Assembly (NCBI RefSeq): GCF_035621495.1
Contig: NZ_CP141821.1
Location: forward strand, 124,001 to 188,000
Length of the DNA stretch: 64,000 bases
Source: Thermococcus sp. SY098
GTDB lineage: Archaea; Methanobacteriota_B; Thermococci; Thermococcales; Thermococcaceae
Reading direction: 5' to 3'
Each line of letters opens with the position of its first letter. Position 1 is the first letter of the stretch. A model generated the notes under the pieces. That model worked only from the letters and a program-made list of their open reading frames with translations, ran no database searches and was not told where the DNA came from. Positions 1-64,000 of the stretch are shown piece after piece. A program made the position numbers and the translations under genes.

Positions 1-722
1 GAACCGGTTGCTCATTCTCAGCGGCGATAACTGCAAACTTAGCAAAGGGGAAGCGCTTAGAGGAAGCAATTAAGGTTGCAAAAGAGTTCATAACAATGGG
101 CATCTTTTATGGTGCAAGAATTGGGAAAGGACACTGCCCAGTTAATCAAAACGCCTGGATTGAAATTCCAGCGGAGAAATGGCGGGTCTATGAAAGCCTA
201 ACAAAAGCTGTAAGGGAGCTCGAGAGAATCGGAGACAGAATTTTACCCCATGTACCAGAAGTAGGCATGAACTTTGTTTATGCGTTACCAAGGCTTTATG
301 CAAGAACCCCCAAAGACGTGGCTGGGGTTAAGGGGCGTATTGTAAGATTTGGAAATACAGTAAAAGCAGTTGGCAGTGTAGAATTTGGAGCATCAGGCTA
401 TCTGGCAAGGGCAGTCTTAAAGTTCATGGGGTTTTATCCGGAGATTAGAAGTGCCCTTAATTTAAGATACAGCGAGGAATTGATAAAGAAAGCCCAAAAA
501 AATGGATTTAGAATTTCATTCTGTGATAGACGGGGAGAGCTGGAAAAAATAAAGGTTAAAGAAGAAGCGACAATTCCCCGAGACATTGAAACAGCAATAG
601 AAAGGCTGAGTGAAAGACCGGACATAATATGTCCTCTTGGCAATTGGGAAGGGAAAGCACTGATATTGATATTTGGGGAATCCCCAGAGGATGTGCTGAG
701 GAAACTCAAAATTATTCTATGA
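1..722 (+). CDS. thiD: ThiD-ThiN fusion, C-terminal part (thiamine phosphate synthesis), partial at window edge
   Basis: The reading frame is already open at base 3, ahead of the first internal ATG at 96, and begins TGCSFSAAITANLAKG, which is the C-terminal signature of ThiD (hydroxymethylpyrimidine/HMP-phosphate kinase). The remaining ~190 residues, starting around GARIGKGHCPVNQ, look like the archaeal ThiN domain that replaces ThiE as thiamine-phosphate synthase. The protein would therefore phosphorylate HMP-P and join HMP-PP to thiazole phosphate in the cytoplasm. The N-terminal kinase domain lies outside the window. The stop overlaps the end of the convergent gene by 6 bp. The ThiD tail is recognised directly; the ThiN assignment is by family resemblance and the usual fusion. 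Confidence 0.85.
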   Translation, partial: TGCSFSAAITANLAKGKRLEEAIKVAKEFITMGIFYGARIGKGHCPVNQNAWIEIPAEKWRVYESLTKAVRELERIGDRILPHVPEVGMNFVYALPRLYARTPKDVAGVKGRIVRFGNTVKAVGSVEFGASGYLARAVLKFMGFYPEIRSALNLRYSEELIKKAQKNGFRISFCDRRGELEKIKVKEEATIPRDIETAIERLSERPDIICPLGNWEGKALILIFGESPEDVLRKLKIIL

Positions 723-1172
723 CCTTCTCACATAGCTTTTCTTCTCAACTACCCTTCCTTCTTCGAACTTGTAGACATCAATCCTCTCAAATCCGAGTGT
801 TTCTCTTTTGTATGCGATTAGATAATCGATTAATTCTTTAATTCCATAACGAAGCACGGAATCTTTCATGTATTTAGTCTCATAGATTAAAATCAGCTTA
901 TCATTGTGCTCACTTATCCATTCATAAACTCTTGCTCTTTCATTTTTTGGTCGAGAGAGGAGATTGTATATTAAATACCCATCAAATTCCATTCCTTTAT
1001 TTAAACGTCCTATGAAAACATTCCCTGGATATTTTACATCGAAAGGTAGGTGCTCTGCCAAGAACATCATCCCATTTGAAAGCCAAGCATTAAGGAAAAT
1101 TTTGGTAATTTTTCTGGCATCTCCAGTGATCAATATTACCCCTTTACTTAAGTGTGCTATTTCCCTCAGCAT
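717..1172 (-). CDS. Conserved hypothetical protein, 151 aa
   Basis: I do not recognise this family with confidence. The protein is soluble, with an N-terminal hydrophobic strand (KGVILITGDARKITKIFL) and an alternating beta/alpha pattern that recalls a RecA-like or Rossmann core, but no Walker A or other catalytic motif is visible. The C-terminus is basic (EKKSYVRRS). The start is supported by a TATA-like TTTATTAAG on the minus strand about 24-26 nt upstream, which suggests a leaderless transcript. It is divergent from the nucleoside ABC importer and shares its intergenic region with two TTTTCGAAAA palindromes. It converges on the ThiD-ThiN gene with a 6-bp overlap. Confidence 0.7.
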   Translation of the reverse strand: MLREIAHLSKGVILITGDARKITKIFLNAWLSNGMMFLAEHLPFDVKYPGNVFIGRLNKGMEFDGYLIYNLLSRPKNERARVYEWISEHNDKLILIYETKYMKDSVLRYGIKELIDYLIAYKRETLGFERIDVYKFEEGRVVEKKSYVRRS

Positions 1173-1202
1173 GTAATGAAATGTGAGAGATGCTTAATAA
1201 AT

Positions 1203-1223
1203 TTTTCGAAAAATTTTCGAAAA
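1203..1223. promoter_or_regulatory. Tandem TTTTCGAAAA palindromes, probable operator
   Basis: Two perfect 10-bp palindromes TTTTCGAAAA occupy 1203-1212 and 1214-1223. Their centres are 11 bp apart, one DNA helical turn. They lie in the divergent intergenic region about 25 bp upstream of the TATATAT element at 1247-1253 that should serve the ABC importer, and 31 bp from the start of the divergent gene. Position and spacing fit two regulator dimers bound on one face of the helix. The regulator is unknown. Confidence 0.5.
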
Positions 1224-1246
1224 ACCTAACAAAATACACCACAAAG

Positions 1247-1253
1247 TATATAT
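1247..1253 (+). promoter_or_regulatory. TATA box of the nucleoside ABC importer operon
   Basis: TATATAT at 1247-1253 within AAAGTATATATTTGC. Transcription would begin near 1276, giving a leader of about 28 nt that contains the GGGGGTT ribosome binding site just before the ATG at 1304. Confidence 0.6.
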
Positions 1254-1303
1254 TTGCATGTGCGGTTCTTCATGAGTGAAACAACTTTGCAGGGGGTTAC
1301 GAC

Positions 1304-2623
1304 ATGAAGAGGTCAGTGCTTGCTTTGTTTTTAATCGGTGTTTTGGCATTTAGTGTAGTTGCCAGTGGATGTATCGGTGGTGAAAAAACAACAACACCTA
1401 CACAAACTCAATCATCTCCAGCAGCCTCCTCACCTGCACAGACAACAACAGAAGAGAAGCCGAAGCTTAAAGGTGCCATTGCTGTGGTTTATGACATTGG
1501 TGGTAGAGGAGATCTAAGCTTTAACGACATGGCGTACATGGGTGCATCAAAAGCAGCAAAAGACTTTGGTCTTGAACTTAAAGAAGTCCAGAGCAAGTCT
1601 GAAAGTGATTACTTGCCAAATCTCAGGCTACTTGCCCAGAGCGGTAAGTATGATCTAATCATAGCGGTTGGTTTCATGATGACTGATGCCGTCAAGCAGG
1701 TGGCAGATGAGTTCCCCAACCAGAAGTTCGCCATAGTAGATGGATTCATTCCGGACAAACCAAACGTTGTTAGCATTCTGTTCAAGGAGAATGAGGGTTC
1801 CGCGCTGGCAGGTGCACTTGCTGGGCTTATCGCTGCAAATGACGGCAAGGATAAAGTAGGTATTGTTCTTGGTATTGAAATCCCAGTTCTCTACAAGTTC
1901 GAAGGCGGTTACAGATTTGGAATCAAGTGGGCCGAGGATTACTACAAGAAGAAGACCGGAAAAGACGTTAACATTGAAGTTCTGTACACCTACACAGGCT
2001 CATTCACCGACCCAGCAAAAGGTAAGACCGCTGCCCAGGCTCAGCTCGGACAGGGTGCATGGGTTATCTACCAAGTCGCTGGTGCTGTAGGATTGGGTGT
2101 CTTTGATGCCGTCAGTGAGTACCTCAAGAGCCAAGGAAAAGAGATGGGACCACCATTTGCCATTGGTGTCGACTCAGCACAGGACTGGATCAAGCCAGGA
2201 GTAATCATTGCATCAATGATGAAGAGAGTTGATGTCGGTGTCTACAAGGCAGTTGAGATGGTCGTTAAGGGCAAATGGAAAGGAGGAATCATGGAGCTTG
2301 GCTTGGCTGATGGCGGTGTAGGCTTAAGCACAATTGATGACGTTAAGGCAATGTTCAACTCACTTCCAGAGGACGTTAAGAAGAAGAAGCTTGAGGAGCT
2401 TGGCTTGAAGAGCGAGGATGAGCTCTTTGCAAAACTTGAGCAGACAAGAAAGCAGGTCCCAGACTGGATCTGGCAGGCAGTGGATGAGCTGAAGCAAAAG
2501 ATAATCAGTGGCGAAATAGTAGTTCCAAAGGCATTCAACAAAGAACAAATTGAAGCTATTAGAAACGCCAAGACTTGGCAGGAAATGGAAGAACTCGCTA
2601 AGAAGTGGGAGAAGAGCTCTTGA
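1304..2623 (+). CDS. BMP-family substrate-binding lipoprotein of a nucleoside-type ABC importer
   Basis: Periplasmic-type binding protein of the BMP/PnrA (Med) family, which binds nucleosides in characterised members. The N-terminus is a lipoprotein signal (basic MKR, hydrophobic core, lipobox VASGC with Cys23), followed by a Thr/Ser/Gln/Pro-rich linker to about residue 50 that would lift the domain off the membrane. The two-lobed BMP core follows, with phrases typical of the family such as GGRGDLSFNDMAY and AIGVDSAQDW. A predicted helical C-terminal extension of ~110 residues follows the core. It is the first gene of a four-gene operon (receptor, double ATPase, two permeases). Nucleoside as ligand is inferred from family and operon order only. 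Confidence 0.9.
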   Translation: MKRSVLALFLIGVLAFSVVASGCIGGEKTTTPTQTQSSPAASSPAQTTTEEKPKLKGAIAVVYDIGGRGDLSFNDMAYMGASKAAKDFGLELKEVQSKSESDYLPNLRLLAQSGKYDLIIAVGFMMTDAVKQVADEFPNQKFAIVDGFIPDKPNVVSILFKENEGSALAGALAGLIAANDGKDKVGIVLGIEIPVLYKFEGGYRFGIKWAEDYYKKKTGKDVNIEVLYTYTGSFTDPAKGKTAAQAQLGQGAWVIYQVAGAVGLGVFDAVSEYLKSQGKEMGPPFAIGVDSAQDWIKPGVIIASMMKRVDVGVYKAVEMVVKGKWKGGIMELGLADGGVGLSTIDDVKAMFNSLPEDVKKKKLEELGLKSEDELFAKLEQTRKQVPDWIWQAVDELKQKIISGEIVVPKAFNKEQIEAIRNAKTWQEMEELAKKWEKSS

Positions 2624-2642
2624 TTTCTTTTCTCTTTTTCTT
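2624..2642 (+). terminator. T-rich stretch between receptor and ATPase genes
   Basis: The gap after the receptor stop is a run of pyrimidines (TTTCTTTTCTCTTTTTCTTGG). Archaeal RNA polymerase pauses or terminates at oligo-T tracts, so this could give partial termination and more receptor than ATPase, a common need in ABC importers. No stem is visible. This is a weak call. Confidence 0.3.
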
Positions 2643-2654
2643 GGAGGTGAGCTT

Positions 2655-4184
2655 ATGGAGGAAGTTCCCATCATAGACATGAAAGGCATTGTTAAAATCT
2701 ACCCGGATGGAACTAAGGCTTTGAAAGGTGTAGATTTTTCAGTTAAGCAGGGTGAGATTCACGGTCTTTTGGGTGAGAATGGGGCTGGTAAAACAACTTT
2801 GATGAAAATTTTATCGGGAATGCTCCCACCAACAGAGGGTAAAATCTATGTTAAGGGTAGGGAAGTTCAATTTAAGAGCCCCGCTGATGCTCTTGCAAAT
2901 GGTATTGGTATGGTTCATCAGCACTTTACCCTTGTTGAGGTTTTTGATGCTCTCCACAACATAATCCTCGGGATGGAGGGACACGGGCATTTTTCAAAAA
3001 TAGATGTAGATAATGCCAGGAAAAAGCTTCAAAAGCTTATGGATGAATTGAACTTTCAAGTTCCCCTTGATGTTCCAGTTGAAAATCTCCCTGTTGGTGT
3101 TCAGCAGAGGATTGAGATCTTAAAAGTTTTGTACAGGAATGTTGATGTTCTTATACTGGATGAGCCAACTGCTGTGCTAACTCCTATTGAGGTTAGGGAG
3201 TTGTTTGATGTCTTGAGAACACTTAAAGAACAAGGAAAGACGATTATATTCATCAGCCACAAGCTCAGAGAAGTTATGGAAATAACCGACAGAGTCACCG
3301 TCCTCAGAAAGGGAGAAGTTATCGGAACAGTTAATACAAGCGAAGCAACCCCTCAGCTCTTGGCAAGGATGATGGTTGGCAGAGATGTCGTGCTGAGAAT
3401 CCAAAAGCCCCCAAAAGAACCAGGGGAGCCCATTCTAAGAGTAGAGGACTTATGGGTGAAGGGAGACAGAGGAGAAGACGCCGTCAAGGGACTAAGCTTT
3501 GAAGTTAGGGCGGGAGAGATATTCGGAATAGCCGGTGTTGAAGGCAATGGCCAGACAGAGCTTATCGAAGCAATAACCGGACTGAGAAAAATTGAAAAGG
3601 GGAAAATAATTCTGAACGGAAAAGACATCACAGGCAGACCTCCAAAAGAGCTCTACAACCTTGGTGTAGCACATATTCCGGAGGATAGAACACATATGGG
3701 ACTCATACTTGACATGACTGTTGCAGAAAATGCCGTTCTTGGACTGCACTGGAGGGAGGAGTTCACAGGGATACTAAACTCTATCAGGTGGAGCAATGTC
3801 AAGGAGCATGCTAAAAAGCTTATTGAGAAGTTTGACATAGTCGCTCCCGGTGTTGATGCACCTGTCAAAAGCTTAAGCGGTGGGAATCAGCAGAAGCTCA
3901 TAGTTGCGAGAGAGGTCAGTAAAAATCCTGAATTAATAGTGGCATCCCAGCCAACCAGGGGAGTTGATGTTGCATCAACCGAGTACATCAGGAACTACCT
4001 TGTTAAGCTTAGAAATGAGAACAAAGCTGTCCTGCTTGTCTCTGCAGATCTGGATGAAGTTCTCCAGCTGAGCGATAGGATGGCTATAATGTATGAGGGT
4101 CAGTTCGTTGGCATAGTGAAGCCTGAAGAGGTAACAGAAGAACAGATTGGACTTATGATGGGAGGTATCAAAGATGAAAGCTGA
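2655..4184 (+). CDS. Nucleoside-type ABC importer, double ATP-binding protein
   Basis: Cytoplasmic ATPase subunit with two ABC cassettes in one chain, as in the sugar/nucleoside importer (YufO/RbsA) class. The first cassette has Walker A GENGAGKTTLM and Walker B ILDEPTAVLTP; the second has the degenerate Walker A GVEGNGQTELIEA, signature LSGGNQQK and ASQPTRGVD. The altered second Walker A is normal for this class. I place the start at ATG 2655 (MEEVPIIDMKG), preceded by GGAGGTGAGC; a longer frame reaching back to 2550 would overlap the receptor gene and has no ribosome binding site. Length is 509 aa, as expected. It overlaps the first permease by 11 bp. Confidence 0.93.
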   Translation: MEEVPIIDMKGIVKIYPDGTKALKGVDFSVKQGEIHGLLGENGAGKTTLMKILSGMLPPTEGKIYVKGREVQFKSPADALANGIGMVHQHFTLVEVFDALHNIILGMEGHGHFSKIDVDNARKKLQKLMDELNFQVPLDVPVENLPVGVQQRIEILKVLYRNVDVLILDEPTAVLTPIEVRELFDVLRTLKEQGKTIIFISHKLREVMEITDRVTVLRKGEVIGTVNTSEATPQLLARMMVGRDVVLRIQKPPKEPGEPILRVEDLWVKGDRGEDAVKGLSFEVRAGEIFGIAGVEGNGQTELIEAITGLRKIEKGKIILNGKDITGRPPKELYNLGVAHIPEDRTHMGLILDMTVAENAVLGLHWREEFTGILNSIRWSNVKEHAKKLIEKFDIVAPGVDAPVKSLSGGNQQKLIVAREVSKNPELIVASQPTRGVDVASTEYIRNYLVKLRNENKAVLLVSADLDEVLQLSDRMAIMYEGQFVGIVKPEEVTEEQIGLMMGGIKDES

Positions 4185-5208
4185 TAAGCTGTCAAACATT
4201 ATAAAACCCCTACTTGAAAGCCTCATTGCAATCATTATTGGGGTTGTTATTGGAGCAGTGGTACTGAAGGTTTCCGGCTACAGTCCAGTGGAGGCATACG
4301 TTGCTCTTGTTAAAGGCGCTGTGGGATCTATTTACGGATGGTCGATGACGCTCAGCTCGGCCACCCCCATAATTCTCACTGGTTTAACTTTTGCAATAAG
4401 TGCCAGAACTGGAATATTCAACATAGGTGCTGAAGGTACAGTATATTTCGGTGCAATAGCGGCAATAGTCTTCACAAACATGTTTGCAAATCCTGTTCTG
4501 GGCTTGATAGGTGGAATAATTGCAGGGATACTGTGGGCTTTGCCAGCAGCACTCCTAAAAGTGTACAGGGGGGTCCACGAAGTCATATCCACTATCATGC
4601 TGAACTGGATTGCATTTTATACAGCATTGTATCTCGTTTTAGGGCCCTTAGCAAATCCAAATGACCCCAATAAAACCCTTGAAGTTCCTACAAGTGCGAG
4701 ATTGCCGTTGCTGATGAAGGGAAGCGAGCTTTCACTTGCCTTTATCATTGCAATAGTGGCAGCGATCATAACTTACTACATCCTGTGGCATACGGTTCTT
4801 GGCTTTGAGCTGAGAGCAAGCGGGTACAATGAAAGGGCAGCACAATACGGTGGAATAAACCCAAAAAGGGCTATAATCTGGTCATTTGTCATCGGTGGAA
4901 TAATGAGCGGACTTGCCGGGGCTACTGAAGTCATGGGGAGACCTCCAAGCTATGCTATAAGTCAGGGAATGGCAAACATATACGGGTACGGTTTCGATGG
5001 AATAGGTGTTTCTCTGGTTGGAAGAAATCATCCAATTGGCATAATCTTCAGCGGTATATTCTTTGGTGCACTTAAAGCTGGAGCAACATATATGCAGATA
5101 GATGCAGGGGTTCCACTTGAAATGGTTAAAGTTGTTCAGGGTATAATTGTTGTTGCCGTGGCAGTTCCGGGACTGTGGGACTTGGTTAAGAAGGTGGTGA
5201 GAAGATGA
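4174..5208 (+). CDS. Nucleoside-type ABC importer permease 1 (YufP-like)
   Basis: Integral membrane permease of the BPD_transp_2 superfamily, about nine hydrophobic segments in 344 aa. Family-like phrases include GLTFAISARTGIFNIGAEGTVYFGA and SGLAGATEVMG. It would form half of the transmembrane channel with the next gene. The ATG at 4174 sits inside the end of the ATPase gene (11-bp overlap) behind GGAGGTATC, implying translational coupling. Its stop overlaps the start of the second permease (ATGA). Confidence 0.92.
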   Translation: MKADKLSNIIKPLLESLIAIIIGVVIGAVVLKVSGYSPVEAYVALVKGAVGSIYGWSMTLSSATPIILTGLTFAISARTGIFNIGAEGTVYFGAIAAIVFTNMFANPVLGLIGGIIAGILWALPAALLKVYRGVHEVISTIMLNWIAFYTALYLVLGPLANPNDPNKTLEVPTSARLPLLMKGSELSLAFIIAIVAAIITYYILWHTVLGFELRASGYNERAAQYGGINPKRAIIWSFVIGGIMSGLAGATEVMGRPPSYAISQGMANIYGYGFDGIGVSLVGRNHPIGIIFSGIFFGALKAGATYMQIDAGVPLEMVKVVQGIIVVAVAVPGLWDLVKKVVRR

Positions 5209-6111
5209 TTGACATGGTGGTATCAATCCTCCTCGGTTCATTAACGGCAATGGTTCCAACTAGTTCTAACAAGTACCGGTGCAGTTGTAAGTGAAAGGGC
5301 TGGAGTTGTCAACATTGGATATGAGGGAATACTCCTCATGGCAGCCCTTTTTGGAGCAATGTTTGCAGAAACAAGCGGCAATGCATGGATAGGCCTTTTA
5401 GGCGGGGCTTTTATTGGCATGCTTCTTGGCATGCTTCATGGTGCTATAACCGTTTATTTAAAGGGAGATCACATAATTCCAGGTATCGGCGTTAATATCC
5501 TCGCTCTTGGTGTAGTTGCCTTCGGAATTCCAGCAATATGGGGAACAGCAGGACAGCATCAAGTCCCCACCAACTTCAGGATTCAGCCTCTCATAAATAC
5601 CCAATACGGCAGCTTGAGTCCAATGATCCCCATAACCTTTGCAATAGTGTTCATCACCCACTGGGTTCTCTTCAACACACCTCTTGGCCTTAGGATTAGG
5701 GCAGTCGGTGAGAATCCAGAGGCAGCGGATGCCCTTGGTGTTAACGTTGAGAGGTATAGATTCTTGGCAACAGTCTATGGAGCAACTTTAGCTGGACTTG
5801 GAGGAGCTTATTTAAGCGTGGACTGGCTTGGAGTTGTTACAAAGGAGATTTCATCGGGTAGAGGTTTCATAGCATTAGCTAACATGGTGTTCAGCGGATG
5901 GAACCCAGTCAGGGCATTGATTGGAGGATTTATCTTCGGATTCTTCGACAACCTTTCAGTATGGGTCAGGACAAATCCAGCCATATCCCAGATAATACCG
6001 TGGCAGTTCGTTGCAACACTGCCATACATAGTGACAATAATCATTGTTGCAGGAATAATCGGAAAGGTAAGGCCACCGAAGTGGGATGGAAGGCCATACA
6101 AGAGAGAGTAG
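5205..6111 (+). pseudogene. Nucleoside-type ABC importer permease 2 (YufQ-like), broken by a +1 frameshift
   Basis: The gene starts at ATG 5205 (MIDMVVSILLGSLTAMVP), overlapping the previous stop as ATGA, with GGTGGTGAG as ribosome binding site. After CCA at 5256-5258 the frame shifts: as written it stops at 5289, whereas one extra base removed from CCAAC (5256-5260) restores VPLVLTSTGAVVSERAGVV and then an uninterrupted frame to 6111. The restored product is 301 aa with about eight membrane segments, the usual length for this permease. Downstream sequence is not decayed. The base could be a sequencing error, a recent mutation, or a recoding site; with the frame as read the importer would lack a normal second permease. 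Confidence 0.85.
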
Positions 6112-6113
6112 CT

Positions 6114-8756
6114 TTATCTTTTCTTTCTTCCTTTAGTTTGGATTATTTTGAGTAGCAAAATAATCGGAAGCAGTATTGCCACCAAAAATAGGAGATAGTT
6201 TCTTGTATATTGTTTACTGGTCTGGATAGTTGAAGTGTTGAGTGTTTTTGACGTGATACCCACTTCATGTGTTTCCGAAATAGGTTCTTTTTTAACCCCT
6301 TTCAGCGGTGAGCTCTTGCAAAATATGACATCTTTTCTCTCCAAGAATGCCCCCATAAGGTCGTCTGACAAATCCTTAAACGTTCCATTATATAGAACTA
6401 TATTCTGAACTCCCCACAGCACTATGCCGTGTCTTAGAGGAGTCATATGAACACGATAGAGTTTAACAGGCAGCTTTAAAGATTTTAGGAAACCGCTGAC
6501 TTTAATCAGATGAGTTCCGTTTGACAGATACAGTTCTCCTTTCCAAAAAGTATAATCAAAGACGTCAGTCCCTTTAAACTCTCCAAGCAGCTTCTTACTG
6601 GATGTGAAAACTTTATAGGAGCAGCTCACTTTTATTCCGTATATGCAACTCTGAGCAACGACTGTCCCATTAATATAATAATACACAGTCCGATCTTTGG
6701 GCTCGAAAAGAACCCTGAGTTCCCTATTGTAAGCGTATATTCCTCTAAATGGAGAATTCGGTGCATAAATTCCATGCGAGCGATAACCCAGAATAATGCT
6801 GTCATTCTTGTAGTCGAGTGGAATTAAGAAACGATGAAATTCTGCAATCTTAGTGAGGTTCCATCTGTAAACCGTCGTGTTGAACTTGTAAATGGGAGGC
6901 TCTTCCTTGTTTTTCCACTCCATACTCATGTACTTAGCGTGCACTATCAGCAGAGATTCATTGAGATAAGTAACAGCGACTTCATTGTTGTTCCTTCTCT
7001 CAAAGGGCAGCTTATGGAATGCCCTCCCATCAAAAACATAAACTCTTTTAAATGCTTTTTTGTCAAGAAAAACAGGATAAGGGCCAGCCTTATACCAAAA
7101 ATAAAGGGTTTCATTGACTACAGCGATGCCTTTCAGTTTATCACCCTCTAAGACATAAGCCTGAGTAGTGGTCCCGTTCACTGCAATCAAAATTCTCCCA
7201 CCAGTATAGATTCCCTTAAATGGAAGGTTGTATATGCACGAGCCGTTGTAGATATGAGAGTAGCCTTTGTAGTTGTTGATGATGTAAAACCTTCCAAACT
7301 GTCCCAGCGGATAAAAGAACCTCCCGACATACTTAAAGCTTCCATTGTAATGAAACAGCTCGTCATGTCCCTCAGAAGGGGTAAGATAGACAAGGAATGT
7401 ATCCCCCCAAGCCTTAATATTAGAAATATGATAGTAAACCGGCTTAGGCTTTTCACAAAGGGCTTCAAGTTTTTGAGTTAGATCTACAAGTTCTCCGTTT
7501 TGGTACTTTAAAAGTGCTGAGTCTCCGTCTTTTATGTAGCGTAAGAGGACCAGGTATCTCTTTGTGGGAATTATCGCATAGAGGCCGAATTTGTCGTTGA
7601 GCGGAATCTCTGTTGTGGTGTTGTCTTTTACAATCACAAGCTTTCTGTCTCTTTCATATTCAACATAAGCAACGCTACCATTGAAAGGAGCAGGCTGTGG
7701 AGTGAGCCAATGCTCCATCATTTCGGTATAATAGTATATGCTCAAGTCAGTGTCAGCTACTCCTTTCAGCCAGATTATTTTGCTTTCAACTACAAGCGCT
7801 GGAGTTCCGGAGAAGCGAGAGAATGCTGAGACGAATTTAGTTGAAACCAGCTTGAGACTTCTGTTTTCAAGCTTATACAGATGCCACCAGTCCAAGCCGC
7901 CTCCCCCAAGATACCAGCTCTGATTCCACCCGTAAACCTTTAGGGGATACCTAAACTCAGTAGTGTTCAAAATGAGCTTTTCATCTGTAAAGTTCCATAT
8001 ATACACGGCATTCCAAAGTGTTCTGTTCACATATCCTCTATAAACGATGAGTACGTGAGTTCCGTTGAAGGAAAAGTCTGCAAAGTCAGCATTTTTTGAA
8101 AAATGGTATATTTTCCCTTCTTTTATTGCATAAACCCCTCCTCTATCACCATATCTGTAAACTAAAAACCACACCCCGTTTCCATAAAACACGTGATTAA
8201 ACTCTTCCTTAATTACAATGGGTTCTGAAATTGTTCTCTTGAATAAATCAAAGAAGTAAATATGGTTGGTTCGTGGAAAACCATTGCGAGTTATGTGCAC
8301 TATCATTACAGTTGACCCGTTTGAATACACCCTAACAAAGTTGTACCGTGTATTAGCACTTACATTCAATGAGAGCAACTTTTCTCTTTCATCAGCAGTG
8401 TATCTATAGAGCTCAAATGTTTTGGGGGCTCCTTTTTCATCTCTAACTATTCCCTCCAAAATCCAGCCGTTGTTCCAGAACAAAGGTGTTAAACCATTCA
8501 GATTTATCTCTTTAAATTTCTCTCCATCATACAGGAACCAGCTCAGCTTTCCCGCTCTATAGCAACCACCCATAGAGTAGCAGTCTGTAAGATGCTGATA
8601 ACCAGCCAGAATCAATGCTTGATTTTCTCCTGGAATTACTGAAGCAATGGAAAATACAACTTTCCCCTCTTGGGCATGTATCTTTGGTGAAGGAAATAGG
8701 GCAAAAAGTATTATAATAAGAAGTATTCTTAACTTAGTTCCAGCCATTTTTGTCAT
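6114..8756 (-). CDS. Large cell-surface protein with signal peptide and C-terminal membrane anchor, 880 aa
   Basis: No family recognised. The N-terminus is a signal peptide (hydrophobic LRILLIIILFALF, likely cleavage after IHA). The C-terminus has a Thr/Ser-rich linker, a transmembrane helix (YLLFLVAILLPIILLLKII) and a basic KGRKKR tail, so the mature ~800-residue domain is outside the cell and anchored. The body is rich in Tyr, Trp and Asn with many short phrases of the type YNG/FNGT/LYRY that recur at irregular intervals, resembling the blades of a beta-propeller, and it contains many N-x-S/T sequons. It converges with the ABC permease (2-bp gap). Function unknown. Confidence 0.8.
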   Translation of the reverse strand: MTKMAGTKLRILLIIILFALFPSPKIHAQEGKVVFSIASVIPGENQALILAGYQHLTDCYSMGGCYRAGKLSWFLYDGEKFKEINLNGLTPLFWNNGWILEGIVRDEKGAPKTFELYRYTADEREKLLSLNVSANTRYNFVRVYSNGSTVMIVHITRNGFPRTNHIYFFDLFKRTISEPIVIKEEFNHVFYGNGVWFLVYRYGDRGGVYAIKEGKIYHFSKNADFADFSFNGTHVLIVYRGYVNRTLWNAVYIWNFTDEKLILNTTEFRYPLKVYGWNQSWYLGGGGLDWWHLYKLENRSLKLVSTKFVSAFSRFSGTPALVVESKIIWLKGVADTDLSIYYYTEMMEHWLTPQPAPFNGSVAYVEYERDRKLVIVKDNTTTEIPLNDKFGLYAIIPTKRYLVLLRYIKDGDSALLKYQNGELVDLTQKLEALCEKPKPVYYHISNIKAWGDTFLVYLTPSEGHDELFHYNGSFKYVGRFFYPLGQFGRFYIINNYKGYSHIYNGSCIYNLPFKGIYTGGRILIAVNGTTTQAYVLEGDKLKGIAVVNETLYFWYKAGPYPVFLDKKAFKRVYVFDGRAFHKLPFERRNNNEVAVTYLNESLLIVHAKYMSMEWKNKEEPPIYKFNTTVYRWNLTKIAEFHRFLIPLDYKNDSIILGYRSHGIYAPNSPFRGIYAYNRELRVLFEPKDRTVYYYINGTVVAQSCIYGIKVSCSYKVFTSSKKLLGEFKGTDVFDYTFWKGELYLSNGTHLIKVSGFLKSLKLPVKLYRVHMTPLRHGIVLWGVQNIVLYNGTFKDLSDDLMGAFLERKDVIFCKSSPLKGVKKEPISETHEVGITSKTLNTSTIQTSKQYTRNYLLFLVAILLPIILLLKIIQTKGRKKR

Positions 8757-8823
8757 GTAAACGCTTCTGCTGTGAAAAATTTAAACATTTCGCAACAGTT
8801 TATTTTAGCGAGTTAGAACTTAG

Positions 8824-9804
8824 TTAATCCTTAATCAAAGCTCCAACTGCCATCCCCAGCGAAATTCCAACGACCAATGAGAGAATAATATATGTAACAT
8901 TAATGTTTTCTGCTTTTGTAGTTTGCTGAATGGGTGTTGTTTTATGGTTCAGCACATCCACTATGGCTTTGGAGTTTTCAATCAGAACTTCGGTATAGGG
9001 CTTGTTAACCCAGATTGTTGTTATGTCAGCTAAGGGCTTTCCAGACCTTTGAGCAAGTTCAATAGCAGCATTCTTTAGAGCCTCTGGACTTTTAGAGGAG
9101 TAAGCTATAAAATCTACAGCATTTGCTGTTTTTAACATTTCGTCAACACTTTTAGCAGGAACCTCTGCTTCAGGCTTTATAGATGCGACAGCCTTTACCC
9201 CAAGCCACTCAAGGGCATACTGCTGAGAGGGCAATTCGATAATGGCAGTTGAGTTCTCGGCCAAAGCTTTATACGCTTTAACTATTGCCAGAACTTTTGT
9301 TTCAAACCTCTCATACTGTCTCACATAGAGCTCTCGATTCTGCGGATATCTTTCTGATAATGCTTCAGCTGTAGCTTTTGCAATTGCCAGAGCATTGTAT
9401 GGGTCAAGCCATATCCCATGTGGGTTGTTTTTATTATTGTACCATCTTTCAGGCAGAAATCTGAAGCCGTATTTCCTGTAATCCTCTGCAAACAGCACAT
9501 CTGCGTTTATTGTTCCTTCTTCCTTAAGTTGCTTCATCTTCTGCTCTGCTGGTAGATGCCCGTTGGCTGTTACAACAACATCCGCCTTTTTGATGAGCTC
9601 AATCTGCTCAGGGGTAAGCTGGTACTGGTGAGGATCAGCTCCGGGCGGGACAATGTAAACGACATCTACAGAGTCCCCAAATACCTCTTTTATTATCTCC
9701 GCTAAGGGAGGTATGCTTGCGACTATAAGAGGCTTTTCAGCACTCACCTCGGGAGATAATAGTGAAGTGAGGATGAGTATGAGGATTAGTGACTTCGCCC
9801 TCAT
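8824..9804 (-). CDS. ABC-type metal (Zn/Mn-like) substrate-binding protein with C-terminal membrane anchor
   Basis: Cluster A-I (ZnuA/TroA-type) solute-binding protein. After a signal peptide (ending SPEVSA) the chain shows IVASIPPLAEIIKEVFG, the metal-site phrase PGADPHQYQLTP (His ligand) and NPHGIWLDPYNA (second His), then Glu/Asp positions later in the chain. The C-terminus ends in a hydrophobic helix (TYIILSLVVGISLGMAVGALI), so the receptor is anchored by a membrane helix rather than a lipid. No permease or ATPase gene is adjacent. The ribosome binding site AGGGTGACC lies inside an inverted repeat at 9805-9822. Metal specificity cannot be told from sequence. Confidence 0.85.
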   Translation of the reverse strand: MRAKSLILILILTSLLSPEVSAEKPLIVASIPPLAEIIKEVFGDSVDVVYIVPPGADPHQYQLTPEQIELIKKADVVVTANGHLPAEQKMKQLKEEGTINADVLFAEDYRKYGFRFLPERWYNNKNNPHGIWLDPYNALAIAKATAEALSERYPQNRELYVRQYERFETKVLAIVKAYKALAENSTAIIELPSQQYALEWLGVKAVASIKPEAEVPAKSVDEMLKTANAVDFIAYSSKSPEALKNAAIELAQRSGKPLADITTIWVNKPYTEVLIENSKAIVDVLNHKTTPIQQTTKAENINVTYIILSLVVGISLGMAVGALIKD

Positions 9805-9822
9805 TTTTAGGTCACCCTAAAA
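9805..9822 (-). promoter_or_regulatory. Inverted repeat TTTTAGG-N4-CCTAAAA over the ribosome binding site of the metal receptor
   Basis: Perfect 7-bp arms (9805-9811 and 9816-9822) separated by TCAC directly abut the start codon of the metal-binding receptor and enclose its ribosome binding site. The half-site TTAGG/CCTAA is reminiscent of DtxR-family metal-regulator operators. It may be an operator or an RNA hairpin that occludes translation, or partly chance because the GGTGA motif lies within it. Confidence 0.4.
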
Positions 9823-9897
9823 TCATTAATCTGTTTAGCTTTAAAACCTTGTGCAAATTTTTAAAGATAGGTTCAAAATCCTTATGGGTGGAGATCT

Positions 9898-11685
9898 GTG
9901 AGGAAGCTTTTGATTTTCTTAATTTTTGTGATTCTCACTTCTCCAGTCTATTCGTATCAGTATCAAACAGACAAGGTTTATGTTGAGATAGATCCAAATG
10001 AGGAGCTCTTGAGCATCGTTTATTACCTCGCTTTCGGGGCTGATGAGTTCGTCATACCCCATTATGACTACATCCAAGATGTTGAGACATATTTTGCCAG
10101 TTATAAGAACCATACTGCAGTTCAAATGCTGAGGCAATACTTCAGCGATGCAGAGACAATTCCTCAAAGGGATTACAAGCTTTTTGTCCTCGATGCGTAT
10201 ATCCTTCAATTTTCAAATCCTCCAGAAATGAAGAGGATTTATACAGGATGGCAGGACTCAGATTTGGACAAAATCATCGATGCTCTAAGGACATTTGCTC
10301 AGGATACGAACTTCATGGAGTTCTTTAAGGCACATGAAAGATATTACAAGCGAGATTTGGAAGTGTATACTTCTGCTATTCAGCTCTTGCCTCCAGATGA
10401 ATTCATGAAGCAGTACATGAACCTAACAAATACCAGATTTGAATTCCATCTGCCGTACTTGGTGTGCATCCACGGGCACAGCTTTTATGCAGAGGACAAT
10501 GGCGCCGAGATTTATGGCTCCGGTGGGATGCCGCCTCTTGTAAGAAGGGCTCCCCCGAGAACTTTATGGAGCTTAGAAAGGGCCAAGGATACCATATTTG
10601 GTCTTCCCCTTAATGCCGTCTATGTAAATAACAGGAAATTTGATGAGCTTTGGATTTTGGACTTTATCTACCATGAGCTTGGACATGACATCACCAGCGA
10701 GAAACTTGATGAGTATTACAGCTCTGAAGTTGAACCCCTCCACTATCTTGAGGACACAATAGAGGAGGATATGCCATATCTGGCGACTTATGATATCCAC
10801 TTCTGGTTTGACACCATGATGATTTATGAGAGCTTTGCCGATGCTTGGGCATATTTCGCACTAAGCCATATAGACAAGGATTATGCCGAGTGGAACCTCC
10901 AAATGCAGAGGGCATGGGGTGAATTCTGGCAGGATTACATGATAAAGCTTTATCAAAAATACACAGCCCTAAGCATAAAAGAAAACCGGAGTTTTAGTGA
11001 ATACATCCCCCTGATACTCAGGGAGCTTGCTGAAAAAGTCTCCCCTGAAAATACCAAGGAAATTTACGAGAAAAACGTTCTTGTAACACCCCTAAGAGCC
11101 TTGGATGATGTTGTCAAAGATGGAGGAGTAATAATTGTCTACGGCACTCAAAATCCAGATAAGAGAGGGTCTGAATATGATAGAGAAACTGCAGAGATAG
11201 TGAAAAATTATCTCAAAACATTTTACTCACAGTGGCATGAAGACATTAAAATTGAAGTCAAAGCTGATGTAAATATGACGAATGAGGACTTAAAGAAAGA
11301 CTTAATCCTCATAGGTGGTCCTGTCAGCAATAAGGTCGTGCAACAGTTTGAGGAATATTTTCCATTGAGATTCGTCTACAAAAATGGTGCCTGGATTTTA
11401 GAGAAAAACCCAGAGTTCGGAAGTGTTAGGACATTTCTCATAACTCCGGATAATATAAAAGAAATCCCCTTCATGGAACTCTCCTACAGCTCACCTCAGA
11501 CATCCCTATTGCTCGCCATAAGAAATCCCCTGAAAAAAGATAATTACATAATCTGGATTGCCGGTGCAGACAGGTATTCAACGAGAAGATACAGAAATCC
11601 AACCTATTATCTGGTCAGCTATGAAATTTATGATGGAGAAAAGATAGAGGATGGATTCTACGTTCAGCCGTTGCTTTCATCGTAA
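9898..11685 (+). CDS. Secreted DUF4932-like metallopeptidase (HELGH) with C-terminal surface domain, 595 aa
   Basis: Start is GTG 9898 with GGGTGGAG a few bases upstream and TTTTTAAAGAT about 25 nt before the likely transcript start. A signal peptide (LLIFLIFVILTSPVYS) leads into a domain with the zinc-protease motif YHELGHDIT (His259, Glu260, His263) and a downstream glutamate in MIYESFADAWAYF that could be the third ligand, the arrangement of gluzincin-like DUF4932 proteins. From about residue 410 the chain changes to a separate domain with IIVYGTQNPDKRGSE and ILIGGPVSNKVV, reminiscent of archaeal S-layer proteins. No membrane anchor is present. It is divergent from the metal-binding receptor. 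Confidence 0.8.
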   Translation: MRKLLIFLIFVILTSPVYSYQYQTDKVYVEIDPNEELLSIVYYLAFGADEFVIPHYDYIQDVETYFASYKNHTAVQMLRQYFSDAETIPQRDYKLFVLDAYILQFSNPPEMKRIYTGWQDSDLDKIIDALRTFAQDTNFMEFFKAHERYYKRDLEVYTSAIQLLPPDEFMKQYMNLTNTRFEFHLPYLVCIHGHSFYAEDNGAEIYGSGGMPPLVRRAPPRTLWSLERAKDTIFGLPLNAVYVNNRKFDELWILDFIYHELGHDITSEKLDEYYSSEVEPLHYLEDTIEEDMPYLATYDIHFWFDTMMIYESFADAWAYFALSHIDKDYAEWNLQMQRAWGEFWQDYMIKLYQKYTALSIKENRSFSEYIPLILRELAEKVSPENTKEIYEKNVLVTPLRALDDVVKDGGVIIVYGTQNPDKRGSEYDRETAEIVKNYLKTFYSQWHEDIKIEVKADVNMTNEDLKKDLILIGGPVSNKVVQQFEEYFPLRFVYKNGAWILEKNPEFGSVRTFLITPDNIKEIPFMELSYSSPQTSLLLAIRNPLKKDNYIIWIAGADRYSTRRYRNPTYYLVSYEIYDGEKIEDGFYVQPLLSS

Positions 11686-11993
11686 CTCTCTCCATCCCCT
11701 CCTCCTTTGTTTTCCCCATTGTTGTCACTCTTTATGTACGGCTTCCCAATTGCAATGCTGAAGCCTTTGAATGAATCATCTTTTTTGTGGAACTCAATTG
11801 CTAAGGGCAAATCGTTGTCGTCATTTATGACAATCCTAACTATCCTTGCCCGTGAATGATCATTTAGATAATCCTCTTTCAGCTGCTCATAGTTGTCGAT
11901 AGCATTGTTTATGCTCTCTTCGTGCATTTCATAAATTTCCCTTGAATAATTGCTGTGGTTTTTGATGGCTTCTATGGTTTTCTTCTTGTCCAA
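11664..11993 (-). CDS. Hypothetical protein, 109 aa
   Basis: Small, charged protein, not recognised. The N-terminal half is helical and amphipathic (TIEAIKNHSNYSREIYEM...), the middle has a short beta region (ARIVRIVINDDND, PLAIEFHKK), and the tail is low-complexity Gly/Asp/Asn/Ser. It lies 12 bp downstream of the phosphoribosyltransferase gene on the same strand, so it is probably co-transcribed with it, and its 3' end overlaps the convergent metallopeptidase gene by 22 bp. No signal peptide. Confidence 0.6.
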   Translation of the reverse strand: MDKKKTIEAIKNHSNYSREIYEMHEESINNAIDNYEQLKEDYLNDHSRARIVRIVINDDNDLPLAIEFHKKDDSFKGFSIAIGKPYIKSDNNGENKGGGDGESYDESNG

Positions 11994-12005
11994 GATACCA
12001 CAACC

Positions 12006-12653
12006 TCAAGGTTTGAGCCAGAATTCTCCTTCCTTCTTAAATATTTTTCTCTTCTCTGCTATGCTCAAAGCATGTTCAAGTCTTTCCTTTGGAACCTCAA
12101 TACCATGAAGCTCCCTGAAAAGAGCTATGATTTCAGCTGTAGTGAGCCTTTCCCTCTCCTCAAAGAGGTTGTTTGTCAGGTTTATCATGTCTTCAACAAA
12201 ATTCCATGGGAATACAATCCAGGCCCAGTCGATCTCCTCTCCGTAGTAATCGGGTCTGAACTTTGATGTCTTTATCACCAATAGGGTTGCGGCTTTAACC
12301 TCAGCTGGACTCTTGCTTTCAACATAGCTTTTAGCCAGAGTCAAGCTTTCCCCTGTGTCAGCTATGTCATCGACAATTAGGACTTTCTTTCCTTCAAAAG
12401 GATACTCTGTTCCATACTTTAACTTGGCCTTTCCATCTGGTGTTGCTGTAATTCCCCAGTGCTCAACTTTGATGCTCACTAAGTCTTTGATGCCGAGATA
12501 ATCACAGTACAGCCTTGCTGGAACCCAGCCACCTCTTGCAAGCCCGACTACAACATCTGGCTTCCAGCCTTCCTCAAGAATTTTTTGAGCCCCTCCCTTT
12601 GCCCATCTCTCAATATCATCCCAAGAAGCGAGATATGCTGGAAACTTCTTCAT
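12006..12653 (-). CDS. Purine phosphoribosyltransferase (xanthine/hypoxanthine-type)
   Basis: Type I phosphoribosyltransferase with the PRPP-binding motif VLIVDDIADTGESL near the middle and PDVVVGLARGGWVPARL upstream, as in archaeal purine salvage enzymes. It would transfer a purine base to PRPP in the cytoplasm. A longer frame begins at 12686, but that ATG sits within three bases of the TATA-like TTTAAATA; transcription should start near 12665, so I choose ATG 12653 (MKKFPAYLASWDD), preceded by GGGAAATC. The C-terminal ~60 residues (LTTAEIIALFRELHG...) look like an extra helical, winged-helix-like extension. Base specificity is inferred, not seen. Confidence 0.85.
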   Translation of the reverse strand: MKKFPAYLASWDDIERWAKGGAQKILEEGWKPDVVVGLARGGWVPARLYCDYLGIKDLVSIKVEHWGITATPDGKAKLKYGTEYPFEGKKVLIVDDIADTGESLTLAKSYVESKSPAEVKAATLLVIKTSKFRPDYYGEEIDWAWIVFPWNFVEDMINLTNNLFEERERLTTAEIIALFRELHGIEVPKERLEHALSIAEKRKIFKKEGEFWLKP

Positions 12654-12723
12654 GATTTCCCTTAACGGCGTTAATGAATTGGGCATATTTAAATGTTTCC
12701 ATGAGAAAAATGAAATGAAAAAA

Positions 12724-14040
12724 TCACTTTTTAAGCAGGTTCATTGCAACTTCTGCATAAATTTTGGGGAGCAGTTCAAGAGAATCAACGTCTGCATATT
12801 CATTAGGTCCATGAACATTTCCTCCTCTCGGTCCAAAATCTATGGACTCAACACCATAGGGAGTGAAATACCTCGAATCTGATGCTCCGGCACCTTCAAC
12901 AGGTTTGGCTTTCTCTCCAAAGCTTTCTAAGGTCTTCATCATTGCCCTAACAAGCTTTGAATCTGGTGGTGTAAATAGGTATCCCGCCTTTTCATTGTGT
13001 CTAACAGTCAGCTTTGCATTTGGAATGTTAAACTCTAAAATTTCCTTGAGCACTTTTTCTATCTGCCCAGAGGAGTGGCTCATTGCCCTTATATCAAGTC
13101 TGAGCCTGTGAACTCCATTTTCAAATGAATATAAGTTGGGAGTTACTGAAACTCCAAAGTCGCTGTATCTTTCAGCACTTATAGGAGCTCTAACCAACGG
13201 AACTATGCTCTTTAAAAGCTCTGTTAAGCCCAGATCAGCCTCGACTTCTTCCCCACTCTCGCATGGCTCTACATATGTGAGCTCAACTCTGCTTGGCAGA
13301 ACATTTGACTTCAGGAATTTACCCTCTAATTTCACAGCAAAGACATCGCTGTTTCTCAGGAAGTGAGAAAGGGCAACCATTGGATGCATATCAACCCCGG
13401 GCATGAAATAAGCGGCATGTCTTGTTTGAAGTACAGGCGTGTTTATGGTGAATGACCTTTTCATCACTTTGCCTCTAATTGTAATTTTCTGCTGGGGTAT
13501 TTCAATTACAGCTCCAAACCCCTTTCTTCTCCTGATTATTGGGTTCATTCCAGCCCCATCGGCGTTGATTAGATATTGCGGAAGCTTATTCTCTTCCTTC
13601 AGCTTCTCTGCTATGTGCATTGCCAATTTGCCGCCAATCTCCTCATCTCCAGTAAAAGCAAAAATTACCCTTCCACCGAGCCTTTTTGTTGAAAGCTCCC
13701 TTAAAGCAAGCATTATCCCAGCTACATTGCCTTTGTCATCTGCACTCCCCCTTCCATAGGCTTTGTTCCCAACTACAGTCAGCTTGAACGGATCGGTCTT
13801 CCACTCCTCTACATTCACTGGAACGACATCAAAGTGCGCCATGAACATGATTTTCGGAGTACCTTCTCCAATTTCACCATAGACTGCATAGTACCCATCT
13901 TTCTCAATTATCTCGCTCTCTATTCCCCAGGAATTTAAAGTATCTCTGATGAATTTCGGACACTCTTTGTCTGGCTTCTTTCCTTTGGCTGGGTCATTTA
14001 CGGTTTCAAACTCAATCAGCTGGGACAATAATTCCATCAT
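12724..14040 (-). CDS. M20 family metallopeptidase (ArgE/DapE-like deacylase)
   Basis: Zinc-dependent amidohydrolase/peptidase of the M20 family. Visible metal and catalytic motifs in order: MAHFDVVPV (His, Asp), GRGSADDKGN (Asp), FTGDEEIGG (Glu-Glu), INADGAG (Asp) and, near the C-terminus, GGNVHGPNEY (His). The dimerisation lid lies between. Likely substrates are N-acyl amino acids or small peptides; the exact one is not deducible. I place the start at 14040 (MMELLSQLIEF), because GGTG lies 8-11 bases upstream; the ATG at 14064 is only about 9 bases from the TTAAATAT promoter element. 438 aa, typical length. Confidence 0.87.
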   Translation of the reverse strand: MMELLSQLIEFETVNDPAKGKKPDKECPKFIRDTLNSWGIESEIIEKDGYYAVYGEIGEGTPKIMFMAHFDVVPVNVEEWKTDPFKLTVVGNKAYGRGSADDKGNVAGIMLALRELSTKRLGGRVIFAFTGDEEIGGKLAMHIAEKLKEENKLPQYLINADGAGMNPIIRRRKGFGAVIEIPQQKITIRGKVMKRSFTINTPVLQTRHAAYFMPGVDMHPMVALSHFLRNSDVFAVKLEGKFLKSNVLPSRVELTYVEPCESGEEVEADLGLTELLKSIVPLVRAPISAERYSDFGVSVTPNLYSFENGVHRLRLDIRAMSHSSGQIEKVLKEILEFNIPNAKLTVRHNEKAGYLFTPPDSKLVRAMMKTLESFGEKAKPVEGAGASDSRYFTPYGVESIDFGPRGGNVHGPNEYADVDSLELLPKIYAEVAMNLLKK

Positions 14041-14137
14041 TTTTAGCACCGTTAAGATTTCCATCGAAATGATATTTAACCTTTTAGCTCAAAGTTTTAA
14101 AAGGAACATCTGTAAATTAAAGCGGGGAGGTGGAAAA

Positions 14138-14386
14138 ATGGAGCCAAGACCAATGATACTTGATGACAACCCAGAAATCATGCCCGGTGGAGAAGATGAC
14201 GTTGGAGAAGAGGCTGAAACTGTGGAGCAGTTCTTTGCAAAGAGCCAGGGAAACACACTGTATTTCTCATATGCAACAACCCATGCCAAAATAACCATTG
14301 GAATCAGCCACGACAGCGCAACTCTTGAAGAGATGGTAAAAGCTGCGAAAGAGCTAATAAATGAGTTTAGAAAGAAAAAAGAGTAA
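14138..14386 (+). CDS. Small acidic conserved hypothetical protein, 82 aa
   Basis: Start at ATG 14138 is fixed by GGGGAGGTGG immediately upstream; the open frame extends further back but over the divergent peptidase gene. The N-terminal 30 residues are acidic and Pro/Met-rich (PMILDDNPEIMPGGEDD), followed by a compact region with a hydrophobic strand (GNTLYFSYATTHAKITIGI) and a C-terminal helix ending in KKK. It has a TATA-like TTTTAAAAG about 40 bp upstream. It converges with the next gene with a 2-bp gap. Family and function unknown. Confidence 0.75.
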   Translation: MEPRPMILDDNPEIMPGGEDDVGEEAETVEQFFAKSQGNTLYFSYATTHAKITIGISHDSATLEEMVKAAKELINEFRKKKE

Positions 14387-14388
14387 CT

Positions 14389-14742
14389 TTATGTCTCTTT
14401 TTTCCTGTAGAGGGTTAACGACACAGAGTTGTTCTCAAATTTTATCTCTGCTCTGTCTGTCATCATGCCAATAACCGAAAGCTCCGTGTCTTCTTCAACT
14501 TCCCCAACAAGCGTCCAGTAGTACTCACTGATTTCATCATGTTTTGGCAGAGATAGAAGCTTGGTAAGCTCCTTTACGAGGGGATCGTCCCTGTTTATCC
14601 TGTCAACGTGCAAGTGTATTCTAAAGGCATCACCTTCATCCTCAATGTGAATGCTCAGCTTTTTTGCCCCATGACGGAGGCAGAAGGTTACCAGCTCATC
14701 AACGATTTTTGCTATCTTTTTGGGCTCCTCATCCATTTTCAT
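14389..14742 (-). CDS. Conserved hypothetical protein, 117 aa, coupled to DUF1576 gene
   Basis: Soluble alpha/beta protein (AKIVDELVTFCLRHGAKKLSIHIED, then AFRIHLHVDRI), with an acidic centre. Its architecture recalls small ligand-binding or regulatory domains but I cannot name it. The start overlaps the stop of the upstream DUF1576 membrane protein by 4 bp, so the two are translationally coupled and may work together. No signal peptide or metal motif is visible. Confidence 0.7.
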   Translation of the reverse strand: MKMDEEPKKIAKIVDELVTFCLRHGAKKLSIHIEDEGDAFRIHLHVDRINRDDPLVKELTKLLSLPKHDEISEYYWTLVGEVEEDTELSVIGMMTDRAEIKFENNSVSLTLYRKKET

Positions 14743-15971
14743 GCCTCCTTTCCGAATGCTCTGAGTATTGGAACGAGAATTGTAGCAACGATACCTCCAG
14801 AAAACCCGTTGTTGTACAGGTTTATTCCCCCATGGAGATAACCTACGTTAAGGACGACAAACATGTGCAGCATTCCTGCAGCTATCCCTGCCAAAGCTCC
14901 AAAAGATCCGGCTATTGGAGCCAGCGTTGTTCCAAAGAGTGCAGTTATTGCCAACACCGTTGGATGGATGTTTTTAAATATCAGGATTTCTCCAAGGAAA
15001 ATGCCAAGAATGACTGGAAGCGAGTTGAGTGGATGCTTTCCAAATGCTGAAAAGCCAACAAGAGTTAGAAGGCCAGCCACAACAGGACCGTTAACTGGAC
15101 TTTTCGCTAATGCAACCACAGCCAAACCCATCAGCCCCATGATCCCCATATTGATCAGTGAAACCTCAAAACCTTCAAGCTGAACAAAATCTGTGACAAT
15201 TCTTCCGTTGAGTTTCATTATCCTTCCGTATCCCTTAAAACTTCTGCCGTTTAGGTAAACTCCTAAGAACAGGAGAAATAAAAAGAATGCGCTGAGGAGG
15301 ACCTTCAGCTCAAGATTGTATTCGCTGCTCAATATAAACTGCTTTTCTGGTTCAATTCCCAGACCCCTCTTCACTGCCATTAATACTCCCCCAAGAAGTC
15401 CGCCCGTGAACCCTATGTTGTACAAGTTGTATCCATCGTGAACCCTGAGCATGTGGGCTGAGAGAGGTGGCATTATGAAACCCACGATTACTCCGCCAAG
15501 AAATCCAACAATGAACCCTAATTTACCCAAGGAGGGGCTTATGAGGAGCTCAGTTACAAGGGGCGCAAGTGTTGTGGCAAACATCATAATTAGAATGACG
15601 CTCTTGAAGGATGTTCCTTTGTATCGGGTGTACAAGTAGCCACCAACGTATATTGGCCAGACATTTATTATGTTCTTCCCCATAAAGGCAAACCCGGCTA
15701 TTGTCAGTACCGCCGCAATTATTGGGCCTGTGGGCTCGATTTTGAGTCGATAGAGCAGATACACATTAGCTAAAGTTAGGAGGGCTGAATTTATCAGCGT
15801 TGCACCTATGCCGCCGACCGCCAAGTAGTCCACAAGGAGCACATCAGAATGGAGGACTATGGCTTTGAGACCTTTAATCATGTTTTCTGGGGTGTCAAGC
15901 AAAAATGCAGCAACGATCATTAGAAGCGGGAGCGTTAAAAGAATATAAAACCTGGGGGATAACCTGTTCAT
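14739..15971 (-). CDS. DUF1576 integral membrane protein, 410 aa
   Basis: About ten hydrophobic helices. The protein is internally duplicated: the first half has GPIIAAVLTIAGFAFMGKN, a TTLAP segment and GYNLYNIGFTGGLLGG; the second half repeats this as GPVVAGLLTLVGFSAFGKH, TTLAPIAG and GINLYNNGFSGGIVA. This is the pattern of the DUF1576 family, whose function is not established; paired repeats are common in transporters. It is first gene of a two-gene unit with the 117-aa protein. Confidence 0.82.
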   Translation of the reverse strand: MNRLSPRFYILLTLPLLMIVAAFLLDTPENMIKGLKAIVLHSDVLLVDYLAVGGIGATLINSALLTLANVYLLYRLKIEPTGPIIAAVLTIAGFAFMGKNIINVWPIYVGGYLYTRYKGTSFKSVILIMMFATTLAPLVTELLISPSLGKLGFIVGFLGGVIVGFIMPPLSAHMLRVHDGYNLYNIGFTGGLLGGVLMAVKRGLGIEPEKQFILSSEYNLELKVLLSAFFLFLLFLGVYLNGRSFKGYGRIMKLNGRIVTDFVQLEGFEVSLINMGIMGLMGLAVVALAKSPVNGPVVAGLLTLVGFSAFGKHPLNSLPVILGIFLGEILIFKNIHPTVLAITALFGTTLAPIAGSFGALAGIAAGMLHMFVVLNVGYLHGGINLYNNGFSGGIVATILVPILRAFGKEA

Positions 15972-16024
15972 TGAAGTGTTTCCTCCTATGAGTTGTGGAG
16001 ATGGTAATTCAGTTGTTCAGATAT

Positions 16025-17458
16025 TTAAACATTTATCCTCTTCCAAATTGTGCCCTGTGGAGTGTCTTCAAGCTGAATGCCGAGCTCTCTAAGCTCCGCT
16101 CTAATTTTATCCGCCAAAGCATAGTTTTTCTGCTTTCTCAACTCAGCTCTAACTTGGATTAACAGCTCAATCAGTTCTTTTTCTTTTGTCTCCTTCGTCT
16201 CTTTGAAGTATTCCTCAAAGATCCCAAAGACCTCGCCGACCATCTTGAAGAACTCAAGGGCTTTTCTCAGGACGCTTTCCTTTGGCTTTTTCACCTTTGC
16301 TAAGTACTTGTTCACAGCGTTTGCCACTTCAAATATCGGCTTCATGGCTTCAGCTGTGTTAAAGTCATCGTCCATTGCTTCATAGAACCTTTTCTTAGCT
16401 TCTCTAATCACTTCATAGAGTTCAAACTCCTCTTTGCTCCATTTGAATGGTATCTCCGCTTTTTCAAGGGCAATTCTGATGTTTTCAATTGTGTTGTAAA
16501 GCTTTTCAAGGTTGTTCTTTGCGTGCTGTATCCCTTCTTCCGTGTAGTCAAGAGGTGAGCGGTAGTGCTTCTGCAGAACAAAGAACCTTATAACCTCCGG
16601 GGAGTATCTCTGTAGAAGCTCCCTTATCGTGACAAAATTTCCTAAGCTTTTGCTCATCTTCTCTCCTTTGACCATAACGAAACCTGTATGGAGCCAGTAC
16701 CTAACCCATTCCTTACCCGTGCATGCTTCCGTCTGTGCTATCTCGTTTTCATGGTGCGGGAATATTAGGTCATTTCCGCCGCCATGAATGTCAAACTGCT
16801 CTCCCAGATACTTGGTGCTCATTGTTGAACACTCAATGTGCCATCCCGGTCTTCCCTCGCCCCATGGCGAATCCCACTTTGGTTCTCCAGGCTTGGCTTT
16901 CTTCCAGAGGGCGAAATCCTCTGGATTCCTCTTCCCTTCACCGGGCTCAACCCTTGCTCCTTTTCTGAGCTCTTCAAGCTTTATTCCACTGAGCTTCCCA
17001 TAATCTTTAAATTTCTGAACCTCAAAGTAGACCCCATCGCTCCCCTCATATGCGTAGCCTTTCTCTTCAAGATTCTTTACGAATTCAATTATGTCTTGAA
17101 TGTGCTCTGTAACTCTTGGATAAATATCAGCCGGCTTAACTTTCAACGCCTTCATGTCCTCAAGGAAATACTTCAGGAATTTCTCAGCCAATTCCTTTGG
17201 ATCTTCGCCCGTCTCCTGAGCTCTTCTGATGATTTTGTCATCTATGTCTGTAAAGTTCATGACCATCAAGACAGAGTAGCCCTTATGCTCCAGATAACGC
17301 CTTATGACATCAAAAGCAATATACGTCCTCGCATGTCCTAAATGAGTATAATCGTAAACAGTTGGGCCGCAAACGTACATCCTGACTTCTCCTTCTCTCA
17401 GAGGTTTGAATTCCTCCTTCTGCTTTGTAAGAGTATTGTACACTTTCACCTTTATCAC
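16025..17458 (-). CDS. cysS: Cysteinyl-tRNA synthetase
   Basis: Class I aminoacyl-tRNA synthetase charging tRNA-Cys. Signature HLGH at residues 39-42 within CGPTVYDYTHLGHARTY (Cys30 is the first zinc ligand), FDIHGGGNDLIFPHHENE (zinc-binding Cys/His region) and KMSKS at 267-271. The C-terminal anticodon-binding and helical region is complete; total 477 aa is the normal length. It is divergent from the FKBP gene, with about 110 bp between. No irregularities. Confidence 0.97.
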   Translation of the reverse strand: MIKVKVYNTLTKQKEEFKPLREGEVRMYVCGPTVYDYTHLGHARTYIAFDVIRRYLEHKGYSVLMVMNFTDIDDKIIRRAQETGEDPKELAEKFLKYFLEDMKALKVKPADIYPRVTEHIQDIIEFVKNLEEKGYAYEGSDGVYFEVQKFKDYGKLSGIKLEELRKGARVEPGEGKRNPEDFALWKKAKPGEPKWDSPWGEGRPGWHIECSTMSTKYLGEQFDIHGGGNDLIFPHHENEIAQTEACTGKEWVRYWLHTGFVMVKGEKMSKSLGNFVTIRELLQRYSPEVIRFFVLQKHYRSPLDYTEEGIQHAKNNLEKLYNTIENIRIALEKAEIPFKWSKEEFELYEVIREAKKRFYEAMDDDFNTAEAMKPIFEVANAVNKYLAKVKKPKESVLRKALEFFKMVGEVFGIFEEYFKETKETKEKELIELLIQVRAELRKQKNYALADKIRAELRELGIQLEDTPQGTIWKRINV

Positions 17459-17569
17459 CTGAAGAAGATTTTTGCTTGGGTTTTATTAGACTATCGTTGG
17501 AGGCAAGTGCAAAGCTTAAAAACCCACCCTCCCAATTTAAACCAGCTTAAAAAACAGGAGGTCATGCTC

Positions 17570-18469
17570 ATGAAAGTGGGAAAGGGAGATGTTGTAAGAC
17601 TTCATTACATTGGAAAAGTCAAAGAGACTGGGGAGATTTTTGACACAACGTATGAAGAAGTTGCAAAGGAGGCTGGAATTTACAGCGAAAAGGGCATCTA
17701 TGGCCCAGTGCCAATTGCAATTGGCGCTGGTCATGTCCTCAAAGGGCTTGACGAACAGCTTGAAGGTCTCGAGGTGGGAAAGAAGTATGTAATTGAAGTT
17801 TCCCCGGAGAAAGCATTTGGAAGAAGAGATCCTAAGCTCATCAAAACCTTCACCCTTGGTCAGTTTAGAAGGCAGGGAATCATGCCATTTCCTGGATTAG
17901 AGGTTGAAATTGAGACTGAAAGTGGGAAGAAGCTTAAAGGAAGGGTTTTGAGTGTTTCAAGTGGAAGAGTTAGGGTTGACTTCAATCATCCCCTTGCAGG
18001 AAAGACGATCGTGTATGAAGTTGAGATCGTGGAAAAGATTGAAGATCCAATTGAGAAAGTCAAAGCATTGATTGAGCTGAGACTTCCAATGGTTGATCTC
18101 AGCAAAGTCAAGATTGAAGTCGGGGAGAAAGATGTAAAGATAGATTTCAGCGATGTTGAGATTGATAAAAACACGCTTATCCTTGGAGAAATCATCCTTG
18201 AGAGCGATCTCAAGTTCATTGGATATGAGCAGGTTGAATTTAAGCCCACAATTGATGATCTTTTGAAGCCTCCAGAGGTAAAAGTTGAAGAAGAGATAGA
18301 AAAAGAGGCAAAGGAGCAGAAAAGCGGAGAAGAGGCAGCTGAAGAAAGCAAAGAGGAAGCAGAAGAAAAGACTGAAGAAGTTAAAGAAAGTGTGGAGAAG
18401 ACAGAAGAAGAGGAAACTACCGAAGTTAAAGAGGAGAAAGAAGAGGCTAAAGAGGAAGCCAAAGAATGA
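17570..18469 (+). CDS. FKBP-type peptidyl-prolyl isomerase (long archaeal type with acidic tail)
   Basis: Cytoplasmic prolyl cis-trans isomerase/chaperone. FKBP domain from residue 1 (GDVVRLHYIGKVKETGEIFDTT, IAIGAGHVLKGLDEQLEGL) interrupted by the SlyD-like insert-in-flap (KAFGRRDPKLI...), followed by a second globular region and, from about residue 235, a Glu/Lys-rich low-complexity tail. Start is ATG 17570, seven bases after AGGAGGT; the ATG at 17564 is too close to it. 299 aa. The stop overlaps the next start (ATGA), indicating coupling with the CPBP protease gene. Confidence 0.92.
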   Translation: MKVGKGDVVRLHYIGKVKETGEIFDTTYEEVAKEAGIYSEKGIYGPVPIAIGAGHVLKGLDEQLEGLEVGKKYVIEVSPEKAFGRRDPKLIKTFTLGQFRRQGIMPFPGLEVEIETESGKKLKGRVLSVSSGRVRVDFNHPLAGKTIVYEVEIVEKIEDPIEKVKALIELRLPMVDLSKVKIEVGEKDVKIDFSDVEIDKNTLILGEIILESDLKFIGYEQVEFKPTIDDLLKPPEVKVEEEIEKEAKEQKSGEEAAEESKEEAEEKTEEVKESVEKTEEEETTEVKEEKEEAKEEAKE

Positions 18470-19053
18470 GAGTATTTCTTCTTTACTTAGTTTCTTTGAT
18501 TTTTATTATCCTCAACTGGCATCTGGGTAAAAATATCTACGAATGGGCATTCTATGACATTCTATTTTATGTAATCTTGCCTCTAACTGCGGCTTACCTT
18601 TTGGGGTTCAAACCTAATAAGTTGGGATTTAAGATTGGCAAAAGAGAAGGCTACATCTGGGCATTTGCCCTTTTCATAGCAACTTTGCCGCTGAGCATTT
18701 ATGCATCAAGAATAGAGAGCTTCCGGAGCTTTTACCCGATTTTTAGCTACTCCTCTTGGGGTGATTTTATCTTTAAGGAGCTGTTGATAGGAGCAATAAT
18801 GTTCGCGCATGAAGCGTTTTATAGGGGAATTTTGCTGTTTTCGCTGGCAGAAAAAAACGAATGGCTTGGGATTTTGCTCCAGAACATCCCCTATACCTTA
18901 ATTCACATAGGAAAACCGACACTGGAGATTCCATACTCCTTCATTGCGGGCATAATATTCGCGAAAATGGATTTGAAAAGTGAAAGCTTTCTGCCGAGTT
19001 TTCTTTTACACTGGATTGGAGCTGTGGCTTTTGATGTCCTCTGTATCATATGA
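18466..19053 (+). CDS. CPBP-family intramembrane metalloprotease
   Basis: Membrane protein with about six helices and the CPBP (CAAX protease/bacteriocin-processing) motifs: AHEAFYRGIL in place of the usual EExxxR, NIPYTLIHIGKP (His), and HWIGAVAFDVL at the end. The first motif has His-Glu rather than Glu-Glu, so activity is less certain. It is translationally coupled to the FKBP gene (4-bp overlap) and overlaps the convergent DUF4097-like gene by 8 bp. Substrate unknown. Confidence 0.85.
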   Translation: MRVFLLYLVSLIFIILNWHLGKNIYEWAFYDILFYVILPLTAAYLLGFKPNKLGFKIGKREGYIWAFALFIATLPLSIYASRIESFRSFYPIFSYSSWGDFIFKELLIGAIMFAHEAFYRGILLFSLAEKNEWLGILLQNIPYTLIHIGKPTLEIPYSFIAGIIFAKMDLKSESFLPSFLLHWIGAVAFDVLCII

Positions 19054-19723
19054 GCCTGAGCTCTATGTTTCCATTCACTGTAGAGACTTTGACTGAATAC
19101 TTTCCAGAACCAAGCTGTGCGCTGAAGCTTTTTGGTCCAAATTTTCCCACCAAAGAAGTCGCAATGTTATCAAAGCCCTCTGTTAGTATTCTTCCATTTG
19201 TTGTACTTGCTGAGATCATTGCATCAGCTTTTTTTGGAAGCAGAAATTTTATCGACCCGTTTACGGTCGAGATTTTCACATCGTTTCTAACAGCTTTCAA
19301 TACAGCTTTTATTGGACCGTTCACATTTCCAACTTTGCTGACCTCCACATTTTCAAGCTCAATTGACTCATTTACGTTGCCGATTTTAAGAACTCCCTTA
19401 ACATTTGAAATTGAGATTCTGCCGTTTACACTGCCAACTTTCTTTACTTCAACGGTTTTTGGAACAAGGATGTCAAAGTTCACCGAACTTCCACCCAAGC
19501 TGATGCCAAAGGTTTTCTTATGCTTAGCCTCGATTTTTAGAACATTCCCTTCCTTCTTGACTTTGATTTTTGGCTCTGATGCAAAAAGGCTCCATTTCTT
19601 CTCCGCTCTCATTTTTATTGTATCACCATCGTAGCCTTTTATCTTGATGTGTCCGTTCACATTGCTGATAACAAGCCTTAATCCTTCGGTTACCTCATAC
19701 TCCCTCTCAACTATCTCAATCAT
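19046..19723 (-). CDS. DUF4097-like beta-repeat protein, 225 aa
   Basis: The chain is a series of short beta repeats built on the phrase V-x-x-VNG-x-I: NVNGHIKI, SVNGRISI, NVNESIEL, NVNGPIKA, TVNGSIKF, TTNGRILT, TVNGNIEL. This is the pattern of DUF4097 (bactofilin-like/beta-solenoid) proteins. No signal peptide or membrane segment is seen, so it is probably cytoplasmic. Start chosen at 19723 (MIEIVEREYEV) because GGTGGGC lies 5-9 bases upstream; an ATG at 19735 is also possible. Function unknown. Confidence 0.8.
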   Translation of the reverse strand: MIEIVEREYEVTEGLRLVISNVNGHIKIKGYDGDTIKMRAEKKWSLFASEPKIKVKKEGNVLKIEAKHKKTFGISLGGSSVNFDILVPKTVEVKKVGSVNGRISISNVKGVLKIGNVNESIELENVEVSKVGNVNGPIKAVLKAVRNDVKISTVNGSIKFLLPKKADAMISASTTNGRILTEGFDNIATSLVGKFGPKSFSAQLGSGKYSVKVSTVNGNIELRLI

Positions 19724-19772
19724 CCTGCCCACCATTACTGTATTGCATGCTCAAAGGAAAAGTAAGATATGG

Positions 19773-21677
19773 TCAGGAGTGAGCACTTCCCTCACTGACT
19801 CTAACTGTGCCGTAGCCAACAAAGAGCACCTTATCTGGATCAAGGGCTTTAACGACCTCAGGTCTGTGGGTAATTATCACCGCTGTAATGCCTGCCTCAC
19901 GAATTATTTCGCTGACCTTCTTTGCAACCCTCATAGCGGTTAGTGTATCAAGGTGAGCGGCAAATTCGTCCATAAGTAATAGATTTGGTTTCTCTGCAAG
20001 CAGGGATGCAATCTTAGCCCTCTCCTTCTGTCCCGTGGAAAGCTCACTAAACTTTGCTCTGTAAAGCACAGCATCACTCAAGCCAGAGCGGTTTAAAACT
20101 TCAACTGCTGCATTTAAATCCCTAATTTTTCTGTAAATGTACTCCAGTATGCTCTCCGAACCAAAGGATGGTTCAAATTCGCCTGGAATCATGACCGAAA
20201 CCTTAACGTTTTCTGGCACTTCAATTTCTCCGCCTGTTGGTCTGTACTTCTCTTCCCAGTACCCTTTAGCCGCTCCAAGGATTAAGCGTAAAAGAGTTGT
20301 CTTTCCGGCTCCGCTTGCTCCAACTACCACGATCAACTCTTTTGGCTTGATTTCAAAGTTTAGATTTCTCAGGACGGGTCTCTGAATGACTCTATGTCTC
20401 ACTCCAAAAGCCTTCAAAAGCTCCTGAATTTCCTCAGGAAGGCCTCTTATGTCAAGCTCGCTCTCGAAGACCTTGCTTACATTTTTGAAAACTATTGAGC
20501 CTTTTAACGGCTCAACTTTTCCATAGCTCGGCCTCCACAGTTTTCCGTCTTTAGGAGCGTATGGATCATCCTTTAAAAAGCGCTCTATGTATTCTTCAGC
20601 CTCATCAGTCAGCGGATAAAAGAGGACAGGTCTTCCACTTGCTGTTTCCCATAAAAACTTAAAGCCAACTTTTTCAAAGAAGGGGTTATAGCGAGCCATC
20701 TGGGCTATGGTTTCAACGACGTGCTTTCTCTTCCTCATTTCTGGAATTCTTCTTTCTTTAATCCATTCCAATGCAGCTTTAACGCTTAATTGGCCAAGCC
20801 CATCGGAGCGGTAGTCTGGATGGACAACAACCCTTGCAATTCTCGCTCCAGCAGTGTTGCTCTCTCTCAAAGCCTGCCATTTTGCTTTCTCCCAGAGCAT
20901 CGAGCGGGCGACTTTTTTAGGATATTTCTTCTTGAGCTCTTCATAAAGCTCCTTCAGAATTCTCTCCGGCCAGAATGCCGGATGGAACCACTCCTCTGGA
21001 AAAACCTTCTCACGAATGTTCTTCTCTATTTCACCGTTTGGTAAGCGACGGTGCATCAGTGGAATTGGCGGATCAACTCTAACGTAAGCCAAGATTCTTG
21101 GCTCATACTCCTCTCTGTTCTCGAGCTCAAGGATTAAGAAGCGTGATGCCGGGGTTGAACCTTTAATCTCCAAGATGTGAACATCTTCGCTCCCGCAGAC
21201 CGGACACTTCTGCTTCGTATTCGCCTCAAATACGTGTCCGTTCTCGCATCTCCAGAGCGCAACTTTCTCCTTCTGAGATGCATAATGATACTGCTCAAGC
21301 TCCGCTATTGCCTCAAAGTCGCTCTCATAAGTTGCTTCCCTCGCCTTAATCTTGTAGGTATAGAGCAGCTCACCGGTTAACGGGGAATAGCGCTTTGCTT
21401 CATACTCCCTCTCCCACAGTGGCCAAACTTTAATTTTGTCCCCCTGATAGAATTTGTAAAGCTCATAGTCATCGAAATCAAGAATTTTCTCACCTTTTTT
21501 GACTTTTGGCTTCTCTTTAACATGGATTTCAACTTCATCTCCAGTTACAAACCACTGAGCAACGCCGCTCATGTAAAGCTTGTATCTTTCCCCCTTAGCC
21601 TCAACTTCAAGAATTCCAAACCATCGATGCTTGAAGCGTGGAATTTCACTACCAACGACTTTACCTCTAAGAATCAT
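19773..21677 (-). CDS. GNAT acetyltransferase / zinc ribbon / ABC ATPase fusion (COG2401 type), 634 aa
   Basis: An unusual three-part soluble protein. After an N-terminal beta-rich region there is a rubredoxin-like zinc ribbon from Cys144 (CENGHVF...CPVCG), then a GNAT acetyltransferase-like domain (RVVVHPDYRSDGLGQLSV and YNPFFEKVGFKFLWE, the acetyl-CoA loop and end of GNAT), then an ABC-type ATPase with Walker A GASGAGKTT at about 450-458, signature LSTGQKERAK and Walker B LLLMDEFAAHLD. I recognise the architecture as COG2401, whose function is unknown. The start is ATG 21677 behind GGTGGTAAC. No transmembrane partner is nearby, so it is not a transporter subunit. Confidence 0.85.
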   Translation of the reverse strand: MILRGKVVGSEIPRFKHRWFGILEVEAKGERYKLYMSGVAQWFVTGDEVEIHVKEKPKVKKGEKILDFDDYELYKFYQGDKIKVWPLWEREYEAKRYSPLTGELLYTYKIKAREATYESDFEAIAELEQYHYASQKEKVALWRCENGHVFEANTKQKCPVCGSEDVHILEIKGSTPASRFLILELENREEYEPRILAYVRVDPPIPLMHRRLPNGEIEKNIREKVFPEEWFHPAFWPERILKELYEELKKKYPKKVARSMLWEKAKWQALRESNTAGARIARVVVHPDYRSDGLGQLSVKAALEWIKERRIPEMRKRKHVVETIAQMARYNPFFEKVGFKFLWETASGRPVLFYPLTDEAEEYIERFLKDDPYAPKDGKLWRPSYGKVEPLKGSIVFKNVSKVFESELDIRGLPEEIQELLKAFGVRHRVIQRPVLRNLNFEIKPKELIVVVGASGAGKTTLLRLILGAAKGYWEEKYRPTGGEIEVPENVKVSVMIPGEFEPSFGSESILEYIYRKIRDLNAAVEVLNRSGLSDAVLYRAKFSELSTGQKERAKIASLLAEKPNLLLMDEFAAHLDTLTAMRVAKKVSEIIREAGITAVIITHRPEVVKALDPDKVLFVGYGTVRVSEGSAHS

Positions 21678-21759
21678 TGTTACCACCATTGGTAAATTGA
21701 CGGAGAAATTAATAACTGTTCCCATGCCGACTATGTTTGAAAACAGCGATCATTAAGAA

Positions 21760-22068
21760 CTATTCCCCTCTGTCGTGTAAAACCTCATCAATAACCTTTT
21801 TCAAAAGCCTAAGAAATGCGATAGTCTCTCTGGCACCTTTGTCTGTTATTTCAATGAATGTCCTTGGTCTGTCTGCAAATCCTTTGAATATCCTAACGTA
21901 GCCTTCTCTTTCAAGCTTTTTCAAATGTGATTCAAGGTTTCCGGGAGTCAGGTTCAAAGCTTTTTGAAGCTCTGCAAAGCTGACCCTCCGCCTCGGTAAA
22001 AGGTAAAGGGCTATTGACAATCTGACCGGAGAGCCGAGGATGTGGTTCTTGGTTATCTCCTCAAGCAC
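21760..22068 (-). CDS. Winged-helix transcriptional regulator, 102 aa
   Basis: Small MarR/ArsR-like winged helix: SPVRLSIALYLLPRRRVSFAELQKAL, recognition helix LTPGNLESHLKKLEREGYVRI, then a wing (FADRPRTFIEITDKG) and a C-terminal dimerisation helix. It starts with GTG 22068 immediately after the stop of the upstream membrane protein gene, so the two are co-translated. A regulator plus small membrane protein is a common archaeal pair in which the membrane protein is the target or sensor. Ligand unknown. Confidence 0.87.
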   Translation of the reverse strand: MLEEITKNHILGSPVRLSIALYLLPRRRVSFAELQKALNLTPGNLESHLKKLEREGYVRIFKGFADRPRTFIEITDKGARETIAFLRLLKKVIDEVLHDRGE

Positions 22069-22581
22069 TCAGACCACCTTAAAAGTTCTCCAGAGATGTA
22101 TGAACGAAACCAGCGAATAGCTGAGTATTATGAGTGCGTTTACGAATGTCCAATCTGGCTTGAGAAATGCGGCAAGCGTTATTGCTGGAATTGCCATGCT
22201 CCATTGGGAAAAACTGAAAGCCATGCCAAGGTTTCCAAGCCCTATGATAGCAGCGAAACCCCTCACATCTCTGAAGAATGCCCATATTATAACTCCTAAA
22301 ATCCATCCGCTCAACCACATCCATCCTCTGAAGCTTGAATCCTTGTGAATTTCTGGATTAAGCTGGATGAACTTCTTCCATGCAACTCCCATCACATATA
22401 CCACACCTATGAATACTGTGGGCCAGTAAAAGATGGTAAGTCTTTCAAGACCCAAAGCGGAAAGCGTAAGATATCCTCCCATGGCTATGAGCCATGCAAT
22501 GTATATTATGGCAATGTAGATATGCCAACTTGCAATAAGCTTTTTCTCAACACTCTCAAGGGCTTCCTTGATGCCTTCCAT
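22069..22581 (-). CDS. Integral membrane protein, 170 aa, paired with winged-helix regulator
   Basis: Five hydrophobic segments after an amphipathic N-terminal helix (MEGIKEALESVEKKLIASWH). Start at 22581 is fixed by GGTGAGGAGT directly upstream; the frame extends further back without a ribosome binding site. It is followed without any gap by the winged-helix regulator. It is divergent from prolyl oligopeptidase. Family not recognised beyond a conserved archaeal membrane protein. Confidence 0.75.
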   Translation of the reverse strand: MEGIKEALESVEKKLIASWHIYIAIIYIAWLIAMGGYLTLSALGLERLTIFYWPTVFIGVVYVMGVAWKKFIQLNPEIHKDSSFRGWMWLSGWILGVIIWAFFRDVRGFAAIIGLGNLGMAFSFSQWSMAIPAITLAAFLKPDWTFVNALIILSYSLVSFIHLWRTFKVV

Positions 22582-22695
22582 ACTCCTCACCCCACTAAAA
22601 GTTATGGGCTTTGGGTATTTAAAGGGGAACAAAACTTTGCACTGCAAACTACCAAACTTTTTAATGCTAGACACCATATTCCAATGGTGGTTTAA

Positions 22696-24549
22696 ATGGA
22701 AGACCCTTATCTCTGGATGGAGAATCTGAATGATAGGAGAGTTCTAAAGTTCATTGAAGAGGAAAACAAGCGCTTTAGGGAATTCATTGGGGATTTGCCA
22801 GAAAAGCTGATTGACGATGTGAGAAATTACTACTACCTTCCCAGCATCTGGGAAGCTCAAATCACAAAGAGAGGAACATTTGTGAAGATAAACGAAGCAG
22901 GGAGACAGCTCATAAAACTCCTCGAGACTGGGGAAATTATAGTTGATTCCAAAAAGCTTGAAGAAGAGCTTGGTGATGAGGTTCTCCTTCAAGGATTTAC
23001 AGTTGACAGAGATGGGAAAAGATTAGCCTACAACTTCTCAATTGGAGGGGCTGATGAGGGGGTAACAAGGATAGTTGATCCTAAAACTGGAGAAATCATA
23101 GAGGAGATAGAGCCATCCTTGTGGAATATCGTTTTCCTTGATGATGGCCATTATTTTGCCCGCTTCTACCGAAAAGAAAAGACCCCCGATGGCATGGAGC
23201 CGCCAGCGGAGAGAATTTTTCTGAAGAAAGGGGAAGATGAAATAATGGTATTTGGTGAGGGGTTTGGTTCAGGATACTTCATGAATCTGCACAAGAGCAC
23301 AGATGGAAAGTGGGCAATGCTGACGGTTACATTCGGCTGGAACAAAGCCGATATTTATCTTGGCCCGATTGATGAGCCAGAAAAGTGGAGGAAGGTTTAT
23401 TCAAGCGATGTTCCAGCACATCCGATAGATGTCATCAATGGAAAGCTCTACATCTACACACGCAAAGGAAAGGGTTTCGGAAAGGTTATTGCAATCGAAA
23501 ATGGCAAAGTTGAAGAAATAATCCCCGAAGATGAGTTTCTACTTGAGTGGGCGGTTATTGTCAATGATAAAATACTTGCTGGCTATTTGGTTCATGCCTC
23601 CTCGAAGCTCAAGGTGTTTACACTTGATGGGAAGCTTATAGAGGAGATAAGCTTTGAGATGCCCGCACAAGTTTACCCCCTTGACACTGATGGAGAGCAG
23701 GTTTTGCTCAGATACGAGAGCTTTACAGTTCCATACAGGCTTTACCGCTTTAGAGACAAGCTTGGACTGATTGATGAGGTCAAAGTTGAAGGAGAATTTG
23801 AAGTCAGTGAAGATTTTGCAACCTCAAAAGATGGAACAAGGGTTCATTATTTCATGGTCAAGAAGAAAGGAACAAAAAGCGATAAAGCTTGGGTTTTTGG
23901 ATATGGTGGCTTTAACATTGCCTTGCTCCCACGGTTCGTTCCTCAGGTGGTTCCCTTCATTGAGCGCGGTGGAACTTTTGTGATGGCAAACTTAAGAGGT
24001 GGGAGCGAATACGGTGAGGAGTGGCACCGTCAAGGAATGAGGGAGAACAAGCAGAACGTCTTTGATGACTTCATAGCTGTCTTAGAGAAGCTCAAGAGAG
24101 GGGGGTATAAAGTTGCCGCTTGGGGAAGGAGCAACGGAGGGCTTTTGGTTTCAGCGGTTTTGGTTCAGAGACCAGATATTATTGATGCCGCTTTAATTGG
24201 ATATCCCGTTATAGACATGCTGAGGTTTTATAAACTCTACATCGGAAGCGTTTGGATTCCAGAATATGGGAATCCAGATGACCCAAAGGACAAAGAGTTT
24301 CTGCTGAAGTATTCGCCCTATCACAATGTAAAGCCTCAAAAATATCCGCCGACGCTAATTTACACGGGTTTACATGATGATAGAGTTCATCCTGCACATG
24401 CGCTCAAATTCACTAAGAAGCTGAAAGATGTCGGTGCTCCTGTTTATCTGCGCGTTGAGACAAAGAGCGGACATATGGGGGCTTCGCCAGAGACAAGGAT
24501 AAAAGAACTGGCAGATTTATTGGCGTTTGTGGTTAAGGTGCTTGGTTGA
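22696..24549 (+). CDS. Prolyl oligopeptidase family serine peptidase
   Basis: S9 serine peptidase that cleaves short peptides after proline. N-terminal propeller with the family opening (EDPYLWMENLNDRRVLKFIEEEN), then an alpha/beta hydrolase domain. Nucleophile Ser479 lies in AWGRSNGG, the aspartate is Asp561 or Asp562 in GLHDDRVHPAHA, and the histidine is His593 in KSGHMGA. Length 617 aa is that of thermococcal prolyl endopeptidase. No signal peptide, so it is intracellular and probably digests peptides imported or made during proteolysis. Monocistronic. Confidence 0.95.
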   Translation: MEDPYLWMENLNDRRVLKFIEEENKRFREFIGDLPEKLIDDVRNYYYLPSIWEAQITKRGTFVKINEAGRQLIKLLETGEIIVDSKKLEEELGDEVLLQGFTVDRDGKRLAYNFSIGGADEGVTRIVDPKTGEIIEEIEPSLWNIVFLDDGHYFARFYRKEKTPDGMEPPAERIFLKKGEDEIMVFGEGFGSGYFMNLHKSTDGKWAMLTVTFGWNKADIYLGPIDEPEKWRKVYSSDVPAHPIDVINGKLYIYTRKGKGFGKVIAIENGKVEEIIPEDEFLLEWAVIVNDKILAGYLVHASSKLKVFTLDGKLIEEISFEMPAQVYPLDTDGEQVLLRYESFTVPYRLYRFRDKLGLIDEVKVEGEFEVSEDFATSKDGTRVHYFMVKKKGTKSDKAWVFGYGGFNIALLPRFVPQVVPFIERGGTFVMANLRGGSEYGEEWHRQGMRENKQNVFDDFIAVLEKLKRGGYKVAAWGRSNGGLLVSAVLVQRPDIIDAALIGYPVIDMLRFYKLYIGSVWIPEYGNPDDPKDKEFLLKYSPYHNVKPQKYPPTLIYTGLHDDRVHPAHALKFTKKLKDVGAPVYLRVETKSGHMGASPETRIKELADLLAFVVKVLG

Positions 24550-24651
24550 GATCAAAGCCTCTCTTTTCTGTCACTTTTTACTGTGATTTCTTATTCAATC
24601 CAAAGCCTCAGGATGAAAAGATTTAGTTAGTGAGAATACTCAAATCACTTT

Positions 24652-24839
24652 GTGGACAGAAAAAATGAGCTGAGGGCAATAAGGGAAAAACTGTCCGCAA
24701 AGGTTGAAGGGCTTTTAAATGCAGAACTCACGTCGGAAAAACCTCCAGAAGCTCAGTCTTTACGCCTTCGCAATCGAGATGATAAAACGGGAGGACTTTG
24801 AAAGGCTGGGAGAAGTGAAGAACTTTAGCTTCAATAAAT
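24652..24839 (+). pseudogene. Decayed small gene (frameshifted)
   Basis: From GTG 24652 one frame reads VDRKNELRAIREKLSAKVEG and runs on to LLNAELTSEKP; around 24740-24750 the good sequence moves to another frame that reads QKLSLYAFAIEMIKREDFER followed by LGEVKNF. Joined, these make a ~60-residue charged helical protein with no obvious name. The end runs into the 3' end of the convergent AAA ATPase gene, so the tail is probably lost. The upstream part of the gap (24550-24651) holds only a T-rich stretch. Confidence 0.5.
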
Positions 24840-26006
24840 CAACCCAAACAGGAACAGCGGAATTCTGCTGTTTCCAGTGAGCAAGCCATCAGTGGCTATA
24901 TAGTCCGGCTTTTGGTATCTGCCCTTCCTTTCACCACCCACTTCTATTACCCACTCTCCTACTTGGAAATCAGGCGTTTTCTCACCTCTCTTTCCTTTCA
25001 GATAGCAAACCTCACTTACCCAGCGAACGTGATTAATGAAGAACTCCTCTCTGAGGGCACCGATATTCACAGAGAAGCCCTTTTTTGCAAAGAATTTTCT
25101 CAGCGGAATTGTGAGGTAGAGCTTTGGCTCCTTTCTGATGCTCTTGCATGCTTGGACTGGATAAATCAGCCCCGCTTTTGATAAATCCTCAACAAGCCTT
25201 ATCGCCATGTTTTTGGAGATGTCAAGCTCGTTGGCTATTGTTGAGTACTTCACCTCAAAGGGAGCCGACTTTGCCACCAAATAGAGGAGCTTAAATGCAT
25301 CAGTTTCGTACTTCACATTTATCTCCCTGAGGGACGAAAGATCCTCAAGGATAACCTTTCTGATAGAGTTTTCAAGCGCATCATAGAAGCCGCTCTCAGG
25401 GTAGAGCACCCCTCCTTTTCCCATGTATTCTTTCCAGAGAGGATGAAGTTCCATGTACATATTTGTCAGGTCAAATGACTTGGAAAGCACTGTTTTCAAA
25501 GATAGCCTCGGAATGCTAAAACCTCTCTTTATGTTAAGCCACTCCCTAAAGGAAGCGGGGGGAAGTTCCTTTAAAACAACCCTACGGGATAGATCAGCGC
25601 TTAAGTGTAATATATCGATAGCAGAGGAACCTGAGAAAAATATTCTAACCTCGTGCTCATCGTAAAGAGTTTTTAAGTCCTCAGACCAGTTGGGTTTTCT
25701 GTGTATCTCATCAACGAAAATGTTTCTGTAGCCTAATTCTGCGAGAGATTTGACGATTTCATAGATGGAAAACGGTTTAATCAGCGTAGAATCCGCTGAA
25801 AAATAAACGCTTTTTTCAGTTTCATTTGCCAGCTGGAGCAACAGGACAGTTTTGCCAACGCCCCTAATGCCTTTAATGCCTATGTAGTACTCTTCATCTA
25901 TTCTTCTGAGCTCGTTGTACAGAAAGCGTTTTTTAGGAAACTTTCTTACCCACATCATCAGCCTTCTGCTGGTGGATAGAATGGATGTTAGTATCTTCTC
26001 CTCCAT
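24831..26006 (-). CDS. Archaeal AAA ATPase (DUF4143-type), 391 aa
   Basis: P-loop ATPase of the archaeal/DUF4143 class: Walker A KGIRGVGKTVLLLQ, Walker B NIFVDEIHRKPNW, sensor IFFSGSSAID, then a winged-helix region (KYSTIANELDISKNMAIRLVEDL) and a C-terminal segment with a PD-(D/E)xK-like ending (TPDFQVGEWVIEVGG). The start is ATG 26006: TTTATAAATA at 26027-26036 is centred 25 nt upstream, giving a leaderless transcript; the longer frame to 26090 lies across the promoter. Such ATPases are frequently duplicated and mobile in Thermococcales; role unknown. Confidence 0.85.
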   Translation of the reverse strand: MEEKILTSILSTSRRLMMWVRKFPKKRFLYNELRRIDEEYYIGIKGIRGVGKTVLLLQLANETEKSVYFSADSTLIKPFSIYEIVKSLAELGYRNIFVDEIHRKPNWSEDLKTLYDEHEVRIFFSGSSAIDILHLSADLSRRVVLKELPPASFREWLNIKRGFSIPRLSLKTVLSKSFDLTNMYMELHPLWKEYMGKGGVLYPESGFYDALENSIRKVILEDLSSLREINVKYETDAFKLLYLVAKSAPFEVKYSTIANELDISKNMAIRLVEDLSKAGLIYPVQACKSIRKEPKLYLTIPLRKFFAKKGFSVNIGALREEFFINHVRWVSEVCYLKGKRGEKTPDFQVGEWVIEVGGERKGRYQKPDYIATDGLLTGNSRIPLFLFGLIY

Positions 26007-26026
26007 GTGTTGTTGTTGATTCTCGT

Positions 26027-26036
26027 TATTTATAAA
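26027..26036 (-). promoter_or_regulatory. TATA box deciding the leaderless start of the AAA ATPase
   Basis: TTTATAAATA on the minus strand, centred 25 nt before the ATG at 26006. It excludes the upstream in-frame ATG at 26090 as the start. Confidence 0.7.
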
Positions 26037-26171
26037 CCTTGTCCTTATGTGAGAACGATATGCATGCATTTTGTTTTTATGTAGAGACAAAATGTTGTGT
26101 TATTAAAACTGACCGCGGTGATGTTTCTCTTTAGTTATGCATAACCACTACATTGTGGAACTGCGGGTTTG

Positions 26172-27358
26172 TCATGAGCTTCTTTTCTCCAGCTCCTTCT
26201 TCAGCCTTAAGTACTCTTCATGGGCTTTCTGCCTTCTTTTTTCTTCTGCCATTCATAAATTGAGGCAAAAACAAAGCTAACCCCAAAAGCAGCAGAGAGT
26301 TGATACAGCAATTCGCTGTTTATTGGGAGGACATCTTCATCGTCGGGAATTTTATCGTGGTCTCTGTCGTAGAGCGGATTCACAAACACATGGTATTCAT
26401 CGAAAATAAGCTTTCCATTCGGAGAAATCTGAAAGTATCCAATTGGTATATTGTAACGGACGATAACTTTTCCGTTAGTGTCGAGGATTGTAAAGGAATC
26501 TGCTTCGCTTAAATAGACATTCCCATTCCTGTCTATGTGAGCGTAAAAGTTGTAAAATGCAACGTTGTCCTTTTTGAAGATGACCTGATTCTTCGGAGAC
26601 ACCTCCTTCGTCCACACTCGGTTGCCGTTCATGTCAAAGAGACCATACCAGTTGCTTCCCCTCATTAAAATGTAGCGACAGTTTGTATCCAGTGCGGATA
26701 CGTCATTTTCAAGCTTCCAAAGAAAATCTCCGGAGGATGAAAATACCAGTACTTCGTATCTTCTCATGTTTTCACTACTCACTATGATCAGCTTCTCACA
26801 CGAAAGTATCCTGTAGGGATTTCCCTTAATAGTTTTCTTCCAAAGCAGATTGCCGTTAGTGTCGAGGGCAAAGATATTTTCTTTGTCAATTCCAAAAATT
26901 CTGCCATTGGAGTAAGTCAAGGCGAAAGCAGAAATATTCCGCCGCCAGAGAAGCTTTCCATGGAGGGAATACGCAGAGACAAAACTTTGTGTCCGTATCG
27001 TTGAGCCTTCTATGCTGAGAATTTTTGACTCACTCACAAACAGGGTGTTGTTGGCAACTGCAAAGGAATACACCTTAAACTCCGTTTTAAACCTCTTTAA
27101 AAGCTCTCCTCTCTCTGAAAATATCATAACGGTGCTTCCCTCGTTTGAAAATATGCTCAAATTTGTCTCAACTACCACAAGCCTGTCACCATAAAACTTG
27201 CCTCTAATCATCCCGCCATTGGTGAATCCATTAAGACTCCAGAGAGGCTCATTTAAATATGCTTGGCTTTTTATGTAGCCATAGTACCCCATGAGGGGGA
27301 TAAGTGAAAGCAGAATAAAGCCTCCTAAGAAAATCTTCATCCATCTTCTCATTACCAC
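26172..27358 (-). CDS. Membrane-anchored PQQ-like beta-propeller protein (probable frameshift near its end)
   Basis: N-terminal signal anchor (KIFLGGFILLSLIPLMGYYGYI), a propeller made of repeats such as ALDTNGNLLWKKTIKG, VFSSSGDFLWKLEN, LFDMNGNRVWTKEV and ILDTNGKVIVRY, a calcium-type loop (DRDHDKIPDDED) and a C-terminal hydrophobic helix (FGVSFVFASIYEW). As written the frame ends at 26207 (EGRKPMKST). A run of six A on the coding strand (T at 26237-26242) precedes this; one more A would give KKRRQKAHEEYLRLKKELEK and a stop at 26172, a far more natural cytoplasmic tail. I give the extended end. Function unknown. Confidence 0.7.
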
Positions 27359-27397
27359 TCCCAGAAATATTGAAAATTCACGCTTAAAAAGTTTATC

Positions 27398-30300
27398 TCA
27401 CTCAAGCTCCCCGATCATCGCCATTATCTTCCTATGTAACTGCTTGATCAACTCTCTCCTGTCTTCCATAAGCACAACATCACTTGAACCTATAACTTCA
27501 AGGTTGAACGCAAATGGACTCGGCAGCTCATTTTGTTCAAAAACGACTTTTATCTTCCCTTCTCTAATCCAGCTCAAAAATAACTCGGCATTTTCTATGT
27601 CCATCTTGTCCTCCATAATCTCACGATAAACCTCTTTGAGAAGCGGGAAGTCTGGATAATTCTTCTTGAGGAGTCTCAACAAGGTCTGGGCATTTAGCTG
27701 CTGTCTGCTGAGGCTCTTCTTCCTCCCCATGTATCTCCTCAGAATTAAAAGCCCCCTGTTGGCAACGTGCCTGAATCTCCTCTTCAAAAGCTCCGTGTTG
27801 TCCAAAGCTTTCTTAAGGGTTTCCCTTAAATCCCCAAGCTGGAATAAAGCCCTAATATCCTCTTCACTCAATCTTTTCTCTCTTGGCAGAATCAGCATGA
27901 AGCCGTTATCGCTTATGGCGATTCCCACGTTGCACCTTTTATTTTTGCTCACGAGGTAAGCAAAAGCCCTGCTCAAAGCTTCATTTGCTCTCCTCCCTAT
28001 CAGCGTGTGGAAGAAGTACTTCGCCCTTCTCTCCTCTAAAACCTCCTCAACCAGAAGGATTCCATCATCTGGAATTGTTGAATACTTTGCCTGCTCTCTA
28101 AAATAGCTCAAAATTGCTTTGGCAGCTTTTTCATCTATTTTGTACTTCTCCATTAGGATTTGCTCTGCTTTGGGGTTGTTTAAGAGTTCTTTAACCTCTT
28201 TCCTGAATCTCTGCACGTCTAAAGCCAAATCAAAGCTCAAAGGCAACATTTCAGAGAACCATGCTGGGATCGTTGGCTTTGCCCCTTCTTTAGGCTCCAC
28301 ATAAATTCTATTCCCCCTTGACTTTTTGAACTCGTACGTCCTTCCAGCCAAGACAAAAATATCTCCGGGCATCAAGCGTTCAGCAAACTCCTCCTCAACC
28401 GTACCAATGAACCTCTTATCCAGTGTGTAAACTTCGATTTTAGCCTCATCTGGAATTGTACCTGTGTTCATGTAGTAGATTGCCCTTGTCATCCTGCCTC
28501 TTCTTCCGAACTTGCCCTCTTTTTCATCGAGCCAGATCTTAGCATAAACCTTTTTCTCCTCAAGTCCAGCATATTCTCCCGCTAAATATCTAAGAACGCT
28601 CATGAAATCCTCAAACCTTAGACTGCGATATGGATAAGCCCTCCTCACAAGTTTATAAGCCTCTTCAATACCCCAAACTCTCTCCAGAGCCATGCCGAGA
28701 ACATGCTGGACAAGAACATCGAGGGGATTCTGCGGAATTTTAATTCTGTCCAATCTCCTATTCCTTGCATTGTATGCCAAAACGGTACATTCAACTAAAT
28801 CATCCCTATCCAGGACAAGGATAATCCCCTTGCTGACTTCATGCAGTCTGTGACCCGCTCTCCCTATCCTCTGCAGAGCCCTGTTTACACTCTTTGGTGA
28901 ACCGATTAAAACAACTAAGTCAATGCTTCCGATGTCTATGCCCAACTCAAGCGAGGTTGAGCTATTTTTCGAAATAAAACCATTAACAATGTAGTTTCCA
29001 GTTTCAGAGTTCAGAATACCGTAAGCGTCAGTTATGAAAACTGATTCAACGGATTCAATTCTATCAAAGAAAACGTCCCCCTTGGCGAGTTTTCGAAGCT
29101 CCTCAATCTCAGGAATTACGCTCTCTATCTTCCTTTCTCTGGCAACCCCCTCGTAAAAATCGAGCAGTTTTACTAAGCTTCTTCTGCTGATTTCACGGGT
29201 TCCGAGTTCGACTTTCATGGGGTTATACATCCTCATCTTTTGAAGTCTGTAAGAGCTGATGCCAAGCGCTTCCCGGAGCTCTCTAAGGCGCTTGCCAATT
29301 TCTGGAATCACATCGAAATTCGAGTATCCCTGTTCCTCTAATTCTGTTATTCTTTTGAGTTCAAAACGCCAAGGTTTGATTAGCTCTCCAAATTTCCTGA
29401 GGTACTCCCCTCCCAATATGGCAATGGTGTAAGACGTTCCTTTCTTTTTTATCTTCCTCCCCTTGAAAGATTGTTGTTCGTTGTAATGCCTTCTCCTGAT
29501 GGAGGCAACGATTCCGAGCTGGAGCAAAAGATTGCGTATCCCTTCGGCGAACTCGGAGTTGAACGTAATGAAGCCTGCAGAATACACACGTCTATTGTCT
29601 TTTATCTCAAGGTATCCGTCGCCATCAAAGTAGCCAGAGAGAAACTGAGCCTTGTGCTCTTTTGGAAGGCGGTAGAGTATCTCCGGAAATCTGCCATTGA
29701 TGGATTTCTTGCCACTGTTGCCCACGAGCCCTTTGAAGAGATGAAGAAGCACGTTAAAAGAAAGCTCAAGGGAGTATGTGCTCTCGTTTTGCTTTCTTAT
29801 ACTTCCTTCGATTCCAAGCGCTTCCTTAGCGAGATTAGCGTAACGCTTGAGCGTCTCCAAATCGCTGGAAAACAGCGTTAATGTGTTGCTTTTCCATGAA
29901 CCGTCGGCAAGCCAGAAACCAAGCAAACGAGCCAGAGCAGGTGTGAATCTCTTTGGCAGTTCGTACTTGTTCTTGTCTGAGGTTATTTTCACAACGTTGC
30001 TTTCTTCAATGCTCATGCCCACTTCTTTGAGAATCAGCTTTAGTTTTTCCCACCTAAACGGATACCTCCCTCTGAGCTGTTTTGACAGATAGTCCCTGCT
30101 CGTGCCTATCCATTCTGCAAATGCTTTAATTGAGCCGAATTTAGCTTGAATGTTCTTCTTAAGCTCCTTTAGAAAGTCCATTTGGAGATGTAAGTACGCC
30201 GAATCAGGTAGGATTTCAAAAATTGGTACTTCTTCATCTGGACTTGGCAACTTGCGCAGGATTCCAATATAGTCTCCGGGTTTAAGCTTCTCTGCTTCAA

Positions 30301-31567
30301 TCCATATGAGTTTTCCATCCTTTATCGTCAGGAACTTATGTTCTCGTGTGGCTTCAACTTCAAAGCCGAGCCTTGTTTTAAGTTTAATTCCCCTCGAATT
30401 GTATTCAATCTTATGAATTCCCTCAAACTCTACAAAACAACTCTTTGTTCCTTGAATCCCCACTATCACCTCGTTATTTTTAACTCTATCGATTCTTCTG
30501 ATCCCCTTTGAAGTAACGACTTTAGAGTGACCTGGAACACATACAACAGCCTTAAGTTCCCCCCTCTTCAGTTTCTCCTCTACTTCAAGTCTAACATCTC
30601 TTGAGAGGCTCGAGTGGTGGGCTTCAATTAGTTCCGCATATTTTGGGAACTTTTTCTTAAGATGATAGGCAACCCTCTCAGCACCGCTCCTTGTATTTGT
30701 AAAGATGAGCGTTGTCCTGTGCTGCTCAATGAGCTCATCCAAGCGCTTATACAAGGCTTCACTTAGTGTTGTCGCATCTGCATATACCAAATCCCCAACA
30801 ACGCTTTCTACTTTGATTTCCGTCTTTTTGGCAAAGGAAACATCTACTATTAAACCACTTCTCGGAGTTCCGTCATCGTTGAAGCCGAAAACAAATTTAG
30901 CAACCTCTTCGAGGGGATGAATAGTAGCACTGAGACCGATTCTAACGAAATCGCCGGCTAAATTCTGCAGTCTTTCAAGGCTGAGCATTAAATGGGTTCC
31001 CCTCTTGTTCTCAGCTAAAGCATGGACTTCATCGACTATGACGTATTTAACCGTCTTTAGCCTCTCGCTGAATTTTGGAGCGTTCAAGGCTATGGCTAAG
31101 CTTTCTGGTGTTGTAATCAATATGTGAGGCGGCTTTTTAACCATTTTCTGTTTTTCATAGCTTGAAGTGTCGCTTGTTCTCACTGCTACTCTTATTTCCG
31201 GCAGGTCATAGCCCATCTCCTGAGCAACTTCCCTAATCTCTCTGAGGGGCTCCTCTAAGTTCCTTCTAATGTCATTGTTCAAAGCCCTGAGGGGCGAAAC
31301 ATAAAGAACGTAAATTTTATCCTCGAGCTTACCCTCCTTCCCCAATAAAATAAGCTCATTTATGGCAGCAAGAAAAGCTGATAAAGTTTTTCCGCTACCC
31401 GTTGGCGAAGAAATGAGAACATTTTCTCCTTTGTGGATCTCAATAACTGCATATCTCTGAGGAGGTGTGAATGTTTCAAACTTTCGTCTAAACCACTCCC
31501 TAACCGGATCAACTAATATCTCGTAAATTTCCTCATCGGTGTACTCTCTCTGGGCAAATCTTATCAT
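27398..31567 (-). CDS. lhr: Lhr-type superfamily 2 DNA helicase containing an intein, 1389 aa precursor
   Basis: ATP-dependent DNA helicase of the Lhr family, thought to act in DNA repair. N-terminal motor: Walker A SPTGSGKT (53-60), DEVH (179-182), LSATI, and after the intein QRIGRAGHR (motif VI). The C-terminal winged-helix and Lhr-specific regions are complete. Residues 343-868 are an intein inserted in the RecA2 motif; the spliced host joint would read KAVV-SSTSLELGIDIG, the conserved motif V region. Mature helicase would be 863 aa. Monocistronic, 40 bp upstream of the divergent promoter of the next gene. Confidence 0.95.
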   Translation of the reverse strand: MIRFAQREYTDEEIYEILVDPVREWFRRKFETFTPPQRYAVIEIHKGENVLISSPTGSGKTLSAFLAAINELILLGKEGKLEDKIYVLYVSPLRALNNDIRRNLEEPLREIREVAQEMGYDLPEIRVAVRTSDTSSYEKQKMVKKPPHILITTPESLAIALNAPKFSERLKTVKYVIVDEVHALAENKRGTHLMLSLERLQNLAGDFVRIGLSATIHPLEEVAKFVFGFNDDGTPRSGLIVDVSFAKKTEIKVESVVGDLVYADATTLSEALYKRLDELIEQHRTTLIFTNTRSGAERVAYHLKKKFPKYAELIEAHHSSLSRDVRLEVEEKLKRGELKAVVCVPGHSKVVTSKGIRRIDRVKNNEVIVGIQGTKSCFVEFEGIHKIEYNSRGIKLKTRLGFEVEATREHKFLTIKDGKLIWIEAEKLKPGDYIGILRKLPSPDEEVPIFEILPDSAYLHLQMDFLKELKKNIQAKFGSIKAFAEWIGTSRDYLSKQLRGRYPFRWEKLKLILKEVGMSIEESNVVKITSDKNKYELPKRFTPALARLLGFWLADGSWKSNTLTLFSSDLETLKRYANLAKEALGIEGSIRKQNESTYSLELSFNVLLHLFKGLVGNSGKKSINGRFPEILYRLPKEHKAQFLSGYFDGDGYLEIKDNRRVYSAGFITFNSEFAEGIRNLLLQLGIVASIRRRHYNEQQSFKGRKIKKKGTSYTIAILGGEYLRKFGELIKPWRFELKRITELEEQGYSNFDVIPEIGKRLRELREALGISSYRLQKMRMYNPMKVELGTREISRRSLVKLLDFYEGVARERKIESVIPEIEELRKLAKGDVFFDRIESVESVFITDAYGILNSETGNYIVNGFISKNSSTSLELGIDIGSIDLVVLIGSPKSVNRALQRIGRAGHRLHEVSKGIILVLDRDDLVECTVLAYNARNRRLDRIKIPQNPLDVLVQHVLGMALERVWGIEEAYKLVRRAYPYRSLRFEDFMSVLRYLAGEYAGLEEKKVYAKIWLDEKEGKFGRRGRMTRAIYYMNTGTIPDEAKIEVYTLDKRFIGTVEEEFAERLMPGDIFVLAGRTYEFKKSRGNRIYVEPKEGAKPTIPAWFSEMLPLSFDLALDVQRFRKEVKELLNNPKAEQILMEKYKIDEKAAKAILSYFREQAKYSTIPDDGILLVEEVLEERRAKYFFHTLIGRRANEALSRAFAYLVSKNKRCNVGIAISDNGFMLILPREKRLSEEDIRALFQLGDLRETLKKALDNTELLKRRFRHVANRGLLILRRYMGRKKSLSRQQLNAQTLLRLLKKNYPDFPLLKEVYREIMEDKMDIENAELFLSWIREGKIKVVFEQNELPSPFAFNLEVIGSSDVVLMEDRRELIKQLHRKIMAMIGELE
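28964..30541 (-). mobile_element. Intein with LAGLIDADG homing endonuclease in Lhr, 526 residues
   Basis: Begins with Cys343 (CVPGHSKVVTSKG, splicing block A), block B ATREHKFLTI with the TxxH pair, two dodecapeptide-type endonuclease motifs (LLGFWLADGS and FLSGYFDGDGYL), block F-like ITDAYGILN, and ends NYIVNGFISKN before Ser+1. Both endonuclease aspartates are present, so it could still be active in homing. The penultimate residue is Lys rather than the canonical His. Junction bases: Cys codon 30539-30541, terminal Asn codon 28964-28966. Confidence 0.95.
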
Positions 31568-31659
31568 CGGACTAACCTTTTTAGGTTTGATTTTTAAACC
31601 CTTCGGTTGGTCAAATAAACTTTTTAAATCAAAAAACTAAACCTCAATTGGGTGAGTTC

Positions 31660-31956
31660 ATGGAGACCCTAAAGAGAGTTATCGAGGAGTTTAATAAATA
31701 TCATGGCAGTGAAGCTCAAGCTAAAATTATCAAGGCCGGGAGAGATGAGGTTATCATTGAGTTTGATGGCTCATTCTGTAAAACCTGCGGGCTTTACGAT
31801 TACTTTGAGGACATAAAGTGGGAAGCAATGAACTTTGGATTGAATATTGAGCCTGTTGAAGTCATAGAAAGCGAGGAAGAGTTTGAGAGGGGAAGATATT
31901 TAGTGAAGTATAAACTCAAGAGCGAACAATCTTCTCAACAAGTTCAACAACCTTAG
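31660..31956 (+). CDS. Conserved hypothetical protein, 98 aa
   Basis: Start ATG 31660 follows GGTGAGTTC; the frame is open to a TTG at 31648 without support. The protein is alpha/beta with one CxxC pair in FCKTCGLYDYFED and an acidic second half. It resembles small archaeal proteins with a single thiol pair but I cannot name it. Its last 41 bp overlap the convergent hydrogenase maturation protease gene, so the C-terminal QSSQQVQQP may simply reflect that constraint. Confidence 0.75.
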   Translation: METLKRVIEEFNKYHGSEAQAKIIKAGRDEVIIEFDGSFCKTCGLYDYFEDIKWEAMNFGLNIEPVEVIESEEEFERGRYLVKYKLKSEQSSQQVQQP

Positions 31957-32365
31957 GAACGGCATTTTCAACCTCTCTACTCAATTTCATCCCCAGTTCA
32001 ACTTCTTTGGCAACTATCCCTATAAAATGAATCTCTGCTTTTGCTAATCTTTCATCCAAAACCATCATCAGCTTTAACCCGTCAATCGCACCCATGAAAT
32101 GGGCGCTTCTTATCTCAGCTTTAAGCTTCTCAAAGACTTCCTCACCCTTCAGATGAATGATTTTTCCGGGCTCAAATTTTTCACTCAGAATCGCATCAAC
32201 TATCACAATCTTCTCCTCTCCGTTGTAATAATTTTGGAGCTTAAAAATATCAGTCCCAACCTCAAGGACATTGTATCCTTTTTCTGCTAAAATTCTCCCT
32301 ATTTTAAGCCCAACACCATCGTCCCTCATGAGCTCATTGCCAAGAGCGAGGATTAGAGTTCTCAT
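31916..32365 (-). CDS. Hydrogenase maturation protease (HybD/HycI family)
   Basis: Endopeptidase that removes the C-terminal peptide of the [NiFe]-hydrogenase large subunit once nickel is in place. Motifs: LALGNELMRDDGVGLKI (Glu11 nickel ligand), KIVIVDAIL (Asp) and IRSAHFMGAIDGL (His). 149 aa, typical length. It lies 33 bp downstream of hydA on the same strand, so it is the last gene of the hydrogenase operon, and its natural substrate is presumably HydA, whose tail ends SVHIVKL. Confidence 0.93.
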   Translation of the reverse strand: MRTLILALGNELMRDDGVGLKIGRILAEKGYNVLEVGTDIFKLQNYYNGEEKIVIVDAILSEKFEPGKIIHLKGEEVFEKLKAEIRSAHFMGAIDGLKLMMVLDERLAKAEIHFIGIVAKEVELGMKLSREVENAVPKVVELVEKIVRS

Positions 32366-32398
32366 AAAACCACCAGAGATAAATTTAGAAAAGAAAAT

Positions 32399-33682
32399 TT
32401 AAAGCTTCACGATATGAACTGAACATGAAATGCACGGATCAAAAGCCCTGACAACCATCTCTGAGAGGAGCTTAAGCCTATCTGGGTCGTCTTGATAATG
32501 CTTCTCTGCCATCATCCTAACGTGACGCTCCATTATTGCCAAGTTCATTGCAGTTGGAGTTATTATGTCAGCATAGCTGACTCTTCCATTCTTAACTTCA
32601 AGGGCATAAACTAACAGTCCTCTCGGTGCTTCAGTGATGCTGACTCCAAAGCCGTCTTTAATCTCAACTGCATCTCTTTCCCTGATTGGCCATCTGGCTA
32701 AAGTTTCATCAATTATATCGATAGCCTTCTCCGTGAAGTAAACAAGCTCAAGTGCCTGTGCAAGGTTGTTGGCAAAGCAGTTGTCATATCTGAATAAATC
32801 CTTATACTTCTCATAGAGGGCTTTTGCCCTTCCATAGAGCAGATCAGCGTTGTTCACGATTCTTGAAATTGCACCGACCATGAAAGGTTTTCCTTTATAA
32901 AAGCTGTGCTTTGCAAAGCTGTGTTCAACAACCCTCTCAACTATCCATTTTTTGTAATCCTCTACCGGAAACTCAAAGCCGTCGCTCACTTTTACATAAT
33001 CTCCATAAATGCCGTAAATTCCGCCTCTTGGCTTAATTGCCATGTGAACGTTTTCCTTATCCTCAACTTCCCTAAACTGCTCAAGCTTTGCAAACAACTC
33101 CACTGTATATTCTGCCAATGGGAGGGTCTCTTTAAGCTCCCTTCTCAATTCTTCAAACTGTGCCCTGCTTGGAAGCTTTCCAAAGCCACCTAAGATAGCG
33201 TTCTCCTGATGAATTGCCCTTGAACCGAGGACATCCATGATCTTTGAGCCGATGTTTTTGAGCTTCATTGCGTATTCAATTTCTCTCTTATATCTATCAA
33301 CCATGCTAAGCGGATCTGGGTAGCCAAGATAATCCGGGAGAACTAAGAGATACAGGTGCAGTGCATGGCTCTCAATCATATCTCCTATGTAGAGCAACTC
33401 CCTGAGCTTTTGAATCTCTTCTCTTGGTGTGAATCCAATGGCTTTTTCCGCTGCTTCAAGGGCTGTCAGCTTGTGGGCAGCTGAACAGAAGGAACAGATT
33501 CTTGGGTAGACAGCTAAGGCTTCATCAAGCTTCTTTCCGATGGTTATTGCTTCAAAGAACCTTGGACCTTCAATGATGTTAAGCTTCACCTCTTTGACTC
33601 CCTCATCTCCCATGACTATCTCTATTCCACCTTTGCCCTCAACTCTCGCTATATGATCAACGGTGATTGGAATATACATCAT
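32399..33682 (-). CDS. hydA: Sulfhydrogenase alpha subunit, [NiFe] catalytic large subunit
   Basis: Large subunit of the cytosolic NADP(H)-linked hydrogenase/sulfhydrogenase. N-terminal phrase [17 protein letters not shown] and first nickel-binding motif [11 protein letters not shown]; last motif DPCISCSVH with a four-residue tail IVKL to be cut off after His. These four cysteines hold the Ni-Fe site. 427 aa. It starts with ATG overlapping the hydD stop (ATGA) behind GGAGGGTGA. It would reduce protons with electrons from NADPH via the other subunits, or oxidise H2. Confidence 0.97.
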
Positions 33683-34470
33683 TCACCCTCCTCAAAAATT
33701 TTGTTAACCATTTCCTCGAGCTTTGGATTATGAGCATTGAAAATCCTCATCCTGTCAAGGATTTCCTCCTTTGTGAAGCCTTTCTTCTTGAACTCCCTTG
33801 CCAGTGAGTCGAACCATGCAACATCATAACCAACGGCTCCTCTGCATCCTATGCACGCAACGTCATAGGCCGGACACCTTGCATCACAGCCTGCCACTGT
33901 AACTGGACCCAGACAGGGTTCACCTTTTTCGATGAGAATGCAGGAGTTGCCTCTCAGTCTGCACTCGACGCATACGGGATAATCAATGTCCTCCGGCCAT
34001 GACCCCACTAAGAAGGTTCCCAATGCATAGAGAAAGTCTTTCTTTTCTGGTGGGCATCCGTAGAGCTTGTAGTCAACTTTTATAAACTTTTCAACTGGTT
34101 CCGCCATCTTTGGCTCAAATTTGACCTTTCCGTCTCCATAGACTGTCTTCCAGAGCTGCTCAAGTTCTTTTTCCTTACCCCAGCTCTGCACTCCGCCATG
34201 AACTGCACAGGACCCAACGGCAACTACAATCTTCGCCTTTTCCCTAATTTTTCTAACGAGTTCAACTTCTTCCTCTGTTGAGACGCTTCCCTCAATGAAC
34301 GCTATATCAACCTCTCTCTCCTCACTGCTATCTCTGCTCAGCATATACCAACACTCGATTTTTGCTTTATCAATGAGCTGAAGTATTTCATCCATCATGG
34401 CAAACTGTAGCTGACAACCGTAGCATGATGTGAGAGCGTAAAATCCTATCCTAATCTTCCTGTTTTCCAT
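33679..34470 (-). CDS. hydD: Sulfhydrogenase delta subunit, [NiFe] small subunit
   Basis: Iron-sulfur small subunit carrying electrons to the Ni-Fe site. Cysteines in [17 protein letters not shown] (proximal cluster), [18 protein letters not shown], and a cluster-rich C-terminal half ([44 protein letters not shown]). 263 aa matches the thermococcal sulfhydrogenase delta subunit. Starts 11 bp after hydG with GAGGTGAGG as ribosome binding site. Confidence 0.97.
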
Positions 34471-34481
34471 TTCTCCTCACC

Positions 34482-35357
34482 TCAGTCGAGCAAGCCTGGT
34501 GTTGAAATTATGTCGAAGTATCCAAATACTGGACCATCTTTGCAGATGTACTTCCAAGAAGTGCTTGTTCCAACGTTGCAGTGGCCGCATTTGCCAATTC
34601 CGCACTTCATTCTTCTCTCCAACGTGACGAAAATGTTCTCTGGTCTATATCCGTAGTTTATGAGGGATTCAAAGACTGCCTTGTACATTCTTGGGGGCCC
34701 ACAAATGGCGACAGCTGTCTTCTTTGGGTTTGTATTGGCTTCAACAATGAAGTTCTGAGGCCTACCCTTCAGTCCGGGCCATTCGGGATCTCTTGTAACA
34801 CTTTGGATGATCTTCACATTTTCAGATTCTGCCAAATCTTTCATTGCCTCAAGTTCCTTGTAGAAGAGAAGATCCTTTCCATAACGAGCTGTGTTGATGA
34901 AGGTTATGTTTCCGTACTTCCATCTGTTGTCCATTGCGTAGAGGAAGACGCTCCTAAGAGGGGCAGTACCGAGACCAGCTGCTATCAAAAGCAGATCCAT
35001 TCCCTCCCACTCATCAACGGGGAATCCATTTCCATAAGGCCCTCTTACCAGAACTGTATCTCCGGGCTGCAATCTGTGAACCACTGTTGTAACTCTCCCA
35101 GCTTTTCTTATACAAAGCTCGAAGAATCCCTTTCTCATTGGTGAGGAGCATATGCTTATTGGAACTTCACCAACCCCAGGAATTGTCAGCTGAACAAACT
35201 GCCCCGGCTTGAATGTCCAGGTCTCTGCTATCTCAGGATCTTCAAACCTAAAAAGGAACAGCTTTTCTTTATCTGTGAGCTTGTAAACTTTCAAAACCTT
35301 GACCTTTTCAAGAGCGTAGGGGTTATCACCATGGACAATTTGGGTGGTGGTCATCAT
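34482..35357 (-). CDS. hydG: Sulfhydrogenase gamma subunit, FAD/NAD(P)-binding reductase
   Basis: Ferredoxin-NADP reductase-like subunit that takes electrons from or gives them to NAD(P)H. FAD domain phrase [21 protein letters not shown], flavin/nucleotide phrase [18 protein letters not shown](P) domain [12 protein letters not shown], and a C-terminal [2Fe-2S] motif [14 protein letters not shown]...C. 291 aa. It overlaps hydB by 4 bp. Only the start region differs between homologues; [16 protein letters not shown] is accepted here. Confidence 0.97.
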
Positions 35358-36457
35358 ATTCCTTCACCCCTAATATTGCTTGCATAGGCGAATCCTCTCT
35401 TTGGAATCTCCTCACTCATTTCAGGAGGACATGATTTCTCTTCAAAACCAAGAATTGTCCTTAGGTTCCTTACGAAGCTTATTCCTGCAGGACAGAAGTA
35501 TGTGCACCTTCCGCATCCAACACAATAGCTTATGCCAAGCTTTTCATTGTATGCATTCTTGCACAAATAGCGGTTCATAAAACGGGATTTCTTGGTTGGT
35601 CTAAAGTTATGTCCCCCAGCAACCAGGCCGTGGCTTCTCAGCTGGCATGAGTCCCATCTTCTAATCCTAACTCCAGTGTCGCCATCAAGATTCGGTATAT
35701 CTTGAACATCATAACATCTGCATGTTGGACAAGTTAGGTTACAGTTTCCACACCCTAAACAGAGCTCACTCTGCTCATCCCACATCGGGTGCTCCATTTC
35801 AAGCTCAAGGAGATAGCGCAGGTTTCCCCAATCTTCATGATATCTGAATGATTGGTGTCTCTTCTTTTCAAAGTCCCTAAAGTTACAGATATCTTGGGTT
35901 GTAACCTCCTCAAAGAGCTTTATGTTCTTGTCAACAATTCTGTGTCCCGTTGGAGTGCCGACTCTCACGAGCCATCCATCTGGAAGCTCGTGAAGGAAAA
36001 GATCAAATCCGTCATCTGCAAAGTCTGTCTCCCTCAGGTTGCAGAAGCAGTATTCATCTGGCATACAGCTTATTCCTATGATGATACCTTTCTCCCTGCG
36101 GATCTTATAGTATTTATCTGGGAATTCATCAAGGTATATCGTGTCCATAATCTTCAGCCCAAAGATGTCACAGGCATGAAGTCCAAAGATCACAAAGGGT
36201 TCAACGTTCTCAACAACTTCTTCATATTTAGCCTTTGATATGCTGAACTTAAACATCGTTTCTCTTGGCAGGAAGAAGAACTTCTTAGGTGGCATTATGG
36301 TTCTGTTGTAATGGAATTCAATTTTCCTGACATCATCTATCTCTCTGAAGTCATAAAACTTCTCTGAGATTTTTACGGGAGCATACAGCTTACCAAAGTT
36401 TTTTAAACGCTCCAGAAATTCGTAAACATTTTCCTGTGGCAGCTTCACATACCTCAT
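35354..36457 (-). CDS. hydB: Sulfhydrogenase beta subunit, iron-sulfur electron-transfer subunit
   Basis: Resembles anaerobic sulfite reductase subunit A; carries two [4Fe-4S] clusters: [14 protein letters not shown] and [14 protein letters not shown], plus further cysteines in [13 protein letters not shown]. It passes electrons between HydG and HydD. The start is ATG 36457 ([18 protein letters not shown]), matching the N-terminus of thermococcal sulfhydrogenase I beta and preceded by GGGGAGGGGATC; a longer TTG frame to 36514 runs through the leader ORF. First gene of hydB-hydG-hydD-hydA-protease. A 14-codon leader ORF ends on this start codon. Confidence 0.96.
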
Positions 36458-36498
36458 AGAGATCCCCTCCCCATGAACATCATTATGCATATGCTCAT
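36454..36498 (-). CDS. 14-codon leader ORF translationally coupled to hydB
   Basis: ATG at 36498 has a near-perfect Shine-Dalgarno GAGGAGG at 36506-36512, seven bases upstream, stronger than hydB's own. It encodes [14 protein letters not shown] and its TGA overlaps the hydB ATG as ATGA. It therefore looks like a true short reading frame that feeds ribosomes to hydB, not random sequence. Whether the peptide itself has a role (it contains one Cys and five Met) is unknown. The transcript probably begins only a few bases before the Shine-Dalgarno. Confidence 0.6.
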
Positions 36499-36558
36499 TT
36501 TTGTACCTCCTCAAAGGAAACTACGGTGGGGAATAAAAAAGCCTTTCTAAACCCTTAG

Positions 36559-36575
36559 CTTGTTAACCAAAGGTT
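36559..36575 (+). promoter_or_regulatory. SurR-like sulfur-regulator binding site
   Basis: CTT-gtt-AAC-caaag-GTT matches the published SurR consensus GTTn3AACn5GTT at eight of nine fixed bases. It also contains the inverted repeat TTAACC-AAA-GGTTAA (36563-36577). It sits directly upstream of the hydB TATA region. SurR is the Thermococcales redox switch that activates hydrogenase genes without sulfur, so the location fits. Call rests on consensus match only. Confidence 0.5.
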
Positions 36576-36740
36576 AAAATGTATCTGTTTGCTTCAATCT
36601 CCTGTAACTTCTACAAAAATCGCTCTTTGCTGTAGTATATGGTGGAAAAATGAACAGGATAAGTGGCGAAGGACAAATGATGTTCATTGTTGTTCTTAGA
36701 TATTCCACCTTTGGTTGAGAAAGCTTCGTTTAAAAAACGC

Positions 36741-36747
36741 TTTTATA
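36741..36747 (+). promoter_or_regulatory. TATA box of the ferredoxin/GltA-like operon
   Basis: TTTTATA centred about 25 nt before ATG 36769. It supports a leaderless start and rejects the longer frame to 36715. Confidence 0.6.
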
Positions 36748-36768
36748 GCCTTAGTTGAAGAATGTAAA

Positions 36769-37224
36769 ATGACACGAAGTATTCATTTGGACATAAAAGC
36801 ACCTTATAGCCCAAATAAGTACTTAATTGAACAAAGTGATGCTGAAATGCTGAGAAGTGAACTGTGTATAGGATGTGCAGCATGTGTAAATGCATGCCCC
36901 TTTGATGCTATTGGGATAGTTGACAATAGCAAAAGAGTAATTCACTTCTCTCCAGAAAAATGCGGCAACTGTAGCTTTGAATGCAATGATGTGTGTCCAA
37001 CAAGGGCAATAGAGAGAAGACCAGATAAAATAACCCTGGAATTTGAATATGCCTTCTGCCTCGAATGTGGCAGAAGATTAATGCGAACTAAGAAAGAGGC
37101 AGAATATTATGCTCAACAGTTGCTTAAAATGGGCGAAAAGGTCGAATTTGCATTTATCTGTGATGAATGTAAGATGAAAAAGATTTCCTCTGTCTCTGAC
37201 AAATACTCAGGCTACCTGATTTAG
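36769..37224 (+). CDS. 4Fe-4S dicluster ferredoxin-type protein, 151 aa
   Basis: Two bacterial-ferredoxin motifs: CIGCAACVNACPFDA and CGNCSFECNDVCPTRAIE, followed by a zinc-finger-like tail with CLECGRRL and CDEC. It would carry electrons in the cytoplasm. The start at ATG 36769 (MTRSIHLDIKAPYSP) is set by the TATA box 25 nt upstream. It is first of three co-directional genes (ferredoxin, GltA-like flavoprotein, polyferredoxin), divergent from the hydrogenase operon. In Thermococcus kodakarensis a similar trio precedes a formate dehydrogenase gene; none follows here. Confidence 0.88.
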   Translation: MTRSIHLDIKAPYSPNKYLIEQSDAEMLRSELCIGCAACVNACPFDAIGIVDNSKRVIHFSPEKCGNCSFECNDVCPTRAIERRPDKITLEFEYAFCLECGRRLMRTKKEAEYYAQQLLKMGEKVEFAFICDECKMKKISSVSDKYSGYLI

Positions 37225-37237
37225 GGGGTGAAGTTAA

Positions 37238-38293
37238 ATGAAAGGTATGAGGTTCGCTTTCTTATGTAGGGAAAAACCTGAGCCCACGGGAAAAAAAGTG
37301 GCAATAATTGGTGCAGGGCCGGCTGGATTAAGTGCTGCTGGGTATTTAGTCTGCCACGGACACGAAGTTCACATATACGATAAGCTACCGGAACCTGGTG
37401 GATTGATGCTCTTTGGAATCCCAGAGTTTAGGATACCGATATACAGAGTCAGAAAGGGGTATGAGGAGCTCGAAAATGTATTTGAAGTAAAGTTTTTCCC
37501 CAGAACCAAAGTTGCCTTTGGAAACGAGGAGGAGGAAGGAGATGAATTTGTGGAGAATGTTGTAAACTTCAATGAGCTGGTTGAAAAATATGACGCTGTT
37601 CTTATAGCGACGGGAACCTGGGAGTCATGGATGCCAAACATTGAGGGTGTCGAGTTGGAGGGGGTCTATCCGGCTTTGGACTATCTCTTCAAAATCAAAT
37701 CAGCAAAGCTCGGGCACATGAGCTGGGATGAGGTTCCTCCAATTGAAGGAAAACGAGTTATGGTGGTTGGAGCAGGCCATACGGCTGTAGATGCCGCTAT
37801 GGAGAGCCTACTCCTCGGAGCAGAGAAAGTTTACATGAGCTACAGAAGGACCATAAGGGAAGCTCCTGCCGGTGCTTATGAGATAAACCTCCTTAAGCAG
37901 AGGGGAGTTAAGTGGCTCGAACTTACGGTTCCTGTGAGGATTGTTGGTGAGTACGGCAAAGTTGTCGCTGTTGAGTTGCAAAAATGTAAGCTTGGAGAGC
38001 CAGACGAAAGCGGAAGGAGAAGACCAATTCCGATTGAAGGCTCAAACTTCCAAATCGATGTGGATTACGTAGTATTTGCAGTTGGGCAGAGGCCAACACC
38101 ACCCTTTGCTGGAGATGTTGGAATTGCCGTTGACAAGAAGGGCAGAATTGTAGTTGACTCAAGACACATGACAAGCAGGGAGGGAGTGTTCGCTGCTGGT
38201 GACGTTGTTATCGGACCATCAAAGGTCGGTAGAGCGGTGTTAGATGGTCTGCTGGCTGCTGAAAGCATGCACATGTGGCTTCTTGGGAGGTGA
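37238..38293 (+). CDS. Glutamate synthase small subunit-like FAD/NAD(P) oxidoreductase
   Basis: Flavoprotein of the GltD/NfnB type: FAD motif KVAIIGAGPAGLSAAGYL, PGGLMLFGIPEFR, NAD(P) motif RVMVVGAGHTAVDAAMESLLLG and the final FAD motif GVFAAGDVVIGPSKVG. It lacks the usual ~120-residue N-terminal iron-sulfur domain, so it is shorter (351 aa) and presumably relies on the flanking ferredoxin-type proteins for electron delivery. Start ATG 37238 behind GGGGGTGAAG. Likely exchanges electrons between NAD(P)H and ferredoxin-like partners; exact reaction not deducible. Confidence 0.9.
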   Translation: MKGMRFAFLCREKPEPTGKKVAIIGAGPAGLSAAGYLVCHGHEVHIYDKLPEPGGLMLFGIPEFRIPIYRVRKGYEELENVFEVKFFPRTKVAFGNEEEEGDEFVENVVNFNELVEKYDAVLIATGTWESWMPNIEGVELEGVYPALDYLFKIKSAKLGHMSWDEVPPIEGKRVMVVGAGHTAVDAAMESLLLGAEKVYMSYRRTIREAPAGAYEINLLKQRGVKWLELTVPVRIVGEYGKVVAVELQKCKLGEPDESGRRRPIPIEGSNFQIDVDYVVFAVGQRPTPPFAGDVGIAVDKKGRIVVDSRHMTSREGVFAAGDVVIGPSKVGRAVLDGLLAAESMHMWLLGR

Positions 38294-38298
38294 TTAAA

Positions 38299-38805
38299 AT
38301 GGCAAGGAGGATTCTTCACGTTGATTACAGTCTCTGTATTGGATGTGAAACCTGTCAAAGTGTTTGTGATTTCCTCCACCATGGAAAACCGAATATAAGG
38401 ATTTACTACACTGAATCCGGTTTGCCAATCCCAATAAACTGTAGGCACTGTGAGAAAGCCCCATGTATGAACGTATGCCCATCAAATGCTATCTACAAGG
38501 ACACCGATGGTGCGGTAATCATTGACCCCAAGAAGTGTATTGGCTGTCTGATGTGTCTTGCCGTTTGTCCCTTCGGTGCTCCAAGCTATGAAGCAAGACT
38601 TAAGGTGGTCACAAAGTGTGACATGTGTGCTGACAGAAGAAGGGTTGGCTTGGAACCAGCATGCAGTGAAATGTGTCCAGCAGAAGCAATATTCTTTGGA
38701 AGACCAGAGGAAGTTGAAGACGAGATCAGAAGGAGAACTGCAGAAAAGATTGCAAGAGAGAGGATCTCCTCCACTGTTATGGAGAGCATTGGAAGAATTC
38801 TCTGA
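38299..38805 (+). CDS. Polyferredoxin subunit (HycB/FdhB type, four 4Fe-4S clusters)
   Basis: Sixteen cysteines in the typical arrangement: CIGCETCQSVC, CRHCEKAPCMNVCP, CIGCLMCLAVCP and CDMCADRR...CSEMCP. This is the electron-transfer subunit normally paired with molybdenum/tungsten oxidoreductases or hydrogenases. ATG 38299 follows GGGAGGTGATT; the frame extends back to 38275 over the previous gene. 168 aa. Its end overlaps the convergent cobD by 29 bp. The absence of a formate dehydrogenase catalytic gene next to it is notable. Confidence 0.92.
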   Translation: MARRILHVDYSLCIGCETCQSVCDFLHHGKPNIRIYYTESGLPIPINCRHCEKAPCMNVCPSNAIYKDTDGAVIIDPKKCIGCLMCLAVCPFGAPSYEARLKVVTKCDMCADRRRVGLEPACSEMCPAEAIFFGRPEEVEDEIRRRTAEKIARERISSTVMESIGRIL

Positions 38806-39754
38806 AAACATCTATCAGCTTTTCGTTTTCTTCTCTTTTTCTCACACTGAAACGAACATATTCTGGCAGGCCAAAAGAGGTGCAGTCCCTAACTGCTATT
38901 CCTTTCCTTCTGAAGAATTCAACTGCTCTCTTTGCATCTCCGACATTTTTTATGAAGAAGTTAGCATCGCTTTTGACATCGAGGGCTCTTTCAATGCGCT
39001 CTTTTTCTTTCCAGATTAGAGGCATAGTTTTTTTCAAATGCTTAAACTCATCTTTGATAACGAACTCCAGAAACGCATAGCCTAAAGAGCCAATGCTCCA
39101 GGGCATTCTGACGCTTTTAAATGCACTATCAAAGCCAATGACATAGCCAACCCTGATTCCAGGCAAACCGTAGCTCTTCGTGAATGTTCTCAGCTTTACA
39201 ACGTTCTCCCCTTTCGGGCTTCTGGCATCTTTAACGAAGTCTATGAATGCCTCGTCTAAAACCAGGAGTGAATCTGTATCTTCCACCGCTTGAATTAAAA
39301 GCTTGAGTCTTTTTGGCGGGTAAAATTTGCCATCTGGGTTGTTTGGATTGCAGAAGAAAACAATGCTACTCTTTGTAACAAATTCAGCCAGTGCTTCTGG
39401 GTTATTTGGGCCTTTGATAACCTCAGCGTTAAAAATTCTCGCAATTCTTTCATATTCCTCATAAGTGTGCTCCGAAATGATAACCCTGCGCTTCTCCCTC
39501 ATGGCAAGGATGCCGAGGAGATAGAGTGCTTCGGTGATTCCAGCCGTAACTGTTACTTTTTCGTCAATCAAATTCGAAAGTTCCTCTTCAAGCTTTTCCC
39601 AATAAATGTAGCGTTTGCTTAAGGCATTAGCACGTTCAAACATCTCATCTACCCATTCTGGAAGGTAGGGATTTAAAGAGGCGGAAAAATCTAACAGTCC
39701 CTCCTCTCTTGCACCGCCGTGATGAGTTTTAAATTCAACTGGTTTAAGCATCAT
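38777..39754 (-). CDS. cobD: CobD-like threonine-phosphate decarboxylase (PLP-dependent, cobalamin)
   Basis: Fold-type I PLP enzyme of the histidinol-phosphate aminotransferase/CobD group. N-terminus HHGGAREEGLLDFSASLNPYLPEW is typical of CobD; PLP lysine lies in TFTKSYGLPGIRVGY and the Asp in LLVLDEAFIDF, with FCNPNNPDGK. CobD makes aminopropanol phosphate for the nucleotide loop, fitting the adjacent cbiB. It starts at ATG 39754 overlapping the HepT stop by 4 bp, behind GGAGGAAAT. A histidine-biosynthesis role is the alternative but context favours cobalamin. Confidence 0.85.
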   Translation of the reverse strand: MMLKPVEFKTHHGGAREEGLLDFSASLNPYLPEWVDEMFERANALSKRYIYWEKLEEELSNLIDEKVTVTAGITEALYLLGILAMREKRRVIISEHTYEEYERIARIFNAEVIKGPNNPEALAEFVTKSSIVFFCNPNNPDGKFYPPKRLKLLIQAVEDTDSLLVLDEAFIDFVKDARSPKGENVVKLRTFTKSYGLPGIRVGYVIGFDSAFKSVRMPWSIGSLGYAFLEFVIKDEFKHLKKTMPLIWKEKERIERALDVKSDANFFIKNVGDAKRAVEFFRRKGIAVRDCTSFGLPEYVRFSVRKREENEKLIDVFREFFQCSP

Positions 39755-40092
39755 ATTTCCTCCAACAAGCTGATTACAGCGTTCTTTAGTTCGGGAAGCT
39801 GCTTTTTAATAATAACCCAGACTATGCTCAAATCAACGCCAAAATAATGGTGAATGACTACGTTTCTTAATCCAATCACGCGCTTCCATGGAATTTCAGG
39901 ATGTTGTATCCGTATATTCTCGGGAATGTGTCTGGCGGCTTCTCCAATTATTTCCAGATTTCTCAAAACAGCATCAACAGTTTTTCTGTCTTTTGTAAAG
40001 GTTTCGAAATCATATCCCTCTGTATACTCCTCAATCCGTTCAATACTTTCCAGCATGTCTTGAAGAAAAAGCCTGTAGTTCCTCTTAGACAT
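39751..40092 (-). CDS. hepT: HepT-like HEPN domain toxin (DUF86)
   Basis: Small helical HEPN protein. The nuclease motif R-x4-H is present in RNVVIHHYF. HepT proteins are ribonuclease toxins neutralised by AMPylation from the partner MntA. ATG 40092 (MSKRNYRLFLQDMLE) is preceded by GGAGGGAC; a TTG at 40098 is possible. It overlaps mntA by 8 bp and cobD by 4 bp, so all three are translated together from the cbiB-side promoter. Confidence 0.87.
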   Translation of the reverse strand: MSKRNYRLFLQDMLESIERIEEYTEGYDFETFTKDRKTVDAVLRNLEIIGEAARHIPENIRIQHPEIPWKRVIGLRNVVIHHYFGVDLSIVWVIIKKQLPELKNAVISLLEEI

Positions 40093-40381
40093 AAACAATG
40101 TCCCTCCTAATTTGTTCCCACAACCTTTTTCGGTTCAATGCGGCGTTTTTAGTAATCAAATCAACCCTAATTCCAAGGATTTCCTCAAGATACTCTTTTA
40201 GATCTACAATCTCCCAACCAATTGGTCTCTCAAACTCAACGAGAATATCAACATCACTAAGCTCATCAGCTTCTCCTCTTGCATATGAGCCAAAGATTGC
40301 AATCTTTTTTACACCAAATCTTTTATGCAGTTCATCTTTATGCCTGCGCAGAATTTCTTCAATCTCCTCAATGGACTTCAT
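40085..40381 (-). CDS. mntA: MntA-like minimal nucleotidyltransferase (antitoxin)
   Basis: Minimal nucleotidyltransferase with GSYARGEADELSDVDILVEF, the GSx10DxD metal-binding motif and its third acidic position in RVDLIT. In known pairs it adds AMP to the HepT toxin. The start is ATG 40381 or 40384, behind GGGGGTA; I take 40381 for spacing (98 aa). It follows cbiB by 15 bp on the same strand. Confidence 0.87.
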   Translation of the reverse strand: MKSIEEIEEILRRHKDELHKRFGVKKIAIFGSYARGEADELSDVDILVEFERPIGWEIVDLKEYLEEILGIRVDLITKNAALNRKRLWEQIRRDIVYV

Positions 40382-40396
40382 CATTACCCCCATTTG

Positions 40397-41275
40397 TTAT
40401 TGCACAAAAAATGATTTAACGATTTCGGAAACGAATACAAATGCTATCCATTCTCCGACAACAACCCAATAAATTCTCAAAGCTCTTCTAATATCCTCCA
40501 ATGCGGGTTCTTTCCCCTCAAATCTATAAACACCTTTTTTCTCAAGCCAAATTCCTAAAACGGCACTCATAGCTGATATTGGCTTATCAGAGTTTAGCTT
40601 GAACTTAGCTTTTTTCCAGTATTCTATGACCTTCCCTGGATTAAAAGGCAGGAAAAGCAAAACAGTAATGCGAGCTGGAATGAAGTTGAGCAAATCGTCT
40701 AAACGAGCGGCAAACTTGCCGAAATAAAGGTACCGTTCATTTCTGTATCCGATCATGGCATCAAGGGTGTTTACTGCTCTATAAATTAGGGCACCATTCA
40801 GTCCAAAGATGAGATAATAGAATAGAGGGGCAACTACGCTGTCCGTCATGTTTTCAGCTAAGCTTTCAATTGCTGCTGAATTTAAATGAGCCCTATCCAG
40901 CTTTGATACATCTCTGCTCACAATCCAGCTGACATACTTCCGCTGCTCCTCAATATCCTCACGTATTGTGTTTTTCACGTGCTGGGCGAGGCTTTTGATG
41001 GCGAATGAGCTCTTTAGGAGGTAAACGCTCAAAGCAAAACTTATCCATCTATGTAAAAACTCTGGAAGCCTCGAAAGCGCAAAAGCAACCACAATCACAA
41101 ATAGGGAAGCAAAAGTTCCTGCAACAAAATCTAAAGCTGGACTCCTTCTTTTGTAATCTCTATCAAAAAAACCTATCAGCCTGCCAAACCACACCGTAGG
41201 GTGAAGAAAAACGGGAGGCTCACCCAGAGTTAAATCCCAGATGATCGCGAGTATTAATATCCCGAGGTGCTCCAT
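40397..41275 (-). CDS. cbiB: Adenosylcobinamide-phosphate synthase, membrane protein
   Basis: Joins adenosylcobyric acid with aminopropanol (phosphate) in cobalamin synthesis. Family signature [14 protein letters not shown] near the N-terminus, [22 protein letters not shown] and [14 protein letters not shown] in the middle, [18 protein letters not shown] near the end. About five membrane segments, 292 aa. First gene of the set cbiB-mntA-hepT-cobD. Confidence 0.95.
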
Positions 41276-41301
41276 GTTCCGTATCTGGATATTTTGTCCT
41301 T

Positions 41302-42720
41302 TTAACTTTTGGGATTGATCATCATATCTTCTTTTTTCATCAGCAGATCCTCAAGATCAAACACCAGAAAACCATTTTCCAAAAAATGTTCCTTATCTTC
41401 AATAGTTCTGGCGATAACCCCTAACCGGAGGCTTCCGGTAAGTGGCAAAAGTTTGGACTTTCTCTCAAGCTTCCTGAGGATTCTTGAGACATCGATTTTT
41501 CTTAGGTCGCTCCACTTAACTTCAAACAATGCGATATTTTCTCTGTCATACGCAACAACATCTATTTCCTCCCCCTTATGCCACCATCTGCCTATCCTCA
41601 AGGGCTTAAAGCCCAGATTTATCCGCTTAACGAATTCAAGGGCTATCCTCTCATAGGTTTTTCCAACAAGGGATGGGAAGTTCCTTTCCAAATCATCACG
41701 CACTAAATCAGGGTTCCCTTCCTCCAGGTATGTGTAGTTGTGATAAACAAATCGGAACCAGAAGTTGAAGAACTCATCAGCTACTCTGTAAGACACTTTC
41801 CTTGTCTTTCGTGGGTCTTCGGTGACGGGTACTTCCCTCCTCAAGTATTCGTAATGGTTCGTCAGCTCGCTGAGATACTTGCCAACGGTAAGAAGCTTAA
41901 GCCCGGTCTTGTCGCTTATTTCCTTTGGCGTAACATAGCCAAGGCTGACAGCTTCCAGTATCGAGAAGTATGAGCGGTAAAATCTGCCAAACTCAAGCTT
42001 AAGTGTATTTAGCCCCTCCTCACGGAGGGGGGCAAGCTCATCAAAAAAGAGGCTGTTGAGAGTTTCAGCCACGTTTCCTGTGTAGTACCTCTTCAAGTAG
42101 AGAAGGTATCGAGGCATGCCGCCGAGAGCGGAGTAAAGCTCAACAAAATGATCAAGGGACACGTTAGTAAAGGTGCTAACAAAACCATAAGCGGTCCAGA
42201 AGTCAAACGGTCTCAGCTTTATCCATTCATCGACCCTGCCAAAAAGCGGTTCCTTGTTATCCATAAAAATGCGCTTCATCATACCAACGTATGATCCCAC
42301 CGCAATGAACATAAGATTGGAATTCTCCTTCATGTCCCACAGCTTTTGAAGAGAAGAAAAGAAAGAGGGCTTAACTGAGCGGAAGTTCTGGAACTCATCA
42401 AATACAACGATAAGCCTTTGCTCCTTGGAAAAGCTAAGCAAAAATTCAAAGAGCTCTTCAAGGGATGAAAATCTTGGTGTAAAGTAGCTCGGAAGATATT
42501 TACCAAGAACTGTTTTTACCTCCTTCGAGTATTCCTCAATCAGCATTGCTTCGTCTTTCTCCCCAACAAAAAAGTAAAGACCGAGCTTATTCTTAAGGAA
42601 CTCCCTGACAAGCGCTGTTTTTCCCACTCTTCTCCTCCCATAGATGACGACAAAAGTTGAATCCGGATGAGCATAAATTTTTTCAAGCTTCTCAAGCTCA
42701 GCCTTCCTATTGTAGAACAT
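41302..42720 (-). CDS. Archaeal ATPase with DUF234 nuclease-like C-terminus, 472 aa
   Basis: P-loop ATPase: Walker [17 protein letters not shown], Walker [12 protein letters not shown], then [20 protein letters not shown] and a winged-helix segment. The C-terminal ~130 residues are DUF234, a PD-(D/E)xK-like nuclease relative ([20 protein letters not shown] carries the D...ExK residues). Start is ATG 42720 with GGTGAGTAAT; a GTG at 42732 is less likely. Repeats of TATTAC surround its start. These ATPases are numerous and mobile in archaea. It interrupts the cobalamin region. Confidence 0.87.
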
Positions 42721-42765
42721 ATTACTCACCAAGTATATTACTTATTTGGTAATATTTAAGCTTTT
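42721..42765. promoter_or_regulatory. Repeats of TATTAC/GTAATA around the DUF234 ATPase start
   Basis: ATATTACT occurs just at the start codon (about 42719-42726), TATATTACTT at about 42735-42744, and the inverted form GGTAATATTT at about 42750-42760. The spaced, partly inverted copies could bind a regulator, possibly the ATPase's own product. AT-rich context makes chance possible. Confidence 0.3.
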
Positions 42766-43485
42766 CCTTATAACCTCATACTCCTCAAGCATCTCACCAT
42801 TTGGCTCTCTTAAGCCTCTACGCACATACCAAGCCGGATGTCTCAAATAGACAGCATCAAAGCCAACTCTTTTCAACGCTTTTTCCGCCGTTCTCCCAAG
42901 GGCAAAAATGGCTTTAGGCTTAAGAATTTCAAGCTCTTTCTTGAGAAGAGATAGTTCCCGCTCATCAAATCCTTTGAGCTTATTCTCTGGAGGATTGCAT
43001 TTTACAACATTTGTGATATACACAAAATCAGGATTAATTCCGAGAGAAAAGAGAGCTTTCCTGAGCAGCATTCCGGAAGCATCTCTGTAAAAGCATATTC
43101 CAGTATATCCACAGCCTTTCCTTCCTGGAGCTTCTCCAACCAAAACAACCTTTGAACTAACCCAGCCATTGGCAAAAGGCAAGCCCTCAAACCTCTTAAC
43201 TTTAAGCTGGTATTTGTAGTATTCCTTGTGGCAGAACTTGGTGGGGTTTTTAAGCAGTTCATTGTACAGTCCTACAAGTTTGAGTGCTTTTTGCTTATCT
43301 TTCTCGTTTTTAACCAAAAAGCGCTCTTTTGGATTGTAGATAGTCTTAGCATAGATTCCGTAAGTTTTCTCATCTAACGACAGCAAATCCCTCCAGTCCC
43401 TCAAAAATAGCGGCATGGTTTTATAGTTCCTTGGATTTATGTAAATGTCGCCGATCTTTTTTAGACGTTTAAATTCCAGCAGCAT
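42742..43485 (-). CDS. Uracil-DNA glycosylase superfamily protein, 247 aa
   Basis: Contains the UDG fold motifs VVLVGEAPGRKGCGYTG (motif 1, GEAPG) and a final HPAWYVR (motif 2 His-Pro). The region NVVKCNPPENK is typical of family 4. Unlike classic family 4 enzymes there is no CxxC near the N-terminus; an N-terminal extension of ~90 residues replaces it, so the iron-sulfur cluster may be absent or differently held (Cys in KFCHKEYY, GCGYTGIC, VVKC). Likely removes deaminated bases. Divergent from the radical SAM gene with 30 bp between. Confidence 0.8.
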   Translation of the reverse strand: MLLEFKRLKKIGDIYINPRNYKTMPLFLRDWRDLLSLDEKTYGIYAKTIYNPKERFLVKNEKDKQKALKLVGLYNELLKNPTKFCHKEYYKYQLKVKRFEGLPFANGWVSSKVVLVGEAPGRKGCGYTGICFYRDASGMLLRKALFSLGINPDFVYITNVVKCNPPENKLKGFDERELSLLKKELEILKPKAIFALGRTAEKALKRVGFDAVYLRHPAWYVRRGLREPNGEMLEEYEVIRKSLNITK

Positions 43486-43488
43486 GAA

Positions 43489-43494
43489 TATAAA
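43489..43494 (+). promoter_or_regulatory. TATA box of the SPL-like radical SAM gene
   Basis: TATAAA centred about 25 nt before ATG 43516, giving a leaderless transcript. It lies almost against the divergent glycosylase start at 43485. Confidence 0.55.
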
Positions 43495-43515
43495 TCAAAA
43501 CTCGCATTTATATCA

Positions 43516-44688
43516 ATGATGGTCAAGCTGGACTACTTTACAATCGGCACGAGCAGCCACGTGAGCGGTCTATGCCACAGCATAATTAGGGGAGAGGTCT
43601 TCACAACCTGCTCACTCGGCTGTGTTTATTGTTACGCGAGATGGTATCGTAAGGATGGAAGTCCTAAGCCCATTTTTGATGTTTTTAGATTAATCAAAGC
43701 CTTAGGAAATCTCGTGGAAGAGAACATTCCAGTAACTCCGGTTAGATTCTCAGCTTTAAGCGATCCATTCCAGCCTCCAGCTAAGATAACACTCAAAGCG
43801 CTTAAGTTGGCATACAAGCTCAAAGTACCAGCAATTGTGAATACAAAGCTCTACCCATCAGAAAAGCACCTCAAAGTCCTTGAAGATTTGGCGTCTGAAG
43901 GTTTGTTGGTTCTTCAAGTTAGCATAAATGCAGAGAAAGATTCTAAGGAAGTTAGAATCCTTGAACCTTTGGCGAGTCCAATTGAGGAGAGATTAAAGCT
44001 GGTGAAAAAAGCAAGTGAAGTCGGAATTCCGAGTGTAGTGAGGATTCAGCCATTAATCCCTGGATTGAGTGATAGGGATGTAGAAAACCTTTTAGATGAA
44101 ATCGCTTGGGCTGGTGCTAAAATGGTCATAATCGAGTTTCTCAGAATTGAAAGAGAAAATTTTGAGTTCTATAAAAGGCTCTTTTCCACCTATAGTGAAG
44201 TTTACAGCGGAGAATGGGGGTCGTATCTGCCGAGGACGCCAAGCGAGGAAGCACCTCTCATTCAAGTTTCCCTCGAGTACAAACTTAAAACTGCAGAATT
44301 ATTTGCAAAGGAGTCCAAAAGGAGAGGTTTAGCATTTGCAACGTGCAAAGAAGGCATCTTCAATCTTCACGAGCCTAAAACTATTGACTGTTGCGGAATG
44401 AGCTTTTTGGAAGTTGAGTGGACAAGGAAGCCGACGCTGTGGGATTTATATCTGGAAGCTTATGAGAAAAGGAAAGCAAGACCTGAGGACTTATGGAAGA
44501 GATGCGAGAAAGAAGGACTTTTGTGCGGTGAGCGGTTGAAGTTGTATCCTTCTTGGCTTTCAAAAAGCTTTAAAGCTCATGAAAAGAGACTTAAAAGCAT
44601 TTTAAGAAAGCCCGAATTGGTCGAGAAGCTTGTTCCTGTCTTAAAATATAGAGAAGGGCATTATGTAATGAATGAATTGATTAATTAA
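43516..44688 (+). CDS. SPL-type radical SAM protein, 390 aa
   Basis: Radical SAM enzyme with the cluster motif TCSLGCVYCYARW near the N-terminus, a layout seen in spore photoproduct lyase-like (SplB) radical SAM proteins of archaea. Further cysteines in ATCKEG, DCCGMSF and CEKEGLLCGERL suggest a second cluster or substrate site. Start at ATG 43516 (or the next codon, 43519) by the TATA box. Substrate unknown; not obviously part of cobalamin synthesis. Monocistronic. Confidence 0.85.
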   Translation: MMVKLDYFTIGTSSHVSGLCHSIIRGEVFTTCSLGCVYCYARWYRKDGSPKPIFDVFRLIKALGNLVEENIPVTPVRFSALSDPFQPPAKITLKALKLAYKLKVPAIVNTKLYPSEKHLKVLEDLASEGLLVLQVSINAEKDSKEVRILEPLASPIEERLKLVKKASEVGIPSVVRIQPLIPGLSDRDVENLLDEIAWAGAKMVIIEFLRIERENFEFYKRLFSTYSEVYSGEWGSYLPRTPSEEAPLIQVSLEYKLKTAELFAKESKRRGLAFATCKEGIFNLHEPKTIDCCGMSFLEVEWTRKPTLWDLYLEAYEKRKARPEDLWKRCEKEGLLCGERLKLYPSWLSKSFKAHEKRLKSILRKPELVEKLVPVLKYREGHYVMNELIN

Positions 44689-44764
44689 ATAATTCTATAA
44701 TTCCACAATCAAAGACAGCAAAGGATAAAACATCCAAAGCTGCTGTAATTTTTAGGTGATCCTT

Positions 44765-45013
44765 ATGGAAACGAAAAAATGCCCCTTCTGTGGAGGAACC
44801 ATGATAAAAGGGAAGAGCAAATTTGAGGGACACGCTCAGTATTTCTGGAGGGCCCCATGGAAACATGGTTTAAAAGCGGCTTTTACCGGCACTGTTAAGG
44901 CATATCCATGGCTTTGCATTGATTGCGGAGCAATAATTCCCTATGTGGACAAGGCAGAGCTTCAAAAGATTCGTGAAGAGTATGAACAGGTTAAATTGGA
45001 GGGCTTAATTTGA
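44765..45013 (+). CDS. Zinc-ribbon protein, 82 aa (DUF6487-like)
   Basis: Two CxxC pairs, KKCPFCGGTM at the start and LCIDCGAI near residue 60, form a probable zinc ribbon with a positively charged, aromatic middle (YFWRAPWKHGLK). ATG 44765 follows GGTGATCC; a GTG at 44756 is the alternative. It overlaps the next gene by 4 bp and heads a coupled set: zinc ribbon, PP-loop ATPase, cobZ. Confidence 0.8.
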   Translation: METKKCPFCGGTMIKGKSKFEGHAQYFWRAPWKHGLKAAFTGTVKAYPWLCIDCGAIIPYVDKAELQKIREEYEQVKLEGLI

Positions 45014-45651
45014 GAGGTGTGGCATTCTTTTCAGGAGGCAAAGATGGGCTTTATGCAACGTACTTAGCCGAAAGACAAGGAATTGAAATTCCCTACCTTC
45101 TGGCAATGAAAACTACAATCGGCCTATCACCTCACTACGAAAACTTAAGCGAGCTGAAAAAGCTTGCAGATGCAATGAATAAGAAGCTCCTGATCTTCGA
45201 TATGGCCAAAGGAAGCGAAGCTCTCGCTGAGTTCATAGCATCTCTTGACGTTGATTACATAATCGCTGGGGATGTCCTACTTGAAGATCATTTAAAGTGG
45301 GTTGAGTTGCTCGCTGAAAAGAGCGGGACAAGAACTTTAGAACCGCTATGGGGGAGGAACACATTTGAGCTTGCGAAGGAAATAATAAACGCCGGCTTCG
45401 AGTACTCAATAATTGCCGTCAATAAGGAAAAGCTCTCAAAGGAGTGGCTCGGCTACACCTTTCGCTCAATTAGAGATTTGGAGCAGTTTTTAAAGGAAAA
45501 TCCCAATGTTGATCCCGTAGGAGAGTTTGCAGAGTTCCACACTGTGGTTTTAAAGTGTCCGCTATTTGAGAAGAGCTTTGAGCTAAAACCAGAGGAAGTT
45601 GAGGAGGGTGAAAGATACTGGTGGCTGAGGTTCAGGCTGGTGAGAGCATGA
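45010..45651 (+). CDS. PP-loop ATPase, Dph6-like (COG2102)
   Basis: ATP-pyrophosphatase with the PP-loop FFSGGKDGLYATYLA and the Dph6-type motif VGEFAEFHTVVLKCPLF. Dph6 homologues perform the final amidation of diphthamide on elongation factor 2. 213 aa, usual for archaea. It starts at TTG 45010, overlapping the previous stop, behind GGAGGGC. Its stop overlaps the cobZ start (ATGA). The coupling to cobZ raises an alternative amidation role in cobalamin salvage, but Dph6 is the simpler reading. Confidence 0.83.
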   Translation: MRGVAFFSGGKDGLYATYLAERQGIEIPYLLAMKTTIGLSPHYENLSELKKLADAMNKKLLIFDMAKGSEALAEFIASLDVDYIIAGDVLLEDHLKWVELLAEKSGTRTLEPLWGRNTFELAKEIINAGFEYSIIAVNKEKLSKEWLGYTFRSIRDLEQFLKENPNVDPVGEFAEFHTVVLKCPLFEKSFELKPEEVEEGERYWWLRFRLVRA

Positions 45652-46094
45652 AAGCTGGAGAAATTCTCCGAAGACTTGAATCAAAAGGCATAACTCTCAA
45701 AAAGATGCTCGACACAGCTTTGGAGCTTTACATTGGAGAAGATGTTGAAAGGATTAGGGAGAAGCTCAAGCCTCTGATGCTCCATTATCTCAAAGATGTC
45801 AATGTTCAAGCCCTTTTTATGGCGGCATTGCTCCTTGAGGAGAACTTTAAAGTCAAAGGAGATCCAGTTAATTTGGTTGCAGATGAACTGATTGGCATTA
45901 ACATTGCAGAGTACATCGGTGGAAAGATAGCTCTTTTCAACTTCTTCTACTATGACACCAAAAAGCCGGGAATCTTAAAAGAGCTACCACCGTTTTTGGA
46001 CGATGCAGTTGGGGGATTCATAGCTGGCTGCATGACAAAGCTCTTTGAACCTATGAATTTCGATTCAGCCGAGACTCCCAGCGGAGGAAGATAA
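45648..46094 (+). CDS. cobZ: Alpha-ribazole phosphatase, archaeal CobZ type
   Basis: CobZ removes the phosphate from the nucleotide loop precursor; it is related to PgpA and not to bacterial CobC. Seen: MKAGEILRRLESKGITLKKM, DELIGINIAEYIGG, LPPFLDDAVGGFIAG. 148 aa. ATG 45648 behind GGTGAGAGC, overlapping the previous gene. The last 44 bp are overlapped by an antisense small membrane protein gene. Confidence 0.88.
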   Translation: MKAGEILRRLESKGITLKKMLDTALELYIGEDVERIREKLKPLMLHYLKDVNVQALFMAALLLEENFKVKGDPVNLVADELIGINIAEYIGGKIALFNFFYYDTKKPGILKELPPFLDDAVGGFIAGCMTKLFEPMNFDSAETPSGGR

Positions 46095-46224
46095 ACAGAA
46101 ATATGAAGAGAATTGTAATGTAATAACTAACCGCAAAAGGCAGAATCCCAGCTAAGCCGAGCGTGTATACAAAGGCGAGAGCCAAAACAACGATGAGCAA
46201 TATTCGATAGTGTTCCTTCTTCAT
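46051..46224 (-). CDS. Small two-helix membrane protein, 57 aa
   Basis: A short gene on the minus strand. It starts MKKEHYRILLIVVLALAFVY and continues through a Gly/Pro turn (GLAGILPF) into a second hydrophobic helix (YYITILFIFLFIFL), ending with a basic RWESRLNRNS tail. A TATA-like CTTAAAAATT is centred about 23 nt upstream of ATG 46224, so the transcript would be leaderless. It overlaps the end of convergent cobZ by 44 bp and is divergent from cobS. The clear two-helix pattern argues for a real gene; function unknown. Confidence 0.65.
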   Translation of the reverse strand: MKKEHYRILLIVVLALAFVYTLGLAGILPFAVSYYITILFIFLFIFLRWESRLNRNS

Positions 46225-46291
46225 TGCACAAATAATCGGAGGAAGAATTTTTAAGGCTTTTCAACATTGGATTAATTAGCCGGGTGGTTCA

Positions 46292-46978
46292 ATGAAAAAC
46301 ATCATCTCTTTCATGACAAGGATTCCGCTTGAGGGTGACTTTGAAAAAGCAAGGCAGGAGATTTGGGCGTTCCCTATGCTGGCAGTCATTACTTCTGCTT
46401 TATCCACAATTGTCCTTTATTTTAACGCTCCTCTGAAAAATATTTTGGCAGTTCTGCTCTTATATTTCACCATAGGCTTGCTCCACCTTGACGGATTAGC
46501 AGATTTTGCCGATGGGATTATGACCAAAGGGGACAGGGAAAGGAAGATTAAAGCCATGAAGGACTTGAACACTGGGATAGCAGGAATTTTTGCTGTTGTA
46601 ATGGTTCTGCTTATCCAAGTCTACTCTTTGAGCTACACCCCGTTCTACGCCCTTTTTCTGGCAGAGCTGAACTCGAAGTATGCGATGGTTCTGGCTTTAA
46701 GCACGAAGAAGCCTTTAGGAGATGGGTTAGGAGCTTACTTTATGGAGGCTATGAGCAGAAAGCAACTGCTTTTGGCAACCATGATTTACATTCTCTTACT
46801 GGTGCCTTTCTTTCTCTACGAGTGGAGAACTGTTATTAGTGTTCTTGGATTTCTAATTGGGGCTTACATCATAAAGCTCAGCTTAGATAACTTTGGCGGT
46901 TTAAATGGTGACTGCATTGGAGCGGTGGCTGAGATAACGAGGGGCGGAACGCTTTTGATCTTGGCTTTCATTTGGTGA
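46292..46978 (+). CDS. cobS: Adenosylcobinamide-GDP ribazoletransferase (cobalamin synthase)
   Basis: Membrane enzyme that joins adenosylcobinamide-GDP to alpha-ribazole (phosphate). Metal-binding signature [15 protein letters not shown] and the conserved phrases [12 protein letters not shown] and [17 protein letters not shown]. About six membrane segments in 228 aa. ATG 46292 follows GGGTGGTTC. The stop lies 5 bp before cobY. Confidence 0.95.
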
Positions 46979-46983
46979 TACTT

Positions 46984-47541
46984 ATGATAATCATCTTAGC
47001 AGGAGGAAAATCTACCAGAATGGGAAAAGAAAAGCCCGTTCTCAGGATAGCCAATAAACCGATGCTCCTCTGGATTTATGAGCAGGCAGAAAAAGTTGAT
47101 GAAGTTTTAGTCGCATTGAGCAAAAATACACCCAAAACGAGAGAGCTCTGCCTTCGGGAGGGAATTCCTTTTATTGAAACCTCTGGAAAGGGTTATGTTC
47201 ACGATGTTCAGGGGCTTTTAAAGGAATTTGGTCCATTTGTAAGCATCTCCGCAGACGTTCCTTTTGTGAAAGCAGGTGATTTCTGGCTCATCAAGAAAGC
47301 CTTTGACGGAAGAAAAAGCTTAACGGGGGTTCTTCCCTTAAGTCTTGTTCCAAAAGATCTCCACCCCGTAACCTATAGGGGATGTGCAATTGTTGGGTTA
47401 AACGCCGTAGCTGAAGAAGGAGAAGAGTTTTTCAAGCTTACAAATCCATTATTGGCTCTGAATGTGAACACTCTGGAAGAGCTGGAGCTTGCAGAAAAAA
47501 TTGCAAAGCTGATTTACAGCCCTAAGCTTCTCAAGATGTAA
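46984..47541 (+). CDS. cobY: GTP:adenosylcobinamide-phosphate guanylyltransferase, archaeal CobY
   Basis: Nucleotidyltransferase of the MobA-like fold, replacing bacterial CobU. Motif [19 protein letters not shown] binds GTP; further [11 protein letters not shown] and SISADVPFV. 185 aa. Start is ATG 46984, after GGTGATACTT; a TTG at 46972 overlaps cobS and is not needed. It activates adenosylcobinamide phosphate for CobS. Convergent overlap of 28 bp with cbiP. Confidence 0.93.
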
Positions 47542-48965
47542 CTAATGTCGAGATTTCTCTCAACAATCTTTGCAAACCTCTCGATTTCCTCTTCAATACT
47601 CCACTTCTGCACTGTTATTGGTTCAAGACCCTTTTCTAAGCGAAGCATGTTCAAAAACCGCTCTGTAAATTCAAAGTTGTGAAAAATTCCGTGGAGATAA
47701 GTGCCAAAAACCCTTTTCCCAACAGCTCCTTCAGGCTCAAAGGTCTTAACTCCGTTTATTTTACGTATTATTGAGAATGGGTTTTTTGATACAGAGCGCC
47801 CCATCCTAATCTCATAACCATCAACGTTTAAGCCTCTCATAGGCTCCCACATAATTTCGGCCTTTAAATGGTTTGTTCTCTTAGTTTTAGCAAACACCGT
47901 TTTAGCTTTCAGCAGACCAATACCCCTAACCCTACCACGCTTCGACTCTATTTTATCAATAATTTTTTCTCCAAGCATCTGAAAGCCACCGCAGATTCCT
48001 ACAACGAATGCTCCATCTTTATGTGCTTGGATTACTGCATCTTCAATGCCGTTCTCCCTCATCCAGAGCAGATCTTCAATCGTGTTCTTGCTTCCTGGAA
48101 TTATGATTAAATCCCCTTTGATTTCCTCCGCTTTTGTGACATAATCAACTCCGTTTGCCCAGTGGAGGGGTTCAAAATCTGTGAAGTTGCTTATATGTGG
48201 GAGCTTAATGATTTGAATATGCAAATCGCCCTTAACCTTTGGAAAGCTAACGAGAGAATCTTCCTCTGGGATTTTGTGCTCCGTGTATGGTATCACACCC
48301 AAAACCTTCTTACCGTATTTCCTCTCAAGATATTCAAAGCCAGGCTTCAGAAGAGAGGCATCTCCCCTAAATTTGTTGAAGACAAAGCCGATTACGAGTT
48401 CCCGCTCTTCTTTACTTAATAACTCCATTGTGCCAACTATAGAAGCAAAACTACCGCCTCGATCTATGTCCGTAACGAGAATGACTTTGGCATTTGCATG
48501 TTTTGCAACACGCATATTTGCAATATCATAATCTTTGAGGTTGATCTCGACTGGACTCCCAGCCCCTTCAATTACAACGATGTCGTGCTTTTCCAAAAGC
48601 TCATCTAAAACCTGCATAGCTTTTTTGAAAAGTTCCTCTTTCTTTGAGAGCATATATTCACGAGCGGAGACACTTCCTATTGGCTTCCCCATGAAAACTA
48701 TTTGACTCCTCATATTCCCCTCTGGTTTAAGTAAAATGGGGTTAAAATTTATTGAGGGTTTCTTTCTGCACGCTAAAGCTTGTAAATACTGCGCCCTGCT
48801 GATCTCTCCTCCTTCTATGCTCGGAGCCGAATTTAGGCTCATATTTTGGCTTTTAAACGGAACTACATCGTAGCCCATGTCCGTGAAAATTCTACATAAG
48901 GCTAAGGTTAGGAGAGATTTTCCAGCTCCTGATGAAGTGCCCTGAATCATGAGGGCCTTTCCCAT
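47514..48965 (-). CDS. cbiP: Cobyric acid synthase
   Basis: Glutamine-dependent amidase of cobyrinic acid side chains. N-terminal dethiobiotin synthetase-like ATPase ([34 protein letters not shown]), C-terminal glutamine amidotransferase with nucleophile in [13 protein letters not shown] and catalytic His in [11 protein letters not shown]. 483 aa, complete. ATG 48965 behind GGTGAG. It overlaps the upstream radical SAM gene by 19 bp, implying co-translation. Confidence 0.95.
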
Positions 48966-49690
48966 ATTTTACTCACCTCAGGATAAAGCAAATTGGGAGG
49001 CTCACCTTTTCCTGTTGCCTTTATTCTATACGTGTTTGGCAGGATTCTTCTCACTTTTCTTATGCATTCATCAACCTCCTCATATACGGGGTTCTGGACA
49101 AGAGGATCAATTCTGAACCTGATTTTTGGATTTAGTGATGCTATGAATTTGGCTATTTTTAATATTTCATTACACTCTACGATACCTTTAACATAAACAG
49201 TTTCGGCAACTATTTTTCCGCTTTTTGCAAAGCGTTTAAAGTTCTTAAGAGCCTTATAGTTAGAAACACCAGTTATTTTCTTGTGAAGCTCATTATCAAG
49301 GGCTTTTATGCTGAATGTTATCCCTCTTACCAAATCAACAAGTTCCTTATCCAAAAGCTCACCATTAGTGATAAGCCACACGTCAATCCCCTCTTTTTTC
49401 AGGCGTTTTATTAACGGTTTGAGCTCTCTATCAATTGTAGGCTCTCCGCCTCCGAAAAAAGCCAGCTTAACGCCATTTTCCTTTAAAATTCTTACAACTT
49501 CTTCAATGCTCAAAAATTTAATATCCCCTCGGATCCACAGCTTATCAAGCTTTCTCTTTAAATCATCTGGAAGACACAGATTCCATTTTTCAAACGCCCA
49601 TACACAATAAGAACAGCGCCAATGACAACCATGGAAGAGCACATATGCATCTCCGCTTTGAAATTGGACAATGTGATAAACATTTGTCAT
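48947..49690 (-). CDS. Radical SAM protein (PflA-like) overlapping cbiP, 247 aa
   Basis: Radical SAM enzyme with [15 protein letters not shown] as the [4Fe-4S] motif (C-x3-C-x2-C), and the strand [15 protein letters not shown] (GGE motif). It resembles activating-enzyme-like radical SAM proteins. The start ATG 49690 follows GGTGGTTGCC. Its end overlaps the cbiP start by 19 bp. The tight coupling points to a job in cobalamin salvage, possibly on the ligand, but the substrate cannot be read from sequence. Confidence 0.82.
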
Positions 49691-49725
49691 GGCAACCACC
49701 AAAAGAAAGGGTAGAGGGAAAAAGA

Positions 49726-51585
49726 TTAACCAGAGACCGAGGTACTACACTTCAACGGTTGTGGTTCATAGTTGAAAACTTCAGGATGTATGAATTCTGC
49801 CAGCTCTTCTAAGCCCAGCACAATTCTTGGCCCTGGACGCGAAATTATGTTGTCGTCGCTTATAACATAGACCCTACCGTTCTTCACGGCATCTGTCTTT
49901 GCGAGCTCTGTCTCACAGAGCTGTTCTGGCGAAATTCCAGCATGAGCTGAGAGTATTATGATTTCTGGATTTCTCGCCAACACCTGCTCAATGCTAACTT
50001 GTGCCCAGCCAGTTAAATCATTGAATACATTCTCTCCACCGGCTAATTCAATAAGATCGCCCTGGAACGTATCTCTACCAGGAGTGTAGATTGGGTTCCA
50101 CCAGCTTATGAAGAAAACCTTTGGCTTTGGCTTATCCTTGACTATTGAAGTTATGTACTCAACTTTTGCCTTCATTTCATTAACAACACTCTGTGCATAT
50201 TCTTCCCTGTTGGTAACCTTACCCAAAAGCTCAATTTGTTTATAGATTTCATCAATGTTTCTCGGTGCAACGATTATTACTGGTGCAATCTGCTGGAGCT
50301 GGTCAAGATATTTAAGGTGCATTGAAGTCCCGATAATCAAGTCTGGCTTAAGTGATGCGATAATCTCAATATTAGGATCGCTAAAGCCACCAATTTTCGT
50401 AATATTAGCTACTTGAGGTGGGAAGTCATCGTACTTTGTAACACCAACAACCTTATCACCGGCACCTATATAGAACAGGGTTTCTGTTATGCTTGGTGCA
50501 AGTGAGACAATTCTTTGGGGCTCTTTTTCAATTGTGACTGTTCTGTTCATGAAGTCAATAACAGTGAGGGGATACTTTCCTCCAAATACATCAGGATGAA
50601 TAACTTTTGCAAGCTCTTCGAGCCCAATAACAATTCTTGGAGAGGGTCTTACAAGGACATTGTCGTTTTGAATTACCACCACCTTTCCTTCCTTGGCGGC
50701 AGTTGTCTTTGAAAGTTCGCTGTGATATACATCCTGAACCGTCATTCCACAATGAGGCGTGAGAATTATGACTTCTGGATCCTTAGCTAAAACCTGCTCT
50801 ACACTTACCTGCGCCCATCCTTCAACATCGCTGAATACGTTTTCTCCACCGGCTAATTTAATCAAGTCATCAATGAAAGTCCCCTTTCCAGCGGTCATCA
50901 GGGGATTATTCCAGACAACATAAAAGACCTTGACTTTTGGCTTGCTCTTAACTGCATTTTGGATTTCCTCAACTTTTGACTTCATATCTGCAACAACTTT
51001 TTGTGCTTGTTCTTCTTTGTCGACAACTTTACCGAGAAGTTCAATTGCCTTGTAGATGTCATCCATGTTCTTGGGGTCAATGATTACAACCGGGGCAATC
51101 TGCTCAAGTTGAGTGAGATATTTCAGGTGCATAGATGTAGCGATGATTAGATCGGGTTTCAGAGATGCAATTATTTCGATGTTTGGATTGCTAAATCCCC
51201 CAATAATTGTTCTACCTTCCTGCACTCCCGGGGGAAAATCATCATATTGGGTAACACCTACAACTTTGTCCAAAGCCCCGAGGAAGTATAAGGTTTCGGT
51301 TATACTTGGAGCTAAGGAAACGATTCTCTGAGGCTCTTTTTCAATGGTAACTTTTCTATCTGCAAAATCAGTGATGGTTATTGGATACTTTCGCTGTTCA
51401 GTCTCCGTTGGAGCTTTTGTAGTTGAGGTTGTGTGAGCTGCTGTCATCTCTTTTGAGGAGGTTGCTTGGGTAGTCGTACTTGTTGGGGTTGTGCTTTGGG
51501 TTGAAGATGTCTGTTGATTTATACAGCCCGCTATTATTACTCCAAACATCAAAATTGTCAAAATCAGGGCGACTTTTCTTTTCAT
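49726..51585 (-). CDS. btuF: Tandem-duplicated cobalamin-binding (BtuF-like) lipoprotein, 619 aa
   Basis: Lipoprotein signal with lipobox IIAGC (Cys21), then a Ser/Thr-rich linker to about residue 75, then two BtuF-type periplasmic-binding domains one after another. Each repeats the same phrases: KEPQRIVSLAPSITETL, VVGVT-YDDFPP, GGFSNPNIEIIASLKPDLII and LAGGENVF with a WAQVSVEQVLA-type end. The copies are clearly related but not identical. Start ATG 51585 follows GGTGAGAATC. No BtuC or BtuD gene is adjacent. Ligand is inferred as B12/cobinamide from context; iron-siderophore is the alternative. Confidence 0.87.
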   Translation of the reverse strand: MKRKVALILTILMFGVIIAGCINQQTSSTQSTTPTSTTTQATSSKEMTAAHTTSTTKAPTETEQRKYPITITDFADRKVTIEKEPQRIVSLAPSITETLYFLGALDKVVGVTQYDDFPPGVQEGRTIIGGFSNPNIEIIASLKPDLIIATSMHLKYLTQLEQIAPVVIIDPKNMDDIYKAIELLGKVVDKEEQAQKVVADMKSKVEEIQNAVKSKPKVKVFYVVWNNPLMTAGKGTFIDDLIKLAGGENVFSDVEGWAQVSVEQVLAKDPEVIILTPHCGMTVQDVYHSELSKTTAAKEGKVVVIQNDNVLVRPSPRIVIGLEELAKVIHPDVFGGKYPLTVIDFMNRTVTIEKEPQRIVSLAPSITETLFYIGAGDKVVGVTKYDDFPPQVANITKIGGFSDPNIEIIASLKPDLIIGTSMHLKYLDQLQQIAPVIIVAPRNIDEIYKQIELLGKVTNREEYAQSVVNEMKAKVEYITSIVKDKPKPKVFFISWWNPIYTPGRDTFQGDLIELAGGENVFNDLTGWAQVSIEQVLARNPEIIILSAHAGISPEQLCETELAKTDAVKNGRVYVISDDNIISRPGPRIVLGLEELAEFIHPEVFNYEPQPLKCSTSVSG

Positions 51586-51635
51586 GATTCTCACCTTTTG
51601 GATTATTTGTCCAGCCTTCAGCAAAAATATGGGCG

Positions 51636-51646
51636 AAGGGTATATA
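51636..51646 (+). promoter_or_regulatory. TATA box of cobT
   Basis: GGTATATAAGC in the 95-bp gap between the divergent btuF and cobT starts. Transcription would start near 51667, 14 nt before the ATG, leaving room for GGGTGA. No cobalamin riboswitch-like structure is visible. Confidence 0.6.
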
Positions 51647-51680
51647 AGCTTGTTGGATAAAATTGCCAAGGGTGAAGATT

Positions 51681-52682
51681 ATGATGCTGGTAGTTTTGGG
51701 GAACACTGAGGTAAGCACAATCCCGGGAATAAGTGTTGCCGGAGCAACTCCGGAGTTAACCAAATTGACTCCTCCAGCGGATGCCGAATATCTGTTTTAT
51801 GAAAAGCCTGAAATCATTGATGTTATCCCCGTAACTCCAGAAGGGCACCCGACACCAGCTATAATCACTAAAGCCGCTAAGGAACTGGCTGATTTTCCAA
51901 TTGTAATTGTCAGGGGAGGGACTTATTTAGCACCATTAGTTCCTCACATTCACATAAGCGACGTAGTTGGGAGGGACTTCCGCAGGGAGAAGGCCCTCCC
52001 GGAGGCAGAAAAAATAATAGAGAAGGCAAAACTCTTTGGACAGCAGCTGGACAAACTTAATCTTAGAGAAATAGTAATTGGTGAGTCAACCCCTGGAGGA
52101 ACGACAACGGCTCAAGCTGTTCTCTGGGCTTTGGGATATGATGCGAGAACTTCATCTGCTTCACCAGACAATCCGCAGAGCTTGAAGGAGCAGGTAATCA
52201 TGGAAGGCTTCAAAAGAGCGGGCATTGAAAAAGGTGGATTTGCAAATGAACCTTTAAGAGCATTAGAGGAGTTCGGTGACCCAATGATGGCAACCGTTAT
52301 TGGACTCTCCCAGGGATTCAAAGGTAACGTTGTCTTAGCAGGTGGAACTCAGATGCTGGCAATAGCTGCTCTGCTCAAGGCTATGGGGGAAGATTTGAGC
52401 AGATTCATGATCGCCACGACAAAGTGGGTTGTAAATGATGAGAGTTCAACGTTCAAGAAGACGGCAAAAGATATTGGCATAATCTACTACTACGCTGAGC
52501 TTGACTTTTCAAAGAGCAAGTTCAAGGGTCTGCAAGATTATGAGAGAGGATATGTGAAGGAAGGCGTTGGAGCTGGGGGAGCAGTTTGGCTGGCTGTTAA
52601 GAGAGGGTTTACAGTTGATGATGTTGCAAAGAAGGTTGATGAGCTTTATGAAAGGCTTATGGAGATTGGAGGAAAAGCTTAA
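51681..52682 (+). CDS. cobT: Nicotinate-nucleotide-dimethylbenzimidazole phosphoribosyltransferase-like protein
   Basis: Archaeal CobT-related family (TIGR00303 type), which prepares the alpha-ribazole phosphate lower ligand. Seen: [36 protein letters not shown] at the N-terminus in parts, [35 protein letters not shown] and [14 protein letters not shown]. 333 aa. ATG 51681 behind GGGTGAAGATT; TATATAAG at about 51638-51645 is the promoter. It is divergent from btuF, so both may share a regulator. Confidence 0.88.
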
Positions 52683-52686
52683 TTTG

Positions 52687-52703
52687 CTGTCTTTTCTTTT
52701 TTA
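52687..52703 (+). terminator. T-rich terminator-like tract after cobT
   Basis: TGTCTTTTCTTTTTTATG follows the cobT stop by a few bases. Oligo-T tracts are the usual archaeal termination signal. Confidence 0.4.
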
Positions 52704-52731
52704 TGCTTGTAAAATATAAAATGGGAGAAAA

Positions 52732-53025
52732 TCACCCAAACAGAATCTTAAGCTCCTTCACAAAAACCTTACGATTGACTATGATGTGAGCAATGATAAG
52801 AACGTTCATGATGAGAGCGACTTTTGTTCTAAGTGCAAAGATTTGAGCCTTGGTCATTCCAAGGAATGCTCCGTTTTTTGTGGCCCACAGCATGCCTATT
52901 GCAGTGAATAACGCTAAGAGGAACACGATAAACAGAACAAGTGAAAGCAGTGCCTTGACTTTAAGCTTTCTTCTCATCTTGGGATTCTTTGCGGCATCAT
53001 CAAGCATCTTTTCCATTGGATCCAT
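52732..53025 (-). CDS. Small membrane protein, 97 aa
   Basis: Basic N-terminal helix (DDAAKNPKMRRKLKVKA) followed by two hydrophobic helices (LLSLVLFIVFLLALFTAIGML and KVALIMNVLIIAHIIV) and a short charged tail. The start ATG 53025 follows GGGGGTGT. It sits between cobT and cbiZ on the opposite strand and could be unrelated to them. No family recognised. Confidence 0.75.
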   Translation of the reverse strand: MDPMEKMLDDAAKNPKMRRKLKVKALLSLVLFIVFLLALFTAIGMLWATKNGAFLGMTKAQIFALRTKVALIMNVLIIAHIIVNRKVFVKELKILFG

Positions 53026-53123
53026 TTTTACACCCCCAGTGCAGTCATTAATCTTCCTTATCAGCCCTTTAAAAGTGTTCCGAAGACCGTCAAGCTCTTA
53101 AACGAAAAAGAGTATTAGACTCC

Positions 53124-53711
53124 ATGGTTGGCAAACACTACATCCATGCTTTCAAGGAACCGATGCTCAGCTTAAGCAACGCCCCTCATAACGGTGGATT
53201 ATTCAGGGCTAATGGCTTCTTCTTCATGCACGTTCACAAGAACTACAGCGGCAACTACAAAGAAGACTGCCTTAATTTCGAAAAGCAGAACGGATTAAGG
53301 GACTTTGTGGGCTTCATGACAGCGGCAGATATTCCAAAAGTTCTCGTCCATGCAAAAAATGGGAGAGTTGAGGCATATATAACGGCAGGAATAACAAATC
53401 CTGCCATAGCGGGTGACGAACCTCCACCATGGAAGCCCGGAACGATAAACATTGCCCTCATAATATCTGAAGGGTTAAGCGTTGGAGCATTGGCAAACGC
53501 TATAATGACCGCAACAGAAGCAAAAACTTACACCCTGCTGAAGCTTGGCTACAACGCAACGGGAACCACAAGTGATGGGATTGGGGTGTTTGCTTATGAA
53601 GGAAGAGAAGAGTGGGCTGGAACTGCAACAAAGCTCGGTATCTCAATTGGAAAAGCCGTAAGAAAAGCCCTAAAGGAAAGCTTGGTCAAATGGGAGAAAA
53701 TCAAAGATTAA
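53124..53711 (+). CDS. cbiZ: Adenosylcobinamide amidohydrolase
   Basis: CbiZ cleaves the aminopropanol side chain of adenosylcobinamide to give adenosylcobyric acid, the archaeal route for using imported cobinamide. Family phrases: LSNAPHNGGLFRANGFFF, FVGFMTAADIPKV, VEAYITAGITNPAIAG, NATGTTSDGIGVFAY. 195 aa. TTAAA at 53098-53102 is centred about 24 nt before ATG 53124, so it is probably leaderless. With cbiP, cobD and cbiB it completes the salvage path. Confidence 0.93.
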   Translation: MVGKHYIHAFKEPMLSLSNAPHNGGLFRANGFFFMHVHKNYSGNYKEDCLNFEKQNGLRDFVGFMTAADIPKVLVHAKNGRVEAYITAGITNPAIAGDEPPPWKPGTINIALIISEGLSVGALANAIMTATEAKTYTLLKLGYNATGTTSDGIGVFAYEGREEWAGTATKLGISIGKAVRKALKESLVKWEKIKD

Positions 53712-53742
53712 GATTTAAAAATTGTGGCGGGAATAATCTACT

Positions 53743-53795
53743 GGGGATGATGCCTTCCGACGCTGAGGGATGATGAGTGGACGGCTGGCTGATCA
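53743..53795 (+). ncRNA. C/D box small RNA (2'-O-methylation guide)
   Basis: Ordered boxes: C (ATGATGC, 53747-53753, last base off consensus), 9-nt guide, D' CTGA (53763-53766), 3-nt spacer, C' ATGATGA (53770-53776), 12-nt guide GTGGACGGCTGG, D CTGA (53789-53792). Spacing is that of archaeal C/D RNAs. TTTAAAAA is centred about 26 nt before 53743. By the N+5 rule the D guide would direct methylation of the fifth base of CCAGCCGUCCAC, and D' of CGUCGGAAG. The end touches the stop codon of the convergent CBS gene. Confidence 0.65.
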
Positions 53796-54353
53796 CTTAA
53801 GCCGGAACAGGTCTGAGCGGGTTATTATCCCTACAGGCTTTCCCTCCTTGTTCTGCACAATAACCGCTGGATGCTCTTCAAGGAGATACTTAACGACCTC
53901 AATGTCTTCCTCCTCATTGACTATTGGAAAAGGCTCCTCCATGACTTCCATAGCTTTTCTCTCGTAGATGTCTTCATATTCCAGGCTCTTTCTCACAAGT
54001 GTTTTTTCAGTTACAGATCCGACAACTTTGTTTCCTGCAATCACAGGAACCTGGGATATGTTGTGTTCGTTCATCAGCTTGATTATCTTATCCACTTGAT
54101 CATACGGTTTAACAGCAATTATCGGAGAAGACATTACATCTTTAGCTTTCAACTGGGCTTTCTTACACTGAAGAAGGGCCTCAAGAATTCGATTAAAAGT
54201 TGAAAGTCTGGGATCAACTCTTCCACTTTCAAGCTTAGCTATATACGCTTGGGTAACACCTGCCCTTTTAGCAAGTTCCTCTTGAGTAATTCCAAGCTCT
54301 TTTCTGATTCGTCTTATCTCTCGCGGATCAATGGGGCGGGGAAGAATTACCAT
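53793..54353 (-). CDS. XRE-family helix-turn-helix regulator with two CBS domains
   Basis: N-terminal HTH (RIRKELGITQEELAKRAGVTQAYIAKLESGRVDP) and two CBS repeats (VMSSPIIAVKPYDQVDKIIK and VMEEPFPIVNEEEDIEVVKY). CBS pairs bind adenosyl ligands, so it may sense AMP/ATP or S-adenosylmethionine. Start ATG 54353 follows ACCGGTGGTTATT; a GTG at 54362 would be the alternative. TTTTATAATC on the minus strand at 54387-54396 is its promoter. 186 aa. Target genes unknown. Confidence 0.9.
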   Translation of the reverse strand: MVILPRPIDPREIRRIRKELGITQEELAKRAGVTQAYIAKLESGRVDPRLSTFNRILEALLQCKKAQLKAKDVMSSPIIAVKPYDQVDKIIKLMNEHNISQVPVIAGNKVVGSVTEKTLVRKSLEYEDIYERKAMEVMEEPFPIVNEEEDIEVVKYLLEEHPAVIVQNKEGKPVGIITRSDLFRLK

Positions 54354-54402
54354 AATAACCACCGGTTATTAAAATTAACTTTGGGGATTATAAAAGTTTT
54401 GA

Positions 54403-54565
54403 AATTGTGGGCCGGCAACAGAGACACCCCGCTCATGGCTCACGGGGGCGGATGCACCGGCCCTATGGGCTCGGCGTGAGCACACTCCGCTCATTGAGCC
54501 CGAGTTCTTGCGGAGGCGGGTTCGACCGAGCCCACGAGGGTACGAATTGTACCCTCGCTGTCGGC
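54403..54565 (-). ncRNA. H/ACA guide RNA, two pseudouridylation hairpins
   Basis: A GC-rich island read on the minus strand. After a 9-bp hairpin (CGAGGGTAC/GTACCCTCG, 54535-54557), hairpin 1 has base stem GGGCTCGG/CCGAGCCC (54526-54533 with 54467-54474) followed at once by AUA (54464-54466); hairpin 2 has GGGCCGG/CCGGCCC (54457-54463 with 54409-54415) followed by ACA (54406-54408). Each has an internal pocket and an upper stem with ATGAGCGG on its 3' side, the kink-turn/K-loop position. TTAAAT (54588-54593) is centred 26 nt before 54565. The plus strand lacks the ACA placement. Confidence 0.8.
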
Positions 54566-54596
54566 ATTAATAATTGGGATGATTGAGATTTAACCT

Positions 54597-55466
54597 TTAT
54601 GCTGTGCTTATCAATATTACACCAATCACTGCCATCACTAAACCGGTCAGAATCTTGCTGTTTGGAGGCTCTCTTAGAATAAGAATAGCCAAGGTCGCTG
54701 AGATAATCGGATTTATTGCCGTAATTGGAGCTGCAATTGGAGAACCGACCAAGCTAACTGCCTTCACAAATGAATACTGTCCAATGAATAAGCCTAAAAA
54801 CGCTGCTCCTGCTAATGCTGTTAATTCTCTTTTTGTAATTGTTTTTATCTCGCTTTCATATTTCTTGACAAATACGCTAATCCCCAAAGCAGCAAACATC
54901 ATCCTAAGCCCAGCCAATGTAAAAGGTGAAATTTGAGCAGAGAGCCATTCCATGGTAATTATGGCAAAGCTCCACGATAACGGAGCTAAGAGAGCAAATA
55001 TAAATCCTTTCATATCTAAATGCTCCTCTATTTCCCCCTGCCGTACAATTATAATAGCGAGGACTATTAAAAATGCACCGAATATTATCTGTGGGCTGAT
55101 ATTTCTTCCGAGAAACAAATATGCCCATAAAATTGCCCAGAGAGGATAAGATGAAGTTATGGGCACCGTCCTTGAAACACCCATGATTTTCATAGCGTTA
55201 AAGAAAAAGTAATCTCCGATAACAAACCCGAACTGGGCAGAGACAAATGCAACCATAAGCTGGAGGGGTGTTAAGTTTAAAACTTCCTCCCAGTTTCCAT
55301 TAACCGTAAAGAAGATTGCATAGACAACGGCAATAATGTAGAGCCTAACTATATTTACCGTTATGGCACCTTTGTTTTTCATGCTTATTTTCAACAGTAT
55401 TGAGGAGACTCCCCACCCAAACGCTGACAGCAGTGACAATATTACTCCGAACATCAACGGATTCAT
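54597..55466 (-). CDS. EamA/DMT-family transporter
   Basis: Ten hydrophobic helices in two homologous halves of five, as in the drug/metabolite transporter EamA family. Both halves are seen: LLSAFGWGVSSILLKISMKNKG in the first and LLAPLSWSFAIITMEWLSAQ in the second. 289 aa. The start ATG 55466 lies about 26 nt after TTTTTAAGC, giving a leaderless transcript. Substrate unknown. Confidence 0.9.
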   Translation of the reverse strand: MNPLMFGVILSLLSAFGWGVSSILLKISMKNKGAITVNIVRLYIIAVVYAIFFTVNGNWEEVLNLTPLQLMVAFVSAQFGFVIGDYFFFNAMKIMGVSRTVPITSSYPLWAILWAYLFLGRNISPQIIFGAFLIVLAIIIVRQGEIEEHLDMKGFIFALLAPLSWSFAIITMEWLSAQISPFTLAGLRMMFAALGISVFVKKYESEIKTITKRELTALAGAAFLGLFIGQYSFVKAVSLVGSPIAAPITAINPIISATLAILILREPPNSKILTGLVMAVIGVILISTA

Positions 55467-55552
55467 GTGATCTCGTCTTCCACTTAGCTTAAAAACTTAA
55501 CGTTTCGACAAATATCATAAATGAATTTATAAGCATTTAAAGTTGAAAAGTT

Positions 55553-55612
55553 TCGGATGATGACCTCGGCAGAACTGAGCTCTGCAATGATGACGATCTT
55601 GAGTGCTGATAA
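55553..55612 (+). ncRNA. C/D box small RNA (2'-O-methylation guide)
   Basis: Perfect boxes: C ATGATGA (55557-55563), 11-nt guide CCTCGGCAGAA, D' CTGA (55575-55578), 8-nt spacer, C' ATGATGA (55587-55593), 12-nt guide CGATCTTGAGTG, D CTGA (55606-55609). TTTATAAG at 55526-55533 is centred about 26 nt upstream of the 5' end. Predicted targets are UUCUGCCGAGG (fifth base G) for D' and CACUCAAGAUCG (fifth base C) for D. Confidence 0.85.
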
Positions 55613-55621
55613 AATTTAAAA

Positions 55622-57421
55622 TCAGCGAACAAGGACGTTTATTCTCTTTGGGACAATATTTATGCCATATTCTCTTGAAACATCTTCCATAGCCTTCTTT
55701 ATTGTCCTAATAGCATCCTCTTTTATTTTATCGTCAGAAATTCCTGAAAATGTCCCAAATAATCCCCCAACTTCCTCTTTTGCAAAGCTGACTTCAAATA
55801 TAACTTCCACGTTTGAACCCGTGAAGTTCCAGTTCATCTTGAGCCACTTAAAAGTGACCCTTGGAAGCAATTTAAGGTCATTCTGGACTCTTGATTTCAA
55901 AGTTTCCATAGCAGGTTCAATACGGCTTTTGAGCAACGTTTGCTCTACATCTTTTTTCTTGTCTTCAGTTAGGAACGACAGCTCCTCAATACCTGCTTCT
56001 TTAAGAAGCTTTTCTACCTCTTTTTCTATTTCCGATTTTTTCTTGAGGATTTCTGCAGCTTTTGTACTTACTTGAGACTCCATGACACTCGATGGTTGTT
56101 GAGGCATTATACTTTCAACCTCTACCTTGTGCACCCATACATATTTCTTAAGAGCCTTCCCTATCTCCCGAGCATGCTTTTTAGCAAGAGCGGTCACAAA
56201 TGATTCGATCTGGATTCTGCTCATATTGGCTGCAGAAGCGTGAAGCTTTATGTTGATTTCGTGCTCTTTTCTTCCTTCGACCTCTACTTCCATCTTTTCA
56301 ACTCTAATCCCCGCATCTTCTATGTCCCTTAGAAGGGCCTTTGAATAGGCACTAAAGTACGTTCTGAATTCTGGATCGATTGTAAGAGATATCTTGGGAG
56401 TAACTTGAACTGTCGGTGGCTTTTTAAGTCGCCACAGCTCAACCTCCCCTCTTTCTTTTTCCTCCATGGTATCAACTTTCTCACCAGCTATTACGTTCAC
56501 CTTTACGGTTCTAATTATTGGCTTCAGTCCAGAAACTCTCCCTATAACAGGTATGTGCCTATTGGCAAAGAATAGAATCTTTCTTTTTGCAATTTCAATG
56601 CTCTTTTCGTCCCCGACATTTGCATTGAGTTGAATTGTTAAGTATACTACCCCAGTTCCAATTTCACCGCGAATTTCTACCTCATTAAGGACTGTATCGT
56701 TCATCTTCTTAATGTCATTGAGAAGAACTTTTGAGTACTCTTTGAATGCCTCTTCAAGAGCAGGTTTAAATGCTTCGCTTCCAATTATTTCAATCTTCAC
56801 CTTAAGCTCTTCTTTTTTAGCTACCTTTTGAGAAGCTGGTTTAGGAGCCTCTTTAGGAACTTTGACTGGCTTTTCCTCCAGGGGTTTTTCTATTATCTCG
56901 GGAACTTTTGCCTTTTTCACCTCTTTGACTTTCTCAATTTGAGGTGCAGGTTTTGTTCGCTCCTCCCTCTTAACTTTTTCTAAAACCTGTTCCAGGAGTT
57001 TCTCCTTTTCAAGAACTTCAGAAAACTCACTCTGCTTGGGAACTCCGAGGAATTCCTCAATGCCAATTTTAGGGGTTGCGCTATAGATCTCAATGTTGTC
57101 TGCAATAGACAGCTTAAGCGTTATCTCATCGAGGGTATATACATCGATGACCATTGGATTTGAAAGGAGCAACTTGAGAGCATCCAGTGCTTCCTTTCCG
57201 ATTACATCCCTATTCTCGATCAGAAACTTTCCATAAGCTGCGAGTATCTTTGAGTTGTCCGTTAATACCGTGAAATAGTATTTCTCATTAGAGTCCTTGG
57301 TAAATATTTTGATAAATGCCCCATTAGCATCAGCGAGGGCTTCACGGATAAGTGATACAAAGTCATCCTTGCTTGTGGACACAATATTTTCTTTAAACGG
57401 CTGCATTTTAGGTAGCTGCAT
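55622..57421 (-). CDS. Conserved hypothetical cytoplasmic protein, 599 aa
   Basis: Not recognised. Three parts: an N-terminal domain of ~130 residues (DDFVSLIREALADANGAFIK), a charged Glu/Lys/Pro linker (about 150-200), and a long C-terminal part with two similar segments (SKVLLNDIKKMNDTVLNEVEI and SKALLRDIEDAGIRVEKMEV), each a helix followed by beta strands, then a coiled-coil-like stretch. The repeats suggest internal duplication. No signal peptide or catalytic motif. Start ATG 57421 has GGTGGTGAA; a palindrome lies just upstream. Confidence 0.75.
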   Translation of the reverse strand: MQLPKMQPFKENIVSTSKDDFVSLIREALADANGAFIKIFTKDSNEKYYFTVLTDNSKILAAYGKFLIENRDVIGKEALDALKLLLSNPMVIDVYTLDEITLKLSIADNIEIYSATPKIGIEEFLGVPKQSEFSEVLEKEKLLEQVLEKVKREERTKPAPQIEKVKEVKKAKVPEIIEKPLEEKPVKVPKEAPKPASQKVAKKEELKVKIEIIGSEAFKPALEEAFKEYSKVLLNDIKKMNDTVLNEVEIRGEIGTGVVYLTIQLNANVGDEKSIEIAKRKILFFANRHIPVIGRVSGLKPIIRTVKVNVIAGEKVDTMEEKERGEVELWRLKKPPTVQVTPKISLTIDPEFRTYFSAYSKALLRDIEDAGIRVEKMEVEVEGRKEHEINIKLHASAANMSRIQIESFVTALAKKHAREIGKALKKYVWVHKVEVESIMPQQPSSVMESQVSTKAAEILKKKSEIEKEVEKLLKEAGIEELSFLTEDKKKDVEQTLLKSRIEPAMETLKSRVQNDLKLLPRVTFKWLKMNWNFTGSNVEVIFEVSFAKEEVGGLFGTFSGISDDKIKEDAIRTIKKAMEDVSREYGINIVPKRINVLVR

Positions 57422-57434
57422 ATTTCACCACCAC

Positions 57435-57452
57435 ATATACCATTAGGTATAT
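57435..57452. promoter_or_regulatory. Inverted repeat ATATACC-N4-GGTATAT upstream of the 599-aa protein
   Basis: Perfect 7-bp arms (57435-57441, 57446-57452) separated by ATTA, 14 bp from the start codon and overlapping the TATATATA promoter element. Position suits a repressor that blocks transcription. AT-rich sequence raises the chance of coincidence. Confidence 0.4.
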
Positions 57453-57545
57453 ATATCACTACTCTCCAAAAATCGTTGAAAGGGCATTCTTACTAAAATA
57501 CATCCACGCTAATATTTAAACATTATTGTATTAAAGGTGGGAAAA

Positions 57546-59009
57546 ATGAAGGTCCTCATACTTGGTGGAGGGGCAATCGGAAGAACTATCGCAGAAGCTT
57601 TGAAAGGGGAGTTTGATATCACAATTATTGAAAAAGATGAGCTACGAGCCAGGTCACTATCTGAAAGTGGCTTTCAAGTTGTTCACGGTGATTTTTCATA
57701 CACTGCCACTCTACTCAAGGCTCACATAGATAAGGCCGATTTAGCGATCATTACAACAATGGATGTTCCCACAATAAAGCGCACTATCCAAGTAATACGC
57801 TCAAACAATAAATCAATTCCTATTCTTACGATTCTTCCTGATGATGTAAGCCAGGAGGATATTGTGAATCAAATTAAGGAAGAATTTGAAACAGAGGTTA
57901 AAATAGACTACGCTGTATCTCCAAGAAAGGCTATCTCTAAGGTCGTTGTTGATATAGTTGAGATGTTTGGTGAAAAGAAGAATGCAAATCTTCTTGCTAA
58001 AAAACTCCAGCAGCTCAAACAAAAAGGAGACGGTCTTCTAATAGTTATGCACGATAATCCAGATCCAGACTCCATGGCAAGTGCGGCAGCATTAAAGACA
58101 ATAGCACAAAACTTTGGATTTAAAGTGCATATAGTGTATGGTGGAGAAATTACCCATCATGAAAATAAAGCCCTTTTAAATGTTCTTGGAGTTGACATGA
58201 GCAGAGTTTCAAGGGGTTCTTATGAGATTAAAAGATACCCCTTCATTGCTCTTATAGACTCCCAACCCAATGGGAATCTTACAATTCTTGAAGAGGATGA
58301 TTTCAAAAAGATTCAAATTATCATTGACCATCATCAAATTCTTCAGAGCCTTAAAGAAAAGCTGCCTCAAGATGCATTTGTTGATATACGACCCGAAGTC
58401 AACGCAACTTCCTCAATACTTGCCGAATACTTTAAGGCTCTTAATTTACCACTAAACGAAACTCTCTCCACAGGTTTGTTTTATGGTATTTATGTTGATA
58501 CAAAGAAGTTTTCAAAGCTCAGCCATGTTGACTTAAAAGCCATTGAATTTTTGGCAGAGAAGGTCAACTACGAACTGCTTGATAAAATCGAGCATCCGGA
58601 TATCTCAACAGAAACTGCTGAGATCCTCGCCAGAGCAATTCTTAACAGAAAAATATACAAGAATGTGGTCGTTTCGAACGTTGGATTTATAACGAATAGA
58701 GACGCTATAGCAGAATCTGCTGATTTCCTCCTAAGGCTTGAGGGGATAACTACAGTCCTTGTTTTTGGAATAGTTGATGATAGAATTGAGATATCCGCCA
58801 GGACAAGAGATGTGAGAATCAACATTGGAAAAGTCCTAAAGGATGCATTTGGCGAGATAGGTAGCGGTGGAGGTCATGCACAGTCTGGGGGGGCAAGGAT
58901 AAGTCTTGGGATATTTAAACTGGCAAAGGACAAGAGCTCCTTACTAAGACTTGCAGAAGAGGCTATAACAGAAAAATTCCTTGAAGCATTGGGGGTAAAA
59001 GAGGGCTGA
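57546..59009 (+). CDS. TrkA-N/DHH phosphoesterase fusion, 487 aa
   Basis: N-terminal Rossmann/TrkA_N domain (MKVLILGGGAIGRTIAEALKG) followed by a DHH phosphoesterase (VMHDNPDPDSMASAAAL, LIDSQP, IIIDHHQ) and DHHA1 domain (GSGGGHAQSGGARISLG). DHH enzymes of this architecture cleave cyclic dinucleotides or short oligonucleotides; an archaeal c-di-AMP or pApA phosphodiesterase role is likely but not proved. Start ATG 57546 after GGTGGGAAAA. Monocistronic. Confidence 0.87.
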   Translation: MKVLILGGGAIGRTIAEALKGEFDITIIEKDELRARSLSESGFQVVHGDFSYTATLLKAHIDKADLAIITTMDVPTIKRTIQVIRSNNKSIPILTILPDDVSQEDIVNQIKEEFETEVKIDYAVSPRKAISKVVVDIVEMFGEKKNANLLAKKLQQLKQKGDGLLIVMHDNPDPDSMASAAALKTIAQNFGFKVHIVYGGEITHHENKALLNVLGVDMSRVSRGSYEIKRYPFIALIDSQPNGNLTILEEDDFKKIQIIIDHHQILQSLKEKLPQDAFVDIRPEVNATSSILAEYFKALNLPLNETLSTGLFYGIYVDTKKFSKLSHVDLKAIEFLAEKVNYELLDKIEHPDISTETAEILARAILNRKIYKNVVVSNVGFITNRDAIAESADFLLRLEGITTVLVFGIVDDRIEISARTRDVRINIGKVLKDAFGEIGSGGGHAQSGGARISLGIFKLAKDKSSLLRLAEEAITEKFLEALGVKEG

Positions 59010-59014
59010 AAAGA

Positions 59015-59224
59015 TCACTCCTCCTTGGCTTTAACCAAAATGATGTCCCCAATCGCGGTGACCCTGTCGTATGGAATTCCGACTTTCTCGCCGGGTAATC
59101 CAAGGGCTAAAACTTTTCCATGCCCTCTGTCGATGTCAATCAAGACCTCGTCAACATAGCCAACGTAGTATCCTTTGGTGTTGTATATCTGCTTTCCATA
59201 AAGTTTTGACAGCCTCATTACCAT
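59015..59224 (-). CDS. PRC-barrel domain protein, 69 aa
   Basis: Single PRC-barrel: RLSKLYGKQIYNTKGYYVGY, then VDEVLIDIDRGHGKVLALGL and GIPYDRVTAIGDIILV. These small beta barrels bind partners in cell division or RNA processing in archaea. Start ATG 59224 is preceded by GGTGGTTGGG; a longer frame to 59296 is inside the upstream membrane gene. It follows that gene closely. Confidence 0.85.
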   Translation of the reverse strand: MVMRLSKLYGKQIYNTKGYYVGYVDEVLIDIDRGHGKVLALGLPGEKVGIPYDRVTAIGDIILVKAKEE

Positions 59225-59258
59225 CCCAACCACCACATCTAAGTTCTTTTTTCTGCTT

Positions 59259-59783
59259 TTAAATTTTCTTCTTAGCTGTCTGAGCACTTTCAACAAATGC
59301 TTTGAACATACTCATTAAGAGACTTATTCCTGCTCCCACAACACCGACAAGAACAATGCTCATCACCGAGCCTTCAATCTTGTACATTTCAACATTCCTG
59401 AACAGAATGGCTGCAAGGATGAACCCTCCAAAATACGCAAAAGGAGTAACTGCTATATCTAAGGTGCTTGTTGATTCCACGATCCACATCACAAAGACAA
59501 CCAAAGCTAAAAAAGCAAAAGCGTAGGATACTTTGAAAGGAAAACTAATCCACAGGAGATGAAGGACAGTAGTTATCAAAAATCCCAATATGAATGCATA
59601 TCCGCTGGCGTTAATATTCCCTTTAACCATGCCAAAAATACCGCCCAGTATTAAACCTCCAAGATAAAGAGGCATGAGTTTTTCCATGGCTGTATATGAA
59701 GGATACACCATGACTACCAGAAAAAAGCTTAAGGTAATGCCCAGCCCTCCAAAGCCAAGTATGCTCATAATTTCTTTCTTCAT
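59259..59783 (-). CDS. Integral membrane protein, 174 aa
   Basis: Five or six hydrophobic helices with small loops ([35 protein letters not shown], and so on) and a basic end AQTAKKKI. It overlaps ribK by 4 bp and precedes the PRC-barrel gene, so the whole set from translin to PRC-barrel is probably one transcript. No family recognised. Confidence 0.78.
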
Positions 59784-60415
59784 CTTATCACCTTCAGCTT
59801 TATTCTTGAGCCATCTTTTAAGTTAAGTTCCCTCCTTAAGTAAACGGGTGCTATAACCTCGGCGATTCTTGGGGGGTGTATGGTTCTTGAGGGTATCACT
59901 ATGGCACCTTCAATTCCGTTTATTTTAACTCTATAAGCTCTAACATCCCCAAAAGTCCTTCCATTCTTAACAAAGCCTGGGATCAGTATTGGTTTGACGT
60001 TGCATAGTGCATCAAAAATAGTCTTTGGAAAAATTATCTTTATGTTGAGTGTGCCGGGATATGGTTCAAATCCAAGATACTCCTCAATTAGGGGGGCATA
60101 CTGTCTCACATAGTATGCTCCTTCTCCAAGTCCCGAAATAACTTCTCCAATTATCACCCCTTGATATAAAACATTCGAGAGTTGTTCATAAAGCTCTTCC
60201 AGATACATCAGAGCTTTGTCAGTCAGCTCGATGCAGGTTTTCTTTCCTTCAACTGTGCGCGTTATATACCCTTCTTTTTCAAGCTCATCAAGCCATCTTA
60301 AAACAGTTTGGGGAGAAACCTCGAGCTCCTTTGATAGCTCTCTAAGAGTAATTTTAGCCTTCTCACCAATTGCACCGTTTTTTGCAATCTGTAGGATTAA
60401 TTTAAGCTTTTTCAT
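59780..60415 (-). CDS. ribK: CTP-dependent riboflavin kinase with winged-helix domain
   Basis: Archaeal riboflavin kinase (RibK) phosphorylates riboflavin to FMN with CTP. N-terminal winged helix ([38 protein letters not shown]), then the kinase barrel ([33 protein letters not shown]) and [17 protein letters not shown]. The HTH may allow FMN-dependent regulation. Start ATG 60415 (MKKLKLILQ) behind GGGTGCTGGGA; it overlaps endonuclease V by 14 bp. Confidence 0.92.
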
Positions 60416-60983
60416 TCCCAGCACCCTTTGAAAGTTTATCTGCAATTTTAAGCGGCTTGGGGTAGCCGTTCTCATTTACCCTTTCTACAATTTTTGCTGC
60501 AGAGTTCAAATCAATTAAATTTCCAACGCTTACATAAGCTTTTCCCACTTTCACAAGAGAACCCTCTGGATAACCTCTTAAAGGCTTCTTAGCAACTCCA
60601 ATCGTTGGTTTTTTAAGCAGCAAACCAATGTGAGATGCCAAACCGTAGCCCCTTGGATGAGCTTTGCCGTGTCCCTCAACTAAGAGAACATCAAAGCTTT
60701 CTCCTTTGAGTGTTAACAGAATAGGTCTTGTTTCCCTCAAAAAGAAAAATGTTGGGATATATGGAAAATCAACGTTAGTCTCAATGACTTTAGCTTTCAA
60801 AATCTCACATGGGGGAAAAGAACACAAAACAAAAGCCGCTTTTGCCTTGTCTTTTTTATATGAAACATCAACTGCACCAATTGTTTTAATTTGCGAAATA
60901 TCCAATGGTTTTTCAACTATCCTTTTGCTGAGCTTTCTCTGCACTTCAGCAATCTTTTTAAAGTTCACATTAGCCTTGCTCAT
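60402..60983 (-). CDS. nfi: Endonuclease V
   Basis: DNA repair nuclease that nicks near deoxyinosine. Motifs in order: [14 protein letters not shown] (metal Asp), [15 protein letters not shown] (PYxP strand-separating wedge, Glu), [24 protein letters not shown] and the region [11 protein letters not shown]. 193 aa. The usual Asp of VDGHG is Glu here (VEGHG); I believe related archaeal enzymes show the same, so activity is likely retained. It overlaps the translin gene by 4 bp. Confidence 0.93.
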
Positions 60984-61597
60984 CCTTTCAAAGCCTCTTC
61001 GAGTTTTTCCTCTAAAGCTTTGCTTATCTTTGCTCTCGTTAGGTCTTCAAGAGTACGCTCAAGAATATAGCGCGCTTGATCCTGCTTCTGTCTTATATTA
61101 ACCAATCCCTTTGGATATTCAAGAGTCATGAGTTCTTCATAAACACTCTCCATGAAATGATAGACTTCCTCTGCTTTTGCAATGTCCCCATTCATGAGCA
61201 GAATTAGGAAATATCTCCTCAGCTCACCAATGAAATCTCCAATGCCTAAGACATAATCTGCCCCTGGAATTTCAAGTTCTTCTGGGGAAGGGAAGTCTTG
61301 GTCTTTCAGATAGCTGTAAAAGAGCATTGCTTCCACAAATTCCTGATGTGCATTTTGAACATAACCCGCAAAATACAAATCTTGGTGGTTTTTGAGCATC
61401 TTCTTAAGGTGTTTAACTAATTCCTGAGCTTTATTGAGTCTTTCCTCAGCCAACTCGAAATCTCCCCTATGAAGAGCCTTTATTGCATCACCGCTTAAAC
61501 GAACAATATCTCTTGTTGTTTTTAGAGCTTCCTCTCTAAGGGCATCTTTTTCATCAAGAACCTCTCTGATTTTGGTTATTATCTCTGCAATTTTCAT
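60980..61597 (-). CDS. Translin family protein
   Basis: All-helical protein resembling translin, a single-stranded nucleic-acid binding/RNase fold: [36 protein letters not shown] and [20 protein letters not shown] with acidic residues in the usual places. Start ATG 61597 behind GGTGAAG (a second ATG directly before, 61600). First gene of the operon translin, endonuclease V, ribK, membrane protein, PRC-barrel. 205 aa. Confidence 0.87.
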
Positions 61598-61626
61598 CAT
61601 CTTCACCAAAACTTGTTAGAGGAAAA

Positions 61627-61637
61627 AACTTAAAAAA
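61627..61637 (-). terminator. T-run terminator of the second H/ACA RNA
   Basis: On the minus strand TTTTTTAAGTTTTTTCC follows the AUA box directly, a typical archaeal termination tract. Confidence 0.5.
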
Positions 61638-61795
61638 TATGGGCTTGGCATATCCCACCGCCTTCATCGTCAGCCGTTGTCGGCTTTCCTCGAGCGGCCC
61701 CGGAGGCCAAGCCCTGTCTGCCCGGCATCGTCCCTCGCGCTCATAGCTGCCCAAACGCTCACGCGGTCGGGCCACCGGGCAGGGTCGGATGTCCA
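61635..61795 (-). ncRNA. H/ACA guide RNA, two pseudouridylation hairpins
   Basis: Second GC-rich island on the minus strand. Hairpin 1: base stem CTGCCCGG/CCGGGCAG (61775-61782 with 61718-61725) followed at once by ACA (61715-61717), kink-turn in GCTATGAGCGCG. Hairpin 2: base stem GGGCTTGG/CCAAGCCC (61707-61714 with 61641-61648) followed by AUA (61638-61640), apical stem AGCCG-ACAA-CGGCT. Then a T-run TTTTTT ends the gene. TTAAAATT (61816-61823) is centred 26 nt before 61795. Same two-hairpin plan as the RNA at 54403-54565. Confidence 0.85.
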
Positions 61796-61881
61796 CTATT
61801 TTTATCTCCGCCATGAATTTTAAGGATTTTCTCTATTTAATAACTTTCAGTTATATTCTATGCATAAAGATATGCCGAAAA

Positions 61882-61890
61882 ATATATAAA
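61882..61890 (+). promoter_or_regulatory. TATA box of S-adenosylmethionine synthetase gene
   Basis: ATATATAAA about 50 bp before ATG 61935, allowing a leader of about 20 nt with GGTGA at 61925-61929. Confidence 0.65.
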
Positions 61891-61934
61891 CGGACTTTCA
61901 GAGCTATGCATGAAAAGCTTCACAGGTGATGCTC

Positions 61935-63152
61935 ATGGCAGAGAAAAAGAGGAATATAGTTGTGGAAGAGCTCATTAGGACTCCAGTAGAGATGCAGAAG
62001 GTTGAATTAGTTGAAAGAAAGGGAATTGGACATCCGGACAGCATAGCCGACGGTATAGCTGAAGCGGTAAGCAGGGCTCTTTCAAGAGAGTACATCAAAA
62101 GATACGGAATTATACTCCACCACAACACCGACCAAGTTGAAGTTGTAGGCGGTAGGGCTTATCCAAGGTTTGGTGGCGGAGAGGTCATAAAGCCAATATA
62201 TATCCTTCTCTCAGGTAGAGCCGTTGAGTTCATTGATAGGGAAATGTTTCCAGTCCATGAAGTTGCCATAAAGGCTGCAAAAGAGTATCTGAGAAAAGCT
62301 GTTAGACACTTGAACGTTGAGGAACACGTTGTTATTGATTCAAGAATTGGTCAGGGAAGCGTCGATTTGGTAAGCGTATTTAACAAAGCAAAAGAAAATC
62401 CAATCCCTCTTGCCAATGATACTTCATTTGGAGTTGGATATGCTCCTCTTAGTGAGACAGAGAAGATCGTCCTTGAGACCGAGAAGCTCTTGAACAGTCC
62501 AGAATTCAAAAAGAAGTGGCCGGCTGTTGGTGAAGACATCAAAGTTATGGGCCTCAGAAAGGGAGATGAGATAGACCTTACCATTGCCGCCGCTATTGTT
62601 GACAGCGAAGTTGCCAACCCAAAGGAGTACATGGAAGTTAAACAGGGAATTTATGACGCTGTTAAGGAGTTGGTTGAAGAACATACAAGCAGAAAGGTCA
62701 ACATTTATGTGAACACCGCAGATGATCCAGAAAAGGACATATACTACATAACTGTCACCGGAACATCAGCTGAAGCTGGCGATGATGGCTCAGTTGGCAG
62801 AGGTAACAGGGTTAATGGGTTGATTACTCCAAACAGGCACATGAGCATGGAGGCTGCCGCAGGAAAGAACCCAGTCAGTCACGTTGGTAAGATTTACAAC
62901 CTCCTTGCAATGCTGGTTGCAAATGACATTGCCAAACAGATTGAAGGAGTTCAGGAGGTTTATGTCAGAATTCTCAGCCAGATTGGAAAGCCAATCGATG
63001 AACCCTTAGTTGCAAGCATACAGATAATTCCAAAGCAGGGCTACAAGGTCGAGAGCTTTGAGAAGGATGCATATGAAATTGCAGATGAATGGTTGGCAAA
63101 CATAACAAAAATACAAAGGATGATCATAGAGGACAAGCTGAATGTTTTCTGA
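61935..63152 (+). CDS. mat: Archaeal S-adenosylmethionine synthetase
   Basis: Makes S-adenosylmethionine from methionine and ATP; archaeal family, distinct from bacterial MetK. Seen: [79 protein letters not shown] and [11 protein letters not shown]. 405 aa, complete. The start is ATG 61935 ([13 protein letters not shown]), five bases after GGTGA; GTG 61926 and ATG 61929 lie upstream in frame. No unusual features. Confidence 0.97.
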
Positions 63153-63190
63153 CTTCCTCTTGACCTTTTAATCTTTGAATAGCAAAATTT

Positions 63191-63412
63191 TCAAACAGCT
63201 GGAGCTCGACCATTCTGCTTGAGGATTCTTAAAAGCTTGGCTTCTTGAGCTAATGCCATAGCCTTCTCTCTCTTAACAACAGCAAGCTTTTTTGAAACAC
63301 CAACTTTTCTTTGGTACATCATCCTAACAAGCTTGGCTTCTTCAAGCATGAGCAACTCTTTATGTTTCTTGACAACTTCCAATTTTTTCTGAATTAACCT
63401 CAAATTCTCCAT
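63191..63412 (-). CDS. Small basic coiled-coil protein, 73 aa
   Basis: Almost entirely helical, with regularly spaced Leu/Val and many Lys/Arg (LRLIQKKLEVVKKHKELLML, KKLAVVKREKAMALAQEAKL). Two similar halves suggest a helical hairpin. Such small basic proteins may bind nucleic acid or ribosomes, but this is a guess from charge. Start ATG 63412 follows GGTGAACC. No family recognised. Confidence 0.65.
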   Translation of the reverse strand: MENLRLIQKKLEVVKKHKELLMLEEAKLVRMMYQRKVGVSKKLAVVKREKAMALAQEAKLLRILKQNGRAPAV

Positions 63413-63548
63413 AACGGTTCACCTGAAAATCTATTATTCACTCCCCCCTTAAAAAACTTTCGTTTAATACCTAAGTTTACTTCGACAATCAACTTAAATA
63501 AACCATATCTTTAAAAAGCTGAAGGTTAAATTAATTTCAGGTGAGAAA

Positions 63549-64000
63549 ATGATAATTGCAGTGAGCGGAACCCCTGGAGTGGGAAAGACCACAGTTGCAA
63601 AACTTTTGGCAGAAAAACTCGGATACATGTATGTCGACCTCAAGAAATTCGCAATTGGGCATGGGATTGGCGAGATTAAAGGAGATGAGCTTGAGGTTGA
63701 AATTGACGAGCTGGCATATTTCATTGAAAAAGAGCTTAAAGGAAAAAACGTTGTTCTTGATGGACATCTGAGTCATTTTATGCCTGCTGACCAGGTTATA
63801 ATCCTACGCCTGCACCCAAAGATTATTGGGGAAAGATTAAAGGAGAGGGGCTACAGCAGAGAAAAGATAAGTGAAAACGTTGAGGCTGAATTGGTTGATG
63901 TCTGCTTAGTTGAAGCCATTGACGAGCATGAGAATGTAATCGAAGTAGATACCACTGGAAAAACACCGGAGCAAGTCGTTGAAGAAATCTTAGATCTTTT
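63549..64000 (+). CDS. AK6/Fap7-type putative adenylate kinase, partial at window edge
   Basis: P-loop nucleotide kinase beginning [20 protein letters not shown] (Walker A), then [26 protein letters not shown] and [22 protein letters not shown] (lid region), as in the AK6/Fap7 family. These enzymes act as adenylate kinase/ATPase and assist small ribosomal subunit maturation. Start at ATG 63549 after GGTGAGAAA. The frame is open to base 64000, about 150 residues; the last ~30 lie beyond the window. Confidence 0.9.

Follow-up and report, generated by a model that had tools for sequence, protein, structure and literature searches.

The HgcF (Pab35) H/ACA guide sRNA of Thermococcus sp. SY098 begins with a conserved 13-nt element complementary to the 23S rRNA of the same organism. 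The leader and the start of the first hairpin stem (GCCGACAGYGRGG) form 13 of 13 Watson-Crick pairs with 23S positions 2590-2602 (P. abyssi numbering is used here unless positions are referred to as own). This site corresponds to E. coli 2498-2510 and covers the peptidyl transferase loop together with the strand that forms the 5′ side of helix 90. Judging from the sequences, functional base-pairing of the leader with the rRNA is likely and, with a little less assurance, we consider that HgcF combines two canonical H/ACA units with a 5′ hairpin that serves as a third rRNA-binding element. The finding of HgcF in the window (the entire 64,000-nt stretch of DNA that was analyzed) is itself ordinary, as the gene is catalogued; what appears to be new is the conserved rRNA-antisense element in its 5′ hairpin.

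The RF00058 (HgcF/Pab35) covariance model matched on the minus strand with a score of 148.2 bits (gathering score 70, E 2.5e-34) and the full model (1-168) is covered. There is thus practically no doubt that the locus (Table 1) is a gene of this already catalogued family. The first-pass annotation, made from the sequence alone, proposed a double-unit H/ACA guide RNA between a CBS regulator and a transporter. This is borne out by the match and by the CBS-HTH and EamA neighbors, so that the earlier interpretation was partly right: it recognized the sequence and its H/ACA character and missed the known family. The terminal ACA ends at 54406, within the interval of 54403-54565 that was assigned to the RNA at that time.

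HgcF is present in one copy in this genome and is single copy in 91 of 94 Thermococcaceae genomes, including all 74 of those of good quality. We did not identify an RF00058 match in 21 further genomes of the phylum outside the Thermococcaceae. Within flanks of 700 bases only, a CBS-HTH gene is located 3′ on the same strand at 64 of 89 HgcF loci and an EamA-type gene is located 5′ on the same strand at 69 of 89. RNA-seq and target data are from the P. abyssi orthologue only, the transcript of which extends over 318,227-318,410 and begins 4 nt upstream of our match (PMC4652768); the match itself, at 318231-318398, agrees with the published position. The RNA in the window matches the HgcF/Pab35 family over its full length, 5′ hairpin included, and shares with P. 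abyssi the two H/ACA units, their targets and the minus-strand order upstream of the CBS-HTH gene. It differs from the family in having AUA in place of ACA after hairpin 2, and in a longer hairpin 1 (10 bp, with a UACAAUUCGUA apex).

Table 1. Features of the HgcF locus, in window coordinates.
Feature	Position	Strand	Remarks
EamA transporter	54597-55466	-	
TATA-like box TTAAAT, preceded by AAAGG (BRE-like)	54588..54593	-	about 25-28 bp upstream of RNA nt 1
HgcF/Pab35 H/ACA sRNA gene	54395..54565	-	Rfam RF00058
13-nt antisense element GCCGACAGCGAGG	54553..54565	-	perfect complement of own 23S 2596-2608
Hairpin 1 (5′ hairpin), 10 bp	54534..54558	-	MFE; compensatory changes
Invariant ACA, candidate ACA box of a half-guide	54548..54550	-	15 nt from RNA nt 1; lies within the loop/stem of hairpin 1 when the RNA is free
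Putative half-guide element as oligonucleotide			5′-GCCGACAGCGAGGGGACA
Hairpin 2 (Pab35.1), H/ACA unit with K-turn	54467..54533	-	predicted target own 23S U2678 = P. abyssi U2672; covariation
5′ guide of hairpin 2, GAACC	54519..54523	-	
3′ guide of hairpin 2, GCUCAC	54476..54481	-	within GUGCUCAC, the most conserved 8-mer of the RNA (100%)
ANA box of hairpin 2, AUA (ACA in most homologues)	54464..54466	-	15 nt from 3′ guide start
Hairpin 3 (Pab35.2), H/ACA unit	54409..54463	-	targets U2549 (published) and, by complementarity, probably U2697; covariation
Terminal ACA box of hairpin 3	54406..54408	-	
CBS-HTH regulator (CBS plus HTH_3)	53793-54362	-	

The gene lies in the strongly GC-rich island that was described earlier. 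GC content is 65% over 54401-54560, the maximum of a window that is otherwise of a 42% GC type (elsewhere mostly 35-50%, with one earlier bin of 55.6%). The minus strand has a minimum free energy (MFE) of -81.6 kcal/mol (z -4.6), and 0 of 200 shuffles are as stable. Its fold consists of three hairpins, with AUA after the second and ACA after the third, in agreement with the two pocketed hairpins followed by ANA that were described earlier. The plus strand is equally foldable (z -4.6), so fold energy does not give the strand and was dropped as an uninformative basis for assigning it. Assignment to the minus strand follows from the Rfam match, the ANA boxes, the K-turns, the TATA box and the published transcript of the orthologue in P. 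abyssi (PMC4652768). A TTTA centered 25-28 bp upstream of the conserved leader is present in 82 of 88 homologues (25-26 bp in 79 of these), and this genus has GGTTAAAT at that position. Just upstream of RNA nt 1 the sequence varies freely among homologues.

Hairpins 2 and 3 correspond to 35.1 and 35.2 of the three motifs (35.1, 35.2 and 35.3) into which Pab35 has been split (PMC4652768). In both, the ANA box is 15 nt from the start of the 3′ guide, which is the canonical spacing (14-15 nt, counted from the nucleotide adjacent to the target as far as the ACA; PMC4652768). AUGA is present at both expected K-turn places above the pockets, and at the sequence level the U-G-A of each is near-invariant in the alignment. 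The common sequence at these places, noticed previously, is ATGAGCGG (RNA nt 72-79 and 130-137). A check of the two hairpins for covariation, suggested by the first-pass annotation, gave a clear result: in 88 aligned homologues, 94.3% of the cells of the hairpin 2 and 3 stems are paired and 12 pairs are changed on both sides (74 such cells). These values were reached by 0 of 500 shuffles, and slid controls drop to 31-54% paired.

Pocket complementarity was scored against the rRNAs of the genome itself. The top-scoring target of hairpin 2 is own 23S U2678 (cgugagc[UG]gguuu). For conversion to P. abyssi numbering, offsets of 0-89 were compared; only 26 gives U at seven or more of the eight published modified or tested 23S positions, and with this offset U is found at all eight (PMC4652768). 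Own U2678 is P. abyssi U2672, the exact published target of Pa35.1 (Pa35.1-L2672), and the 3′ guide of hairpin 3, CUCUGUU, pairs with AACAGAG just before U2549, the exact published target of Pa35.2 (L2549) (PMC4652768). It is almost certain that the canonical targets of hairpins 2 and 3 are those published for P. abyssi. The hairpin 3 pocket also fits own U2703 (P. abyssi U2697) with 6+6 bp; U2697 is probably a further target, predicted here from complementarity. We envisage hairpins 2 and 3 as canonical K-turn units that would act with L7Ae, Cbf5, Nop10 and Gar1, hairpin 2 directing pseudouridylation of U2672 and hairpin 3 that of U2549 and probably U2697, all around the peptidyl transferase center. 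U2672, U2549 and U2697 correspond to E. coli 2580, 2457 and 2605, all of which are pseudouridines in bacteria, and to T. kodakarensis 2676, 2553 and 2701.

The 5′ hairpin was previously described as an unusual extra hairpin of 9 bp without an ANA. The hairpin exists and there is no ANA at its 3′ foot, but the MFE structure has 10 bp, and the hairpin is part of the Rfam model and is present in all but one of 89 homologues with a readable 5′ end, so it can hardly be called unusual. Compensatory changes include C-G to U-A at nt 9 (25 sequences) and a U-A/G-C exchange at nt 15. As a simple 10-bp hairpin that lacks a pocket, a K-turn and an ANA at its foot, it was rejected as a third canonical H/ACA unit. 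In the literature searched we found no function for it.

The start of the RNA, GCCGACAGYGRGGGKACA, is gap-free in 88 homologues. Approximately nt 1-7/8, the leader, are unpaired in the fold of the RNA itself, and nt 9-13 are in the hairpin-1 stem. Conservation of the leader GCCGACAG is 99.6%, exceeded only by that of the invariant 8-mer of hairpin 2 (the mean for 8-mers is 88.6%). Also invariant are A16, C17 and A18, and columns 1-18 have no gaps in the 88 sequences; the distance from G1 to this ACA is 15 nt. Leader and hairpin 1 have been lost in one homologue only (L092, G046:C7:6595-6748, from a genome that is 74% complete), where a TATA box, GTTTTAAAT, occurs directly before hairpin 2. This shows that leader and hairpin 1 are a separable module that is not essential everywhere.

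The segment of 23S rRNA opposite the antisense element is identical in all seven of the 23S sequences examined. Because the rRNA is invariant, a covariation test of the leader:rRNA duplex is ruled out, and for a compensatory test in outgroups that differ in this rRNA segment, RF00058 gave no match in any of the phylum's 21 other genomes. Among the 88 homologues, pairing is kept by 45 of 46 changes (C-to-U opposite G or A-to-G opposite U), and the remaining, pairing-breaking change affects one sequence at its first base. Base pairing within the hairpin would equally permit the changes at nt 9 and 11, so independent weight falls on the 8-nt leader only, which has two pairing-compatible deviations and one that is incompatible (88 sequences).

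When the 33-nt hairpin-1 region was shuffled 5000 times, 11 of the shuffles gave an rRNA match of at least 13 nt. With the 181-nt RNA as a whole, 38 of 2000 shuffles (about 2%) reach 13 nt, and for this reason the match taken alone is modest. Four of 3000 dinucleotide-shuffled rRNAs reach 13 nt, and this particular 13-mer occurs in 0 of 3000. With one mismatch allowed, the 13-mer is found only twice in the genome, once within HgcF and once antisense to the 23S gene. It is present in 88 of 94 genomes of the family, usually twice (HgcF and 23S), with a reversed control near zero.

The first-pass annotation suggested that the hairpin may protect the 5′ end. More broadly, hairpin 1 could serve only in end protection, or in RNP assembly or transcription start, with the rRNA match being due to chance. 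The compensatory changes in hairpin 1 are consistent with this, as are the fraction of whole-RNA shuffles that reach 13 nt and the proximity of nt 1 to the start of transcription (TATA 25-26 bp upstream; P. abyssi transcript beginning 4 nt upstream, PMC4652768). However, such a role has no need for a fixed leader, an invariant ACA or a fixed 15-nt spacing, and the unpaired leader is the second most conserved 8-mer of the RNA while the sequence upstream of it varies freely. Furthermore, the rRNA strand that is matched is the one paired with the strand of the RNA's own target, and the match lies directly beside a pseudouridine that has no known guide. End protection leaves the invariant, unpaired leader with its match to 23S rRNA unexplained and is the weaker reading. 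We consider it unlikely that this, together with a chance match, is the full explanation; the 5′ hairpin is probably not just a means of protecting the end.

Invasion of hairpin 1 by the rRNA would be energetically favored according to the predicted energies, which are -27.4 kcal/mol for the leader duplex vs. -17.5 kcal/mol for hairpin 1 at 37 °C, and -9.6 vs. -4.9 kcal/mol at 85 °C. We propose that the unpaired leader acts as a toehold on 23S rRNA, and that strand invasion of hairpin 1 would then produce the 13-bp duplex with 2590-2602. The duplex would capture the 5′ side of helix 90, whose opposite strand includes U2672, and the helix could in this way become open to hairpin 2. In predicted folds of rRNA fragments, own 2605-2610 pair with own 2674-2679 (helix 90), and U2678 (= U2672) is in the latter strand. 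Thus, each of the two 8-mers with the highest conservation in the sRNA is complementary to a different strand of helix 90. A 160-nt rRNA fragment folds own 2596-2606 against own 2578-2588, a non-native alternative.

The leader:rRNA duplex may be a chaperone or accessory contact only, which opens helix 90 or a local misfold and guides no modification. Hairpin 2 would in this way reach U2672, and hairpin 3, with a U2549 duplex of one base pair on one side, would be held in place. Capture by the leader of the 5′ strand of the pairing that encloses U2678 fits such a role, and the leader would also prevent the non-native fold. The 3′ duplex of Pa35.2-L2549 is indeed one base pair (PMC4652768), and yeast snoRNA chaperones with antisense elements are known (snR190, snR10; PMC8536666). 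The invariant ACA and its 15-nt spacing are, however, left unexplained, and as an account of the duplex in full we find the contact-only role possible but somewhat doubtful.

The antisense element ends at C2602 and the next base is U2603. Given the 15 nt from G1 to the ACA, it follows from the H/ACA spacing rule that U2603 would be the target of the leader. Psi2603 (T. kodakarensis 2607) requires Cbf5 and Gar1, not Nop10, in vivo; no guide has been assigned and the modification was reported as guide-independent (PMC6138745). The leader may direct Psi2603 as a half-guide without an upper stem. The intermolecular duplex would take the place of the lower stem, with U2603 at its end and the ACA, 15 nt away on the guide strand, on the PUA domain of Cbf5, a domain that binds either an ACA box or the CCA end of tRNA (PMC7991803). 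The geometry would be that of an H/ACA 3′ half or of the tRNA T-arm/acceptor stem and, as there is no upper stem, there would be no need for L7Ae or Nop10.

At the level of sequence, a 3′ guide paired directly 5′ of the target U and an ACA 15 nt downstream are both present and both conserved. The same 15-nt register yields the known targets of hairpins 2 and 3, and the predicted target is exactly the U that is Cbf5- and Gar1-dependent and Nop10-independent (PMC6138745). Against a half-guide, Cbf5-Gar1 modifies U2603 of a 22-nt rRNA fragment in vitro with no guide present (PMC6138745), and modification at this position is therefore not strictly guide-dependent. In addition, the ACA is hidden by hairpin 1 in the free RNA. 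The leader may be dispensable at U2603, or needed only on structured 23S rRNA, and there could be another reason for the invariant ACA. We know of no structural precedent for a half-guide that lacks the upper stem, and guidance of Psi2603 in this way is rather doubtful. Correspondingly tentative, and on balance rather unlikely, is the view that HgcF has a third, upper-stem-less guide that places the leader on 2590-2602, presents the ACA to Cbf5 and forms Psi2603 without L7Ae or Nop10. The same degree of caution applies to the idea that a half-guide of this type is an intermediate between guided H/ACA and stand-alone, tRNA-type pseudouridylation. Guiding of Psi2603 and opening of helix 90 are not exclusive.

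Psi2585, an orphan that lies 5 nt upstream of the antisense site, requires an RNA as well as L7Ae, Cbf5, Nop10 and Gar1 (PMC6138745). Guidance by the leader would require CUCGG of the hairpin-2 stem on 2577-2581, with U2585 opposite invariant A18. This register was rejected, CUCGG being replaced by CCCCG in three homologues (L086-L088), and U2585 was not explained by the HgcF leader in any register tried. A box C/D guide was also rejected, as no CUGA follows the 13-nt antisense element and there is no C/D match at the HgcF locus.

In the guide-independent formation of tRNA Psi55 by Cbf5, the substrate is a 12-bp coaxial stem with the target 3′ of one strand. As in the proposed duplex, the other strand supplies a CCA or ACA for the PUA domain; the tRNA arrangement is intramolecular, whereas HgcF would form an intermolecular sRNA:rRNA duplex (13 bp plus 2 nt plus ACA). 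The H/ACA-like sRNAs of Pyrobaculum resemble the proposed HgcF half-guide in being incomplete H/ACA RNAs that rely on the target for part of the structure. They are without the lower stem and keep the K-turn hairpin, whereas the HgcF leader would be without the upper stem and the 5′ half. The eukaryotic chaperones snR10, snR30 and snR190 make antisense contacts with rRNA for folding rather than, or besides, modification, as proposed here for HgcF, and snR10 is also a Psi guide at U2923 of 25S rRNA. They are not homologous to HgcF: snR30 and snR10 function in 40S biogenesis and snR190 is a box C/D RNA. Unlike in these RNAs, the HgcF element is in a separate 5′ leader/hairpin.

If the element is real, the leader would offer an in vivo partner for Psi2603, and HgcF would be an archaeal H/ACA RNA that remodels the peptidyl transferase center while modifying it. 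T. kodakarensis is tractable and a working CMCT-RT assay exists for exactly these 23S positions (PMC6138745). The natural deletion of leader and hairpin 1 in L092 is a possible test case.

Also encoded in the window is a second known H/ACA sRNA, HgcE (Pab105, RF00060, 98.4 bits; 61621-61752, minus strand), approximately 7 kb from HgcF and on the same strand. Weak HgcF matches about 7 kb from HgcF in three other genomes (G014, G032 and G061) suggest that the HgcF/HgcE spacing is kept there. A similar antisense element in HgcE was considered and rejected, as the longest rRNA match is 11 nt and is in a hairpin apex, not in a leader. The box C/D sRNA sR5 (RF01304, 41.5 bits) was identified at 53744-53793 on the plus strand, flanked by the CbiZ gene on one side and by the convergent 3′ end of the CBS-HTH gene on the other. 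At 55553-55612 on the plus strand there is a candidate box C/D sRNA that scores below threshold (snoPyro_CD, 27.1 bits, gathering score 45), in the gap that separates the EamA gene from the next gene on the minus strand. A TTTTATAA box (54388-54395, minus strand) is located between HgcF and the start of the CBS-HTH gene, which suggests that the regulator is expressed from a promoter of its own rather than by simple read-through from HgcF.
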